46,979 bases of DNA from Alloprevotella sp. (GTDB taxonomy: Bacteria; Bacteroidota; Bacteroidia; Bacteroidales; Bacteroidaceae). The stretch spans positions 1 to 46,979 of the forward strand of contig JAFUZP010000018.1 in the NCBI GenBank assembly GCA_017476545.1, in the 5' to 3' direction. Below are positions 1 through 46,979 of this stretch, piece by piece; the stretch's first letter is position 1; each line of letters opens with the position of its first letter. The position numbers were made by a program, and so were the translations under genes. The notes under the pieces were generated by a model. It was not told where the DNA came from and did not search any database. It saw only the letters and a list, made by a program, of their open reading frames with translations.

Positions 1-44
1 AGGTTCTCGCCCTTCGGCCTCCTATATATCGTCGTTTTCTTCAT
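1..44 (-). CDS. 5' end of an unidentified protein, cut by window edge
   Basis: On the minus strand an ATG at 44-42 opens a frame reading MKKTTIYRRPKGEN that runs off the window. A good promoter lies just upstream (TACCTTTG at 72-65 on the minus strand), giving a leader of roughly 15 nt, which supports this start. The 14 residues are too few to identify the protein. It lies downstream of fabD on the same strand but appears to have its own promoter. Confidence 0.45.
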   Translation of the reverse strand, partial: MKKTTIYRRPKGEN

Positions 45-64
45 GATTACGTCGTTTGGTACTG

Positions 65-72
65 CAAAGGTA
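65..72 (-). promoter_or_regulatory. promoter -7 box for the gene cut at the left edge
   Basis: Minus-strand TACCTTTG matches TAnnTTTG, 21 nt before the ATG at 44. No convincing -33 box was seen. Confidence 0.5.
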
Positions 73-194
73 CAAAATTATATCGAATTATCGTCAGAAA
101 CATCTGACTATCAGTCTTGTTAATTTTTAGAACATCCCATAAATATTGTGTGCTGCGGAAAGGGCTGCGAAGGGGGGCTTCCGCACCAGCGCAC

Positions 195-1103
195 TTATTC
201 TTCCACGCCCAGCACCTCAACTTCCTTCTCCTCGGCACGGGCGATCTTGACAATCATGCCCTGCAACGCTTTGCCCGGGCCGCACTCCGTGAAGCTGTCC
301 GCACCGGCGGCAAGCATGTTCCGCACTTCCTTCGTCCACTGCACACTGGCCGTCAGCTGCAACGCCAGGTTTTGCTTAATTTCCTCTGTATCGGTGTGGG
401 GCAGTCCGTCCACGTTCTGATAAACGGGGCAAACGGGCTGATGGAATTCCGTGCGGGCGATGGCGGCCTCAAGTTCCTCCTTGGCCGGCTGCATCAGCGG
501 GCTATGGAACGCGCCGCTCACGGGGAGTACCAGCGCACGCTTTGCCCCGGCCTCCTTCAGCCGGGTGCAGGCTGCCTCCACGGCGGGCGTATTGCCGGAA
601 ATCACCAGCTGCCCCGGGCAGTTGTAGTTAGCCGGTACAACGATGCCCTCCACGGGGCTTTCGCTCACCTCCCGGCAGACTTGCTCCACCGTCTCATCGG
701 GCATTGCGATGATGGCGGCCATTGTTCCCGGTGCCGCCTCGCAGGCTTTCTGCATCGCTTGGGCACGGGCGCTGACCAGCCGCAGGCCGTCCTCAAAGCT
801 GATGCAGCCCGTAGCGACCAGTGCCGAGAGTTCGCCAAGCGAATGCCCTGCGGCCATGTCCGGGCGGAAGTCATCGCCGAGACACTTGGCGCGGATGACG
901 CTGTGGAGGAATACGGCAGGCTGCGTCACGCGCGTCTGCTTCAGCTCCTCGTCCGTGCCGTCAAACATGATGTCGGTGATGCGGAAGCCGAGGATGTCGT
1001 TGGCCGTCTCGAAATGCTGTCGGGCGACAGGGTGCTTCTCGTACAGGTCCTTACCCATACCTACGAACTGTGCCCCTTGCCCGGGAAATACGAATGCTTT
1101 CAT
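195..1103 (-). CDS. fabD: malonyl-CoA:ACP transacylase
   Basis: Transfers malonyl from CoA to acyl carrier protein, supplying extender units for type II fatty acid synthesis in the cytosol. The 302-residue length fits the family. GQGAQ (8-12) forms the oxyanion region, GHSLGE (86-91) carries the nucleophile Ser88, and SGAFHSPLM carries His200 of the Ser-His dyad. All key residues are present. The start is the ATG at 1103, about 34 nt after a good promoter on the same strand. The gene stands alone, divergent from the Crp-type regulator, with no other fab gene beside it in the window. Identification is secure. Confidence 0.96.
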   Translation of the reverse strand: MKAFVFPGQGAQFVGMGKDLYEKHPVARQHFETANDILGFRITDIMFDGTDEELKQTRVTQPAVFLHSVIRAKCLGDDFRPDMAAGHSLGELSALVATGCISFEDGLRLVSARAQAMQKACEAAPGTMAAIIAMPDETVEQVCREVSESPVEGIVVPANYNCPGQLVISGNTPAVEAACTRLKEAGAKRALVLPVSGAFHSPLMQPAKEELEAAIARTEFHQPVCPVYQNVDGLPHTDTEEIKQNLALQLTASVQWTKEVRNMLAAGADSFTECGPGKALQGMIVKIARAEEKEVEVLGVEE

Positions 1104-1136
1104 CTTTATATGCTTTTAGTTGTTTATACTGACGCA

Positions 1137-1167
1137 CAAAAGTACGACTTTCCCCGCGACCAGCAAA
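1137..1167 (-). promoter_or_regulatory. fabD promoter
   Basis: Minus-strand TACTTTTG (1144-1137) is preceded at 19 nt by TTTG (1167-1164). The predicted transcript starts near 1130. Confidence 0.65.
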
Positions 1168-1197
1168 ATCCCCTCCCGCGAGTTTGCGCTCCAGCCC

Positions 1198-1228
1198 TTG
1201 TCCCTACAGCCCATTTGTCGTATCTTTG
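1198..1228 (+). promoter_or_regulatory. promoter of the Crp/Fnr-type regulator
   Basis: TTG (1198-1200), a 20-nt spacer, then TATCTTTG (1221-1228). It decides the start: upstream in-frame codons from 1120 lie before the transcript begins, so translation should start at ATG 1270. Confidence 0.65.
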
Positions 1229-1269
1229 CAGCACGGCGTGGGACGCCGGAATACGAAAACGGACACGAC

Positions 1270-1974
1270 ATGACAGCCAAGTACCCACAGGATGCAGCGG
1301 AGGTGAGGGAAGCCCTCGCCTCACTCTGGCCCCTGCTCACGGACGCCCAGCGCGATGCTTTCAGCTGCGCCGCCCGGATGCGTACCTACAGTCCGGGCGA
1401 ACTCATCTACGACGTGGGACAGGTGCCCGACTCCCTCTTCTGCCTGACCTGCGGCAAGGCGAAACTCTTCCGCAACGGCGTGGGGGGCCGCGAACAGCTC
1501 CTGCGCCTCCTGCGAGAGGGGGACTACTTTGGCTACCGCGCCGCACTGGCCGGCGGGAACTACATCACGGCGGCGGCGGCCATCGAGCACTGCCGCGTCT
1601 GCGTCCTGCCGTCCAAGCTGCTCGGCGATGCCCTGGCAACGAACCTGCCTCTCTGCCGCTTCTTCCTTGACGAGGTCTCCCGCCTACTCGGCATGGCGGC
1701 GGACCGCACCATCAGCCTGACGCAGAAGCACGTCCGCGCAAGGTTGGCCGAATCTATCCTCGTCCTGCGGCAGACCTACGGCACGAAGCCCGACAGCAAG
1801 ACCATAGCCGCCAGCATCAGCCGCAAGGACCTCGCCCACCTCTCCAACATGACAACGGCGAACGCCATACGCACCCTGGCCGCCTTCCGCAGCGAGGGAG
1901 TGCTGGAAGTGCAGGGACGCAGCATCAGCATACGGGACGAAGCCGCCCTGCGGAGGATATCGGACGCGGGATGA
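1270..1974 (+). CDS. Crp/Fnr-family transcriptional regulator
   Basis: A 234-residue cytosolic DNA-binding regulator. Residues about 35-125 form a cNMP-binding-like beta-roll (GELIYDVGQVPDSLF and DYFGYRAALAGG segments), then a dimerisation helix, then a C-terminal winged helix with ISRKDLAHLSNMTTANAIRTL as its recognition region and a closing VQGRSISI wing. The roll lacks a clear cAMP-binding RxS signature and there is no N-terminal FNR-type four-cysteine cluster, so the ligand cannot be predicted. The frame is open back to 1120, but the promoter at 1198-1228 puts the start at 1270. It is divergent from fabD with about 75 bp between the two -7 boxes, so control of fabD is possible but unproven. 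Confidence 0.85.
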   Translation: MTAKYPQDAAEVREALASLWPLLTDAQRDAFSCAARMRTYSPGELIYDVGQVPDSLFCLTCGKAKLFRNGVGGREQLLRLLREGDYFGYRAALAGGNYITAAAAIEHCRVCVLPSKLLGDALATNLPLCRFFLDEVSRLLGMAADRTISLTQKHVRARLAESILVLRQTYGTKPDSKTIAASISRKDLAHLSNMTTANAIRTLAAFRSEGVLEVQGRSISIRDEAALRRISDAG

Positions 1975-2002
1975 GCCGGCGGGAACACCTTACCACCTTC
2001 CG

Positions 2003-2045
2003 AAAAGAACCCCATGTCCCTCGTCTAGGGACATGGGGTTCTTTT
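2003..2045. terminator. perfect 18-bp bidirectional terminator
   Basis: Arms 2003-2020 and 2028-2045 are perfectly complementary around a 7-nt loop, with A4 on the left and T4 on the right. It can stop the regulator from the left and miaA from the right; these genes converge here. Confidence 0.88.
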
Positions 2046-2050
2046 GGAGG

Positions 2051-3031
2051 CTACTGCAACAGCCCCGTAGCCGCTTCCCCCACCGCCTGCGGAAGGCCGG
2101 CGGACAGGAGGTAGGCGGACAGTTCCTCGCGGGAAAGGTCGGAACGGGCGGGCGGGCATATCCAGTTTATCGGCGCACCGCGCCGCTCCATACCCCGGAA
2201 CCACGTCATCTGCCGCTTCGCGAACTGGTGGATAGCCGTCTCCAGCTGGCGGAACATCTCCCCGTAGTCCAGCCGCCCCGTAGCGTGCAGCGTCAGGAAC
2301 TTATACTCCAGACCGTAATAAATCAGGTCATCCGGCGCGATTCCCGCCGCCAGCAGTCCCTCCACCTCGCGGAGCATCCCCGCGTCCAGCCGCGCCTGCA
2401 ACCGCTCGGATATACGGCGGCGGCGCACCTCCCGCCCCACATCGAGCCCCAGCGTGAGGGAGGAGAACTGCGGGAACGGGCGCGGCTCCAGCGGCTCGCG
2501 GCGGTAGTGCTCTGCAATCTCAATGGCCCGGATGGCCCGCTGCGGCGTATCGATGTCCGTCGTGTTATGGAGCGGACCATAACCGCGCAGCACGGCGGCT
2601 AGTTCCTCCAGCGTCCGCCCCTCCAAGCGAGCCCGCAACTCCGCATTCTGCGGTACGGGACTGAGACGGTAGCCGCGCAGCACGCTCTCCAGATAGAGCC
2701 CCGTACCGCCACAGACCACAACACGCCTACCCCGCCCCCGGATATGCTCGTAAGCCCGGAGGAAGTCGCGCTGGTACTCAAACACATTATATTTATAACC
2801 GGGCTCGCAGATATCCACCAGGTGTACGGGCACCCGTACCCCGTCCGCGAAGGTATAGTCTGCCAAGTCCTTCCCCGTACCGATATCCATGCGGCGGTAC
2901 ACCTGACGGCTGTCGGCGGAAATAATCTCCGCATCCGCCCAGCGCGCAAGGTTCACCGCAAAGGCCGTCTTTCCGCAGGCCGTGGGGCCCAGCACCGTAA
3001 TGAAGTCGTAATCCATCAGCATCCGGGACAT
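2051..3031 (-). CDS. miaA: tRNA dimethylallyltransferase
   Basis: Adds the dimethylallyl group to N6 of A37 in tRNAs reading UNN codons. From the chosen start it has 326 residues, close to the family norm. Evidence: P-loop GPTACGKT at 15-22, the substrate segment ISADSRQVYRRMDIGTGK, VVCGGTGLYL, and the C-terminal YYGLEYK and FAKRQMTWFRG segments typical of MiaA. The frame is open to 3220, but a promoter box at 3056-3049 excludes the long form. ATG 3031 lies 18 nt after that box; ATG 3016 is a possible alternative. It ends against the shared terminator. mtaB, another A37-region tRNA modifier, is also in this window but not linked. Confidence 0.95.
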   Translation of the reverse strand: MSRMLMDYDFITVLGPTACGKTAFAVNLARWADAEIISADSRQVYRRMDIGTGKDLADYTFADGVRVPVHLVDICEPGYKYNVFEYQRDFLRAYEHIRGRGRRVVVCGGTGLYLESVLRGYRLSPVPQNAELRARLEGRTLEELAAVLRGYGPLHNTTDIDTPQRAIRAIEIAEHYRREPLEPRPFPQFSSLTLGLDVGREVRRRRISERLQARLDAGMLREVEGLLAAGIAPDDLIYYGLEYKFLTLHATGRLDYGEMFRQLETAIHQFAKRQMTWFRGMERRGAPINWICPPARSDLSREELSAYLLSAGLPQAVGEAATGLLQ

Positions 3032-3048
3032 TTTCCCGTCCCGCCCCG

Positions 3049-3056
3049 CAAAAGTA
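3049..3056 (-). promoter_or_regulatory. miaA promoter -7 box
   Basis: Minus-strand TACTTTTG. No clear -33 element at the usual distance. It supports ATG 3031 over the longer frame. Confidence 0.55.
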
Positions 3057-3141
3057 CGAAATATCCGCGAGGCGGAAGCCCCGCCACGGCGAAAAGAGGC
3101 GGCCCCCCGCCGCACCAGCATAAAAAAACCGCTGCGTTCCC

Positions 3142-3173
3142 TTTGCCCTTTTAGAAAATTTAATTTAACTTTG
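3142..3173 (+). promoter_or_regulatory. promoter of the structured ncRNA
   Basis: TTTG (3142-3145), an exact 20-nt spacer, then TAACTTTG (3166-3173): one of the best promoters in the window. Predicted transcript start near 3180. Confidence 0.75.
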
Positions 3174-3179
3174 CCCCGT

Positions 3180-3428
3180 GAGCAAGTGCCGCCCACCCCG
3201 GGTGGCAGGTTCATGGACAATGAAATAAGACGTTACGAACGTTATCTTCTTCATTCAGATCTCGCAAATCTCAAAGCCAAGAAGATGCGCAACGGAACGT
3301 CTGCGTTGGGAGTATTATATCGTATAATAACTCACGGCGTGGACTGCGCGTTGCTTATCCTTGGCGAAGGCAATGCGAGAGCCTGAATGAAGGGTGAGCA
3401 AGTAGTACAGACTCTCACGCCTTTTTTT
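3180..3428 (+). ncRNA. highly structured non-coding RNA, possibly 6S/Bacteroidales-1 type
   Basis: A roughly 245-nt transcript bounded by a near-consensus promoter and an intrinsic terminator. A long interrupted rod can be drawn from five nested perfect pairings: 3249-3257 with 3384-3392 (9 bp), 3260-3266 with 3374-3380 (7 bp), 3276-3281 with 3360-3365, 3289-3294 with 3349-3354, and an apical hairpin 3310-3319 with 3323-3333. A 5' hairpin (CCAC..GTGG near 3195-3205) and the terminator flank it. A 57-codon frame (ATG 3213) crosses it but has AT-rich third positions unlike its neighbours, and its stop lies inside a stem, so I do not call it coding. A promoter-defined, rod-shaped, terminator-ended RNA resembles 6S RNA or the Bacteroidales-1 motif; I cannot confirm which by eye. 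Confidence 0.72.
3391..3428 (+). terminator. intrinsic terminator of the ncRNA
   Basis: GGGTGAG (3392-3398) pairs with CTCACGCC (3414-3421), followed directly by T7. Confidence 0.75.
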
Positions 3429-3513
3429 CATAGCCCAACGGTAAAAAATACTTTTCTATAAACGGCCGAATCAGGAGAGTCTAGGAGCCAAAGCGCAAAG
3501 TATTATTAAGCGT

Positions 3514-4449
3514 ATGACAAAACGAAGTCTTTTGGCGGTATGTGCCGCCATGCTGATTGCCAGCCCTGCGGCCATGGCGCAGAAAGAGAAGTACGACCTG
3601 AACAGCGATGGCGAGGTGGACGTTTCGGACGTTACAAAATTAGTGGACGTGGTGCTCACCGGCAACTACGGGACGGGCGAGCCGGGAGCCGCGAAGCGCA
3701 CCTTCTACGTGAACGGAAAGAACGTCTGCGTTTCCTTCAACATGATTGCCGTTGAAGGGGGCACGTTTATGATGGGAGCAACACCCGAACAATATAAAGA
3801 TTGTGCCGGAGAATGGGACGAGCCTTGGTATATTGAAAAACCTGTACACGAGGTAACACTTTCTTCCTACTATATCGGGGAAACGGAAGTGACGCAAGAA
3901 CTGTGGGAAGTCGTGATGGGCTGGAATCTGTCAGAGACTAAAGGTCTCGGACTGCCTGTGGAGCAGGTCAGCTGGGACGACTGTCAGCGCTTTTTCCTGA
4001 GGCTGAACGAACTCACGGGGTACACCTTCCGGCTGCCTACAGAGGCGGAATGGGAGTACGCAGCCCGTGGCGGGAACAAGAGTAAGGGCTACAAATATAG
4101 CGGTTCGGACGATGTAGACGAAGTGGCATGGTACACGAAAAACTCTATTTCTGATGGCGAAGGAGAAATGCACCCCGTCGGCACAAAAAAGGCGAACGAA
4201 CTGGGAATATACGATATGAGCGGCAATGTGAGCGAATGGTGCAGGGATTGGTATGGCCCTTACTCCGAATCGCCTGCCACAGACCCGACAGGGCCCACAA
4301 TGAATGACAAAGGCGCAGTGAGGCGTGGGGGATGTTATTGGTATCAGAATGGGGCGTGGGACTGCCGCGTCTCATGCCGTGGAGGTTCTGCTTCAGGCAC
4401 CAACCCGGGTCTTCGGATGAAAGGGACCGGCTTCCGTCTGGTGCTCTAA
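3514..4449 (+). CDS. secreted dockerin-like plus SUMF1/FGE-fold protein
   Basis: 311 residues. A signal peptide (about 1-22, ending AMAQ) is followed by a single EF-hand of dockerin type (DLNSDGEVDVSD, 28-39, then KLVDVVLTG), then a C-type-lectin-like SUMF1 domain from about residue 78 to the end. The SUMF1 part shows GGTFMMG, TEVTQELWEVVMG, RLPTEAEWEYAARGG, YDMSGNVSEWCRDW and a terminal GFRLV. The paired active-site cysteines of true formylglycine-generating enzymes are not evident, so a structural or binding role is more likely than sulfatase activation. A related SUMF1 protein is encoded at 34303-35220. A weak promoter-like TACTTTTC lies at 3449-3456. Confidence 0.85.
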   Translation: MTKRSLLAVCAAMLIASPAAMAQKEKYDLNSDGEVDVSDVTKLVDVVLTGNYGTGEPGAAKRTFYVNGKNVCVSFNMIAVEGGTFMMGATPEQYKDCAGEWDEPWYIEKPVHEVTLSSYYIGETEVTQELWEVVMGWNLSETKGLGLPVEQVSWDDCQRFFLRLNELTGYTFRLPTEAEWEYAARGGNKSKGYKYSGSDDVDEVAWYTKNSISDGEGEMHPVGTKKANELGIYDMSGNVSEWCRDWYGPYSESPATDPTGPTMNDKGAVRRGGCYWYQNGAWDCRVSCRGGSASGTNPGLRMKGTGFRLVL

Positions 4450-4474
4450 AAAAGACAAGGCGTATTATCCAATA

Positions 4475-4511
4475 GCAAGCCCCGCTTCGATAAGCTCGGA
4501 ACGGGGCTTGC
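4475..4511 (+). terminator. hairpin downstream of the SUMF1-like gene
   Basis: Perfect 10-bp arms GCAAGCCCCG (4475-4484) and CGGGGCTTGC (4502-4511). No strong T-tract follows, so termination may be inefficient or the hairpin may protect the 3' end. Confidence 0.55.
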
Positions 4512-4556
4512 GCGTATGTAAGAGCAGCCATCCCGCAAGTTTTTCCCGCAAAAAGT

Positions 4557-4585
4557 TTTGTTCCCATGCGTTTTCCTTATATTTG
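4557..4585 (+). promoter_or_regulatory. promoter of the lipoprotein at 4631
   Basis: TTTG (4557-4560), 17-nt spacer, TATATTTG (4578-4585). The leader is about 40 nt. Confidence 0.6.
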
Positions 4586-4630
4586 CCCCGGTAACAATTT
4601 ATTTAATAACCAAATTAAAACCACTGAATC

Positions 4631-5113
4631 ATGAAGAAAACGCTTCTCATGCTTATCGCAGTAGCCGGCATCACGTCGTTTGCTTCCTGCGGAAACAAGA
4701 ACGAGACGGCACCGAACGGCGGGGCGGACTCCACCGCCGTAGCCACTGACACGACCCAGAACGCCCCCGAAGCCCAACCCGTCGCACTGGCCGACATCGT
4801 AGCCAAGGCAAAAGCTGAAGGTGCGAACTGGAGTGTGGATGAATGGAAGGAGCAGTACAAGCAAGTCATGCTCGCCTTCAAGCCTATGGCCCTTGAGATG
4901 GACGGCCTCATCAAGAAGGTGGGAACGCCCGAGGCACAGGGCATCAACTTCGAAGAGGAGTTTAAAAAGCTTGAGGCCAAATATCCCGGTATTGAAAAGC
5001 TCCTTGGCGAGTTCAATAAGGCTGCGGAAGGCAGCGCTAACGGTAAGACCGTGCTCGCGGACGAGGAGTGGTGCAAGAAGATTAAGGAGGAACTCGGCAT
5101 TCCCGACCTCTAA
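4631..5113 (+). CDS. small SPII lipoprotein of unknown function
   Basis: 160 residues. The N-terminus is a classic lipoprotein signal with lipobox FASC (Cys20), then a low-complexity Ser/Thr/Ala/Glu/Pro linker to about residue 52. The mature part is lysine/glutamate-rich and predicted helical (for example EEFKKLEAKYPGIEKLLGEF). It is probably anchored in the inner leaflet of the outer membrane or exposed at the surface. I recognise no family. It is monocistronic, with its own promoter and a strong terminator. Confidence 0.85.
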   Translation: MKKTLLMLIAVAGITSFASCGNKNETAPNGGADSTAVATDTTQNAPEAQPVALADIVAKAKAEGANWSVDEWKEQYKQVMLAFKPMALEMDGLIKKVGTPEAQGINFEEEFKKLEAKYPGIEKLLGEFNKAAEGSANGKTVLADEEWCKKIKEELGIPDL

Positions 5114-5150
5114 ATAAAACCGCTTACCCGCCGGAATGCCCGGTACGGGA

Positions 5151-5184
5151 AGCGGGGCGGTGGCACTTGCCACCGCCCCGCTTT
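5151..5184. terminator. long bidirectional terminator
   Basis: Arms 5151-5165 and 5168-5182 (AGCGGGGCGGTGGCA and its complement) form a 13-15 bp stem, followed by TTT on the right. It lies between convergent genes. Confidence 0.75.
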
Positions 5185-5225
5185 GCTATACCCCACCCCC
5201 TATCGAAAGCCAGGATGGGGAGGAT

Positions 5226-7373
5226 TCACTCCACCCGCCCCTTGAAAGTAGATGCGGGAAGCCCCGCGCCGTTCACCATGTTGGCCCGCGTAAAAGGCTG
5301 CCAGCCATAACGGACAAGCCGGGGTCGGCTCACCTCACGCGGCAGGTAGAGGCGGACTTTCCGCCCCTCAAGCCGCGCTGACGCAGGATAGTAGAGTCCG
5401 TCGTCCTCCGCTACCTCAAAGGTGCGGGGCGGCAGACCGTCCGAGGTCGCGAGGCCATCGGCATCGTCAAACTTGAGAATGACTTCCCCGCCCTCATACA
5501 CGGCAGACATGAAGCGCGGCCCGCCGGGCAGGAGCGGACGACCGTAGTCCCGGGAAAGCACAAGGCGTGCCAGACGCTCCCCGACAGGACGCTTCCGCAG
5601 ATAATGCACGTCCAGACTGTCACCCACGTCGCTCGTCACGACCATGCCTGTCGCGGGTATCTCCTCAGCCAAGCGGCGCTGCGAGTCGCGGAAGGCAGGC
5701 CATGAGGGACGGTTCAGACTGGAAAGCTGTACGAAGCGGAAAGGAAGCGACGGCGCGTTCCAGTACTGCCGCCACGACTGCACAAGCAGGCGGAACAACC
5801 GCTCATGCGCCTCCACGTTATGGGCGTTGCTCTCACCCTGATACCAGGCTATACCGCGCACAGGATAGCGCGCCAGCGGGAGGATGCCAGCCTCAAAGAG
5901 GTAACAGGGCTCGTAAGGGTGACGATGGCGGAAGTCGTCACAGGCGTCACCGCCACCCGCCAGCCCGAGGTTCCGCGCGGCACGCCCGCGCGCCCATTCC
6001 TGTATGAAGTCGTTGTGGAGCCAGCGTTCCAGGATTTTTGGGAAGTCTGTTTCCAGCGTATTGCGGTCTATCCAGCTCTCTGTCGTAGCACCGCCGACGG
6101 CGTTACAGATGAGTCCGACGGGCACGCGGAGGGAGTCGCGCAGCGCACGTCCGAAGTAGTAGGCCACGGCGGAGAACTGCTGCGCCGTCTGCGGCGTGGT
6201 CGGCTGCCACAATGCAGGCTTGTAATACAGCAAGTGCCGGGCAGAGTCGATGGCAGCGGCAGGCCATTCCACATCGTCCGTAGGCCAATGCTCCTTCATG
6301 TCAAAGAGGCGCAGGCCTGAGTCCGTCGCACGACGTACCGCCTCCTGCCAACCGTCGGACTGGTCGAGGCGGCGCGCCATGTTGCTCTGCCCTGAACAGA
6401 GCCATACCTCGCCGATGGCTACATTCGCGAACACGCGACGCTCCTGCTTACGTCGGCGGTCGGCGGGCGTAGCCGTCACGGCCAGCGTCAGGGAGTCGGC
6501 GGCCTCCATCGCGGGGAGCACAACTACCCAGTCGCCCCTGTTGTCCGCCGTGGTTTCCCTGCGCACAGCAGGCCGTTTCTGGTGCCGCCCGAAACGTATT
6601 TCCAGCGCGACTGTTGTGCCCGCATCCGCCTTGCCGTGCAGCGTAAGGGGCTGGCGGCGTTGCAGTACCATATAGTCCGAAAAAGTTATCGGCAGCTGCA
6701 GGCCGCCGTAATCGCCCGTAATGGCAGAGCACACCGTGCGGGCGAGCAGGGCCGCCCCCTCCGCGTCGGGATGCACGGCGTCGTGTAGCATCCACGGGTG
6801 GGGGTAGAGCGGCGCGTGGAAGTCTATGAGTTCCGCGCCGGAACGGGCGGCCACGGTCTCTATGGCGCGCTGTATTTGTCCGTGCCATTCCTTCGTGCCG
6901 CTCTGGAAGCGCGGATGGCGGTCGGCGATGGGCGTCATCCGCGCCACGATGACGCGCGCCTGTGGATTGCCCTGCCGCAGCGAGTCGATAAGGGCGAGGT
7001 AGTCACGCACAAATTCATCGCCGTAATTGGGCCAGTTGCGCGGGTCCGTATCATTGATGCCAAGGTGGATTACAACGATGTCCGCAGCAAAACTGACCGC
7101 ATCGCGGAAGGCCTGCTCCCGCACATAAGGGCGATGGCCACGGCGCAGAAGCGTTGCGCCGGAATGCCCGAAGTTCCCCACCTCGTAACCCTCGCCCAGC
7201 ATCCGCTGGAGCTGTGCGGGATAAGCGTCGCGCTCGCGGTTCTCAAGTTTGAAACCATAGGTGATGCTGTTGCCCACACAGGCAACTTTCACGCGTTGGG
7301 CGGCAAGCCGTAACGTGCTGAACCCCATAACCGACAGCAGGCCGAGGACAAAAACTTTTCGGAAACTTTTCAT
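5226..7373 (-). CDS. two-domain esterase: SGNH hydrolase plus sialate O-acetylesterase
   Basis: 715 residues with a signal peptide (about 1-25). Residues about 27-222 are an SGNH/GDSL hydrolase: GNSITYG with Ser36, the block II glycine in GHSGAT, LGINDTD as block III, and VHPDAEG with the Asp/His end of the triad. Residues about 223-700 are a sialate O-acetylesterase (SASA) domain: GQSNM with Ser330, WYQGESN near 510-516, and a C-terminal DSLDVHY carrying a probable catalytic His. Both active sites look intact. The family includes the NanS/EstA-type double esterases of Tannerella and Bacteroides, which strip O-acetyl groups from sialic acids. No nan genes lie nearby. The frame opens at 7457, but ATG 7373 fits the signal peptide. 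Confidence 0.9.
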   Translation of the reverse strand: MKSFRKVFVLGLLSVMGFSTLRLAAQRVKVACVGNSITYGFKLENRERDAYPAQLQRMLGEGYEVGNFGHSGATLLRRGHRPYVREQAFRDAVSFAADIVVIHLGINDTDPRNWPNYGDEFVRDYLALIDSLRQGNPQARVIVARMTPIADRHPRFQSGTKEWHGQIQRAIETVAARSGAELIDFHAPLYPHPWMLHDAVHPDAEGAALLARTVCSAITGDYGGLQLPITFSDYMVLQRRQPLTLHGKADAGTTVALEIRFGRHQKRPAVRRETTADNRGDWVVVLPAMEAADSLTLAVTATPADRRRKQERRVFANVAIGEVWLCSGQSNMARRLDQSDGWQEAVRRATDSGLRLFDMKEHWPTDDVEWPAAAIDSARHLLYYKPALWQPTTPQTAQQFSAVAYYFGRALRDSLRVPVGLICNAVGGATTESWIDRNTLETDFPKILERWLHNDFIQEWARGRAARNLGLAGGGDACDDFRHRHPYEPCYLFEAGILPLARYPVRGIAWYQGESNAHNVEAHERLFRLLVQSWRQYWNAPSLPFRFVQLSSLNRPSWPAFRDSQRRLAEEIPATGMVVTSDVGDSLDVHYLRKRPVGERLARLVLSRDYGRPLLPGGPRFMSAVYEGGEVILKFDDADGLATSDGLPPRTFEVAEDDGLYYPASARLEGRKVRLYLPREVSRPRLVRYGWQPFTRANMVNGAGLPASTFKGRVE

Positions 7374-7444
7374 GGCTGTTTTTGTTTGCGGTAAATTGCG
7401 CGGCATACGGGGGATGCCCGTTCTGACCACGCGCCTTGTAAGCG

Positions 7445-7452
7445 CGAAGATA
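7445..7452 (-). promoter_or_regulatory. probable -7 box for the double esterase
   Basis: Minus-strand TATCTTCG, a one-base variant of the consensus that recurs in this window. It leaves a leader of about 65 nt. Confidence 0.4.
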
Positions 7453-7489
7453 CGCATTTCCGGCGGAACGGGAACGGGGGACGGAAAAT

Positions 7490-7591
7490 TAACCGTAGGG
7501 GTACGAAGAACTAACCGTAGGGTTGCGGGAAACTAACCGTAGGGTTGCAGGGAACTAACCGTAGGGTTGCAGGGAACTAACCGTAGGGGTA
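7490..7591. repeat. 22-bp-period palindrome array 1 (5 units)
   Basis: Five 14-bp units start at 7490, 7512, 7534, 7556 and 7578, exactly 22 bp apart. The outer two are TAACCGTAGGGGTA and the inner three TAACCGTAGGGTTG. The 8-nt spacers are CGAAGAAC, CGGGAAAC, CAGGGAAC and CAGGGAAC. The array lies between the gtrA-like gene and the esterase, both on the minus strand. It belongs to the same family as the arrays at 18157, 28710 and 35568. The spacers are too short and too similar for CRISPR. Confidence 0.9.
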
Positions 7592-7636
7592 TGGAAAAAT
7601 GGCAGCGGGATTGGGAAAATCCGTCGCGGCGGAACC

Positions 7637-8038
7637 TCAATACCCTCCCCCGCCCCGGCGGAACGTCACGAGGCGGTTGAAGAGATAATTAAGCCCCGGA
7701 TAAACGCACATCGCCACGAGATAAGCCCACCGCTCGGGCATAACGAGCAGCAGCCCCCGGAATGCGGCCCACTGCAACGCCCAGCAGAGCAACGCACCGA
7801 AGAAGAAAACCGAACCCTGGCGCAGCCAACGCCCCTCGCGCTGGCGGAACACCCACAACTTGTTCAGCACAAAACTGTTCAGAATGCCCGCCACGTAGGA
7901 CAGAAAGTTCGCTATATCAATCTGCACGCCGAGCCAGCGCAACACGAAGTAAGCCCCGGCTGTGACCGCCGTATTCACCACGCCGACCAAGCCGTACTTC
8001 ACCATCAGGAGTGTCTCTCCGCGCATCCGCTTGTCCAT
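7637..8038 (-). CDS. GtrA-family membrane protein
   Basis: 133 residues with four hydrophobic segments, including VKYGLVGVVNTAVTAGAYFVL, FLSYVAGILNSFVLNKLWVF and a closing YLFNRLVTF. These are the hallmarks of GtrA/DPMS-type proteins, which are thought to help move or present polyprenyl-linked sugars across the inner membrane for glycan modification. A promoter with ideal spacing (8043-8074) leaves almost no leader before ATG 8038, so translation may be leaderless or may start at ATG 8026. A GT2 glycosyltransferase is encoded nearby on the other strand (9342-10391), a possible partner by function but not by operon. Confidence 0.85.
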   Translation of the reverse strand: MDKRMRGETLLMVKYGLVGVVNTAVTAGAYFVLRWLGVQIDIANFLSYVAGILNSFVLNKLWVFRQREGRWLRQGSVFFFGALLCWALQWAAFRGLLLVMPERWAYLVAMCVYPGLNYLFNRLVTFRRGGGGY

Positions 8039-8042
8039 GCGG

Positions 8043-8074
8043 CAAAGATAACCATTACCGCACATAAACGCAAA
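8043..8074 (-). promoter_or_regulatory. promoter of the GtrA-family gene
   Basis: Minus-strand TTTG (8074-8071), exact 20-nt spacer, TATCTTTG (8050-8043). Only four bases separate the box from ATG 8038. Confidence 0.7.
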
Positions 8075-8089
8075 ATCCGCTGTACGGGC

Positions 8090-8120
8090 TTTGCCGGAAG
8101 GGAGGAAAAAAGTATATTTG
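8090..8120 (+). promoter_or_regulatory. promoter of agmatine deiminase
   Basis: TTTG (8090-8093), 19-nt spacer, TATATTTG (8113-8120). Divergent from the gtrA-like promoter next to it. Leader of about 60 nt. Confidence 0.65.
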
Positions 8121-8187
8121 CACCATGTAACATCACCCCCAGCGAAGAGGCCGTGGCAACAGCTGGAGGCCTGAAAGAAAAAAAGTA

Positions 8188-9339
8188 ATGGGCATCTTCA
8201 CACTTCCTCCCAAGCCGCCGCGCGCAGACCTGGACGTAGAGTCCTTCCTGCGTAGCGATTCGACGCAGGCACCCGTACGCCGGTTCCACCGCACGCTGGC
8301 TGCTGAGTGGTTTCCGCAAAGCGGCGTACAGCTGACGTGGCCACACGCCGGAACGGACTGGGCATCCATGCTCAGCGAGGTGACGGAGACTTACATCCGC
8401 ATGGCCTACGAAATCGCCACACGCGAGCAACTCCTCATTGTCACCCCCGAGCCGGAAAAGGTGCGTGCCCTGTTAGCGGGCCGCCTGCCCCGACGTGCGA
8501 CTGGCCACATCACCTATGCGGAGTGTGATACGGACGACACATGGGCGCGCGACCACGGCTTCCTGACCGTTATCGGTACGGGACAGCCGGAATTGCTGGA
8601 CTTCCACTTCAACGGGTGGGGCGGGAAATTCGCCGCACAGCACGACAACGCCATCAACCACCGGCTACATGAGGCGGGCATCGTGCGGGGGCAGTACGTC
8701 CCACACCTTGACTTTGAACTGGAAGGGGGCAGCATTGAGACCGACGGGATGGGCACCCTGCTCACTACCACACGGTGCCTGCTGAACCCCAACCGTCAGC
8801 ACCCGCACGACCGAACTGCCGTGGAAGCCTGTCTCAGCGAATGGTTCGGCATTGAACAACTGCTCTGGCTGGAGCACGGAGCCCTGGAGGGCGATGACAC
8901 GGACTGCCACATTGACACCCTTGCACGCCTCTGCCCGGAGAACAAGATACTATATGTACGCTGTGATGACCCGCAGGACACGCACTACGATGAACTGAGG
9001 AAGATGGAAGCAGAACTACGCGCCTTCCAGAACAAGTCGGGGGAAGCATTCACACTTGTACCCGTCCCCCTACCCGATGCCATCGTGGAGGACGGCGAAC
9101 GCCTGCCGGCCACCTACGCGAACTACCTGGTACTGAACCGCGCCGTCCTGCTCCCGACTTACGCCCAGCCCGAAAAGGATGAACTGGCCCGCCGTGCAGT
9201 ACAAAGCGTTTTCCCGAAATACGACATCGTACCCATCGATTGCCGCAGCCTCATCCGCCAGCACGGATCGCTCCACTGCGCCACGATGCAGTTCCCGAAG
9301 GGCGTACTCAGCACGGAAAGGAGCGCGGACGACAACTAA
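8188..9339 (+). CDS. aguA: agmatine deiminase (peptidyl-arginine deiminase fold)
   Basis: Hydrolyses agmatine to N-carbamoylputrescine and ammonia in the cytosol. 383 residues with no signal peptide, which argues against a secreted arginine deiminase. Family motifs in order: DDTWARDHG (Asp/His near 117-124), FELEGGSIETDG (177-187), DTDCHID (His241), and the C-terminal HGSLHC with catalytic Cys364. All guanidino-group-modifying residues appear intact. The next enzyme of the pathway is encoded at 41466-42347, not adjacent. The GT2 gene starts 2 bp after this stop, so the two are probably co-transcribed although their functions look unrelated. Confidence 0.9.
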   Translation: MGIFTLPPKPPRADLDVESFLRSDSTQAPVRRFHRTLAAEWFPQSGVQLTWPHAGTDWASMLSEVTETYIRMAYEIATREQLLIVTPEPEKVRALLAGRLPRRATGHITYAECDTDDTWARDHGFLTVIGTGQPELLDFHFNGWGGKFAAQHDNAINHRLHEAGIVRGQYVPHLDFELEGGSIETDGMGTLLTTTRCLLNPNRQHPHDRTAVEACLSEWFGIEQLLWLEHGALEGDDTDCHIDTLARLCPENKILYVRCDDPQDTHYDELRKMEAELRAFQNKSGEAFTLVPVPLPDAIVEDGERLPATYANYLVLNRAVLLPTYAQPEKDELARRAVQSVFPKYDIVPIDCRSLIRQHGSLHCATMQFPKGVLSTERSADDN

Positions 9340-9341
9340 CT

Positions 9342-10391
9342 ATGGAGACTGAAATGAGCAACGGGCGACGGACTGCCGTCGTAATCCTCAACTGGAACGG
9401 CGAGACGATGCTGCGGCGTTTCCTGCCCTCCGTCGTAGCCAACACGCCTGCGGCGGACGCAGAGATCATCGTGGCGGACAACGGCTCCACAGACGGTAGC
9501 AGGGAACTGCTTGCGCGGGAGTTCCCGACCATCCGCACGCTGGTACTTCCCGAGAACTACGGCTTTGCTGAAGGCTACAACCGCGCCTTGGCGGAGGTGG
9601 AGGCGGAATACTTCGTCCTACTCAACTCCGACGTGGAAGTAACACCAGGGTGGCTCGCACCCCTGACGGCCTACATGGACACGCACCCCGAGGTGGCGGC
9701 CTGCCAACCCAAACTGCTGGCTGAACGGGAACGCGGGAAATTTGAATACGCGGGTGCTGCGGGCGGTTTCCTCGACCGCTACGGTTACCCCTTCTGCCGT
9801 GGACGCGTCTTCGACACGGTGGAAGCGGACGAAGGACAGTACGATGACGGGGCGCATCCCGTGCTTTGGGCAACGGGGGCGGCACTGCTCATCCGTAGGA
9901 GCGACTGGCGGACAGCTGGCGGATTGGACGGAAAGTTTTTCGCCCACATGGAGGAGATAGACCTTTGCTGGCGGCTCCGGTGCCGGGGACGGGGCGTGGT
10001 ATGCGTTTCCGAGAGCAAGGTCTTCCATGTCGGCGGAGGCACATTGAATGCCGGAAGCCCGAGAAAGACCTACCTGAACTTCCGCAACAACCTGCTGATG
10101 CTCTACAAGAACCTCCCGGAGGGGGAGCTAAACCATGTCATGCGTGTGCGAAAGTTACTGGACTATATCGCTGCGGTGAAAATGCTCCTGACAGACGGAA
10201 CCAACCATGCACGCGCCGTCCTCCGCGCCCGGCGCGATTTCCGACGGATGCTACCCGAATACGAGAATGTGCGCGCCGAAAATCTCCGTCTCGCAACGGG
10301 CAATTCCATTCCCGAGCGGACAAGGAAATGCCTACTGGCCGAATACTACCTGCGGAAACACAGGACGTTCCCGGAAATCATAGGGGCATAA
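9342..10391 (+). CDS. GT2-family glycosyltransferase
   Basis: 349 residues. It begins with VVILNWNGETMLRRFLPSV, the nucleotide-sugar-binding start of GT-A enzymes, followed by IIVADNGSTDGS and a metal-binding LLNSDVEVTPGW (DxD-type). HMEEIDLCWRLRCRG and the VFHVGGGTLN segment mark rhamnosyltransferase-like GT2 proteins. There is no transmembrane segment, so it is cytosolic or peripheral. The donor and acceptor cannot be read from sequence. ATG 9342 lies 2 bp after the agmatine deiminase stop; ATG 9354 is an alternative. A role in surface polysaccharide assembly is likely but inferred. Confidence 0.88.
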   Translation: METEMSNGRRTAVVILNWNGETMLRRFLPSVVANTPAADAEIIVADNGSTDGSRELLAREFPTIRTLVLPENYGFAEGYNRALAEVEAEYFVLLNSDVEVTPGWLAPLTAYMDTHPEVAACQPKLLAERERGKFEYAGAAGGFLDRYGYPFCRGRVFDTVEADEGQYDDGAHPVLWATGAALLIRRSDWRTAGGLDGKFFAHMEEIDLCWRLRCRGRGVVCVSESKVFHVGGGTLNAGSPRKTYLNFRNNLLMLYKNLPEGELNHVMRVRKLLDYIAAVKMLLTDGTNHARAVLRARRDFRRMLPEYENVRAENLRLATGNSIPERTRKCLLAEYYLRKHRTFPEIIGA

Positions 10392-10401
10392 GAAAAATAC
10401 C

Positions 10402-10455
10402 ATGCGGACCGCACAGGCAGAAGGAGGTCTCCCTCCTTGCCCGCGCAGTCCGCAT
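10402..10455. terminator. inverted repeat between convergent genes
   Basis: ATGCGGAC (10402-10409) pairs with GTCCGCAT (10448-10455), with interrupted inner pairing that includes AAGGAGG/CCTCCTT. Probable shared terminator, although T-tracts are poor. Confidence 0.55.
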
Positions 10456-10458
10456 TGC

Positions 10459-10866
10459 TCACTCACCCAGCCGAAGCCAGAAAATGTCTCGATAGGTATC
10501 ATCAACATCCCGCCTCGCTGACGTTTTATAACGGTACACGCCGTGACGCCGTCGTACCGTGTCGATGCACTCTGCCACATAGTACGCAGTTTCCCGATAG
10601 TCCTTTGAGAGGGTAGCATAGTCCGCATCGTAGCACGCTTGCAGAGCATTCTCCCAACAGCGGATAGCGCGGAAGAAGGTACCTGAACGGTAGCAAAGCT
10701 CACCTAACGCCATGTAGCGGGCATAACGCCCCATCGCCGTTTTTTCCTGCGCCGCCTCCTTTTCGGCCTCTTCCACCACCCGGTTCAGCTCCGGCCAAGT
10801 CAGATTGACACCAGACTCGTGGGGCGAACTACTCGCCACCCGCACATGATGAATCCTTTTTCGCAT
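10459..10866 (-). CDS. hypothetical protein with a TPR-like helical region
   Basis: 135 residues, rich in Arg, Ala and Tyr, with no signal peptide or membrane segment. Residues about 44-90 (RYARYMALGELCYRSGTF, then FRAIRCWENALQACYDA) have the spacing of one tetratricopeptide-like helix pair. I recognise no named family. The ORF is intact, with GC-rich third positions like its neighbours, and stands alone between two inverted repeats. A poor promoter-like TACCTTTC lies upstream. Confidence 0.6.
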   Translation of the reverse strand: MRKRIHHVRVASSSPHESGVNLTWPELNRVVEEAEKEAAQEKTAMGRYARYMALGELCYRSGTFFRAIRCWENALQACYDADYATLSKDYRETAYYVAECIDTVRRRHGVYRYKTSARRDVDDTYRDIFWLRLGE

Positions 10867-10927
10867 AAGAAATCCGTTTACAATAAATTATAGAACAAAT
10901 TCCTCGCGGGAAAGGTACAAACAAAAG

Positions 10928-10985
10928 TGCACAACAATCCCTTGAGTGCCGCCGCGTTTCGGCGACTTCAAAGGATTGTTGTGCA
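10928..10985. terminator. very long hairpin downstream of the GH20 gene
   Basis: Perfect 13-bp arms TGCACAACAATCC (10928-10940) and GGATTGTTGTGCA (10973-10985). The interior continues to pair (CTT/AAG, TGA/TCA, AGT/ACT, CGCCG/CGGCG), giving a nearly 58-nt rod. On the minus strand it is followed by CTTTTGTTT, consistent with a strong terminator for the GH20 gene. Confidence 0.7.
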
Positions 10986-11063
10986 TTTATCTGGGGGCAA
11001 AGATAGGAAAAGGCGGTAACAAAACAAGCGAAAACCGACTTTTTTCACCTTATCCCCCGAAAA

Positions 11064-12854
11064 TTACTGTACGACTACTTCATCCAGGAAAATCCACTCC
11101 CCCTCGCCCGTAGCCGTACCCTGGATTCGGAGGAAACGGAATGCCGCCGAACCGTTCCATTCGTAGGTATGGAACTCCGCCCCATCGTTGCGCCGGCGTG
11201 CTTCATCGCGACGGAAGATTTCGCGGAAAGCCTGTCCGTCAGCAGAGACGCTGAGGGTGAGATGCTTTGGCAGGTATATCCACGACCCGCTGCTTTGCAG
11301 GAAGTCCATCGCCACGCGGCGGACAGAAAGGACCGAACCCAAGTCAATGGTCACGTCCAAGCAGTCGCCCGTCACAAAGCCCTGCCAACGGCCGTCGCCA
11401 TGCGTCCAACCGCCGCGCAACCCGTCGGTCAGTGCCGTAGCCCCCCCCGCCGCATATTTCGCGCTATACGGTTTATTGTAAACCACCTGTGCGCCCCGTG
11501 CCTTATGCTTCAAAGGTTTGCGGCTCTCCGGACGCGGTCCCGCCTCAGTTCGGGGGTCGAAGGCATTAATACCCCGCCGCCGCAAGTCCTTCACCCGGCG
11601 CACGACAGATTTCCGAAACTGCTTCCAAGCGGGGCGTTCCGTTCCCTTGAGACCGATTTCCCCTATGGCAAAAATGCGCGGATACAGCATATACTGGGCA
11701 TGGGAGGGCGAATCAATATATTCCGCCCAAAGGTTACCCTGCACGCCCAGCACGTGTGCGCGTTCCTGCTCCGATAGTCCGTCACAAGGGCCAAAGCCGT
11801 AAACCTTCTCCAACGGGAGGAAACCGCCGATTGCCTTGGGCTGCGTAGGAGGCGCGTCCTGATAATAATCCAAATAGCAATGGCTTGCAGGCGACAGAAT
11901 CACATCGTAGCCTTTCTCGATAGCCCGTTTGGCGTGCGCTGCATCGCGCCACACCATAACGGCATTACCGGGAGCCGTCTCCACGACCCCACCGTCCTCG
12001 CCATCGAACACAATCTCATCCCAACCTATCACACGCCGCCCGTGGTCATTAAGCCACTTTGTCATACGCCGGACCAAGTAGGCCTGCAGCGCATCCACAT
12101 CTTGCGTCCCCAATTCCTGCATCTTCGCGATGCAACGGGGGCAGGAAGGCCAAGCTGCCTTGCCCGCCTCATCGCCGCCGATGTGGATATATTCGGACGG
12201 AAAAACCTGCATCACTTCCGTCAGAACGTTCTCCAAAAACGTATAAACCGCCTCGTTTGCCGGACAAAAGTCGCCTGTATTCCGCGCCATCTGCGTACCC
12301 GCCGCTGTGAGACTGCCCGCTACATGCTCCGGGGCTCCCCCTGCCTCGCAGCGCAGCTCGGGATAAGCTTCCAGCACCTCCTCACTGTGGCCCGGCATTT
12401 CTATCTCAGGCACAATCACAATGCCCTTCGCTTCTGCGTAAGCCACCAAGGCGCGCAATTCGTCCTGGGAGTACCAACCGCCATACGCCCCTGGAGTGCC
12501 TTCTTCCACGTACTGCCGGTCACCTCCTTCCCACCATTTGTCCCAATCACTCTCCGTGCGCCACGCCGCAAGGCGGGTCAGGCGCGGATAACGCCGGATT
12601 TCCATCCGCCAACCCGCCGCATCCACCAAATGCAGGTGCAGGCGGTTGAAACCGTTCGCAGCCAAAATGTCAATCTGCTGCCGCAAATAACTCATCGGGA
12701 AGTAGTGACGCGAAACGTCCAACATGCAGCCACGCCACTGGTATGCGGGCTGCGGAGTCTCCTCCCCCGTCACCCGCTCGCGAATTGCAGAAGCGGCCTG
12801 CACTACAGAAAGAAGGAGCAGAAGGGCGCACAGCTGTGCTTTTTTAAGTCTCAT
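11064..12854 (-). CDS. GH20 beta-N-acetylhexosaminidase
   Basis: Releases terminal beta-linked GlcNAc or GalNAc from glycans. 596 residues with a signal peptide (about 1-23), so exported. The GH20 barrel begins at once (RGCMLDVSRHYFP near 41-53, RLHLHLVDAAGW near 71-82) and carries the catalytic pair in HIGGDEAGK (Asp228-Glu229). HLHLVDAAGW stands where many relatives have HWHLTDDQGW, a change near the substrate pocket. The usual N-terminal GH20b domain is absent. Residues about 470-596 look like a discoidin (F5/8 type C) carbohydrate-binding module. ATG 12854 is preferred over GTG 12860. Confidence 0.93.
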   Translation of the reverse strand: MRLKKAQLCALLLLLSVVQAASAIRERVTGEETPQPAYQWRGCMLDVSRHYFPMSYLRQQIDILAANGFNRLHLHLVDAAGWRMEIRRYPRLTRLAAWRTESDWDKWWEGGDRQYVEEGTPGAYGGWYSQDELRALVAYAEAKGIVIVPEIEMPGHSEEVLEAYPELRCEAGGAPEHVAGSLTAAGTQMARNTGDFCPANEAVYTFLENVLTEVMQVFPSEYIHIGGDEAGKAAWPSCPRCIAKMQELGTQDVDALQAYLVRRMTKWLNDHGRRVIGWDEIVFDGEDGGVVETAPGNAVMVWRDAAHAKRAIEKGYDVILSPASHCYLDYYQDAPPTQPKAIGGFLPLEKVYGFGPCDGLSEQERAHVLGVQGNLWAEYIDSPSHAQYMLYPRIFAIGEIGLKGTERPAWKQFRKSVVRRVKDLRRRGINAFDPRTEAGPRPESRKPLKHKARGAQVVYNKPYSAKYAAGGATALTDGLRGGWTHGDGRWQGFVTGDCLDVTIDLGSVLSVRRVAMDFLQSSGSWIYLPKHLTLSVSADGQAFREIFRRDEARRRNDGAEFHTYEWNGSAAFRFLRIQGTATGEGEWIFLDEVVVQ

Positions 12855-12890
12855 ACGCACATTTTTTTGATTAAAGTGCCGCTAAGTTAG

Positions 12891-12908
12891 CAAAAATAAT
12901 TATATTTG
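12891..12908. promoter_or_regulatory. back-to-back divergent -7 boxes
   Basis: Minus-strand TATTTTTG (12898-12891) for the GH20 gene and plus-strand TATATTTG (12901-12908) for the gene at 12929 are separated by only 2 bp. The two polymerase footprints overlap, so initiation should be mutually exclusive. Neither has a clear -33 box. Confidence 0.65.
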
Positions 12909-12928
12909 CAACACATTACGCACAGACA

Positions 12929-13360
12929 ATGAACAAAGAGACCCTAGAAAAAGTGCTACGGCAAGCCGCCGAAAGGTTGAAAGACACGCCCGACGGCCCT
13001 CACGCGACCGACATCCACATCCAGGCGTTCCCCGCGACAGGCGAACTCCGTGTACTAGATGATGACGACAACGTGCTGGCCCGCTGTGAGGCGGACGCTT
13101 GGAACGGCGATGAAGAAGCCGACCCGTACACTGCCATCGCCGACTGCGCGCGCAGCGTCCTACAGGACATACAGGACGAAATGGAGCGGTTCAATGTACT
13201 GAAGCCCTATAGTTTCATCCTCATTGATGAGAGCGGCGAAACTGTCGCCGACTTACTCCTCGTGGACGACGACTTACTCGTTCTTGACAGCGAGCTGATG
13301 GCCGGCCTTGACGCCGAACTGGACGCATTCTGGGAAGAGTTGGCCGGAAGCGTGTCGTAA
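12929..13360 (+). CDS. acidic hypothetical protein
   Basis: 143 residues, very acidic: Asp/Glu runs such as LDDDDN, DEEADPY and LLVDDDLLVLDSEL. No signal peptide, membrane segment or cysteine motif, so probably cytosolic. I recognise no family. Codon use matches its neighbours and the promoter is clear, so the gene looks real. The large secreted protein starts 89 bp downstream without a visible promoter of its own, so the two may be co-transcribed. Confidence 0.72.
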   Translation: MNKETLEKVLRQAAERLKDTPDGPHATDIHIQAFPATGELRVLDDDDNVLARCEADAWNGDEEADPYTAIADCARSVLQDIQDEMERFNVLKPYSFILIDESGETVADLLLVDDDLLVLDSELMAGLDAELDAFWEELAGSVS

Positions 13361-13449
13361 GAGCGGACGCGCCGTCACTACGTAAAAGTTCCGCAACGGG
13401 CGGATTACACATAACTATATCACAACTAAATCATCAATCACACAACACT

Positions 13450-16400
13450 ATGAAGACTCCGAGTACACATTTGCTCGGAACGCTGGCTGCAGTGCTGGCG
13501 TTCCAAGGGGTAGCCATGGCGCAGCCGAAGGGGCTGAAAAACCTTTCAAGTGAACGTCTCTCAGCCGAAGAGCGGCAGAAACGGGAACAGACCATCCGGG
13601 AGAAGTACCCGCAGTTCAGCCTTCCCCTCACATTCGGGCAGCCTAAAGCGGCCGGCGACCTTGTGCCCGTCCGTAGCGAACGGGCAGCCCAGCCCCCCTT
13701 TAAGGCATCCAAAGTGGTGCAGCAGGGCGGACGAATGAAAATCACAGCGGCATCCGGGGCGGAGATACTGGTGAACATCACCTACGCACCCGGCATGACA
13801 TCCTACAATGACCGTAGCATCGTAAACATGAACACCGCCGACCCAGGAACGCAAGAAACGCTGGCTACGGGCAACTACAGCTTCTATAACGGTGTTGGCA
13901 TCGTCGGGGATTATTTCTACGGGTGCTATAATATATATTATGAGTCCTACGGTTACTTCCCTTCCATATATACGTTCGACATGGATACGTGGGAGCTCGT
14001 AGAAACCGACTACCCGGACGGCGACTACTCACTCATGGCGCAGGAAACAGCCATGGCTGCAGACGGTACAATTTATGGCTCGTTCTTCAACACGGCGGGG
14101 ACTGCGCGCGAACTCGGTGTTGTGGACTACGCCAACGGGACGCGCACAACCATCGGCCCAGCCACGAAGTTTTATTGCGCAATGGGCGTGACGAAAGAAA
14201 ATGTCCTTTACGGTATCGCAATTGACGGCAACCTATACAGGATAGACACGGCGACCGGGACAGAAACCCTCGTAGGGCCGACAGGTGTCACCATAGCCAA
14301 CTCGAGCGGGAACTTCTACCAGCAGACGGGCGAGATTGACCAGAAAGACAACACATTCTACTGGTTGGGGACGGATTTCCTCGCGAACACGACATCGCTC
14401 TACACCGTCAATCTTGAGACTGGAGCAGCTACCAAACACTACGAATTCGGCGAGTATACCTTCGCGGGTATGCTCATCCCGCAAGCCAACGTTGCCGAGG
14501 GCGCACCCGGTGCCGCACAAGAGCTGAAAGCCGAGTTCGCTAACGGACAACTCACCGGCCAGATAACATTCAAAGCCCCCACGCAGACGTTTGGCGGAAG
14601 CGCACTTACGGGCGAAATCAACTACACCGTAAAGGCCAACGATGCCACGCTAGCGAGCGGAAAGACTACCCCCGGAGCCAACGTCAGCGCAAGTGTGACT
14701 GCGGCGGAAGGCATGCAGACGTTTGTCGTCACGACACAGAATGCCGTAGGAGAGTCGCCCAAAGCGAAAGTACGCACGTGGGTCGGCTTAGACACTCCGA
14801 AGCCTGCGACCGACGTAACACTAGCTATCAATAATTCCAGCGGCGTGGCGACACTCACTTGGACTGCCCCCACAGAGGGTACACACGGCGGCTATATCGG
14901 CGACCTGCGGTACGATGTTCACCGCATCGCTGCCGGAAATGCCATTCTCGTGGCCGAAAAACAAAGCGGCACGACGTTCACAGAAACACTGACGAAGGAC
15001 GGCATCGCCAACTACGCCTACAGCGTCACCGCCTACAATGGCAGCAGAGCGAGCAATGCGGCACAGTCCAACGCCGTCCTGCTGGGTGACGCTTACACCG
15101 TCCCCTACACAGAAGACTTCAACTCGGCGGAACGCGCCGCCATCTGGACGGTCATTGACGCGAATAACGATGCCACACAGACGTCTTACGGCCTGAACGG
15201 CGGTTGGACGCTAGAACCGAAAGAAGGTACGGCTAGCTACCTTTACGGTGACGTTACGGCTGATGACTGGCTCATCTCGCCCGCCATCCACTTGAAGGCT
15301 GGGCAGGCATACATGATCTCCGTTGAAGCGAAAGCACGCTCGGCAAGCGGCACCGTCTATCCCGAGGTTTTTGAGGTGAAACTCGGCAAAGAAGCCACCG
15401 TGGCCGCTATGACAACCGCCGTACTCGCACGCACCGATGTGAACTCAGACACCTATCAGACGTTCACCAGCCCAGAGTTGAGAGTAACAGAAGACGGCGA
15501 CTACCACATCGGCATCCACGCCCTGAGTTCGCCGGACGCCTGGACGCTGTACATCAACACGGTTTCTATAGAAGCCGCCGTGCTGCCCACTGCGCCCGAG
15601 GCCGTGAAGAACCTGCAAGTCACCCCGGCTGCTGACGCCCGCCTTGAGGCTACCGTTTCCTTCCGCACGCCGTCACAAACTGTCAGCGGCGATGCGCTCA
15701 CAGCTCCGCTGACGAAGATTGAAATTCTCCGCGACGGTACGCTCGTCCACACCCTCAACAACCAGAGCCTCAACGCCGAGGTAACATGGACCGACACCCA
15801 AGGGCTGACCAACGGCAAGCACCACTACCGCGTCATACCATACGCAGGAACAGATGCAGGTCTGCGGGCCGAAACAACGGCCTACATCGGCGTGGACGTA
15901 CCTGACCGCGTTAAGAACATCCGGATACGGGACAACCGCACTTCCATCACCCTCATGTGGGACAAGGTAGGTAGCGTCGGTGCTAACGGCGGCATCGTCA
16001 AGCCCGAAGAAGTGGAATACCTGGTTTGGAGCACCGTAGGCTCCGCCGGTTCCTACTTCCTTGATGAGGTGCAGCAAGTCGTACAGGACGACAACAGCGC
16101 CACACTGGCAGTCAATACCGGGACGGGCGAACAGCGCGAGCAATACTGGGCCGTGCAGGCCCGCAACGCCGCCGGTCCCGGCGCGGCCTATATGAAGAGC
16201 CTACTTGTGGGCAAGCCCTATACCCTACCCTTCAAGGAAACAGTCACTGGCGGGGAGATGAACAACTATTGGGACTTGCAGCGTACCAGTCCTGCCGTAT
16301 CCATAGGGCTTTCTAACGAATACACCGACGGTGATGGATACGCCTTCCAGATGATCTCATCCGAAGCGGGAGAAGAGGGCGAACTGTACTCCGGCAAAAT

Positions 16401-17970
16401 TTCGCTGGCCGGAGCGAAGAACCCCATGCTCACTTTCAACCTCAAGGGCGCACCCGCCAATAACAGCCTCGGTATATATGTATCCCGCTCAGGCGGCGCA
16501 GAGAGTATGCTAGGCATAGCGAACACGCAGAGCGACTTTACCACGCACAAGTTCAGCCTCAAGGATTACAGCGCCGAGGAGTTCATCCGACTCATCTTTA
16601 TCGGGTCGTTCGAAGAAGCCGGCTCTATAGTCTTTGACAACATCAACGTGCTGGACATGCTTGATAACAACCTGTCCGTAAGTAACCTCGAAGCACCGGT
16701 AGCCCTCCAGGTCGGCGATGAAGGCCGCATCAGCGTACGTGTGACGAACCTTGGCGATGCCCCGGCAACAGGCTACACTGTGAAAGTGACCGCCGGCGGC
16801 AAGGAATTGCTCAACGAAACGGTCAGCGAAACGCTCCCCTCCATGGGCAGCCGCACGTTCGAGGCCACCTATAAGACGACCATCTTTGACGTGGCGGGTA
16901 ACATACCCGTCGTAGCGCAAGTTGTCTATGCGAGCGATGAAGACAACAGCGACAACGAAACCACAACCTCTGTGCGCCTTACGGCCGCATCGTCCAACTC
17001 TCCCGGCGACCTCACCGCCGTAGAGACGGATGGCCACGTACGTCTGGACTGGACCGCCCCGAGTATGCGGACAACACAACAGACGGAAAGTTTTGAGGAC
17101 ACGGAACGGTTCCCGCTCTTCTCCATAGGCGGAGTGACAGCGACGAAGCACAGCGGAACGCTCGGAGGCTGGACGCTCTACGATGCAGACGGCGGTACGA
17201 CTTACCAATGGAACGTGTCTTACGAGAACCGGGGCAAGCAAATGGCCTGGCAGGTTATCAACCCGAAGAATATCTTTGGGGAAAGCATTTACGAAGCCGA
17301 CTTCGCGCAGGATGGCGAGCAGTATCTGATATCCTTCTGCACCATGAACGGCGCGACGGACGACTGGCTCATATCGCCACAACTCCCGGGAGTGGCGCAG
17401 ACCGTGACGTACTACGTGAGATGCCTCACCCTGCAATACGGCAACGAACCCTACGAAGTGCTCTACTCCACGACGGATAACAACATCGGCAGCTTCCAGA
17501 AGCTCGGCGAGACGCTCGAGGCAACCGTCCTGTGGGAAGGCCGCACGTTCGACCTGCCCGAGGGGACGAAGTACTTTGCCCTGCGACACGTGGCCACAGA
17601 GGCCTTCGGCCTGCTCATAGATAACGTGACATACACGGTTGAAGGCGGGGATGTCGCCTCCTACAACATCTATGTGGACGGCCTGCTGACCGCCAACGTG
17701 GACGGTACCCGCAACTTCTTTGACGAGCTGGACGGCGCGCTGGCACAGGGCGACCACGTGTTCAGCGTCACGGCCCTGTATGCAGACGGCAGTGAGTCCG
17801 CCCCCGTCTCCACTATGCTAGCCACAGGCATCACCGACATCACGCTGGACGGAACGCCGGCCGACGTGTATTCGCTGGACGGTAGGCTCATCCGCCGCCA
17901 AGCCCGCGATGTGAGGGGACTGCCGAAGGGTGTCTATGTCATTGATGGCCGCAAGGCCGTTATCCGATAA
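13450..17970 (+). CDS. large secreted fibronectin-III / choice-of-anchor-J protein with C-terminal sorting-type tail
   Basis: 1506 residues with a signal peptide (ending AMAQ, about residue 25). After an N-terminal beta-propeller-like region (about 110-300), two or more fibronectin type III domains (LKAEFANGQLTGQITFKAP and related segments; DVTLAINNSSGVATLTWTAP) alternate with choice-of-anchor-J jelly-roll segments, recognisable by YGDVTADDWLISPAIHLKAG near 600 and ATDDWLISPQLPG near 1300. The last 40 residues (VYSLDGRLIRR, LPKGVYVIDGRKAVIR) resemble the C-terminal sorting tails of Bacteroidota secreted proteins. No catalytic motif was seen, so an adhesive or substrate-binding surface role is inferred. 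The ORF is intact and ends at a strong terminator. Confidence 0.88.
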   Translation: MKTPSTHLLGTLAAVLAFQGVAMAQPKGLKNLSSERLSAEERQKREQTIREKYPQFSLPLTFGQPKAAGDLVPVRSERAAQPPFKASKVVQQGGRMKITAASGAEILVNITYAPGMTSYNDRSIVNMNTADPGTQETLATGNYSFYNGVGIVGDYFYGCYNIYYESYGYFPSIYTFDMDTWELVETDYPDGDYSLMAQETAMAADGTIYGSFFNTAGTARELGVVDYANGTRTTIGPATKFYCAMGVTKENVLYGIAIDGNLYRIDTATGTETLVGPTGVTIANSSGNFYQQTGEIDQKDNTFYWLGTDFLANTTSLYTVNLETGAATKHYEFGEYTFAGMLIPQANVAEGAPGAAQELKAEFANGQLTGQITFKAPTQTFGGSALTGEINYTVKANDATLASGKTTPGANVSASVTAAEGMQTFVVTTQNAVGESPKAKVRTWVGLDTPKPATDVTLAINNSSGVATLTWTAPTEGTHGGYIGDLRYDVHRIAAGNAILVAEKQSGTTFTETLTKDGIANYAYSVTAYNGSRASNAAQSNAVLLGDAYTVPYTEDFNSAERAAIWTVIDANNDATQTSYGLNGGWTLEPKEGTASYLYGDVTADDWLISPAIHLKAGQAYMISVEAKARSASGTVYPEVFEVKLGKEATVAAMTTAVLARTDVNSDTYQTFTSPELRVTEDGDYHIGIHALSSPDAWTLYINTVSIEAAVLPTAPEAVKNLQVTPAADARLEATVSFRTPSQTVSGDALTAPLTKIEILRDGTLVHTLNNQSLNAEVTWTDTQGLTNGKHHYRVIPYAGTDAGLRAETTAYIGVDVPDRVKNIRIRDNRTSITLMWDKVGSVGANGGIVKPEEVEYLVWSTVGSAGSYFLDEVQQVVQDDNSATLAVNTGTGEQREQYWAVQARNAAGPGAAYMKSLLVGKPYTLPFKETVTGGEMNNYWDLQRTSPAVSIGLSNEYTDGDGYAFQMISSEAGEEGELYSGKISLAGAKNPMLTFNLKGAPANNSLGIYVSRSGGAESMLGIANTQSDFTTHKFSLKDYSAEEFIRLIFIGSFEEAGSIVFDNINVLDMLDNNLSVSNLEAPVALQVGDEGRISVRVTNLGDAPATGYTVKVTAGGKELLNETVSETLPSMGSRTFEATYKTTIFDVAGNIPVVAQVVYASDEDNSDNETTTSVRLTAASSNSPGDLTAVETDGHVRLDWTAPSMRTTQQTESFEDTERFPLFSIGGVTATKHSGTLGGWTLYDADGGTTYQWNVSYENRGKQMAWQVINPKNIFGESIYEADFAQDGEQYLISFCTMNGATDDWLISPQLPGVAQTVTYYVRCLTLQYGNEPYEVLYSTTDNNIGSFQKLGETLEATVLWEGRTFDLPEGTKYFALRHVATEAFGLLIDNVTYTVEGGDVASYNIYVDGLLTANVDGTRNFFDELDGALAQGDHVFSVTALYADGSESAPVSTMLATGITDITLDGTPADVYSLDGRLIRRQARDVRGLPKGVYVIDGRKAVIR

Positions 17971-17995
17971 GGCGGTATCAGACTGAAACACGCGC

Positions 17996-18031
17996 GCCGG
18001 CAGGCTGTAACCCAGCCTGCCGGCGATTTTT
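17996..18031 (+). terminator. strong intrinsic terminator of the large secreted protein
   Basis: Perfect 12-bp stem GCCGGCAGGCTG (17996-18007) with CAGCCTGCCGGC (18013-18024), 5-nt loop, then GATTTTTG. Confidence 0.88.
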
Positions 18032-18156
18032 GTACCCATATTCAATAATTCACGATGCTTCACGTCAGATAATCGCTACTGCGGCGGCAGTCTCGCCGTA
18101 CGAGGGAAATGCACACCTGGACGGAACAGCCGAAACCGGCCTGCTCCTCTTGTCAC

Positions 18157-18236
18157 TAACCCCACGGTTAGCGTGCTGTACCCGTAGGGTTAGTACGTCG
18201 TAACCCTACGGGTAGTTTTCGTTACCCGCAGGGGTA
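18157..18236. repeat. 22-bp-period palindrome array 2 (4 units)
   Basis: Units start at 18157, 18179, 18201 and 18223, exactly 22 bp apart: TAACCCCACGGTTA, TACCCGTAGGGTTA, TAACCCTACGGGTA and TACCCGCAGGGGTA. Changes in one arm tend to be matched in the other (CCCGTAGGG, CCCTACGGG), so dyad symmetry is preserved while sequence drifts. It lies between convergent genes. The rest of the gap holds a terminator at 18361-18408 and nothing else I recognise. Confidence 0.9.
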
Positions 18237-18360
18237 AGGCATCCCATAAGCCGGAGCTTTCACCGTGCTTGCCGACTGGAACGTTACAAGGTATCTGAGA
18301 GGAGGCATTTCTGGTGGCGTAAACGCAGGAAAAGGCTGGGAAACCGCTCCTATGCTGCCT

Positions 18361-18408
18361 AAAAGAAACGCGTACTCCCGCCATCATGTTTTCTCGGCGG
18401 GAATACGC
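18361..18408 (-). terminator. terminator downstream of ugd
   Basis: GCGTA and CCCGCC (18370-18382) pair with GGCGGG and TACGC (18396-18408). On the minus strand the stem is followed by GTTTCTTTT. Confidence 0.7.
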
Positions 18409-18448
18409 AAAAGATCTACAGGCAGCCTGACCGTGAAACACCCCCCGG

Positions 18449-19762
18449 TCAGCGACCGATGGAGAAGTAGTCAAATCCCGCATCAGCAAGCTCCTGCGGG
18501 TCATAGATATTGCGTCCGTCAAACAAGACGGGACGGCGCATCACACGGCCGACAGCCTCCCACGACGGCAGGCGGAACTGTTTCCACTCCGTGAGCAGGA
18601 GCAGGGCGTCGGCACCGAGGACGCAGTCATAAATATCTTTGGCGTAATAAACGCTGTCGCCTAAGCGGCGGCGTCCCTCGTCCATAGCAGCAGGGTCATA
18701 AACGCGCACTGAGCAGCCCGCATCGAGCAGCCGGCTGATGGTGACGAGCGAGGTAGCCTCGCGCATATCGTCCGTTTCGGCCTTGAAGGCGAGCCCCCAG
18801 AGAGCTATGGTCTTACCACGAAGATCGCCGCTGTAGTATTTGGAGAGTTTCTCAAACAGCACTGACTTCTGCCGCTCGTTTACGTCCTCAACGGCGCGCA
18901 GTACGCTCATCGTGTAGCCGTACTGCTCTGCAGTCTTGATAAGTGCCTTCACATCTTTCGGGAAGCATGAGCCACCGTAACCGCAGCCGGGATAAAGGAA
19001 CTTCGCACCGATGCGTGTGTCCGAACCAATACCCTTCCGCACCATGTTCACGTCTGCGCCGACGAGTTCGCAGAGGTTGGCCACATCGTTCATAAAACTG
19101 ATGCGGGTGGCGAGCATCGCATTGGCAGCGTATTTTATCATCTCGGCTGAGGGAATGTCGGTGAAGAGGACGCGGAAATTGTTCAGCAGGAAAGGTTTGT
19201 AGAGGCGCGTCATAAGTGTCTTCGCCCGCTCACTCTCCACACCGACAACAACGCGGTCCGGCGACATGAAGTCCTTAATGGCACTTCCTTCCTTGAGGAA
19301 TTCGGGATTGGAGGCCACGTCAAAGGGAATATCCGCCCCGCGCGCGTCAAGTTCCGCTTGGATTGCAGCCTTGACAAGGCGCGCCGTGCCAACGGGAACA
19401 GTGCTTTTCGTTACAACGACCATATAGTGCTGCATGTTCCGTCCCACCTCGTGCGCCACTTCAAGTACGTAGCGGAGGTCGGCACTGCCGTCCTCGTCGG
19501 GCGGGGTGCCCACGGCACTGAACACAGCCTCTACATCATTCAGGCAGTCTTTGAGGCGTGTCGTGAAATGCAGCCTCCCTTCGCGCTGGTTCCGCAGCAC
19601 CATCTCGTCCAGCCCGGGCTCGTATATAGGAATCTCGCCACGGCGGAGGCGGTCAATTTTCCGCTCGTCAATATCCACGCAGGTCACGTCTATGCCCATC
19701 TCGGCGAAGCACGTGCCCGACACAAGGCCGACATAGCCCGTGCCAACGATTGCTATCTTCAT
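18449..19762 (-). CDS. ugd: UDP-glucose 6-dehydrogenase
   Basis: Oxidises UDP-glucose to UDP-glucuronate with two NAD+, for surface polysaccharide and lipid modification. 437 residues. N-terminal Rossmann GTGYVGLVSG (7-16), AVGTPPDEDG (84-93), SNPEFLKEGSA (151-161), and the catalytic GYGGSCFPKD with Cys266; then the C-terminal UDP-binding domain (ALWGLAFKAETDDMREA). ATG 19762 is chosen over 19780 because the protein then starts directly at the Rossmann strand. A hairpin with T-tract separates it from secG, so at least partly separate expression is likely. Confidence 0.95.
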   Translation of the reverse strand: MKIAIVGTGYVGLVSGTCFAEMGIDVTCVDIDERKIDRLRRGEIPIYEPGLDEMVLRNQREGRLHFTTRLKDCLNDVEAVFSAVGTPPDEDGSADLRYVLEVAHEVGRNMQHYMVVVTKSTVPVGTARLVKAAIQAELDARGADIPFDVASNPEFLKEGSAIKDFMSPDRVVVGVESERAKTLMTRLYKPFLLNNFRVLFTDIPSAEMIKYAANAMLATRISFMNDVANLCELVGADVNMVRKGIGSDTRIGAKFLYPGCGYGGSCFPKDVKALIKTAEQYGYTMSVLRAVEDVNERQKSVLFEKLSKYYSGDLRGKTIALWGLAFKAETDDMREATSLVTISRLLDAGCSVRVYDPAAMDEGRRRLGDSVYYAKDIYDCVLGADALLLLTEWKQFRLPSWEAVGRVMRRPVLFDGRNIYDPQELADAGFDYFSIGR

Positions 19763-19775
19763 AACTGTCCGTATA

Positions 19776-19811
19776 AACAAAAGAGGCTACCCCTGTTCGG
19801 CGCAGCCTCTT
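19776..19811 (-). terminator. terminator downstream of secG
   Basis: AAGAGGCT (19781-19788) pairs with AGCCTCTT (19804-19811). On the minus strand TTGTTTATA follows. It sits in the 57-bp gap before ugd. Confidence 0.7.
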
Positions 19812-19819
19812 GAGTTGGT

Positions 19820-20146
19820 TTAGTTAGCCGGTTGTGCCGGGGCGGCTGGTGTCTGCTGCTGTCCGGGCAACTGTGGCGCGGCGGTTGTTTTCATGTTTGT
19901 CACGACATTAGCGGAATCATTCGCCTGTGGGGTTACATAAACCGTCACGACACTAAGGATAACCAGCAGAGCTGCAAGTGTCCAAGTGGCCTTTTCCACG
20001 AAATCGGTGGTGCGGCGCACGCCGACCAATGCGTTAGCGGAGGAAAAGCCTGAGGCGAGGCCGCCGCCCTTAGACTCCTGTATGAGCACAATTAGCGTAA
20101 GGAGGATGGCCACGATAACGGCCAGAATTACGATTACAGAGTACAT
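19820..20146 (-). CDS. secG: preprotein translocase subunit SecG
   Basis: 108 residues with two transmembrane segments (about 2-22 and 55-75) joined by the conserved SecG loop LIQESKGGGLASGFSS, and a Pro/Gln/Ala-rich C-terminal tail that varies within the family. It supports the SecYE channel during export. It is 20 bp downstream of the hypothetical TPR-tail gene and probably the last gene of the operon that begins with the sigma-54 activator. Confidence 0.95.
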   Translation of the reverse strand: MYSVIVILAVIVAILLTLIVLIQESKGGGLASGFSSANALVGVRRTTDFVEKATWTLAALLVILSVVTVYVTPQANDSANVVTNMKTTAAPQLPGQQQTPAAPAQPAN

Positions 20147-20166
20147 TATTCTTTCTTTTTACGTTG

Positions 20167-20934
20167 TTATTTGTCTTCCGTGCGGTGCTTATCGTTCACC
20201 AACAGCTTCTCCAAGAAGCGGATTTGGTCGGCAAAGTAAGCACTTTTTTTCGGATTATTCAAATTTATGCGCCTAATAATTTCTATTGCCTTACTATAGC
20301 GGCCCTGCCTGATGTATATCCGGGCGAGCGTCTCGGTGAAGAATTCCTCCCCCACCCCGTCTTCGTCAGCACTGTCCGCAGGGAGCTCCGGCTTGAACTC
20401 GGGCTCCTTCTTGAGTTCAATGCGCCCCGGCTCCTTCTCAAGGTAGGAATTGAGGAGGTTGCTGCGGTGCTGCGTCCCCTCCGGCTCGTCCTCGGACTTC
20501 TCTGGCACAGGGGCGGCATCATCCAAGGCCAGGAGGAAGGCGGTATAGTCCGTCGTGGCATCCTCGCGGGAAGGTTTCCGCCGAACGGGGGGCGCGCCCT
20601 CCGCGCCATCACCGTACAAATAAGAATCGATAATGTCGCGATGCCGCTCCTCCGCAGTCTTCGCGCCAGTCGCCGGCACACGTGCCGGACGGGGATGCGA
20701 CAGGTCGTAGTTGTCGCCTTCTACGAGTTTGAAAAGTACACGGCGGTCGGGCAGGAAAAGCGCGGAACGGCGGAGTTCATCGCCGAACGCCGGGTCATGG
20801 AGCAGGAACAGGTTTTGCAGAAAAAGCAGTCGCGCGGCGTGGTAATACGGATAGCGCGCCACGACTTCGCGGAGCTGGTAGAGCGTATCCTTGTCCAGTG
20901 TTTCGGGATGGGCTATGTAGTATGCTATGTCCAC
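20167..20934 (-). CDS. hypothetical protein between lptE and secG
   Basis: 255 residues with no signal peptide. The N-terminal 75 residues are predicted helical (TLYQLREVVARYPYYHAARLLFLQ), the middle is a charged linker (about 90-190), and the C-terminal LARIYIRQGRYSKAIEIIRRINLNNPKKSAYFADQ is a clear tetratricopeptide-type unit. In my recollection such proteins recur beside lptE and secG in Bacteroidales, which suggests an envelope or secretion role, but no function is established here. It lies 37 bp after lptE and 20 bp before secG. Confidence 0.8.
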   Translation of the reverse strand: MDIAYYIAHPETLDKDTLYQLREVVARYPYYHAARLLFLQNLFLLHDPAFGDELRRSALFLPDRRVLFKLVEGDNYDLSHPRPARVPATGAKTAEERHRDIIDSYLYGDGAEGAPPVRRKPSREDATTDYTAFLLALDDAAPVPEKSEDEPEGTQHRSNLLNSYLEKEPGRIELKKEPEFKPELPADSADEDGVGEEFFTETLARIYIRQGRYSKAIEIIRRINLNNPKKSAYFADQIRFLEKLLVNDKHRTEDK

Positions 20935-20971
20935 GGTATTCTGCGGTTGTTTCTATGGCACGGAGAGGTAG

Positions 20972-21478
20972 TTACCAATCGGCCACGGTTGCGTTGAATA
21001 TTTGGTCGGCCAAGTCGTTCACCATCTCCTGCACCAACTGTTCCTGAACGGCGGCCAGCTGCTGGTTAGAGTCATACTGCGTCGTTGCCGTAAAGGACTT
21101 TTCCCAACTTTGCCCCAGCTTGGCGTTCATGAAACGGATGTTCACGGTCATCTTCAGCTGTACCTGGGAAGAATAACCGTCGGCCGAGATGGCCTTATTG
21201 AACTGGTCATAAGCTGTGATCTCCCCAGCAATCTGCATATCACCGCCCCGTTTCACCAAACGCAGGCGCGTTTGGTTGGCATACAAGTCCTGCAATTTGG
21301 TGTTGAACATGGCCTCCATCGGTGCCCAACCATACGGGGCACGATTGGCTATGTTATCTATCTGGATGGTTTTGATGAGGTCATAGTTAATAGAAGTGCC
21401 CGTGAATTTATAAGAGACGCTGCACCCCGTGAGCAACAACAGGGCGGCCAAAAGCGGCAACAGGCCATTGCGCCACAT
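20972..21478 (-). CDS. lptE: LPS-assembly lipoprotein LptE
   Basis: 168 residues from ATG 21478, beginning with a compact lipoprotein signal and lipobox LTGC (Cys19). Then GTSINYDLIKTIQIDNIANRAP and NTKLQDLYANQTRLRLVKRGGDMQIAGEITAYD, typical of Bacteroidota LptE. It plugs and helps assemble the LptD outer-membrane LPS translocon. The frame runs further upstream; ATG 21526 would overlap the previous stop and 21517 is also possible, but 21478 gives the most normal signal peptide. lptD is not in the window. Confidence 0.85.
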   Translation of the reverse strand: MWRNGLLPLLAALLLLTGCSVSYKFTGTSINYDLIKTIQIDNIANRAPYGWAPMEAMFNTKLQDLYANQTRLRLVKRGGDMQIAGEITAYDQFNKAISADGYSSQVQLKMTVNIRFMNAKLGQSWEKSFTATTQYDSNQQLAAVQEQLVQEMVNDLADQIFNATVADW

Positions 21479-21518
21479 CCTGCCTGCTCGACAGCGAGCC
21501 GTCCTGCACGGCATACGG

Positions 21519-22721
21519 TCATTCATCCAGCCCATACTCTTTAATTTTGCGGTAGAGTGTACGGTCCGAAATGCCCAGTTCGTGCGCTGTTTCCTTGCGT
21601 CGGCCTGCATTAAGGCGCAGTGCCTTGCGGATAAGCTCGCGCTCCTGTTCTTCCAAAGAGAGGCTGGAGCGTTCCTCCTCGGTGATTTCCTCGGCCTCGG
21701 CATACGTTGCAGGGGCACTTACCTGTCGCCCCACCCCTTGCGGAGGCGCATAGACCGTGAGCTCGTGGCCGCCTCCCTGACCGTCCGACTGGAGCCCCTG
21801 GCCGACGGCACGCTTGAGTTCCGCCACATCGCGCCGCAGGTCAAAAAGGATTTTGTAAAGAATCTCGCGTTCGTTCTCGAAGGTGTGTGCGCCGCTTTCA
21901 GGCGCAACGGCAACAAGTTGCCCGGACTTGCGGTCCTCCGGCAGGTAAGCCAAGAGGATTTCTGGGGTGATAACACGCTCCTCGGAGGTAACGGAAATAT
22001 TTTCTGCGAGGTTCTTAAGCTGCCTTACATTACCGGGCCAGCGATACTGCTTCAAAGTCTCGTTCGCCGCATCGGTCAGTCGGACGGCAGGCATCTTGTA
22101 CTTCTCGCTCATTTCCAGGGCGAACTTGCGGAACAGGAGCGGGATGTCGTCACCGCGCTCGCGCAGTGGCGGAATCGTGATGCTCAAGGCATTGAGGCGG
22201 TAGTAGAGATCCTGCCGGAACTTTCCCTCCTCCACGGCACGCTCCATGTCCATGTTGGTGGCCGCGATAACGCGGACATCCGTTTTTTGCACCGCGCTAC
22301 TCCCGACTGGGATGTACTCGCCCGTCTCCAAGACACGCAACAAACGGGCCTGGGTCGCACTCGGGAGCTCGCCAACCTCGTCAAGGAAGAGCGTACCTCC
22401 GTTGGCCACGCTAAAATAGCCCTCCCGCTTCTCCACCGCCCCTGTGAAAGCACCTTTTTCATGGCCGAAGAGTTCGGAATCAATCGTGCCTTCAGGAATC
22501 GCACCGCAGTTCACGGCGAAATATTTCCGCCCTTTGCGCAGGCTGTTGTCGTGGATAATGCGCGGGAAAACCTCCTTTCCGACACCATTCTCCCCCGTGA
22601 TAAGGACGCTCAAATCTACGGGCGCGATTTTCAGGGCCACCTCCAAGGCGCGGTTCAGTGCCTCGTTGTTGCCAATGATGTCGTAGCGCTGCTTCGTGCG
22701 CTGGATGAGAGTTTCGTTCAT
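21519..22721 (-). CDS. sigma-54-dependent transcriptional activator lacking a receiver domain
   Basis: 400 residues. The AAA+ domain starts almost at the N-terminus: Walker A GENGVGKE (43-50), GAFTGA (90-95) contacting sigma-54, Walker B TLFLDEVGEL (110-119), RVIAATN, FRQDLYYRLN and WPGNVRQLKN. A C-terminal Fis-type helix-turn-helix (about 355-395, RKETAHELGISDRTLYRKIKEY) binds enhancer DNA. There is no N-terminal REC, GAF or PAS domain, so activity must be set by expression level or partner binding, as in PspF-like activators. Start ATG 22721 follows a promoter with exact 20-nt spacing. It heads the minus-strand run with lptE, a hypothetical gene and secG. Confidence 0.93.
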   Translation of the reverse strand: MNETLIQRTKQRYDIIGNNEALNRALEVALKIAPVDLSVLITGENGVGKEVFPRIIHDNSLRKGRKYFAVNCGAIPEGTIDSELFGHEKGAFTGAVEKREGYFSVANGGTLFLDEVGELPSATQARLLRVLETGEYIPVGSSAVQKTDVRVIAATNMDMERAVEEGKFRQDLYYRLNALSITIPPLRERGDDIPLLFRKFALEMSEKYKMPAVRLTDAANETLKQYRWPGNVRQLKNLAENISVTSEERVITPEILLAYLPEDRKSGQLVAVAPESGAHTFENEREILYKILFDLRRDVAELKRAVGQGLQSDGQGGGHELTVYAPPQGVGRQVSAPATYAEAEEITEEERSSLSLEEQERELIRKALRLNAGRRKETAHELGISDRTLYRKIKEYGLDE

Positions 22722-22740
22722 GTGCCGTTCCAATGGGCTG

Positions 22741-22771
22741 CAAATATAACATAAACATCGGGAACAGGCAA
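22741..22771 (-). promoter_or_regulatory. promoter of the sigma-54 activator operon
   Basis: Minus-strand TTG (22771-22769), 20-nt spacer, TATATTTG (22748-22741). This is a housekeeping-type promoter rather than a -24/-12 sigma-54 site. Confidence 0.68.
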
Positions 22772-22946
22772 GATACGCTAAAAAGAGCCCGCCGAAAGAG
22801 GCGGTTGCTGAGGTCTTATACGTGCTACCTGCACGACAAGCTAATACCGACTGATGGAGTAAAGTAGCCTAACGCCAAACGCGCCAAATATGGATACCTG
22901 CGCGACGCAGCCTCCGCCTCCCCCGACTCTATCGGAACCGTAGCGG

Positions 22947-23699
22947 TCAGAAAAGGAGCTGCGCGCGAACGGCGACAGTTCCGCTACCGGCTTTGCGTAA
23001 TTCCACATCGCAGATACCGTCCTCACGCTCCTCCACGAAGAACTGCAGCCGCTCACCGCCAAACGTTTCCTGCGCATAGGCCATCTCCACCCGCCGCAGA
23101 CCGCTCCCTTGGAAACGCTCCAGCGGGAAGATATCCAACACCCACTCCATCGCACGTATGCTGTTAAGGTGTCCGTTCACATCAAGGTCGGTAAAGCAAA
23201 CCTTGCGCTCGGCAACAGGCACTGCCGCACGAACGCGGATACGCCCCGGCCCCGTAATGGGGAAGTCTGCGGGAACGGGCTCGAGGATATCGGAAAAAGA
23301 ACCCGTAGGTAATGCCATAAGGTCCATCGGTTGGCGCGTCTGTAAGTCTATAAGCGCCCAGACGCTGTAAACATGCCCCCAAGGCGCTCCGTCCGGGCGG
23401 CGCACCTCATAGAGGCGGGTGGTGAACTGGCGGAAAATTGTGCTGGCCCATGTACTCACGACATAATCGTCGCCAGTGCGCGGGCGGCCGTTAGGGAAGT
23501 CCAAGATAAGCCGTGAGAAGACCCAGCTGAGACGTTCGCGACTCATCGGGCCAAAGCCAAACCCGCATCCCTCCGCATGGAATTGGGCGCAACGCAGGAG
23601 GACGTTCCCCAAGTGTCCCCAGGAAATCTGTCCTGTCACGTCCTCCGAGAATGGCTCTACCCGGAACTGATAATTACCGATGTGGGAGTTTTCTTTCAT
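22947..23699 (-). CDS. acyl-ACP thioesterase (FatA/FatB-like)
   Basis: 250 residues forming a double hot-dog fold. The N-terminal half holds YQFRVEPFSEDVTGQISWGHLGNVLL and the C-terminal half DLDVNGHLNSIRAMEWVLD, where the Asn/His pair of VNGHLN belongs to the catalytic network of plant-type and bacterial acyl-ACP thioesterases. It releases free fatty acids from acyl-ACP in the cytosol. Promoter TATCTTTG at 23715-23708 gives a very short leader. Divergent from the DPP-IV gene, with only 25 bp between start codons. Confidence 0.88.
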   Translation of the reverse strand: MKENSHIGNYQFRVEPFSEDVTGQISWGHLGNVLLRCAQFHAEGCGFGFGPMSRERLSWVFSRLILDFPNGRPRTGDDYVVSTWASTIFRQFTTRLYEVRRPDGAPWGHVYSVWALIDLQTRQPMDLMALPTGSFSDILEPVPADFPITGPGRIRVRAAVPVAERKVCFTDLDVNGHLNSIRAMEWVLDIFPLERFQGSGLRRVEMAYAQETFGGERLQFFVEEREDGICDVELRKAGSGTVAVRAQLLF

Positions 23700-23707
23700 T
23701 ACGGGTG

Positions 23708-23715
23708 CAAAGATA
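23708..23715 (-). promoter_or_regulatory. thioesterase promoter -7 box
   Basis: Minus-strand TATCTTTG, 9 nt upstream of ATG 23699. It lies inside the short gap shared with the divergent DPP-IV gene. Confidence 0.55.
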
Positions 23716-23724
23716 AGGAAAGAA

Positions 23725-25971
23725 ATGACTACCTTCGCGCTTGGAAACCGACAAAAAATTATCTCCCTCGTGAAAAAGAATCTACTACTCCCGCTTGCCG
23801 CCGCACTAATCCTCCATTACGGCGCGCTGGCCCAGCCGTCGGGACTGAGCATCGCCGACATCACCTCCGGAAAATACTACGCCGAACGGATTTACGGCGT
23901 GAATCCGTCGAACGACGGAGAGACCTACACGCAACTTTCCCCCGACCGCCAGCAAATCCTGCGGTATTCGTTCAAAACGGGGGCGCAGGTCGGCGTCGTC
24001 TTTGATGCCGCTACTGCGAACGGCCCCACGAAGCTGACAAACATTGACGGCTATACGATGTCGCCGGACGAGGGGCGCATACTGATTGAAACGGAGACAA
24101 AGTACATTTACCGGCGGTCGTACACGGCTAAGTGCTACATATACGATATTAGCACCAAGCGGCTGACTCCTCTCTCGGACGGCGGTCCACAGCAGGCACC
24201 GCTATTCTCCCCTGACGGGACGATGGTGGCCTTCGCACGCGCCAACAACTTGTTCTTAGTCAAGCTGCTCTTTGACAATGCCGAAAGCCAAGTAACCACG
24301 GACGGCCGCTTTAACCACGTCCTGAACGGCATCCCGGACTGGGTAAACGAGGAAGAATTCTCCACGAACCGCTCTTTCTGCTTCACAACCGACTCGAAAA
24401 TGCTGGCTTGGGTGCGCTACGACGAGAGCCAAGTGCCGGTCTATTCCATGCAGATGTACAAGGGTATGAAGCCTGAAGTGCGCGAGAATGACGAATACCC
24501 CGGCAGTTACGACTACAAATACCCCGTGGCAGGCGCGCGCAACTCCGCCGTCTGCGTCAAGACCTTCGACATAGAGAGTCGTGCCGTGCGTGAGATGGCT
24601 GTTCCTGTGGACACGGACGGTTACATTCCCGCCCTGCGGATGACGGGTGACCCTGCGCGTCTGGCTGTTGTCACACTGAACAGACATCAGGACCGCATGG
24701 ACATCTACATGGTAAACCCGCGTAGCACCGTCGCCACCTTAGCCCTGCGCGAAACGGACGAAAAGTATATCAAAGAAGACGCGTACACCCAGTTACGCTT
24801 CTACGGGGACAAGTTCGTCCTAACGTCGGAACGGAGCGGTTTCCGCCAGCTTTACCTGTACAACCTGCAGGGGCAACTGCTGCGCCAGCTTACGCAAGGG
24901 AATTTTGACGTGACGGCTTTTTACGGCTACGACCCCAAAACGGGTGACACATACTACCAGGCGGCCGACGAGAGCCCGCTCCGTCGGAACGTTTTCGTAG
25001 CGGACAAGCAGGGTAAGTCCCGGATGCTGTCCACGGAAAGGGGAACAAACAGCGCTACCTTTGCTACGGGCTTCAAGTACCACATGAACGTGTACTCCAA
25101 CAGCACCACTCCGTACGTCACGACACTGCGCGATGCACGCGGGAAGACGCTTACCACCTTGCTGGACAACGCGGCACTGAAACGTAACACAGACACGCTG
25201 TGCGGGCAAAAGGAGTTCTTCACGTTTGCCACACCGGAAGGCGTTGAATTGAACGGCTGGATGATCCGGCCACGCAACTTTGATAAGGAGCGACGCTACC
25301 CTGTCGTCCTCTACCAGTACGGCGGACCGGGCTCGCAGGAGGTGACAGACTCCTGGAACATGGGCTTCATGCCCGGCGGACTGCTGGAAACCTACCTCAC
25401 GGAGCGAGGCTATATCGCTGCCTGCGTAGATGGACGCGGTACCGGCGCACGCGGTGCGGAATTTGAAAAGTGCACCTATCTGCACTTAGGCCAACTGGAG
25501 GCGAAGGATCAGGTAGAGGCCGCACGCTATTTAGGCAGCCTGCCTTACGTGGATCCGACACGGATTGGCATCTGGGGCTGGTCTTTTGGCGGTTTCAACA
25601 CACTGATGTCCATGTCCGAAGGCCGCCCCGTCTTCAAGGCAGGCGTGGCCGTAGCCGCTCCCACCAACTGGAAATACTACGACACGGTATATACGGAACG
25701 CTATATGCGTACGCCACAGGAGAACCCTGGCTACGATGACAATCCCATCAGCCGCGCCGCACAGCTGAGCGGCTCCCTGCTGCTCGTACATGGTACGGCG
25801 GACGACAACGTACACTTCCGCAACTGCGCGGAATATTCCGAGGCACTCGTCCAACAGGGCAAGCAGTTCGACATGCAGGTGTACACCAACCGTAACCACT
25901 TCATCATGGGTGGGCAGACACGCACCCATCTGATGACGCGCCTTACGGACTACTTCCTGCGCAACCTATAA
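23725..25971 (+). CDS. dipeptidyl peptidase IV (S9B serine protease)
   Basis: Removes X-Pro or X-Ala dipeptides from peptide N-termini, probably in the periplasm or on the surface. 748 residues. N-terminal signal/anchor (about 16-37), then an eight-bladed beta-propeller carrying DWVNEEEF (about 205-212), whose paired glutamates bind the substrate amino terminus in true DPP-IV, and finally an alpha/beta hydrolase domain. Triad: Ser620 in GWSFGG, Asp in HGTADDNVH (near 694) and His725 in NRNHF. All are present. Start ATG 23725 fits the signal; the upstream ATG 23680 would place coding sequence over the thioesterase start. No standard promoter was seen for this strand. Confidence 0.95.
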   Translation: MTTFALGNRQKIISLVKKNLLLPLAAALILHYGALAQPSGLSIADITSGKYYAERIYGVNPSNDGETYTQLSPDRQQILRYSFKTGAQVGVVFDAATANGPTKLTNIDGYTMSPDEGRILIETETKYIYRRSYTAKCYIYDISTKRLTPLSDGGPQQAPLFSPDGTMVAFARANNLFLVKLLFDNAESQVTTDGRFNHVLNGIPDWVNEEEFSTNRSFCFTTDSKMLAWVRYDESQVPVYSMQMYKGMKPEVRENDEYPGSYDYKYPVAGARNSAVCVKTFDIESRAVREMAVPVDTDGYIPALRMTGDPARLAVVTLNRHQDRMDIYMVNPRSTVATLALRETDEKYIKEDAYTQLRFYGDKFVLTSERSGFRQLYLYNLQGQLLRQLTQGNFDVTAFYGYDPKTGDTYYQAADESPLRRNVFVADKQGKSRMLSTERGTNSATFATGFKYHMNVYSNSTTPYVTTLRDARGKTLTTLLDNAALKRNTDTLCGQKEFFTFATPEGVELNGWMIRPRNFDKERRYPVVLYQYGGPGSQEVTDSWNMGFMPGGLLETYLTERGYIAACVDGRGTGARGAEFEKCTYLHLGQLEAKDQVEAARYLGSLPYVDPTRIGIWGWSFGGFNTLMSMSEGRPVFKAGVAVAAPTNWKYYDTVYTERYMRTPQENPGYDDNPISRAAQLSGSLLLVHGTADDNVHFRNCAEYSEALVQQGKQFDMQVYTNRNHFIMGGQTRTHLMTRLTDYFLRNL

Positions 25972-25981
25972 AGGGTACACT

Positions 25982-26013
25982 CGCGCGCGTGCGTATATAT
26001 AATACGGTATGGC
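25982..26013. repeat. CG/TA alternating tract, copy A
   Basis: An alternating purine-pyrimidine run (CGCGCGCGTGCGTATATATA, then ATACGGTATGG) 10 bp after the DPP-IV stop. A clearly related tract lies after spt at 45215-45248. Confidence 0.55.
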
Positions 26014-26093
26014 TGGGGCACGCGGCAGGAGCGACGAACGCCCGAGATTACCCCCACCCCTGCCTAACCAAGTAGGCATCCTGCCACCAAAGA

Positions 26094-26123
26094 ACCGCGC
26101 ATACCCATCTGGGTATGCGCGGT
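26094..26123. terminator. 14-bp perfect hairpin between convergent genes
   Basis: ACCGCGCATACCCA (26094-26107) and its exact complement (26110-26123) around TC. Shared by DPP-IV and the DUF4230 pair. T-tracts are weak. Confidence 0.65.
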
Positions 26124-26144
26124 CCCCTTAATCCTTTCCCCCCG

Positions 26145-26789
26145 CTACTCGTAATTAACAATAACAAAGCGGAAGCCGAGCGCAAAGCAGATGTTGGAAA
26201 GTTGCGCCGAACAGTTACGACGAGCCTCCTCCAGAGTCTGCGGCGTCAGACAGCGGCTACGCATCTTCTCCCGCGCCTGCTCATAAAGTTTTTCCTTATC
26301 CTCTGCGGTCCACTGCCCACTCTCGTAGAAAGGCCGGGTGCGCGTCTCATCAATGAAATCCTCGGACAGCAGGCCAATACGGGGGACGGTGAGGCGTGCC
26401 GTATCGCCCGACACCGTGAACCAGTCCTCACGCGCCTTCTCCAAGTCTGTACCGAGACGCAACGTCCCCACATAGATGCGCGCAATCTGTTGGTCGTGCA
26501 GAAGACCCGCGCGGTGCAGCTCCGCAAGTTCCTCTGTCTCCACCGCCAACGTCTCAAACTGCCCCAAACGACGGATAGCGCGCACTTCCTCGGGCGTTAT
26601 GTCGATGCTCTTTTTGTGCTGGATGCGGAGCGTATTAGAATCTCCCGCCAGCTTCGTGTCGCGGCATCCGCGCAACAGGTACGCGCCACCGAGGATGAGC
26701 GCAAGCACAATCCATAATTTCCAGAACTTCACAAGCACGAACAGCAAAAACTGGAGCGCAAAGAGTAATTTGTCTTTCAACTTGTTCAT
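26145..26789 (-). CDS. DUF4230 membrane-anchored protein
   Basis: 214 residues. One strong transmembrane segment (about 10-38) near the N-terminus, followed by an extracytoplasmic domain with the DUF4230 pattern: SIDITPEEVRAIRRLGQFETLAVETEELAEL, RIYVGTLRLGTDLEKAREDW, LTVPRIGLLSEDFIDETRT and a C-terminal RNCSAQLSNICFALGFRFVIVNYE. The function of the family is unknown. The gene is 12 bp downstream of a second DUF4230 gene, so they form an operon and probably act together in the envelope. Confidence 0.85.
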   Translation of the reverse strand: MNKLKDKLLFALQFLLFVLVKFWKLWIVLALILGGAYLLRGCRDTKLAGDSNTLRIQHKKSIDITPEEVRAIRRLGQFETLAVETEELAELHRAGLLHDQQIARIYVGTLRLGTDLEKAREDWFTVSGDTARLTVPRIGLLSEDFIDETRTRPFYESGQWTAEDKEKLYEQAREKMRSRCLTPQTLEEARRNCSAQLSNICFALGFRFVIVNYE

Positions 26790-26801
26790 ACGGCGAGGGC
26801 T

Positions 26802-27458
26802 TTAGTCAGAAAGTTCAAACCGCAGGTTGTCAGGATTCAAGTCTTGCCGGAAACGAACCGTAGTCCGGTCCTCCGCATACCCCATCCGGTGGAGGAGCGG
26901 CAGTACGGCCTGCGCCGCGCTCCGCTGTGCCGTACGCAGAATTTCCGTGCGGTCAATATGGCTGACAATGCTGTCCTGCCCCTGCCGGGCGTAATTCAGT
27001 ATTTCCTCATCCGTGAACCCCGTGCGGGCAAGGTCTATGTACTGCCGAACGCCCTTATTGTCAATGCGCGAAGCCGTCACAACGATATGGGGATCGGGCA
27101 GTGTCACAGTAACGGCATCTGCCCGACGCTCCACATTCGTATCCGTAAACTCGCCGAAGTCAATATAGGCGCGCACTGTGACATCTATAGGTATAGCGAC
27201 TTTCCTGTCTCCCCCAGTCAAACGGATGTCCACCGGAATGGAGAGGATCTTGCCCTGTAAGCGGGACACATCACTATAGGTCACTATTTTATGTATTTTG
27301 TATTCGGTGGTGTATAAGCGTGCCGTGCGCGAAAGCTGCGCCACGAGGTGCCGCGTTGTGTCAATGGGCGCCTCAGCCTTCCCTGCGCGCCCGCCCCCTT
27401 TCCCGCAAGCGGCGAAAAGCGGCAGCAGGAGCAAACCTGTTTTCAATAGTCGCATCAT
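26802..27458 (-). CDS. DUF4230 lipoprotein
   Basis: 218 residues with a lipoprotein signal and lipobox FAAC (Cys18). The mature part follows the DUF4230 layout: LYTTEYKIHKIVTYSD, KVAIPIDVTVRAYIDFGEF, VTVTLPDPHIVVTASRID, and a helical C-terminal region ending in VRFRQDL. Paralogous to the gene 12 bp downstream but anchored by lipid instead of a membrane helix, so the pair may face each other from different membranes. Starts ATGATG; 27455 is equally possible. The promoter is poor (TAACTTAG-like). Confidence 0.85.
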   Translation of the reverse strand: MMRLLKTGLLLLPLFAACGKGGGRAGKAEAPIDTTRHLVAQLSRTARLYTTEYKIHKIVTYSDVSRLQGKILSIPVDIRLTGGDRKVAIPIDVTVRAYIDFGEFTDTNVERRADAVTVTLPDPHIVVTASRIDNKGVRQYIDLARTGFTDEEILNYARQGQDSIVSHIDRTEILRTAQRSAAQAVLPLLHRMGYAEDRTTVRFRQDLNPDNLRFELSD

Positions 27459-27531
27459 GCTGATTTCCTTTTCAGGCCGCTAAGTTAGGCATTATTTCGC
27501 GTCCGGGTGCGGGTGTCCCGCTTTTTTTACG

Positions 27532-27539
27532 TATCTTCG
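27532..27539 (+). promoter_or_regulatory. probable -7 box of the lipoprotein at 27565
   Basis: TATCTTCG, 25 nt before the start codon. Confidence 0.45.
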
Positions 27540-27564
27540 CACCCAACAGAAATACTTACACCAC

Positions 27565-28128
27565 ATGAGACGCTCCACCATCGCCGCCATCGTTGCGGCC
27601 ACACTCCTCGCTTCCTGCGGCAAGAAGGGGGCTGAGACAATTTCCGGCACACCCTCCACGGAGCCCACAAGCGACATTATGCCCTCTTCCTCGGAACTCT
27701 CGCTCACCGACACCCTGCGTTTCGGCGAAAGCACGTTTGTCGTAAAGCTCAACCGCCACATAGACACAACGCTGCCTACCGTGCGCGACGCAAACGGGAC
27801 GGAGTTTTTTGACAACCGGGTGGATATCCTAGTTTTCCGCAACGGCACGCAAGTTGCGGAAAAGATGTTCACCAAGGCCGACTTCGACCAGTACCTGAGC
27901 GAAGCAGACCGCCGGGAAAGTGTTCTGCAGGGCATGGCCATCGTCACGGATGAGTGCTCCGCACAGACATTACGTTTCGCGGCACAGATCGGAGAGCCTG
28001 GAGCCGACGGCGAGGGACCCGCGTTCCGCATCAGTCTCACCCCTGCATCGGGAAACATCAGCATCGCACGGGACCTCTCCCAAGATACGCCCCGCGATGA
28101 CATGATGGGGGACGAGGGGGAAGACTGA
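27565..28128 (+). CDS. SPII lipoprotein, probably DUF4738 family
   Basis: 187 residues. Lipoprotein signal with lipobox LASC (Cys18), then a Ser/Thr-rich linker and a beta-rich domain (LRFGESTFVVKLNRHIDTTLPTVRD, FFDNRVDILVFRNGTQVAEKMFTKADF, LRFAAQIGEPGADG). This resembles the DUF4738 lipoproteins of Bacteroidales, whose function is unknown. The C-terminus is acidic. It is divergent from the DUF4230 pair and shares a terminator with the small lipoprotein at 28226. Confidence 0.78.
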   Translation: MRRSTIAAIVAATLLASCGKKGAETISGTPSTEPTSDIMPSSSELSLTDTLRFGESTFVVKLNRHIDTTLPTVRDANGTEFFDNRVDILVFRNGTQVAEKMFTKADFDQYLSEADRRESVLQGMAIVTDECSAQTLRFAAQIGEPGADGEGPAFRISLTPASGNISIARDLSQDTPRDDMMGDEGED

Positions 28129-28164
28129 CTGCACAGCGCAGTCCCCCTCCCCCTCGGAAAAAGA

Positions 28165-28206
28165 CAAAAAAAGAACCCGCAGGACGCAAGCGCCCTGCGG
28201 GTTTTC
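28165..28206. terminator. bidirectional terminator
   Basis: AACCCGCAGG (28174-28183) pairs with CCTGCGGGTT (28194-28203), with an inner CG/CG pair. A-rich on the left and T4 on the right, so it works from both strands. Confidence 0.85.
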
Positions 28207-28225
28207 CGTTTTACATGCTCGAGTT

Positions 28226-28432
28226 TTACTCTGCAACGGCATCCTTGATGCTGTCTGCAGTAGCAACGAGGCTATCAGCAGCGGCCTTCAGGCTGTCAGC
28301 AACGCTGTCGAGGCTGTCAACAACGGCTACGCTGTCGCTGTCGGCTACGGGAGCTTCAGCAGGAGTCTGGTTACCGCAAGAAGCGAAGGACACTGCTGCA
28401 AATGCTGCGAACATGAACACTAACTTTTTCAT
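28226..28432 (-). CDS. 68-residue lipoprotein with Ala/Asp/Ser repeats
   Basis: Lipoprotein signal with lipobox FASC (Cys19). The mature part of about 49 residues is built from degenerate heptad-like ADSL/VADS repeats (DSLDSVADSLKAAADSLVATADSIKDAV), predicting one amphipathic helix or coiled coil. The size and helical design recall Lpp-type or phasin-like small envelope proteins, but no family is assigned. It has a good promoter and a shared terminator, so it is a genuine, probably abundant, monocistronic gene. Confidence 0.82.
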   Translation of the reverse strand: MKKLVFMFAAFAAVSFASCGNQTPAEAPVADSDSVAVVDSLDSVADSLKAAADSLVATADSIKDAVAE

Positions 28433-28484
28433 TGGTCGTAAGTTTTTAAAAGTAAAACAATCAATTGCTTTTATTAAAACGCTG

Positions 28485-28514
28485 CAAAGTTAGAGTGAAA
28501 AATGGGACGCGCAA
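28485..28514 (-). promoter_or_regulatory. promoter of the 68-residue lipoprotein
   Basis: Minus-strand TTG (28514-28512), 19-nt spacer, TAACTTTG (28492-28485). Leader of about 45 nt. Confidence 0.65.
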
Positions 28515-28709
28515 GTTTTTCACCCGAAAAAAAATTGCTAAAACACACTTTTTTAACACAAATTGATACATTTGTCAAGTCAGAGTACCAATTCGTCCTT
28601 ATTTTGCCCACCCAGCAGCCATTCCTGCCCAAAGGGAAGCGCGGCATGAAGCCGAACAAGCAGAAGAAACGGCAACCTCGCCGGGGAAAGTTCCCGCCGC
28701 AGTTTTCCC

Positions 28710-28789
28710 TAACCCTATGGATGGGCTTCTGTACCCCTAGGGGTAGTCTGCCGTAACCCTAGGGGTAGGATTTCGTAACCCTAGGGGTA
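28710..28789. repeat. 22-bp-period palindrome array 3 (4 units)
   Basis: Units start at 28710, 28732, 28754 and 28776: TAACCCTATGGATG, TACCCCTAGGGGTA (a perfect palindrome), then TAACCCTAGGGGTA twice. Spacers are GGCTTCTG, GTCTGCCG and GGATTTCG. It lies in the 500-bp gap between the divergent small lipoprotein and mtaB. The rest of the gap holds promoter sequence and a short frame from 28502 that I do not regard as coding. Confidence 0.9.
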
Positions 28790-28922
28790 TTTCCCGCCCT
28801 CCACGCCTTACTGAAGTTCGCGCCTGCTAGCCATAGAACTGATGGGGGTGAGAGCGACACGCCCTTCAACACAGCGCGGTACAAAAGTCGGAGAAATAGG
28901 CCTGCACCCGGAGAGTTTTTTG

Positions 28923-28930
28923 TACTTTCG
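28923..28930 (+). promoter_or_regulatory. probable mtaB -7 box
   Basis: TACTTTCG, only 4 nt before ATG 28935, implying a leaderless or nearly leaderless mRNA. Confidence 0.4.
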
Positions 28931-28934
28931 CCGC

Positions 28935-30287
28935 ATGAATCGGATTTCACCCTCAACAGAGATACTGCGGACGGCAGTTTACCACACATTGGGCTGCAAG
29001 CTTAACTTTGCTGAAACAGCCTCCCTGCGCGATGCACTGTGCAAGCGGGGCATCGTCCCCGCCAGACGGGACGAAGCGGCAGACCTGTGCGTGGTGAACA
29101 CGTGTAGCGTGACGGACGTGGCAGACCAGAAGTGCCGCCAGCTGATACGCCGCTTTGCCCGGCAGCACCCGCAAGCGCTCATCGTTGTGATGGGCTGTTA
29201 CGCCCAGCTACAGCCGGAGGTGGTAGCCGCCCTGCCCGGAGTGGGGCTTGTTGTCGGGCAGCGGGAGAAAGGGCGCATCGTGGAACTGATTGAAGAACGC
29301 TTAGGACAGCACAACGCAACCGCCGGGCTGGCGATTTGCGGGACAGAGGGAACGGACGAGGATGCTGGGGGGCGTGTCCCCTTCGTCCCTTCCTGCTCAC
29401 GCGGTGACCGCACGCGATATTTCCTCAAGGTACAGGATGGCTGCAACTACTTCTGCACCTACTGCACCATCCCCATGGCACGCGGACGGAGCCGCAACGG
29501 GAGCATCGCTTCTCTCACGGCACAGGCGCGGGAGGTAGCGGCGCAAGGAGGAAAGGAAATCGTTATCACAGGCGTGAATATCGGCGATTTCGGCAGAACT
29601 ACGGGTGAGACATTCCTTGACCTCATACGGGCACTGGACACTGTGGAGGGTGTGGAACGCTACCGCATCTCCAGCATCGAACCGAACTTGCTCACGGATG
29701 AAATCATCGACTTCTGCGCTACATCGCGCGCCTTCATGCCCCACTTCCACATTCCCCTGCAAAGCGGGTCGGACGAGGTGCTGCGACTGATGCGGCGACG
29801 CTACGACACGGAGCTCTTCCTGCGGAAAGTGGAGCACGTCCGCGCCGCGATGCCGGATGCCTTCATCGGCGTGGATGTTATTGTCGGGACACGCGGAGAG
29901 ACGGAAAAGCACTTTGCCGAAGCGTATAGCTTCATGCAAGATCTGGATGTCGCCCAGTTCCACGTGTTCAGCTACTCGGAGAGACCGGGGACAAAGGCAC
30001 TGGAAATCCCGCACATCGTCGCGCCGGAAGAAAAACACGCACGCAGCCAGCAGCTTTTAGCACTGTCGGAAAAGAAACGGAAGGCATTCTACGGACGCTT
30101 CATGGGTACACGCCGCACCGTCCTGTGGGAACATACGGAAGGCTGTCGCACGATGCACGGTTTCACGGACAACTATGTGCGCGTGGAAATGCCCACAGGA
30201 AAAGTCCCGCCCAGCGGGAATACTTTGCAGGAAGTCGGGCTCGGCGACTTCACGCCGGAGGGTGAGGCACTCCTGGCAGAGGCTTAA
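28935..30287 (+). CDS. mtaB: tRNA (t6A37) methylthiotransferase MtaB
   Basis: A radical-SAM enzyme that converts t6A37 to ms2t6A37 in tRNAs reading ANN codons. 450 residues. N-terminal UPF0004 domain with three cluster cysteines (LGCKLNFAET, NTCSVT, MGCYAQ), radical-SAM motif CNYFCTYC for the second 4Fe-4S cluster, IVITGVNIGDFG, HIPLQSGSDEVLRLMRRRY, DVIVGTRGETE, and a C-terminal TRAM-like domain. Both clusters look intact. The frame is open from 28842, but ATG 28935 follows the promoter-like box directly and begins the conserved domain. Confidence 0.95.
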   Translation: MNRISPSTEILRTAVYHTLGCKLNFAETASLRDALCKRGIVPARRDEAADLCVVNTCSVTDVADQKCRQLIRRFARQHPQALIVVMGCYAQLQPEVVAALPGVGLVVGQREKGRIVELIEERLGQHNATAGLAICGTEGTDEDAGGRVPFVPSCSRGDRTRYFLKVQDGCNYFCTYCTIPMARGRSRNGSIASLTAQAREVAAQGGKEIVITGVNIGDFGRTTGETFLDLIRALDTVEGVERYRISSIEPNLLTDEIIDFCATSRAFMPHFHIPLQSGSDEVLRLMRRRYDTELFLRKVEHVRAAMPDAFIGVDVIVGTRGETEKHFAEAYSFMQDLDVAQFHVFSYSERPGTKALEIPHIVAPEEKHARSQQLLALSEKKRKAFYGRFMGTRRTVLWEHTEGCRTMHGFTDNYVRVEMPTGKVPPSGNTLQEVGLGDFTPEGEALLAEA

Positions 30288-30305
30288 GCGAATCGCAATG
30301 GGCTG

Positions 30306-30347
30306 AAAAAATTAATGGAGGTCGCCTGAAAAGGAAACCCCCATTAA
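30306..30347 (-). terminator. terminator of the candidate sRNA
   Basis: TTAATGG (30312-30318) pairs with CCATTAA (30341-30347), with further inner GG/CC and CCT/AGG pairing. On the minus strand T6 follows. Confidence 0.7.
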
Positions 30348-30406
30348 CCAACACAAAAACTAAACTAGACTTGATAAAGCATTGTCTCACGACAATAAAC
30401 GCTTCT
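30306..30406 (-). ncRNA. candidate small RNA of about 100 nt
   Basis: No ORF explains this gap, yet it has a complete transcription unit on the minus strand: a near-ideal promoter, a 5' hairpin (ATTGTC, loop GTGA, GACAAT, reinforced by AAGC/GCTT), an unpaired A/T-rich middle and an intrinsic terminator. It lies between mtaB and aroC. I cannot match it to a known family. A trans-acting sRNA is plausible. Confidence 0.6.
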
Positions 30407-30411
30407 GCGAG

Positions 30412-30443
30412 CAAAAATAGGAAATTGTTTTGGGTCTCGCAAA
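30412..30443 (-). promoter_or_regulatory. promoter of the candidate sRNA
   Basis: Minus-strand TTTG (30443-30440), exact 20-nt spacer, TATTTTTG (30419-30412). Confidence 0.7.
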
Positions 30444-30531
30444 AATTTGCCCCGATTTTTTATTGAAACCGAGCGCTTATTCCGTTTTTTCCATGTAACG
30501 GATATCGGGTAATATGCTGTCGAGGATTTTC

Positions 30532-30551
30532 GGCGGGCATCCAAGCCCGCC
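30532..30551 (-). terminator. hairpin directly after the aroC stop
   Basis: GGCGGGC (30532-30538) pairs with GCCCGCC (30545-30551). No T-tract, so 3'-end protection or weak termination. Confidence 0.45.
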
Positions 30552-31628
30552 TCAAAGGCGCGCGGTGCGCGCCAACAGGGCGTAATCCAGCAGTGTCATG
30601 GCGGCCATCGCCTCTACGACGGGCACTGCACGCGGCACGACGCAGGGGTCGTGCCGACCGCGCGCGCAGACCACTGCGGGCCGACCGCAGGTATCTACCG
30701 TCTGCTGCTCGCGTAGGAGGGTCGCCACAGGCTTGAAAGCCACGCGGAAATAGATATCCGCGCCGTTGGATATGCCGCCCTGGATACCCCCGCTGTGGTT
30801 CGTAACAGTCCGCACATGCCCCGCCCCGTCCACGCAGAATGGGTCGTTCTGTTCACTGCCCCGGCCATAAGCGGCCCTAAAGCCGTCACCGTACTCAAAC
30901 CCCTTCGCGGCATTGATGCCCAGCATGGCACTGCCCAACGCGGCATGGAGCTTCCCGAAAACGGGCTCGCCGAGTCCAGGCGGACAGCCGCGCACTACGC
31001 AGGTAACGACCCCGCCCACCGTGTCGCCGTCCCGCTGCACGCGGGCGATGAGAGCCTCCATCTCGGCGGACTTCGCGGGGTCGGGGCAACGTACAGCACT
31101 ACACTCCGTCTGCGTCAAGTCGTAACGGGTATAGTCGGACTCTAGCACCACGCCGCCGACCTGCGAGGTATAAGCCTCAACGCTTATGCCCATTTCACGC
31201 AGTGCCAGCTTGGCAAATGCGCCGCCTACCACGCGGCAGACCGTCTCGCGTGCAGAGGAACGCCCGCCGCCCCGGTGGTCGCGCAAGCCGTACTTCTGCT
31301 GATAGGTGAAATCGGCATGGGAGGGACGGAAGAGCGAACGCAGCTCATCGTAATCGCCGCTGTGCTGGTCGGTGTTACGCACGAGGAAGGCGATGGGCGT
31401 ACCCGTAGTCTTCCCTTCAAAAACGCCCGACAATATTTCAAGGCGGTCGGCTTCGCGGCGCGATGTCGTCAAGGCATTCTGCCCCGGACGACGACGATCC
31501 AACTCCGTTTGCAGGAAGTCCGTATCGACTTCCACGCCGGCAGGAAAGCCGTCAAGCACGCCGCCGACAGCCGGGCCGTGACTCTCGCCGAACGAAGTCA
31601 GGCGGAAGATGTTACCGAATGTATTCAT
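30552..31628 (-). CDS. aroC: chorismate synthase
   Basis: Converts EPSP to chorismate with reduced FMN, the last step of the shikimate pathway. 358 residues, the usual length. Signatures: [19 protein letters not shown] at the N-terminus, [52 protein letters not shown], and near the C-terminus [18 protein letters not shown] and [19 protein letters not shown]. Active-site histidines and the flavin-binding Arg/Ser run are intact. It is 79 bp downstream of slyD on the same strand; no other aro genes are nearby. Confidence 0.97.
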
Positions 31629-31707
31629 AAGACATAACTAACCGGCCAACGGACAAGCGGGAGGGAGGGAAACCTCCGCCCACCGGCCGTATGCCACAGG
31701 AACGGGC

Positions 31708-32274
31708 CTAGTGATGGTGACCACAACCGCAATGCCCGTCACCGTCGTGGTGGTGGCCGCAACCGCATTCACCGCACTCGCACTCATCACCACTCAGTAG
31801 GTTGAGTACGCCTTCCAGCTCCTTATTCGTCGCTTCGCGTGCCTCCAGTACTTTCCCTTTGAACTGTAGAGTCTGCCCGGCCAACGGATGGTTCAGATCC
31901 ACCTTGACCGTAATGTCGCCTACCTCCTTCACCAGACCCTGGAAACGGTTGCCGTCTTCATTCATGAGTGGGATGTAAGCACCGGGGTAGATATTGGCTG
32001 CATCAAAATGACCATCGACACTGAATATCTCTTTCCCCAAGTCCAAGACGTGTTCCTCAAGGTAAGGGCCATGCGCCTGTGCGGCCGGAACCACGAAATT
32101 GAACTCTTCGCCTTCTTCCAGCTCGCAGATGTTTTCCTCAAAAGCGTCCAACGACATTCCGAAGCCCGTGATAAACTGATAGGGGTGCTCGCTGGATACG
32201 CGCTCCACGAGCTCTTGGTCGCCATCATCGCTGATGGTGTAAAGACTATAGGCTACCTTAATGTATTTGTTCAT
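31708..32274 (-). CDS. slyD: SlyD-like FKBP peptidyl-prolyl isomerase with metal-binding tail
   Basis: 188 residues. An FKBP fold interrupted by an insert-in-flap chaperone domain (about 70-120, PAAQAHGPYLEEHVLDLGKEIF and GNRFQGLVKEVGDITVKVDLNHPLAG). It catalyses prolyl isomerisation and binds unfolded proteins in the cytosol. The last 25 residues are almost entirely Cys, His, Gly and Asp (two GHHH and several CxC/CG motifs), a SlyD-type Ni/Zn/Cu-binding tail. The gene starts 36 bp after the dnaX stop and is probably read from the dnaX promoter. Confidence 0.92.
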   Translation of the reverse strand: MNKYIKVAYSLYTISDDGDQELVERVSSEHPYQFITGFGMSLDAFEENICELEEGEEFNFVVPAAQAHGPYLEEHVLDLGKEIFSVDGHFDAANIYPGAYIPLMNEDGNRFQGLVKEVGDITVKVDLNHPLAGQTLQFKGKVLEAREATNKELEGVLNLLSGDECECGECGCGHHHDGDGHCGCGHHH

Positions 32275-32310
32275 GCCTTCTCTTATTTATTATTATATAT
32301 GTGTGACTGA

Positions 32311-34137
32311 CTAAACTAACTGTAAGTGCAACAAATCGCCGAGTTGCTTCAACGCAGGGCTCTTTTCGCACATCACTTCGTACCGCTCGCGGCTTCCGGT
32401 AGGCTTGCGCGAAACTTCCTCCGCGCTAAGCACAGTGAAGACGAAGTGCGGGGCCTCGTTATCAAGTTCGCGACGGAAAAATTCCGTAAGGGCGGGCCGG
32501 AGGGCTTCCAAATCAGCCTTGACGAAGTCTGCCTCCACGGCGACGTCCACCTGCCCCCCCTCCCCAAGTTCCGGAGCCATATTCTTCATGCGCGTCGCTA
32601 TGGCGGCCTGCTCAACCGGGAGGGTGTTAGCAAAGCGCAGCCACTGGTAGTCCACTTCGGACTGCCCAAAAGGTTTGTTGCCATAGACCGGGGCTGATTC
32701 CGCCGTTACCGGCGCAGCAGCGGTTCCTGCGGCTCCGGCTACATTCCCGAGCCCCTTCAGGGAAACCGTCTTGCGGCGAGGACGGGAAACTTCAGCCCGC
32801 ACCGAAGCGGAATTCTCCCGCTGCGGGACGGAAGGAGCCGCCGTCGTAGCGGCAAGTGCTGCGGCTGGCTGCGAAGCCTGAGGGGCGGCAGAAACGGGAC
32901 TAGGGGGTGTTTGCGCAGCGGAAGAAACGGCCTGAGGCGTTTGCTGCTGCGGCTTCGGAGCTGCGGCAGCCGTGACGGACTGCGCAGATGTGAAGAGAGG
33001 TTTTAATCGTTTCGTAGGGCCAAGCCCAGAACTCTCCCCGTCATCATCCTGTGCCTGCGCCACCTCTATCAACGTTATCTCCACCAACAAGCGTTTGTTG
33101 CGGCTTTGGTTATAATTGATATCGCAGTTATTGCAGATGCGCAGTGCACGGAAGAGAAATTTTGGCTGGCAGCGTTGTGCCTGATCGGCATATCGCTGAC
33201 GCACGGAGGCCGCCACTTCAAGCAGCGGCAGCGTCACAGCATCGCGGCTCACGAGCAGGTCGCGGAAATGGCTGGCCAGCCCGCCGATAAAATGCTTGCC
33301 GTCAAAACCCTTGGAGAGTATCTCATTCAGGGTTAGCAGGGCGTTGGGCACGTCTCCCGCAAGGAGCAGGTCCGTCATACGGAAGTAGTAATCGTAATCG
33401 AGTACGTTCAGGTTCTCAATAACCTTCGCGTAAGTGATGTTACCCCCCGTGAAACTCACGGCCTGGTCAAAGATGGAGAGGGCATCGCGCATACCTCCGT
33501 CGGCCTTCTGCGCAATGACAGCGAGGGCCTCCTCCTCGTACTGGACGCCCTCCTGGGCGGCCACGTTTTTCAGATGCCCCACAATGTCCTGCACCTCCAT
33601 ACGGCTGAAGTCGTATATCTGGCAACGGCTTAGGATGGTAGGCAGTATTTTGTGCTTTTCCGTCGTAGCGAGGATAAAAATCACATGGGCGGGCGGTTCC
33701 TCCAGCGTCTTGAGGAAGGCATTGAAAGCCGCCTGCGAGAGCATGTGCACCTCATCAATGATGAAGACCTTGTACCGCCCTATTTGCGGCGGAATGGCCA
33801 CTTGCTCAATAAGCGAGCGGATATCCTCGACCGAGTTGTTGGAGGCAGCGTCCAGTTCATGGATATTAAGGCTCCGCCCCTCATCGAAGGCGGAACAACT
33901 TTCGCAGTGTCCGCACGCTTCACCTCCCGGGCCAGGCGTCAGGCAGTTGATGGTCTTGGCGAAAATACGGGCACATGTGGTCTTGCCCACCCCGCGCGGC
34001 CCGCAAAAGAGGTAGGCATGAGCCAGTTTCCCGGAAGCGATGGCTCCTTGGAGGGTAGCGGTCAGCGCGCCCTGCCCAACAACGCTGGCAAACGTAGTGG
34101 GGCGGTACTTACGCGCTGAGACGATGTAATTTTCCAT
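32311..34137 (-). CDS. dnaX: DNA polymerase III subunit gamma/tau
   Basis: Clamp-loader ATPase that also couples polymerases at the fork. 608 residues. AAA+ domain with Walker A GPRGVGKT (46-53), a zinc-binding cysteine group (CLTPGPGGEACGHCESC), DEVHMLSQAAFNAFLKTLEEPP with Walker B, and sensor ATTEKHKILPTILSRCQ. Domain III follows, then a low-complexity Ala/Pro/Gln linker (about 400-500) and a tau-type C-terminal domain. I saw no slippery A-run that would suggest a programmed frameshift. ATG 34137 lies about 20 nt after the promoter box; the longer frame to 34317 is rejected. Confidence 0.95.
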   Translation of the reverse strand: MENYIVSARKYRPTTFASVVGQGALTATLQGAIASGKLAHAYLFCGPRGVGKTTCARIFAKTINCLTPGPGGEACGHCESCSAFDEGRSLNIHELDAASNNSVEDIRSLIEQVAIPPQIGRYKVFIIDEVHMLSQAAFNAFLKTLEEPPAHVIFILATTEKHKILPTILSRCQIYDFSRMEVQDIVGHLKNVAAQEGVQYEEEALAVIAQKADGGMRDALSIFDQAVSFTGGNITYAKVIENLNVLDYDYYFRMTDLLLAGDVPNALLTLNEILSKGFDGKHFIGGLASHFRDLLVSRDAVTLPLLEVAASVRQRYADQAQRCQPKFLFRALRICNNCDINYNQSRNKRLLVEITLIEVAQAQDDDGESSGLGPTKRLKPLFTSAQSVTAAAAPKPQQQTPQAVSSAAQTPPSPVSAAPQASQPAAALAATTAAPSVPQRENSASVRAEVSRPRRKTVSLKGLGNVAGAAGTAAAPVTAESAPVYGNKPFGQSEVDYQWLRFANTLPVEQAAIATRMKNMAPELGEGGQVDVAVEADFVKADLEALRPALTEFFRRELDNEAPHFVFTVLSAEEVSRKPTGSRERYEVMCEKSPALKQLGDLLHLQLV

Positions 34138-34157
34138 TCTGACGTGGATTTGGGCTA

Positions 34158-34165
34158 CGAAGATA
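34158..34165 (-). promoter_or_regulatory. dnaX promoter -7 box
   Basis: Minus-strand TATCTTCG. It supports ATG 34137 as the start. Confidence 0.5.
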
Positions 34166-34258
34166 AGATAAAACGGAAAAAAGGCCAAGCTTGCCAATGC
34201 GAAATTGCACCTTCGGGAAATTTTCCGCCAAGAACGCGGAGGAATGGAAGACTTTCCG

Positions 34259-34266
34259 TAACTTTG
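34259..34266 (+). promoter_or_regulatory. promoter -7 box of the SUMF1-like lipoprotein
   Basis: TAACTTTG, 36 nt before ATG 34303. It excludes the longer frame from 34144. Confidence 0.6.
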
Positions 34267-34302
34267 CGCCGCATAATAACACACAAACACATCTCCATTC
34301 AA

Positions 34303-35220
34303 ATGAAACAAAAACACATCCTGCTCCTCATCTTCGGTGCGTTCATCGCCGCCTGTGGCCTGACCGCCTGCGGGGAAAGCGGAGCGAAACAGACGGGTAT
34401 CGCCGTGATAGACAGTGCAACCGCCGATCTAGTGGCCATTCAGGGGGACTCCATTTCCGACACCGTCATGGCACCCGTTGTCGACACTGCAGCCATGAAC
34501 AAACAGCGGGCAGAGAAGCGCGATTCCGTCTTCCGCATCATCTTCGTGAAAGGTCCAGACGGAAAGCCCGTACTCGAGCCGAAAGTCGTCAAGACTGGTA
34601 TCGGAGACTTCCAGATAGCCCGACACGAGGTGACCCAGGAGCTGTGGGAAGCCGTCATGGGCAGCAATCCCTCTTACACGAAAGGGGCGAAACTGCCCGT
34701 TGAGCGCGTGTCGCTGGAAGACTGCTACGCCTTCATCAAAAAACTCAACGCCATGACCGGGCGCAACTTCCGCCTGCCGAACTACCGGGAGTGGCTCTAC
34801 GCGGCACTCGGGGGGGATCTGCGCACCCAGACCCTATACGCCGGAGGAGATAACCCCGACAGTGTGGCCTGGACACAGGAGAACAGCGATTTCCGCTCGC
34901 ACGAGGTAGGCACGAAAGCCCCCAACGCATTCGGTCTTTACGATATGTCCGGGAATGTCTATGAGCTGTGTACCGCCCCCATGCCGAAGCCTCGGAAAGA
35001 AAAGAAACTTACCCTACGCCAGCGTCTGAGCAAGCTGAAGCACAACATTCTCCACGGTGAAGAGAAAAAGAAGGACGAAGTGCCCTTGCGTTGCTACATC
35101 ATGGGAGGCAGCTGGGGCAGCAATCTCGAAGACTGCCTGCTACGGCCGAAAGAAGGCCCCATGACAGCCCAGCGCGACCAAAGCCACGTCATCTACGGCC
35201 TACGCTTGGCCCACGACTGA
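34303..35220 (+). CDS. SUMF1/FGE-fold lipoprotein
   Basis: 305 residues with a lipoprotein signal (LTAC, Cys21). After a linker (about 25-90) comes a SUMF1-type domain: RHEVTQELWEAVMGSNPS, KLPVERVSLEDCYAFIKKLNAMTG, NFRLPNYREWLYAALGGD, GLYDMSGNVYELC, and a terminal HVIYGLRLAHD. It shares whole phrases with the protein at 3514-4449, so they are paralogues, but this one is lipid-anchored, lacks the EF-hand and carries a lysine-rich insertion near 250-280. The redox cysteine pair of real formylglycine enzymes is absent. GldJ/GldK-like envelope proteins share this fold, but I cannot assign that role. Confidence 0.82.
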   Translation: MKQKHILLLIFGAFIAACGLTACGESGAKQTGIAVIDSATADLVAIQGDSISDTVMAPVVDTAAMNKQRAEKRDSVFRIIFVKGPDGKPVLEPKVVKTGIGDFQIARHEVTQELWEAVMGSNPSYTKGAKLPVERVSLEDCYAFIKKLNAMTGRNFRLPNYREWLYAALGGDLRTQTLYAGGDNPDSVAWTQENSDFRSHEVGTKAPNAFGLYDMSGNVYELCTAPMPKPRKEKKLTLRQRLSKLKHNILHGEEKKKDEVPLRCYIMGGSWGSNLEDCLLRPKEGPMTAQRDQSHVIYGLRLAHD

Positions 35221-35235
35221 GGCTGGCACACAACA

Positions 35236-35278
35236 CAAAAAGTAACGGCGTACAAGATTCGTTCTTGTACGCCGTTAC
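35236..35278. terminator. 15-bp perfect terminator shared with tRNA-His
   Basis: Arms 35242-35256 and 35264-35278 are exact complements. On the minus strand the stem is followed by TTTTTGTG, so it terminates tRNA-His strongly; on the plus strand it only supplies a hairpin after the lipoprotein gene. Confidence 0.82.
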
Positions 35279-35295
35279 CCATTCCTAACCCTTAG

Positions 35296-35370
35296 GGTGC
35301 CTAATGGGACTCGAACCCATGACATTCAGAACCACAATCTGACGCTCTAACCAACTGAACTATAGGCACC
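35296..35370 (-). tRNA. tRNA-His (GTG)
   Basis: Minus-strand cloverleaf with acceptor GTGCCTA/TAGGCAC plus the extra 5' G(-1) opposite the 3' C that marks histidine tRNA. The anticodon stem is TCAGA/TCTGA with loop TTGTGGT, anticodon GTG. The T-arm contains GGTTCGAGTCC. CCA is not encoded. It has its own promoter and terminator. Confidence 0.95.
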
Positions 35371-35399
35371 ATCAACAGGACTTTGCCCGTTTGCGGGTG

Positions 35400-35407
35400 C
35401 AAAGATA
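35400..35407 (-). promoter_or_regulatory. tRNA-His promoter -7 box
   Basis: Minus-strand TATCTTTG, 30 nt upstream of the mature 5' end. Confidence 0.6.
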
Positions 35408-35567
35408 CAGGTTTCCAACTTTACGGCCAAACTTTTCTTGCACAAATATGCGGCATTTTTTCGGCGGAGAGACACTAGCACGACTGACAGCCTGCCCAAA
35501 ATACACGGATGACAAACGGAAAACGCTCCCCTTACACAAAAAGCGGAATACACGGCACAGCACTCCG

Positions 35568-35669
35568 TTCCCATAGGGGTAGTTCACTGTAACCCTATGG
35601 GTAGCTCACCGTAACCATAGGGGTAGTTCGCCGTAACCATAGGGGTAGTTCGCCGTAACCATAGGGGGA
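35568..35669. repeat. 22-bp-period palindrome array 4 (5 units)
   Basis: Units start at 35568, 35590, 35612, 35634 and 35656: TTCCCATAGGGGTA, TAACCCTATGGGTA, TAACCATAGGGGTA twice, TAACCATAGGGGGA. Spacers GTTCACTG, GCTCACCG, GTTCGCCG and GTTCGCCG are themselves alike. It lies in the 380-bp gap between tRNA-His and the HTH gene, the rest of which holds only the tRNA promoter. Confidence 0.92.
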
Positions 35670-35752
35670 CGATTTTCGCTCCCTGCACCAGCCCGATCCA
35701 TCCCTACAGCTGCAGATGCAGAAAGCTCAGCCGCCAGCCTGGAACAGGACGG

Positions 35753-36232
35753 TCACTTTGCCGAAGGTCCGAAAGACTCGTATGTCCCGTCACTGTAAAA
35801 AATGCGGATCTCCGTGACCTTACGCGCGGGCGCGGGCGTTCCTTTATCCACAAATAACGGGGTCGGACGCATAGACACATCCCGGCTGCCACGCAAACGG
35901 GAGGAAAGACCTACCGACGTAACGACATCAGCGCCTTCCACCGCATTCGGCGACTCCGGCAACGCCTCGCCCTCGGCACGAACATCCGAAGGACTCCCAC
36001 CTAAAGCTGCGTCAGCAGTCACCAACATCTCACCTTCTCCAAAAAGAAGCCAATTGACGCTGACCTCAGGGAAGGCCCGGTGAACCGCCTGAACGTGGTT
36101 GTTCGTTGGGTTGGTACGCCCAGTAAAAATACTCGATAGGGATGCCGGCGAAATTGACAACTTCGCGGCAAAATCTTGCTGCGTCATTTGCAGCTCATCC
36201 ATCAGCCGACGGATTCTATCCTTCATTTCCAT
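35753..36232 (-). CDS. XRE/Cro-type helix-turn-helix regulator
   Basis: 159 residues. Residues about 3-65 form a lambda-repressor-like DNA-binding domain (MTQQDFAAKLSISPASLSSIFTGRTNPTNNHVQAVHRAFPEVSVNWLLFGEG), with SISPASLSSIFTGRT as the recognition region. The remaining 95 residues are low complexity, ending in RKVTEIRIFYSDGTYESFG. The layout resembles phage-type CI regulators and small housekeeping XRE proteins of Bacteroidales. The promoter is about 120 nt upstream, leaving a long leader that contains one degenerate unit of the 22-bp array family (36302-36315). Array 4 begins 84 bp beyond its stop. ATG 36226 is an alternative start. Confidence 0.85.
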   Translation of the reverse strand: MEMKDRIRRLMDELQMTQQDFAAKLSISPASLSSIFTGRTNPTNNHVQAVHRAFPEVSVNWLLFGEGEMLVTADAALGGSPSDVRAEGEALPESPNAVEGADVVTSVGLSSRLRGSRDVSMRPTPLFVDKGTPAPARKVTEIRIFYSDGTYESFGPSAK

Positions 36233-36358
36233 CTTATAACGGTACTAAAAATTTTCAGCACATCGGCGACACGGATTCCTTACAACGGAAAAATTCACGT
36301 TTACCATAGGGGCAATATGAACCAGCGCACCGAAATTTGCATTTTCACATCGTTTCTG

Positions 36359-36390
36359 CAAAGATAAACACTTGTTTTGGGAATAACAAA
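36359..36390 (-). promoter_or_regulatory. promoter of the HTH regulator
   Basis: Minus-strand TTTG (36390-36387), exact 20-nt spacer, TATCTTTG (36366-36359). The leader is about 120 nt. Confidence 0.68.
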
Positions 36391-37250
36391 ACGTAGATAT
36401 AAATTTTTATTTCTATAGACTTGCGGATTTATATTTCCACATTTACAGTTCAACCATTGCAGGGCATACAATAATTATACCCAGCCCAAATCCCTCATAA
36501 ACGGCAACCAAAACAAACTTAAAGCAAATGTAAATGAAAAATGCTGCAACCCCTGGTTTATATATCATTACGCAAAATAACAATTCCATGTAGGGAAATT
36601 TAAGCAGGGCGCACGATATAAAATGGGCGGACTGAGGAGGCAAACACTACAACAAATTTGGATAACTTATCGAATATCAATGGCAAAGAAACCATATGGG
36701 ATATTCTAATATGTATTGAGGTACGTATTGGTTTGTTGAGTTTGTATTTATAAATTACAAATTCTAGGTGATAAATATTCACTCTTCACGTAATTTACAT
36801 TTGTATTTGCACACCAATTGTTGTCAAAAGGGCGGTTATTTACATGTTACATTCTACAAAGTGAAATGCAAACAAACCTTAATCAATGTTTCTGCAAGGA
36901 AAAAACGCGAAAATAATGCCCTCAATAATCCCGAATCCGCCCACAAGTCAGAGCAGCGGCTACGCGCCAGCCATTTTAGCCAGAATTACTCACAACAAAC
37001 TGAAACACAAGAAATAACAACCCTATTTTTGTGCAGAAGAAAATGGGGCTAAAAAATCCGAAAAACCGCTTTTCGGGGTATTTCAAAGGGATTTTTAGGG
37101 AATTCTAGGGAGGAGAGGCCGCTTTCAGATGGGGCTAGGAGGCCGAAATTCACATTTTCGCAGAAGGCACGCAGGCTGCTCCCCCACCCTCTGCATGGAC
37201 AAGAAACACCCACCATACTTTTTCGTTTTTTTTTACATTGGGAAATTAAA
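36391..37250. other. gene-free stretch, AT-rich in its left two thirds
   Basis: About 36390-37050 is far more AT-rich than the rest of the window; 37050-37250 returns towards normal. The frames present (36443-36643 minus, 36768-37052 plus) lack promoters, recognisable domains and local codon use. An 11-bp inverted repeat CAAATGTAAAT (36526-36536) and ATTTACATTTG (36793-36803) and a palindromic TTTATAAA core near 36748 are visible. A promoter-like TATTTTTG lies near 37024-37031, followed by hairpin CCGAAAA/TTTTCGG at 37058-37076. It may be the remnant of a transferred element or hold an unrecognised RNA. Confidence 0.45.
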
Positions 37251-37274
37251 AACAAACGGAGGGGACACCCCTCC
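37248..37274 (-). terminator. holA terminator
   Basis: GGAGGGG (37258-37264), loop ACA, CCCCTCC (37268-37274). On the minus strand GTTTGTTTTT follows. It is 135 bp past the holA stop. Confidence 0.68.
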
Positions 37275-37409
37275 CCCGAGCAGGCATATCGCAGCCGAAG
37301 CCACGGGAAATATCCGCGTAAGCCCGAGGGAAAAATCCGCGCAAGCGACAGCGGCAACGCGCAAAGCCGATAAGAGAGGAATCCGGGGCGGGAAGCGAAC
37401 CGCCTCGCG

Positions 37410-38447
37410 TCAGTGAAGAATGAAGTACAGCAACTCGCGCATGAGGTCACCGTTTGTAATGCTCGGGTTCCCCACCCCTTTCGACCGCGCGTCGGTACGG
37501 CGGATTTCTCCCAAGATATGCATCACTTTCACCCCATTGTAGTTGCGCAAGGCCGGAAACACGTTCCTACGGACCTGCCACTCGCCCATGCCGAGCCACT
37601 CCGCGAGACCCCGCTCGGACTTATCGGGCGCATAATGAGCCAGCATCAGATGGGAAAAGAAGCGGAAAAGACTGGGCAGTGTTTTCTGAATGGGATTTGC
37701 TTTCGGATTCTTGTCGAAATAGTTCGCGATACGCATCGCCTTAAGAACGTTTTTCCCACCGAGCGCTTCTTGCAACTCAAAGATGTTAAACTCCTTACTT
37801 ATGCCGATATGGGAGGCTACGAGGTCGGCCGTCACCGCCTGCCCCCCACTAGCGGGCAGCGCGATACAGAGTTTGTCCAACTCACCCGCCATGCGGCTCA
37901 AGTCAGCGCCCACGTACTCTGCCATCATCGCGACGGCATCGGGCTGTATCGCTGCCCCTTTCCGTTTCAGATAGCCCGTTATGAAGGGCGCAAGCTGGCT
38001 TTCATACAACTTTTTGGACTCATAGACCACACCGCCTGCCCGCTCTATCAGCCCCGGGAGCTTCTTGCGACGGTCAAGAGCGCCGTTCTTGTGGCAAAAG
38101 ATTAGTACGGTAGAAGGCTGCGGTTGCCGCAGGTAATACTCGAGACGCTCAATGTTTTTCAGGTTTTGTGCCTCCTTGACAACAACCACCTGCCGCTGCG
38201 CCCCCATCGGGAAGCCCTTTGCGGCATCCATCACCGCATCGATATCCGTGTCTAAGCCGAATACCGTCATCAAATTGAAGGCTTTCTCCTCTTCCCGAAG
38301 CACGCTGTCCACGAGGAAGTCCGCCACGCGATCAATATAATATCCCTCCTCGCCCATCAAGTAATAGACGGGAGCGATTTTTCCGGCGCGCACATCACGA
38401 ACAATCGTCTCGTGCGTAACAGCGGGGACTTTGGAGGAGTAGGCCAT
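37410..38447 (-). CDS. holA: DNA polymerase III subunit delta
   Basis: Clamp-loader subunit that opens the sliding clamp. 345 residues. Evidence: PVYYLMGEEGYYIDRVADFLVDSVL at the N-terminus, VVVVKEAQNLKNIERLEYYLRQPQPSTVLIFCHKNGALDRRKKL, SRMAGELDKLCIALP and FNIFELQEALGGKNVLKAMRIANYF: the delta AAA+-like domains and collar. As expected for delta, there is no working Walker A motif. It is 15 bp downstream of the nucleosidase gene and so in an operon with it. dnaX, the other clamp-loader gene here, is 3 kb away and separate. Confidence 0.93.
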   Translation of the reverse strand: MAYSSKVPAVTHETIVRDVRAGKIAPVYYLMGEEGYYIDRVADFLVDSVLREEEKAFNLMTVFGLDTDIDAVMDAAKGFPMGAQRQVVVVKEAQNLKNIERLEYYLRQPQPSTVLIFCHKNGALDRRKKLPGLIERAGGVVYESKKLYESQLAPFITGYLKRKGAAIQPDAVAMMAEYVGADLSRMAGELDKLCIALPASGGQAVTADLVASHIGISKEFNIFELQEALGGKNVLKAMRIANYFDKNPKANPIQKTLPSLFRFFSHLMLAHYAPDKSERGLAEWLGMGEWQVRRNVFPALRNYNGVKVMHILGEIRRTDARSKGVGNPSITNGDLMRELLYFILH

Positions 38448-38462
38448 GGGATAGTGTGGTTG

Positions 38463-39239
38463 TTACCAATCAAACTTCAGGTGGCGGACCGTACTGCGGC
38501 GGCCAATGATGAGCTTCATTGCCTCAATGCCGATGCGCACGTGCGTCTCCGCGAAATTCTGCGTCACACGCTGGTCGCTCTCCTCCGTCTTAATGCCTTC
38601 CGGCACCATGGGGTTGTCCGAGACAAGCAGCAGAGCCCCCGTCGGGATATGGTTGTAAAAGCCGCATGAGAAGAGCGTTGCAGTTTCCATATCCACGCCC
38701 ATCGCGCGCGTTTCACGCAGGTACTGCTTAAATTTCTCATCGTGTTCCCAGACGCGACGGTTCGTTGTGTAAATCGTACCCGTCCAATAGTCCAGATTAT
38801 TGTCGCGCAAGGCGGTTGAAACGGCACGCTGGAGCATGAAGGCCGGCAGTGCCGGAACCTCCGGCGGGAAGTAATCGCTGGATGTCCCCTCCCCCCGGAT
38901 GCCCGCAAGCGGCAGGATATAGTCGCCAAGCTGCGTCTTGCCCGATATACCGCCGCACTTACCGAGGAACAGGCAGGCTTTCGGGCGGACGGCGCTTAGG
39001 AGATCCATGATAAGCGCGGCGTTTGGCGAACCCATACCGAAGTTTATCATCGTGATACCATCGGCCGTGACGGCACGAAAGTTCGCATTAAAGCCAATCC
39101 GCTCTGCCCCCGTCTCCTCGCAGAAGAGGTCCACGTAATGGTTAAAGTTCGTCAGCAAGATGTGCTCGCCGAAGTAATTGAGCGGGTGCTGCGTGTAACG
39201 TTGCAGCCAATTTCCCACGATTTCTTCCCGTGTCTTCAT
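38463..39239 (-). CDS. amn: AMP nucleosidase / nucleoside phosphorylase-family protein
   Basis: 258 residues from ATG 39239, a length matching the short AMP nucleosidases annotated in Bacteroidota rather than the 480-residue E. coli Amn. Purine nucleoside phosphorylase fold: ITMINFGMGSPNAALIMDLLSAVRPKACLFLGKCGGI, the ribose-binding MGVDMETATLFSCGF, and LLLVSDNPMVPEG with the active-site Asp. It would release adenine from AMP or a related nucleoside. The exact substrate is inferred. The frame to 39347 is discounted because promoter TACATTTG (39269-39262) lies inside it. Confidence 0.88.
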   Translation of the reverse strand: MKTREEIVGNWLQRYTQHPLNYFGEHILLTNFNHYVDLFCEETGAERIGFNANFRAVTADGITMINFGMGSPNAALIMDLLSAVRPKACLFLGKCGGISGKTQLGDYILPLAGIRGEGTSSDYFPPEVPALPAFMLQRAVSTALRDNNLDYWTGTIYTTNRRVWEHDEKFKQYLRETRAMGVDMETATLFSCGFYNHIPTGALLLVSDNPMVPEGIKTEESDQRVTQNFAETHVRIGIEAMKLIIGRRSTVRHLKFDW

Positions 39240-39261
39240 AAAAATGTGTACATTCGCCGCA

Positions 39262-39269
39262 CAAATGTA
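39262..39269 (-). promoter_or_regulatory. promoter -7 box of the amn-holA operon
   Basis: Minus-strand TACATTTG, 22 nt upstream of ATG 39239. Confidence 0.58.
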
Positions 39270-39312
39270 CGAAGAAAGTACGATAACGACCAACCGAAAA
39301 CGCCAAAACACG

Positions 39313-39771
39313 ATGCACCCCCTGAACCTCCCCGCCTTTGAGGTCAAGACACGCCAAAACGACTGCGGCCAGACGGAAATCTACGACCGCCTGCGCCGCC
39401 GCTATGTTGCCCTAACTCCGGAGGAATGGGTGCGCCAGCACTTTACGAACTACCTGATCGTGCATCTTCACTATCCTCCCGGACTGTTGGCTAACGAGGT
39501 CAGCCTCAACGTAAACGGTGCAAGGAGACGCTGCGACAGCGTGCTATACGACCGCAACGGGGGACGCCCGCGTCTCATCGTGGAGTACAAAGCTCCTGAC
39601 GTACGCATCACGCAGCATGTTTTCAACCAGATAAGCAGCTACAACAGCGTGCTCCGCGCGGACTACCTCATCGTAACAAACGGCCTGGAGCACTATATAC
39701 TCCATCTTGACTATGCACGGCAGACCGCCCACTACTTGCCTGCCGTCCCGGACTTCGCCGACCTCGTCTGA
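39313..39771 (+). CDS. stand-alone HsdR_N-type (PD-(D/E)XK) nuclease domain
   Basis: 152 residues. The fold matches the N-terminal nuclease domain of type I restriction R subunits (HSDR_N family) but without motor or specificity domains. A PD-(D/E)XK core is visible: Asp75 in RRRCDSVLYD, then Glu91 and Lys93 in LIVEYKAP, plus the downstream QISSYNSVLRADYLIVTNG strand-helix. Catalytic residues look intact. No hsdM or hsdS is nearby, so this is not a restriction system. It is divergent from amn-holA, 73 bp between starts. ATG 39313 is chosen over 39244, which would overlap the other promoter. Function unknown; DNA repair or replication is a guess from context. Confidence 0.85.
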   Translation: MHPLNLPAFEVKTRQNDCGQTEIYDRLRRRYVALTPEEWVRQHFTNYLIVHLHYPPGLLANEVSLNVNGARRRCDSVLYDRNGGRPRLIVEYKAPDVRITQHVFNQISSYNSVLRADYLIVTNGLEHYILHLDYARQTAHYLPAVPDFADLV

Positions 39772-39791
39772 CACGACAGTACGCAATTCAA

Positions 39792-39827
39792 GAGTCAGGC
39801 CGGGATCCAAGTCTCCCGGCCTGACTC
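39792..39827. terminator. 14-bp perfect hairpin between convergent genes
   Basis: GAGTCAGGCCGGGA (39792-39805) and its exact complement (39814-39827), 8-nt loop. T-tracts are weak. Confidence 0.65.
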
Positions 39828-39861
39828 GTGTCGCTCTGCACGCCACAATGACGCGCCCCTA

Positions 39862-41469
39862 TCAACGCCCTATTTCCTCCCGCGCCCGCAGGTAACGGAT
39901 AAGACAGTCCGTGGCAGCGGGCAGCTGCACGTCCAGCTGCCGCTCCTTAGGGAAGAAGCGCGGGTCATAGCCGTCACCGCCATTGGACATGAACTCATCG
40001 GCCACGATGACGAGTTCCGTTCTGTTTTTGATGCGCGTGCGCTTCCCGTCTGGCGCGACGTAATAGATACGTGTCACATGCCCCTGCTTGTCGCGCACCG
40101 CACGCAGGTTGGAAGCCTGCATCCACCCATAGCGCTCGTTGTGGAACCCGAACTCCACGAGCTCGCGGAACAGGCGTCCGTCCACACGAAAGGCGTTCAT
40201 AGCGTTCTGGAAGGGGAGCACTTCCCCCACGTCAAGCACGGTTATGTCACCCTTCACGAAGCCAGCACGGACACTACCGAAGTGACTCACCCCCACAACG
40301 GGCAGCCGGCCTGGAGCAGCCTCACGGTAAGCCTCAGCATAGCTCTCGCAAACAAGCGTCCCGACATCCGATATGCGGTATTTAGAGGCGCGGTCGTGAG
40401 GCATATCCGCTACGGCACGCGTGAGGCGCGTGCCGATGGAAACGCCCCCCTTGGTCTTTGTCGCTTGCAAGAGGGAATCTATCTGCATTTGAAGACGCAG
40501 TGCACGGGGACTGAGCGTTTCGTAACTACGCAAGGGGACGGGGACAATTTCCGGCTCCACGCCGACCACCTGCATCCGCAGCGTATCCACCCGGAATTTC
40601 ATCACGCTGATAAAGTTTCCGTGCCACCACCCTTGCGTTATCGGCTTGCGGTCATCATTGATGTGTCCGCAGACGGGGTCGTGGCTGTGCCCCACGAGGA
40701 AAGCCTGATAGAGCGGGCCGGCAATCCGTGCTAACTCCTCGGAATTTTTATCGTCCCATTTCGGTCGGCCATCCACCATCCGGGCACCGATGTGCATCAG
40801 CAGCGCCCGGATTTCGCATTCCTCCACCCGTTTGAAGTCCGGTAGCGCGCGCAGGCTGTCCAGCACACGGGTGTAGTCGCCCCGGAAGGTCATGCCCGCA
40901 ATGCGGCGCGCGCTGATTTGTTCCTTCGCAGAGGACGCTAACAGTCCGACAAGCCCGATGCGCACCGTCTTCGTGGGTGAGACGGCAACCTCCGACACGA
41001 CATACGGTTGCGCATAGGCGGGAATACGCCCTGCCGAGTCAAGGACATTAGCACAAATATAGTCCAAGTCCCAACCCTCGGGGCGATGGGGGGCATCCTT
41101 CCACTTGGCGGCAAGCGCGTCCTGCCCGTCGTCAAACTCATGGTTACCGAGGGCGCTGAGACGGATGCCCGCCGCATCAAAGAATACGGGGAGTAGCTGC
41201 CCTTGCGTGGCGGTATAGAAATAACTGCCACCAAAGTTGTCGCCAGCGGACACCGTCAGGTGGTGCGGATAGACCGCCTTGAGGGAATCGAGCGTCTGGA
41301 GCACGGAAGGCGCGCCGGGGATGCCCTGCGCAGTGTTTTGTACGAAGGCACCATGGAAGTCGTTGAGGGAGAACACGGCCACATCAACCGCATCGTCCTG
41401 CGCCGCCAGCGGGGAAACCCCGATGAGGAAAGCCGCGACAAGAAGTATTGTCCTTTTTACCATATTCAT
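39862..41469 (-). CDS. secreted 5'-nucleotidase / metallophosphoesterase
   Basis: 535 residues with a signal peptide (about 1-24). Two-domain UshA-type enzyme that dephosphorylates nucleotides outside the cytoplasm. Metal ligands: SLNDFHGAF, SAGDNFGGS, LGNHEFDDGQ and VGHSHDP. The C-terminal substrate domain has SHFGSVRAGFVKGDITVLDVGEVLPFQN and EFMSNGGDGYDPRF, the aromatic-stacking region. All dimetal residues appear present. Its ATG overlaps the upstream amidase stop as ATGA, so translation is probably coupled. Confidence 0.92.
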   Translation of the reverse strand: MNMVKRTILLVAAFLIGVSPLAAQDDAVDVAVFSLNDFHGAFVQNTAQGIPGAPSVLQTLDSLKAVYPHHLTVSAGDNFGGSYFYTATQGQLLPVFFDAAGIRLSALGNHEFDDGQDALAAKWKDAPHRPEGWDLDYICANVLDSAGRIPAYAQPYVVSEVAVSPTKTVRIGLVGLLASSAKEQISARRIAGMTFRGDYTRVLDSLRALPDFKRVEECEIRALLMHIGARMVDGRPKWDDKNSEELARIAGPLYQAFLVGHSHDPVCGHINDDRKPITQGWWHGNFISVMKFRVDTLRMQVVGVEPEIVPVPLRSYETLSPRALRLQMQIDSLLQATKTKGGVSIGTRLTRAVADMPHDRASKYRISDVGTLVCESYAEAYREAAPGRLPVVGVSHFGSVRAGFVKGDITVLDVGEVLPFQNAMNAFRVDGRLFRELVEFGFHNERYGWMQASNLRAVRDKQGHVTRIYYVAPDGKRTRIKNRTELVIVADEFMSNGGDGYDPRFFPKERQLDVQLPAATDCLIRYLRAREEIGR

Positions 41470-42347
41470 TTATTATCTATATAACGCTGTTGCAACCCGC
41501 CGAAGCATTCCACGCGGCGGTCGCGCAGGAAAGGCCACCAGCGGCGTACCTGCTCACTGCGCCCCAGGTCAATATCCACTACTGCAAGAGCCTCTTCGTC
41601 CTGCGGGGCGCGATAGAGCATTTCTCCCTGCGGGCCACAGACGAAACTGCTGCCCCAAAAGCAGATGCCCCCCGTCTGTCCGCTCGGATCAGGCTCAAGT
41701 CCCACACGGTTCACGGCCACTACGGGAAGTCCGTTTGCCACTGCATGACCGCGCTGCACCGTAGTCCAGGCCTCACGCTGCCGCTCCCGCTCTTCCAGTA
41801 CATCCGTGCTCTCAAAACCGATGGCCGTGGGATAAATCAGGATGTCCGCCCCAGCCAATGCCATCAGGCGCGCACCTTCCGGATACCACTGATCCCAGCA
41901 CACCTGCAACCCCAGGCAGCCCACACTGGTCCGTATGGGCCGGAAGCCTAGGTCGCCCGGTGCGAAATAAAATTTCTCGTAGTAAGCGGGATCATCGGGG
42001 ATGTGCATCTTCCTATAGCGCCCGACAAGACTTCCGTCGCGCTCGAAGACGACGGCCGTATTGTGATAGAGTCCCGCCGCACGCCGCTCGAAAAGAGACG
42101 CTACAAGTACCACACCGCACTCTTGAGCCAAGCCCCCATAGAAAGCCGTACCCGGCCCGGGTATGGTTTCGGCAAGGTCAAAATTGTCCACGCACTCCGT
42201 CTGGCAGAAGTAGAGCGTATCGTGCAGCTCCTGCAGCACGACGAGTTCCGCACCTTGCGCCGCCACTTGGCGGATTCCCCCCGCCAGCTTCCGTCGGTTT
42301 GCCTCCACGTCCGCCGTACAAGCCTGCTGTATGAGTCCAACTTTCAT
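41466..42347 (-). CDS. aguB: N-carbamoylputrescine amidase
   Basis: Hydrolyses N-carbamoylputrescine to putrescine, CO2 and ammonia. 293 residues of the nitrilase superfamily, with the full Glu-Lys-Cys triad: Glu40 in VVLQELHD, Lys113 in YRKMHIPDDP and Cys150 in LQVCWDQWYPE. The VCWDQWYPEGAR context and FESTDVLEERERQREAW favour this enzyme over other nitrilases. It completes the agmatine route begun by the deiminase at 8188-9339. Start ATG 42347 follows a promoter at 42383-42376; the track to 42377 would begin at the transcript start. It overlaps the 5'-nucleotidase start by 4 nt. Confidence 0.92.
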   Translation of the reverse strand: MKVGLIQQACTADVEANRRKLAGGIRQVAAQGAELVVLQELHDTLYFCQTECVDNFDLAETIPGPGTAFYGGLAQECGVVLVASLFERRAAGLYHNTAVVFERDGSLVGRYRKMHIPDDPAYYEKFYFAPGDLGFRPIRTSVGCLGLQVCWDQWYPEGARLMALAGADILIYPTAIGFESTDVLEERERQREAWTTVQRGHAVANGLPVVAVNRVGLEPDPSGQTGGICFWGSSFVCGPQGEMLYRAPQDEEALAVVDIDLGRSEQVRRWWPFLRDRRVECFGGLQQRYIDNK

Positions 42348-42375
42348 TGCTGATGTTTCATTATTGTTCTGCTGC

Positions 42376-42383
42376 AAAGATAA
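42376..42383 (-). promoter_or_regulatory. promoter -7 box of aguB and 5'-nucleotidase
   Basis: Minus-strand TATCTTTG, 28 nt upstream of ATG 42347. Confidence 0.55.
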
Positions 42384-42480
42384 TGCAAACCGAGGAGAAG
42401 CGAAGCGGCCGCACGCTTTTTTCTCCCGGAGATGCCTGCGCAGGCGGACTTACGCCTTTTCCAAAGAAATCCCGCGCGCC

Positions 42481-42539
42481 TGGGAACATTTTCCCGATCG
42501 CGTGGGATTTCTTTCCCACCGTTTGGGAAAATATTCCCA
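42481..42539. repeat. second-type palindrome array (3 units, 21-22 bp period)
   Basis: Units start at 42481, 42503 and 42524: TGGGAACATTTTCCCG, TGGGATTTCTTTCCCA and TGGGAAAATATTCCCA. Besides each unit being a palindrome, the outer units pair with one another (CCTGGGAACATTTTCCC with GGGAAAATATTCCCAGG, one G-U), so the whole block can form a three-tier cruciform or RNA hairpin. It lies in the gap between the lipid kinase and aguB. Different sequence but the same period as the four TAACC..GGGGTA arrays. Confidence 0.8.
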
Positions 42540-42620
42540 GGCAGACGAGAAAATCCTGGACACACCCACCCCCTCCTTACGACAACGCGCCGTATGCAAA
42601 CGTTCTTCTATAGAAACTCT

Positions 42621-43664
42621 TTATTCCCCAGGTCTTTCGCCTTTATCTCCCCGAAGTTTTCCCAGCAGATTGCGGTTCAACCGTTTCACGACCGTCTGCT
42701 GCCGGCGCAGTTCCTCCTGCTGCCCTTGCCACCAGTGTAAGATATCCTCGTTCATCAGCTGAAGGAAATTCTTGTTACGTCCATGGGCGTTCGGGTTCAC
42801 CACTACGTTGAAACTGGCCGGAATGAGCTCCACATCAATCTCCCTGCCCGCCACGAAGGGGTCACCATCGCAGTGTACGGGGCCTTCCGCCGGGCGCAGG
42901 ATGCGTATCCTACGAGTCTGGAAAGTCTTGATGTGACTGTTAGAAGGAAGTGTCTTGTTAAATAGTTGAACAGCAATCTGCGGTGCTTCGAGTGCATTGA
43001 AGGGTTCCATCACAATAACGTCCATCAGCCCGTCCTTCATGGAGGCTTGCGGTGCGATGTAAGCGTTGTTCCCGTACTGCGAAGCATTAGCGCAAGCAAT
43101 GAGAAAGGCCTCGTAACGCTCCGTCCCCTCCGGGTTCTCGATGATATACGTCTCAGGCTTGTACGTGAGTCCCTCGCGCAAGACGTTCTCCACATAAGTC
43201 CTCGGGCCACGCCGCCCGCTGTCGGCGAACTTCAGACTAATGAAGGCGTCAAAACCCACGCCACAGGTACAGAAGAATGGACGACCGTCTATCTTGCCGT
43301 AGTCCAAGCAGTGGATGACTGCCTCGTTGATGATACGTATCGCTTTCGGCGCGTCCAGCGGAATCTGCAAGTGGCGGGCCAGGCCGTTTCCCGAGCCGCA
43401 GGGAATTATACCGAGCGCGGTCGGTGTATGGACAACGGCGCGCGCCACCTCATTGATGGTACCGTCACCACCCACGGCCACTACGATGCCGTAGCCCTCC
43501 CGCACTGCCTGCTGCGCAAGCTCCGATGCATGGCCGGCGTACTTCGTGTGACATACGGAATAGTCAAGCCGCGTGCGGTCGGCATACCGCCGTATCTGTC
43601 GGTACACCGTCAGCTTCTTCCCGCTCCCAGATATAGGGTTTACAATAAATAGGACTTTCTTCAT
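42621..43664 (-). CDS. diacylglycerol / sphingoid lipid kinase family protein
   Basis: 347 residues, cytosolic or membrane-peripheral. NAD-kinase-like fold with nucleotide-binding GGDGTINEVARAV (65-77) and PCGSGNGLARHL, VNPISGSGKK at the N-terminus and DGLMDVIVME in the C-terminal lid: the pattern shared by DgkB/YegS and sphingosine kinases. It phosphorylates a lipid hydroxyl. It is divergent from spt, with 326 bp between the start codons, so a sphingoid base or ceramide is a reasonable substrate guess. The C-terminal 50 residues are a basic, Gln/Arg-rich extension (WWQGQQEELRRQQTVVKRLNRN) that may contact membrane. Confidence 0.9.
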   Translation of the reverse strand: MKKVLFIVNPISGSGKKLTVYRQIRRYADRTRLDYSVCHTKYAGHASELAQQAVREGYGIVVAVGGDGTINEVARAVVHTPTALGIIPCGSGNGLARHLQIPLDAPKAIRIINEAVIHCLDYGKIDGRPFFCTCGVGFDAFISLKFADSGRRGPRTYVENVLREGLTYKPETYIIENPEGTERYEAFLIACANASQYGNNAYIAPQASMKDGLMDVIVMEPFNALEAPQIAVQLFNKTLPSNSHIKTFQTRRIRILRPAEGPVHCDGDPFVAGREIDVELIPASFNVVVNPNAHGRNKNFLQLMNEDILHWWQGQQEELRRQQTVVKRLNRNLLGKLRGDKGERPGE

Positions 43665-43745
43665 GAATCACGCGCTCTGCCTGCGACAGACGGCAAGCGT
43701 GCACCGCACTGTCCCGAAAGGCCGTCAAAACGTAGGTCTGCACTG

Positions 43746-43778
43746 CAAAAATAGGCAGAAGCGCCCGATGCGGCCAAA
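43746..43778 (-). promoter_or_regulatory. promoter of the lipid kinase
   Basis: Minus-strand TTTG (43778-43775), 21-nt spacer, TATTTTTG (43753-43746). Leader of about 75 nt. Confidence 0.62.
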
Positions 43779-43848
43779 TAATCCCCGCTCTTTTTGCACG
43801 AAATGCGTTTTTTTGTGCCAAATACTCGCCTGTTAAGAAGAAATTCCA

Positions 43849-43856
43849 TATCTTTG
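43849..43856 (+). promoter_or_regulatory. spt promoter -7 box
   Basis: TATCTTTG. The leader to ATG 43991 is about 128 nt, unusually long here, and contains an overlapping out-of-frame ATG at 43930. Confidence 0.55.
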
Positions 43857-43990
43857 CCCCGTTTTTAATTACCGAGCTGCTATCCCCTTACCGGGAACAG
43901 CGCCGACTGCCACCGCCACAGCGGACAAAATGAAGCAGACACCCGAAGGCGGGAGGCAGCGGGCAAGCAGACTCAAAAGACCGACAAACG

Positions 43991-45178
43991 ATGAGCATAC
44001 TACACGACAGACTGGCCAAGTATACACTCCCGCAGGAATTTATGGCGAAAGGTATGTACCCGTACTTCCGGGAGATTGAAGGAAAGCAAGGCACAGAAGT
44101 CGATATGGGGGGGCACAAGGTGCTGATGTTCGGCTCAAATGCCTACACAGGCCTCACCGGCGACGAACGCGTTATAGAAGCAGGCGTGCGTGCCATGCGC
44201 CAGTATGGTAGCGGATGCGCAGGTTCGCGTTTCCTGAACGGGACGCTCGACATACACGTCCAGCTGGAAAAAGAACTCGCCGCCTTTGTCGGCAAGGACG
44301 ATTCCCTATGTTTTTCCACCGGATTCACGGTGAACAGCGGCGTAATCCCACAACTGCTCACCCGCAACGACTACATACTCTGCGATGACCGCGACCACGC
44401 CAGCATTGTGGACGGACGCAGGCTTTGCTACGCCAACTACCTGAAGTTCCGCCACAATGACATGGACGATCTTGAAAGGCAGTTGCAAAAGTGTGCCCCG
44501 GACGCCGTGAAACTCATCGTCGTGGACGGTGTATTCTCCATGGAGGGCGACTTGGCCAACCTGCCGCGCATTGTAGAACTCAAGAAGCAGTACGGAGCAA
44601 CCATCATGGTGGACGAAGCGCACGGAATAGGCGTCTTCGGACGACAGGGGCGCGGCGTTTGCGACCATTTCGGCGTGACAGAGGACGTTGACCTCATCAT
44701 GGGAACGTTCAGCAAGTCACTTGCCAGCATCGGAGGCTTCATCGCGGCGGACAAGACCATCATCAACTGGCTCCGCCACACTGCACGTACTTATATCTTT
44801 AGCGCGAGCGCGACACCCGCCGCAACCGCTAGCGCACGCGAGGCCCTGCACATCATCCAGCAGGAGCCCGAGCGCATAGAAGCGCTGTGGGACGTAACGC
44901 GGTACGCTCTGCAACGTTTCCGCGAAGAGGGCTTTGAGATAGGCGACACCGAATCGCCCATCATCCCGCTCTACGTCCGCGATGTGGAAAAGACTTTCCA
45001 CGTGACCGCGCTCGCCTTTGAAGAGGGCGTGTTCATCAACCCTGTCATCCCGCCCGCCTGTGCCGCACAGGACACACTCGTCCGCTTCGCCCTAATGGCA
45101 ACGCACACGAAGGACCAAGTGGATCGGGGTGTAGCTGCGCTCAAGAAAGTATTCCGCCAGCTCGAAATACTCCCCTGA
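43991..45178 (+). CDS. spt: serine palmitoyltransferase
   Basis: PLP enzyme condensing L-serine with an acyl-CoA to give 3-ketosphinganine, the first step of sphingolipid synthesis. 395 residues of the alpha-oxoamine synthase family. SRFLNGTLDIHVQLE (79-93), MVDEAHGIGVFG with PLP-contacting Asp208 and His211, and GTFSKSLASIGGF with Lys242 forming the Schiff base. Lack of the acyl-carrier or threonine-specific features, plus the Bacteroidota setting, favours Spt over Kbl or BioF, although these share the fold. Divergent from a lipid kinase gene. All catalytic residues are intact. Confidence 0.9.
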   Translation: MSILHDRLAKYTLPQEFMAKGMYPYFREIEGKQGTEVDMGGHKVLMFGSNAYTGLTGDERVIEAGVRAMRQYGSGCAGSRFLNGTLDIHVQLEKELAAFVGKDDSLCFSTGFTVNSGVIPQLLTRNDYILCDDRDHASIVDGRRLCYANYLKFRHNDMDDLERQLQKCAPDAVKLIVVDGVFSMEGDLANLPRIVELKKQYGATIMVDEAHGIGVFGRQGRGVCDHFGVTEDVDLIMGTFSKSLASIGGFIAADKTIINWLRHTARTYIFSASATPAATASAREALHIIQQEPERIEALWDVTRYALQRFREEGFEIGDTESPIIPLYVRDVEKTFHVTALAFEEGVFINPVIPPACAAQDTLVRFALMATHTKDQVDRGVAALKKVFRQLEILP

Positions 45179-45214
45179 CAGGCGGACGCCAAACGATACA
45201 AAGGAAAAAATCCC

Positions 45215-45248
45215 TACGCGCGCGTATATATATAATATAGGTATAGGC
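45215..45248. repeat. CG/TA alternating tract, copy B
   Basis: TACGCGCGCGTATATATATA then ATATAGGTATAGGC, 37 bp after the spt stop. It aligns with copy A at 25982-26013 beyond chance composition: both end in a TATAATA and GGTAT(A)GGC run. Otherwise the 45179-45390 gap shows nothing I recognise. Confidence 0.55.
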
Positions 45249-45367
45249 ACACACCAACCCTGCGCACACATGTAAGCGGGCGGCACAAAGAAGGTGGTAA
45301 AACCCGCCTCACGTTCCGCTGCCACTCATGAAAAAAACAAAAAAGCGCGGAAAAAAGGCGCGAGATA

Positions 45368-45399
45368 TTTGGTGTAATAAAAAGAAAGCCCTAAATTTG
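45368..45399 (+). promoter_or_regulatory. promoter of the tRNA cluster
   Basis: TTTG (45368-45371), exact 20-nt spacer, TAAATTTG (45392-45399), about 38 nt before the first tRNA. Confidence 0.72.
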
Positions 45400-45437
45400 C
45401 ACCCGCATTCGCGCGGAATGCGGCAAAATGACACGAT

Positions 45438-45510
45438 GCGGAAATAGCTCAGTTGGTAGAGCACAACCTTGCCAAGGTTGGGGTCGCGGGTCCGAGTCCC
45501 GTTTTCCGCT
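45438..45510 (+). tRNA. tRNA-Gly (GCC), copy 1
   Basis: Acceptor GCGGAAA/TTTCCGC, anticodon stem CAACC/GGTTG with loop TTGCCAA, anticodon GCC, T-loop GGTCCGAGTCC. CCA is not encoded. Sequence identical to copy 2. Confidence 0.95.
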
Positions 45511-45541
45511 CACTTATTGAACACGATGTGGTCTCTCCTAT

Positions 45542-45624
45542 GCCCAGGTGGCGGAATGGTAGACGCGCCAGTTTCAGGTACTGGTGTCAGCAATGACGTG
45601 CAGGTTCGAGTCCTGTTCTGGGCA
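45542..45624 (+). tRNA. tRNA-Leu (CAG)
   Basis: Acceptor GCCCAGG/TCTGGGC, anticodon stem CCAGT/ACTGG with loop TTCAGGT (anticodon CAG), and a long variable arm of leucine type. 83 nt. Confidence 0.94.
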
Positions 45625-45658
45625 CTACACGGGGACACATCCACTCTTAGCATGAGAC

Positions 45659-45742
45659 GGAGAGGTGGCGGAATTGGTAGACGCGCTACTTTGAGGGGGT
45701 AGTGTCAATTACGACGTGGGAGTTCGAGTCTCCTCCTCTTCA
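45659..45742 (+). tRNA. tRNA-Leu (GAG)
   Basis: Acceptor GGAGAGG/CCTCTTC (one G-U), anticodon stem CTACT/GGTAG with loop TTGAGGG (anticodon GAG), long variable arm. 84 nt. Confidence 0.93.
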
Positions 45743-45774
45743 CACTCATTTCAGTTGCAGTACGCCTGTAACTT

Positions 45775-45847
45775 GCGGAAATAGCTCAGTTGGTAGAGCA
45801 CAACCTTGCCAAGGTTGGGGTCGCGGGTCCGAGTCCCGTTTTCCGCT
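45775..45847 (+). tRNA. tRNA-Gly (GCC), copy 2
   Basis: Identical over 73 nt to 45438-45510. It closes the Gly-Leu-Leu-Gly cluster, ending at a terminator 12 bp further on. Confidence 0.95.
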
Positions 45848-45858
45848 CAACGGTTTAC

Positions 45859-45910
45859 TTATCACAACCCCTCTAACGGATACGTTAGACTGGTTGTGAT
45901 AATTTATTTT
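45859..45910 (+). terminator. two-tier terminator of the tRNA cluster
   Basis: Outer arms TTATCACAACC (45859-45869) and GGTTGTGATAA (45892-45902); inner TCTAACG/CGTTAGA (45872-45878 with 45883-45889). Followed by TTTATTTT. It lies just before the next gene and could also act as that gene's leader structure. Confidence 0.8.
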
Positions 45911-45921
45911 AATATGTGCAA

Positions 45922-46539
45922 ATGAACATTTATGCTCGTTTCTTCGACCAGGAAACACTGGTCGCTTCCGTTGAGGAGCTCGTCATGTTTTTACAGAGCA
46001 TCCCTGACATCCGCGTGACCGACACGCTAATGGAGGACATCCGCGCCTACGTGGAAGGGGACATGCCCTATCCGAAGCGCTACAAGGTGCGTCCGCGCGT
46101 CTATTTCATCCTCATAAAGACACCCGCCGCCACGATGGAGGAGTTCAAGGCCAACCGTAAGAAACCCGCCGCGCCCACGGAGTCCATGCCCGAAGCCGAG
46201 ATGCTGAACCGCAAAGAGCTGAAGCTGGCACTGCTGGCGGAACAGAAGCACGGTTGGTACCGGGGGCAGATAACCTTTAAACGCGTGCTGCTCATCCCCG
46301 GCACAGGGAAATTCCAGTATCAGGACACGGACTTTGAGGCCTATGTGCTGGCCGATAGCGGGACGGACTGCTACAACCGCATCATCAGCCACCTGAGAAA
46401 CCGTCCCGATGTGGACATGCGCAGCCAGTTCCCCTCGGCACGAGGCACGAGCTACGCCTTTGAATTCATCGGCGAGTCCTTGCCCGAAGCCATAACCGAG
46501 GAAGCGGACAACGCGCCACAGGAAGTGCTGGCAGAATAG
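45922..46539 (+). CDS. conserved hypothetical protein downstream of the tRNA cluster
   Basis: 205 residues with no signal peptide or membrane segment; probably cytosolic. Mixed alpha/beta: IYARFFDQETLVASVEELVMFLQSIPDI, KRYKVRPRVYFILIKTPAATMEEF, WYRGQITFKRVLLIPGTGKFQYQDTDFEAYVLADSG, with a charged Pro/Ala linker near 75-90. I think similar ORFs occur in other Bacteroidales but cannot name a domain. ATG 45922 is chosen over GTG 45916. No promoter is visible after the tRNA terminator, so it may depend on read-through from the tRNA promoter. Confidence 0.75.
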   Translation: MNIYARFFDQETLVASVEELVMFLQSIPDIRVTDTLMEDIRAYVEGDMPYPKRYKVRPRVYFILIKTPAATMEEFKANRKKPAAPTESMPEAEMLNRKELKLALLAEQKHGWYRGQITFKRVLLIPGTGKFQYQDTDFEAYVLADSGTDCYNRIISHLRNRPDVDMRSQFPSARGTSYAFEFIGESLPEAITEEADNAPQEVLAE

Positions 46540-46563
46540 CCGCACCGACACAAGTCGAAGCCC

Positions 46564-46594
46564 TTGCCCGTTCCGCCCGAATGCACTATCTTTG
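46564..46594 (+). promoter_or_regulatory. tRNA-Arg promoter
   Basis: TTG (46564-46566), exact 20-nt spacer, TATCTTTG (46587-46594). Confidence 0.7.
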
Positions 46595-46625
46595 CCGCGC
46601 GGCCTCGGGAGGGGGAAAACAGGTC

Positions 46626-46699
46626 GGTTCCGTAGCTCAGCTGGATAGAGCAACAGCCTTCTAAGCTGTGGGTCTTGGGTTCGAATCCCAACGGAATCA
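46626..46699 (+). tRNA. tRNA-Arg (TCT)
   Basis: Acceptor GGTTCCG/CGGAATC (one G-U), anticodon stem ACAGC/GCTGT with loop CTTCTAA (anticodon TCT), T-loop GGTTCGAATCC. 74 nt, CCA not encoded. tRNA-Arg 3' ends are common integration sites, relevant to the inverted repeats just downstream. Confidence 0.95.
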
Positions 46700-46723
46700 C
46701 AACCTTGCCCAAGGGCATTGCAA

Positions 46724-46762
46724 CAGTGAGTTACCGCAAACGGGTAACTCACTGTTTTATTA
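46724..46762 (+). terminator. tRNA-Arg terminator
   Basis: Arms CAGTGAGTTACC (46724-46735) and GGTAACTCACTG (46743-46754) are exact complements, followed by TTTTATTAT. Confidence 0.88.
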
Positions 46763-46844
46763 TATCCACTTCGAGTAGCGGTATCCACGCATCTCCCCGA
46801 CGGGAGCACGGCATAAAGCTACGGAAAACTAAAGCTATCTATTG

Positions 46845-46970
46845 CTGTCCGCTAAAAGTTGAAAAGCGACAAATTATGTGTCCGCAGTGCCGATAAACAG
46901 GCATTGCGGACTTGTTTTTTGAAAAGTAAGCCCCCCTTCATACCTCATATCCTCCTTTTTTAGCGGACAG
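46845..46970. mobile_element. possible MITE or IS end (13-bp terminal inverted repeats)
   Basis: CTGTCCGCTAAAA (46845-46857) and its exact inverse TTTTAGCGGACAG (46958-46970) bound a 126-bp block. Inside is a hairpin GTCCGCAGTGCC/GGCATTGCGGAC (one G-U) followed by TTGTTTTTT. There is no transposase frame and no target-site duplication is visible, though only 9 bp remain beyond the right end. It lies 146 bp after tRNA-Arg. Confidence 0.45.
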
Positions 46971-46979
46971 CCGTTCCTG

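Follow-up and report, generated by a model that had tools for sequence, protein, structure and literature searches.

The window analysed here, which is the whole stretch of 46,979 nt from Alloprevotella sp., contains four short arrays of a near-palindromic unit, and these belong to a large family (the TAACC family, with arms TAACC/GGTTA) that recurs in intergenic DNA throughout the genome, is locked to a period of 22 bp, and sits more evenly along the chromosome than random intergenic sites, about 9 kb apart. Several congeners carry arrays of the same design built from other palindromes, and some of these arrays lie beside genes for HU-HIG proteins (PF18291, HU/IHF superfamily), which were searched for across the genus after they had been guessed to be the readers. 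The arrays may be cooperative platforms for HU-HIG dimers with a role in the nucleoid, a reading to which we give about an even chance, with binding, stacking and effects on topology all inferred.

Table 1. Arrays of the TAACC family in the window and the genes around them
Feature	Position	Strand	Basis	Surroundings
TAACC-family array, 5 units of 22 bp	7490..7591	+	unit matrix and direct reading	flanked by GDSL/SASA esterase gene (5226-7457, -) and GtrA-like gene (7637-8065, -)
TAACC-family array, 4 units	18157..18236	+	unit matrix and direct reading	between convergent genes for a Cleaved_Adhesin protein (13450-17970, +) and a UDP-glucose/GDP-mannose dehydrogenase (18449-19780, -)
TAACC-family array, 4 units	28710..28789	+	unit matrix and direct reading	adjoins 5' side of radical-SAM/UPF0004 (MiaB/RimO-like) gene (28842-30287, +)
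TAACC-family array, 5 units, first and last degenerate	35568..35669	+	unit matrix and direct reading	flanked by tRNA-His (35295-35369, -) and HTH_3 gene (35753-36232, -)

The original prediction described 18 units (5, 4, 4 and 5) at four intergenic loci, with every step at 22 bp and each unit made of a 14-bp near-palindrome plus an 8-nt spacer. All of this was borne out when the arrays were reread directly and found again with a matrix of the unit (Table 1), and the distances given between the loci (10.7, 10.6 and 6.9 kb) were correct. The consensus first proposed, TAACCCTAGGGGTA, holds for the window; in the genome sample the palindromic consensus is TAACCCTAGGGTTA, and the core is often not self-complementary. 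TRF recovered three of the four arrays (at 7476, 28705 and 35571), the one at 18157 being absent from its list for the window. The degenerate end units of the array at 35568 read TTCCC... (first) and ...GGGGGA (last). Elsewhere in the window, the neighbour of the GtrA-like gene (8188-9339) encodes a Porphyromonas-type peptidyl-arginine deiminase family protein (PF04371), and the adhesin has named relatives in Prevotella lacticifex and rumen Prevotella MAGs at 27–36% identity (five near-full-length matches).

The source genome (G000) is a 1.98-Mb assembly of 46 contigs, 80% complete, from which 847,601 bases (848 kb), window included, were sampled. Further arrays outside the window had been set as a test in the original prediction, and the search of the 848 kb with the palindromic unit matrix brought the number to 79, as against none in one block-shuffled control, with arrays in every contig sampled. 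Most contained four units (50 arrays) or five (17), the others having two (5), three (1), six (4), eight (1) or ten (1), and 258 of the 261 unit-to-unit steps were of 22 bp. Across the whole genome, the paired pattern, in which a unit is followed by the arm of its neighbour and at most three mismatches are allowed, had 443+452 matches, compared to 1+1 for the reversed control. None of the 79 arrays lay inside a called gene, the calls coming from a simple periodic Markov model that misses some genes (for example, the HTH_3 gene at 35753). A phage origin was considered and rejected; a single viral contig was matched, it carried two units of another kind, and its DNA was 41% G+C as against 57% in the window.

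The anatomy of the unit was examined in 44 registered four-unit arrays, after four of 48 rows had been left out as misregistered. Information per position was highest in the arms (1.29 bits), lower in the 4-bp core (0.93) and lowest in the spacers (0.64). The spacers are specific to their position within the array (15.46 bits, against 13.84±0.17 when permuted within arrays, a value reached in 0 of 200 permutations), so that the arrays seem to be descended from a four-unit ancestor. At more than about 8 bp from the outer units, the flanks had nothing in common, single weak positions excepted.

The original suggestion that related genomes be searched met with a divided outcome, in that no TAACC arrays were found in any of the 57 congeners, which share about 60–71% identity in the MiaB-like protein, but the same design was present in several of them as arrays of other palindromes at 21–23 bp. 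Among the family members sampled, the TAACC sequence stayed at background, 20 of 150 having one match with at most two mismatches, like the reversed controls, and a scan of named genomes with the exact pattern, in a set that possibly does not include the source genome, gave no stretches. In G043, the family CAAAC-nATn-GTTTG at 21 bp had 293+279 matches (control 0+1), while other genomes had 0–4 apart from related variants in G114 (27) and G169 (18). The family CTGCA-N5-TGCAG, also at 21 bp, is common to G162 (298 matches) and G167 (429; controls 0 and 3), has 58 matches in G192 (control 12), and, with three mismatches allowed, shows 3–26 background matches in the remaining genomes. Family sizes range from 3 arrays to hundreds of matches. 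The source genome itself has minor families; its 22 further candidates, not all of them palindromic, include at least six clear palindrome types at 22–23 bp. Positional conservation at the MiaB-like gene was rejected, as a clearly palindromic upstream array was found in only one of 19 congener loci (G167), some of these loci having short flanks.

What persists between families is the period. The 15 arrays of the first family that were found in 380 kb of G043 could all be read by eye as exactly four GTTTG-N7-CAAAC modules, allowing one mismatch per arm; in the other register, taken by the chain finder, they had three, four and five units in two, nine and four arrays, and 47 of 47 steps were of 21 bp. 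The arm, core and spacer lengths of different families (5-4-5-8, 5-4-5-7 and 5-5-5-6) each sum to 21–22, and a period that stays at two helical turns while its parts vary in length argues for double-stranded DNA read by a dimer. A census of intergenic tandem arrays at periods of 12–35 (identity 0.68) gave 11, 10 and 10 arrays at 22 bp in contigs C9, C10 and C1 of the source genome, with at most two at any other period. The corresponding counts were 15 at 21 bp and 19 at 22 bp in G043a (2–5 at each other period), 6, 5 and 4 at 21, 22 and 23 bp in G043b (2–4 elsewhere), 8 and 2 at 21 and 22 bp in G167, and 5 and 2 in G162. G153 had two arrays at 21 bp and G064 three, some other periods being at least as high, and the 80-kb sample of G082 had none at 20–23 bp. 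Across 29 congener stretches (495 kb, identity 0.66), there were 20, 7 and 3 arrays at 21, 22 and 23 bp, counts in which one each is a run of N and some units are non-palindromic (rows of L203 with N were disregarded); periods of 17–20 and 25–29 had one array each, and raised numbers were also seen at 13–16 (4, 5, 13 and 7), 24 (4) and 30 (5). Twenty-four stretches of other genera (369 kb) had 2, 7 and 1 arrays at 21–23 bp and 0–4 elsewhere, and 100 kb of E. coli K-12 had none at any period from 13 to 32. At 21–23 bp, the units were more palindromic than shuffled ones (z 7.7 for the minor arrays of the source genome, n=20; 5.7 for G043, n=40; 16.2 for G167 and G162 together, n=19), with no such excess when the period was different (z 1.4 and 0.6, n=8 each). 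A repeat that differs from the short arrays was seen at L129:7005-7382 (G043:C6, about 907.0–907.4 kb), where a 23-bp minisatellite runs to about 15 near-perfect copies.

The idea that the loci are spaced on a chromosomal scale was upheld in the source genome. The 74 TAACC arrays with at least three units define 62 gaps with a mean of 11.2 kb, a median of 9.1 kb and a coefficient of variation (CV) of 0.56, compared to 0.80–0.86 for the same number of random intergenic regions, and in each of six variants of this null, 0 of 1000 draws reached 0.56. Only four gaps were shorter than 5 kb, where 18–21 were expected. Adding the two-unit arrays and the minor families gave CVs of 0.52 and 0.55; some minor-family arrays lie only 0.2–1.7 kb from TAACC arrays, and the possibility that either class simply fills gaps between TAACC arrays was rejected because of such close pairs. 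Among the congeners (periods 21–22, with N masked, as the stretches contain a TG run as well as 561 and 200 N), 300 kb of G043 held 32 arrays of nine sequence types with a CV of 0.59 against 0.83 (24/2000), and neighbours of different type were less than 4 kb apart in one of 21 gaps, compared to 6.6 expected (4/2000). These arrays were grouped by motif classes, single-linkage clustering having merged nearly all of them. The CV was 0.36 against 0.72 in G167 (7/2000) and 0.38 against 0.72 in G162 (77/2000), the shortage of gaps under 4 kb not being significant in either (455/2000 and 368/2000, respectively), and even spacing was absent from the seven arrays of G043b (CV 0.97 against 0.76). A single spacing rule across families is not general, since the minor families of the source genome come close to TAACC arrays.

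A link to a candidate protein came from gene neighbourhoods. The ten PF18291 matches of the source genome comprise seven HU-HIG and three ordinary HU genes, as judged by score and sequence, and a private array lies beside six of the seven HU-HIG genes, five by detection and one, the GTTGAGTGCCTAGTCAAC array of L221, by eye. Arrays of the TTGAGTGCGCACTCAA family adjoin L215 and L219, AGGAAGTTAAGCTTCCT arrays lie on both sides of the L217 cassette, which consists of a leader-protein gene and a HU-HIG gene, and the CGTTCCATAAGGGAACG and GGAGTACGCGTAG families are represented beside L223 and L225, respectively. For comparison, a minor-family array occurs within 300 bp of 21 of 569 genes, so that the probability of at least five of seven is 1.4e-6, or about 1e-5 if L215, L219 and L221, which are paralogues and not independent, are counted once; none of the three ordinary HU genes has such an array. 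The paralogues L215, L219 and L221 (82–90% identical) share a palindrome type, and L217, L223 and L225, none of which exceeds 56% identity to these or to one another, have other palindromes, the data points being few. The leader proteins form a family of about 200 aa with a KKPYVKPTMQVFPLGCGLLAASG-like leader, a conserved 5' region and a divergent remainder, found at L060:3419-4036, L060:5895-6503 and L217:775-1458 and, within the genome sample, in ten or more other places; two members that were scanned had no Pfam or NCBIfam match. The leader motif lies directly upstream at five of the seven HU-HIG loci.

In G043, the loci of 20 of the 30 PF18291 matches could be used. A 136-aa HU-HIG type is present in 15 copies, every one of which has the same type of array about 150–200 bp on its 3' side (nine by detection, six by eye). 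The copies (e.g., L220, L228 and L241) are scattered over the 2.6-Mb genome, those that were compared being 94–99% identical, and the gene with its array looks like a recently amplified cassette. Other types have other arrays, with the GTTTG family beside L214/L218 (about 440 bp) and, by coordinates, C5:189467, the CACGAG family beside L240 (degenerate at L216, by eye), a TTTCACC array beside L213 (by coordinates), and a AAACGATAGTACT array beside C6:43519. Arrays and HU-HIG genes are also neighbours, by coordinates, in G114 (C20:14143/14693) and G169 (C27:16475/16327). Co-occurrence over the genus was judged in most genomes from one short stretch. In G082, the 80-kb sample without arrays at 20–23 bp goes with a best PF18291 match that is only HU-like (1.9e-8); G064 (80 kb) and G015 (60 kb) have HU-HIG-type matches yet few or no palindromic arrays, several other HU-HIG genomes had no arrays in stretches of 8–20 kb, and G166 has palindromic arrays of 21 bp at contig ends and no strong HU-HIG match.

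HU-HIG proteins are, from these neighbourhoods, candidate readers of the arrays. A nucleoid-type partner such as the original prediction envisaged has been found as a candidate, in that HU/IHF-superfamily HU-HIG genes adjoin arrays, but no TAACC array private to a HU-HIG gene was found among the seven genes of this 80% complete genome. The candidate reader of TAACC, by elimination, is L212 (G000:C10:10365-10712), because it is the only HU-HIG gene of the source genome without a private array beside it. A lone TAACC-like unit lies upstream of this gene, and such units occur nine times in 141 kb of intergenic DNA. The L212 gene stands head to head with an ORF that, by its sequence, may be an XerD-type recombinase, the pair lying at L212:1420-1851 and 2111-2986 (G000:C10). 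Of the HU-type genes, only L227, an ordinary HU gene, has a TAACC array immediately adjacent, on the 3' side, but arrays of one kind or another were found within 300 bp of 132 of the 569 genes.

Phased half-sites, a low and fixed number of units, even spacing, the lack of an RNA signature and adjacency to HU-HIG genes together point to platforms for dimers of nucleoid proteins. Each array would be a double-stranded binding platform of three to five palindromes, usually four in the source genome, with a half-site for roughly every helical turn, all facing the same side of the DNA, and a dimeric, sequence-specific protein would stack on it side by side over about 80–100 bp. The likely readers would be the HU-HIG proteins, each type of paralogue with its own palindrome, and the arrays, about every 9 kb in intergenic DNA, could give the nucleoid fixed points of attachment or act in it as topological insulators.

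It is unlikely, though worth serious consideration, that the arrays are instead non-autonomous mobile repeats, with a HU-HIG gene (or other enzyme) and its array as the parent cassette, like RAYT/REP REPtrons, and with even spacing produced by selection against close copies. Such an origin would suit the position-specific spacers and seeming four-unit ancestor, the 15 near-identical gene-and-array copies of G043, and the great range of family sizes. It would also suit the turnover seen between the syntenic sister species G162 and G167 (identity of 85% or more in 38 of 51 matched proteins), where, of ten G167 arrays in the shared region, six had an array detected in the corresponding G162 interval and four (20619, 32184, 56209 and 66719) did not. 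Against it, the alignments of the two sisters showed no clean insertion boundaries, nor could terminal inverted repeats, target duplications or clean empty sites be made out. Among TAACC arrays there is no sign of recent copying, the median identity to the nearest copy being 0.78 (n=44) and the one pair at or above 0.9 being part of a larger gene duplication. The arms are conserved above the spacers, and the strict period of 21–23 bp in unrelated families would be left unexplained. In the same alignments, five of the six shared arrays align and the one at 6140 does not. Read by eye in the joined stretch of G167:C9, the core of the middle unit at 16742 appears inverted relative to G162, as do the spacers at 23550 and 45846, with little else changed. 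The region at about 37060–37500, which contains a TCATGCGCATGA array, is near-identical in G162, other aligned intergenic regions being more diverged, and this suggests recent exchange or strong constraint.

No transposase partner was found for the arrays. Matches to Y1_Tnp are patchy (28 of 58 genus genomes), and the source genome has one weak match, a 332-aa protein with a partial domain at L103:1252-2250 (G000:C25), with no arrays in the 1.5 kb on either side, in contrast to the Y1 transposase flanked by repeats in REP/RAYT systems. REPs end, on one side, in the tetranucleotide GTAG or CGTC (PMC3733652). This invariant end is missing in the TAACC units, of which only 17–29% have the G at position 12 that GTAG would require, and the 20–40 bp stem-loop with compensatory change that characterizes REPs has no counterpart in units that show no covariation within or between them. 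Membership of the REP/RAYT group was rejected on these three grounds. The earlier analogy with REP and BIME elements does not extend to membership, as neither the REP features nor the alternating orientation of BIMEs was found, although there is a likeness in the many intergenic palindromes per genome and in sets that differ between species. The arrays have 14-bp units with near-touching half-sites in three to five head-to-tail copies at 21–23 bp, and whereas REPs alternate in orientation within a BIME, the units are direct repeats at 22 bp in which single spacers may be flipped. BIMEs, known from E. coli and other bacteria, are also characterized by binding of gyrase/IHF or a block to supercoil diffusion. 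By analogy, the arrays may work like BIMEs, which have been discussed as barriers to supercoil diffusion (PMC6907758).

The BrickBuilt MITE of Porphyromonas gingivalis is likewise a tandem repeat of similar period in intergenic DNA of a member of the Bacteroidota; it has a 23-nt repeat in 1 to 22.8 copies, with a leader and a tail carrying terminal inverted repeats, at 19 loci (PMC4596501), and BrickBuilt-type MITEs receive only a mention in PMC5771137. In contrast, the arrays described here have no leader, tail or terminal inverted repeats, their units are palindromic and their spacing is even, and the number of units is low and mostly fixed, most often at four. CRISPRs differ in having repeats of 24–48 bp and unique spacers, as opposed to a 22-bp unit with 8-nt spacers that recur between loci. 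With 79 dispersed loci, the question of adjacent cas genes is moot.

Sites of the matS, SlmA and parS type are mostly single, regional or few, and conserved between species. The arrays resemble them in being short, dispersed palindromes for a nucleoid or segregation protein, the role presumed here, but have many sites per array and a sequence specific to a species or clade. The expectation that no known repeat family would match held in the comparisons with REP, BIME, BrickBuilt, CRISPR and Rfam, none of which gave a match. No description of such arrays was found in the open-access literature, most subscription journals lying outside its scope, nor in that literature any of tandem palindromes as HU-HIG sites, the domain itself being described in Pfam. 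As far as could be searched, the class appears to be new.

We consider it improbable that the arrays are ordinary operators, with HU-HIG paralogues acting as transcription factors of a regulon that includes the leader-protein genes. Arrays lie 5' or 3' of HU-HIG genes, as in autoregulation, and several TAACC arrays are upstream of leader-protein genes. An even spacing would be unexpected for a regulon, however, and about a quarter of the arrays are between convergent genes. By gene context the 79 arrays divide into 39 tandem, 18 convergent, 16 divergent and 6 at contig edges, and intergenic regions of 100 bp or more number 165, 52 and 63 for the first three. Array context follows the supply of such regions whatever the direction of the genes, and a role as terminators or promoters was rejected on these grounds.

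The preference of the original prediction for double-stranded DNA read by a dimer, over RNA hairpins, gained support from the locked period, the placement blind to gene direction and the lack of covariation between units, all of which are consistent with a DNA site. It is very doubtful that the arrays act in RNA, as terminators or as processing or attenuation signals from the 3' or 5' ends of transcripts. The 80-nt arrays do fold better as RNA than their dinucleotide-shuffled versions (mean z −3.2, with 70% of arrays under −2), as is expected for any array of palindromes, yet single-unit hairpins are weak, at about −2.3 kcal/mol, and the pairing halves show no covariation within units (z −2.7) or between them (z −0.8). 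In G043 the base pairs flanking the arms were fewer than expected (8 against 12.4 of 47), 16 of the 79 arrays are between divergent genes, and Rfam covariance models had no match at the window arrays, either over the whole window or in 35480-35760 with E up to 1. A cloverleaf or four-way RNA junction, formed from four units, three 8-nt loops and a closing pair, was likewise rejected, there being no covariation and the closing pair being depleted (z −2.0). Equally far from probable is a DNA structure that needs no dedicated protein, in which phased palindromes extrude cruciforms and absorb torsion: the seeming interchangeability in spacing of arrays of unrelated sequence (300 kb of G043) would suit this, and the three apparently flipped segments at 16742, 23550 and 45846 would fit hairpin or cruciform intermediates, but the arms of a family are conserved by sequence, and cruciforms have no need of phasing at 21–22 bp and would favour perfect palindromes, whereas the cores avoid self-complementarity (2 observed against 14.9 expected of 57 in G043; z −5.9 at core positions 6 and 9 in the source genome).

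Taking the platforms for HU-HIG dimers as the preferred reading, a wider conclusion can be offered tentatively, as a possibility with less than even odds in our judgement. The Prevotella-like bacteria may have a chromosome-organizing system of HU-HIG proteins that have diversified, so that every type has a palindrome of its own, and that stack on four-site arrays phased at two helical turns and placed about every 8–10 kb. Proteins and sites would turn over quickly between species while architecture and spacing are kept, and arrays of different sequence would have the same role. The nature of the barriers between bacterial topological domains is listed as an open question in a review (PMC6907758), and array sites with a candidate reader from the HU/IHF superfamily would make this question testable outside the enterobacteria. 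The nucleoid reading would also explain why some of these genomes, such as G043 with its 30 PF18291 matches, have so many HU-HIG paralogues and, if true, would represent a case of rapid coevolution of a protein and its sites under a conserved architecture.
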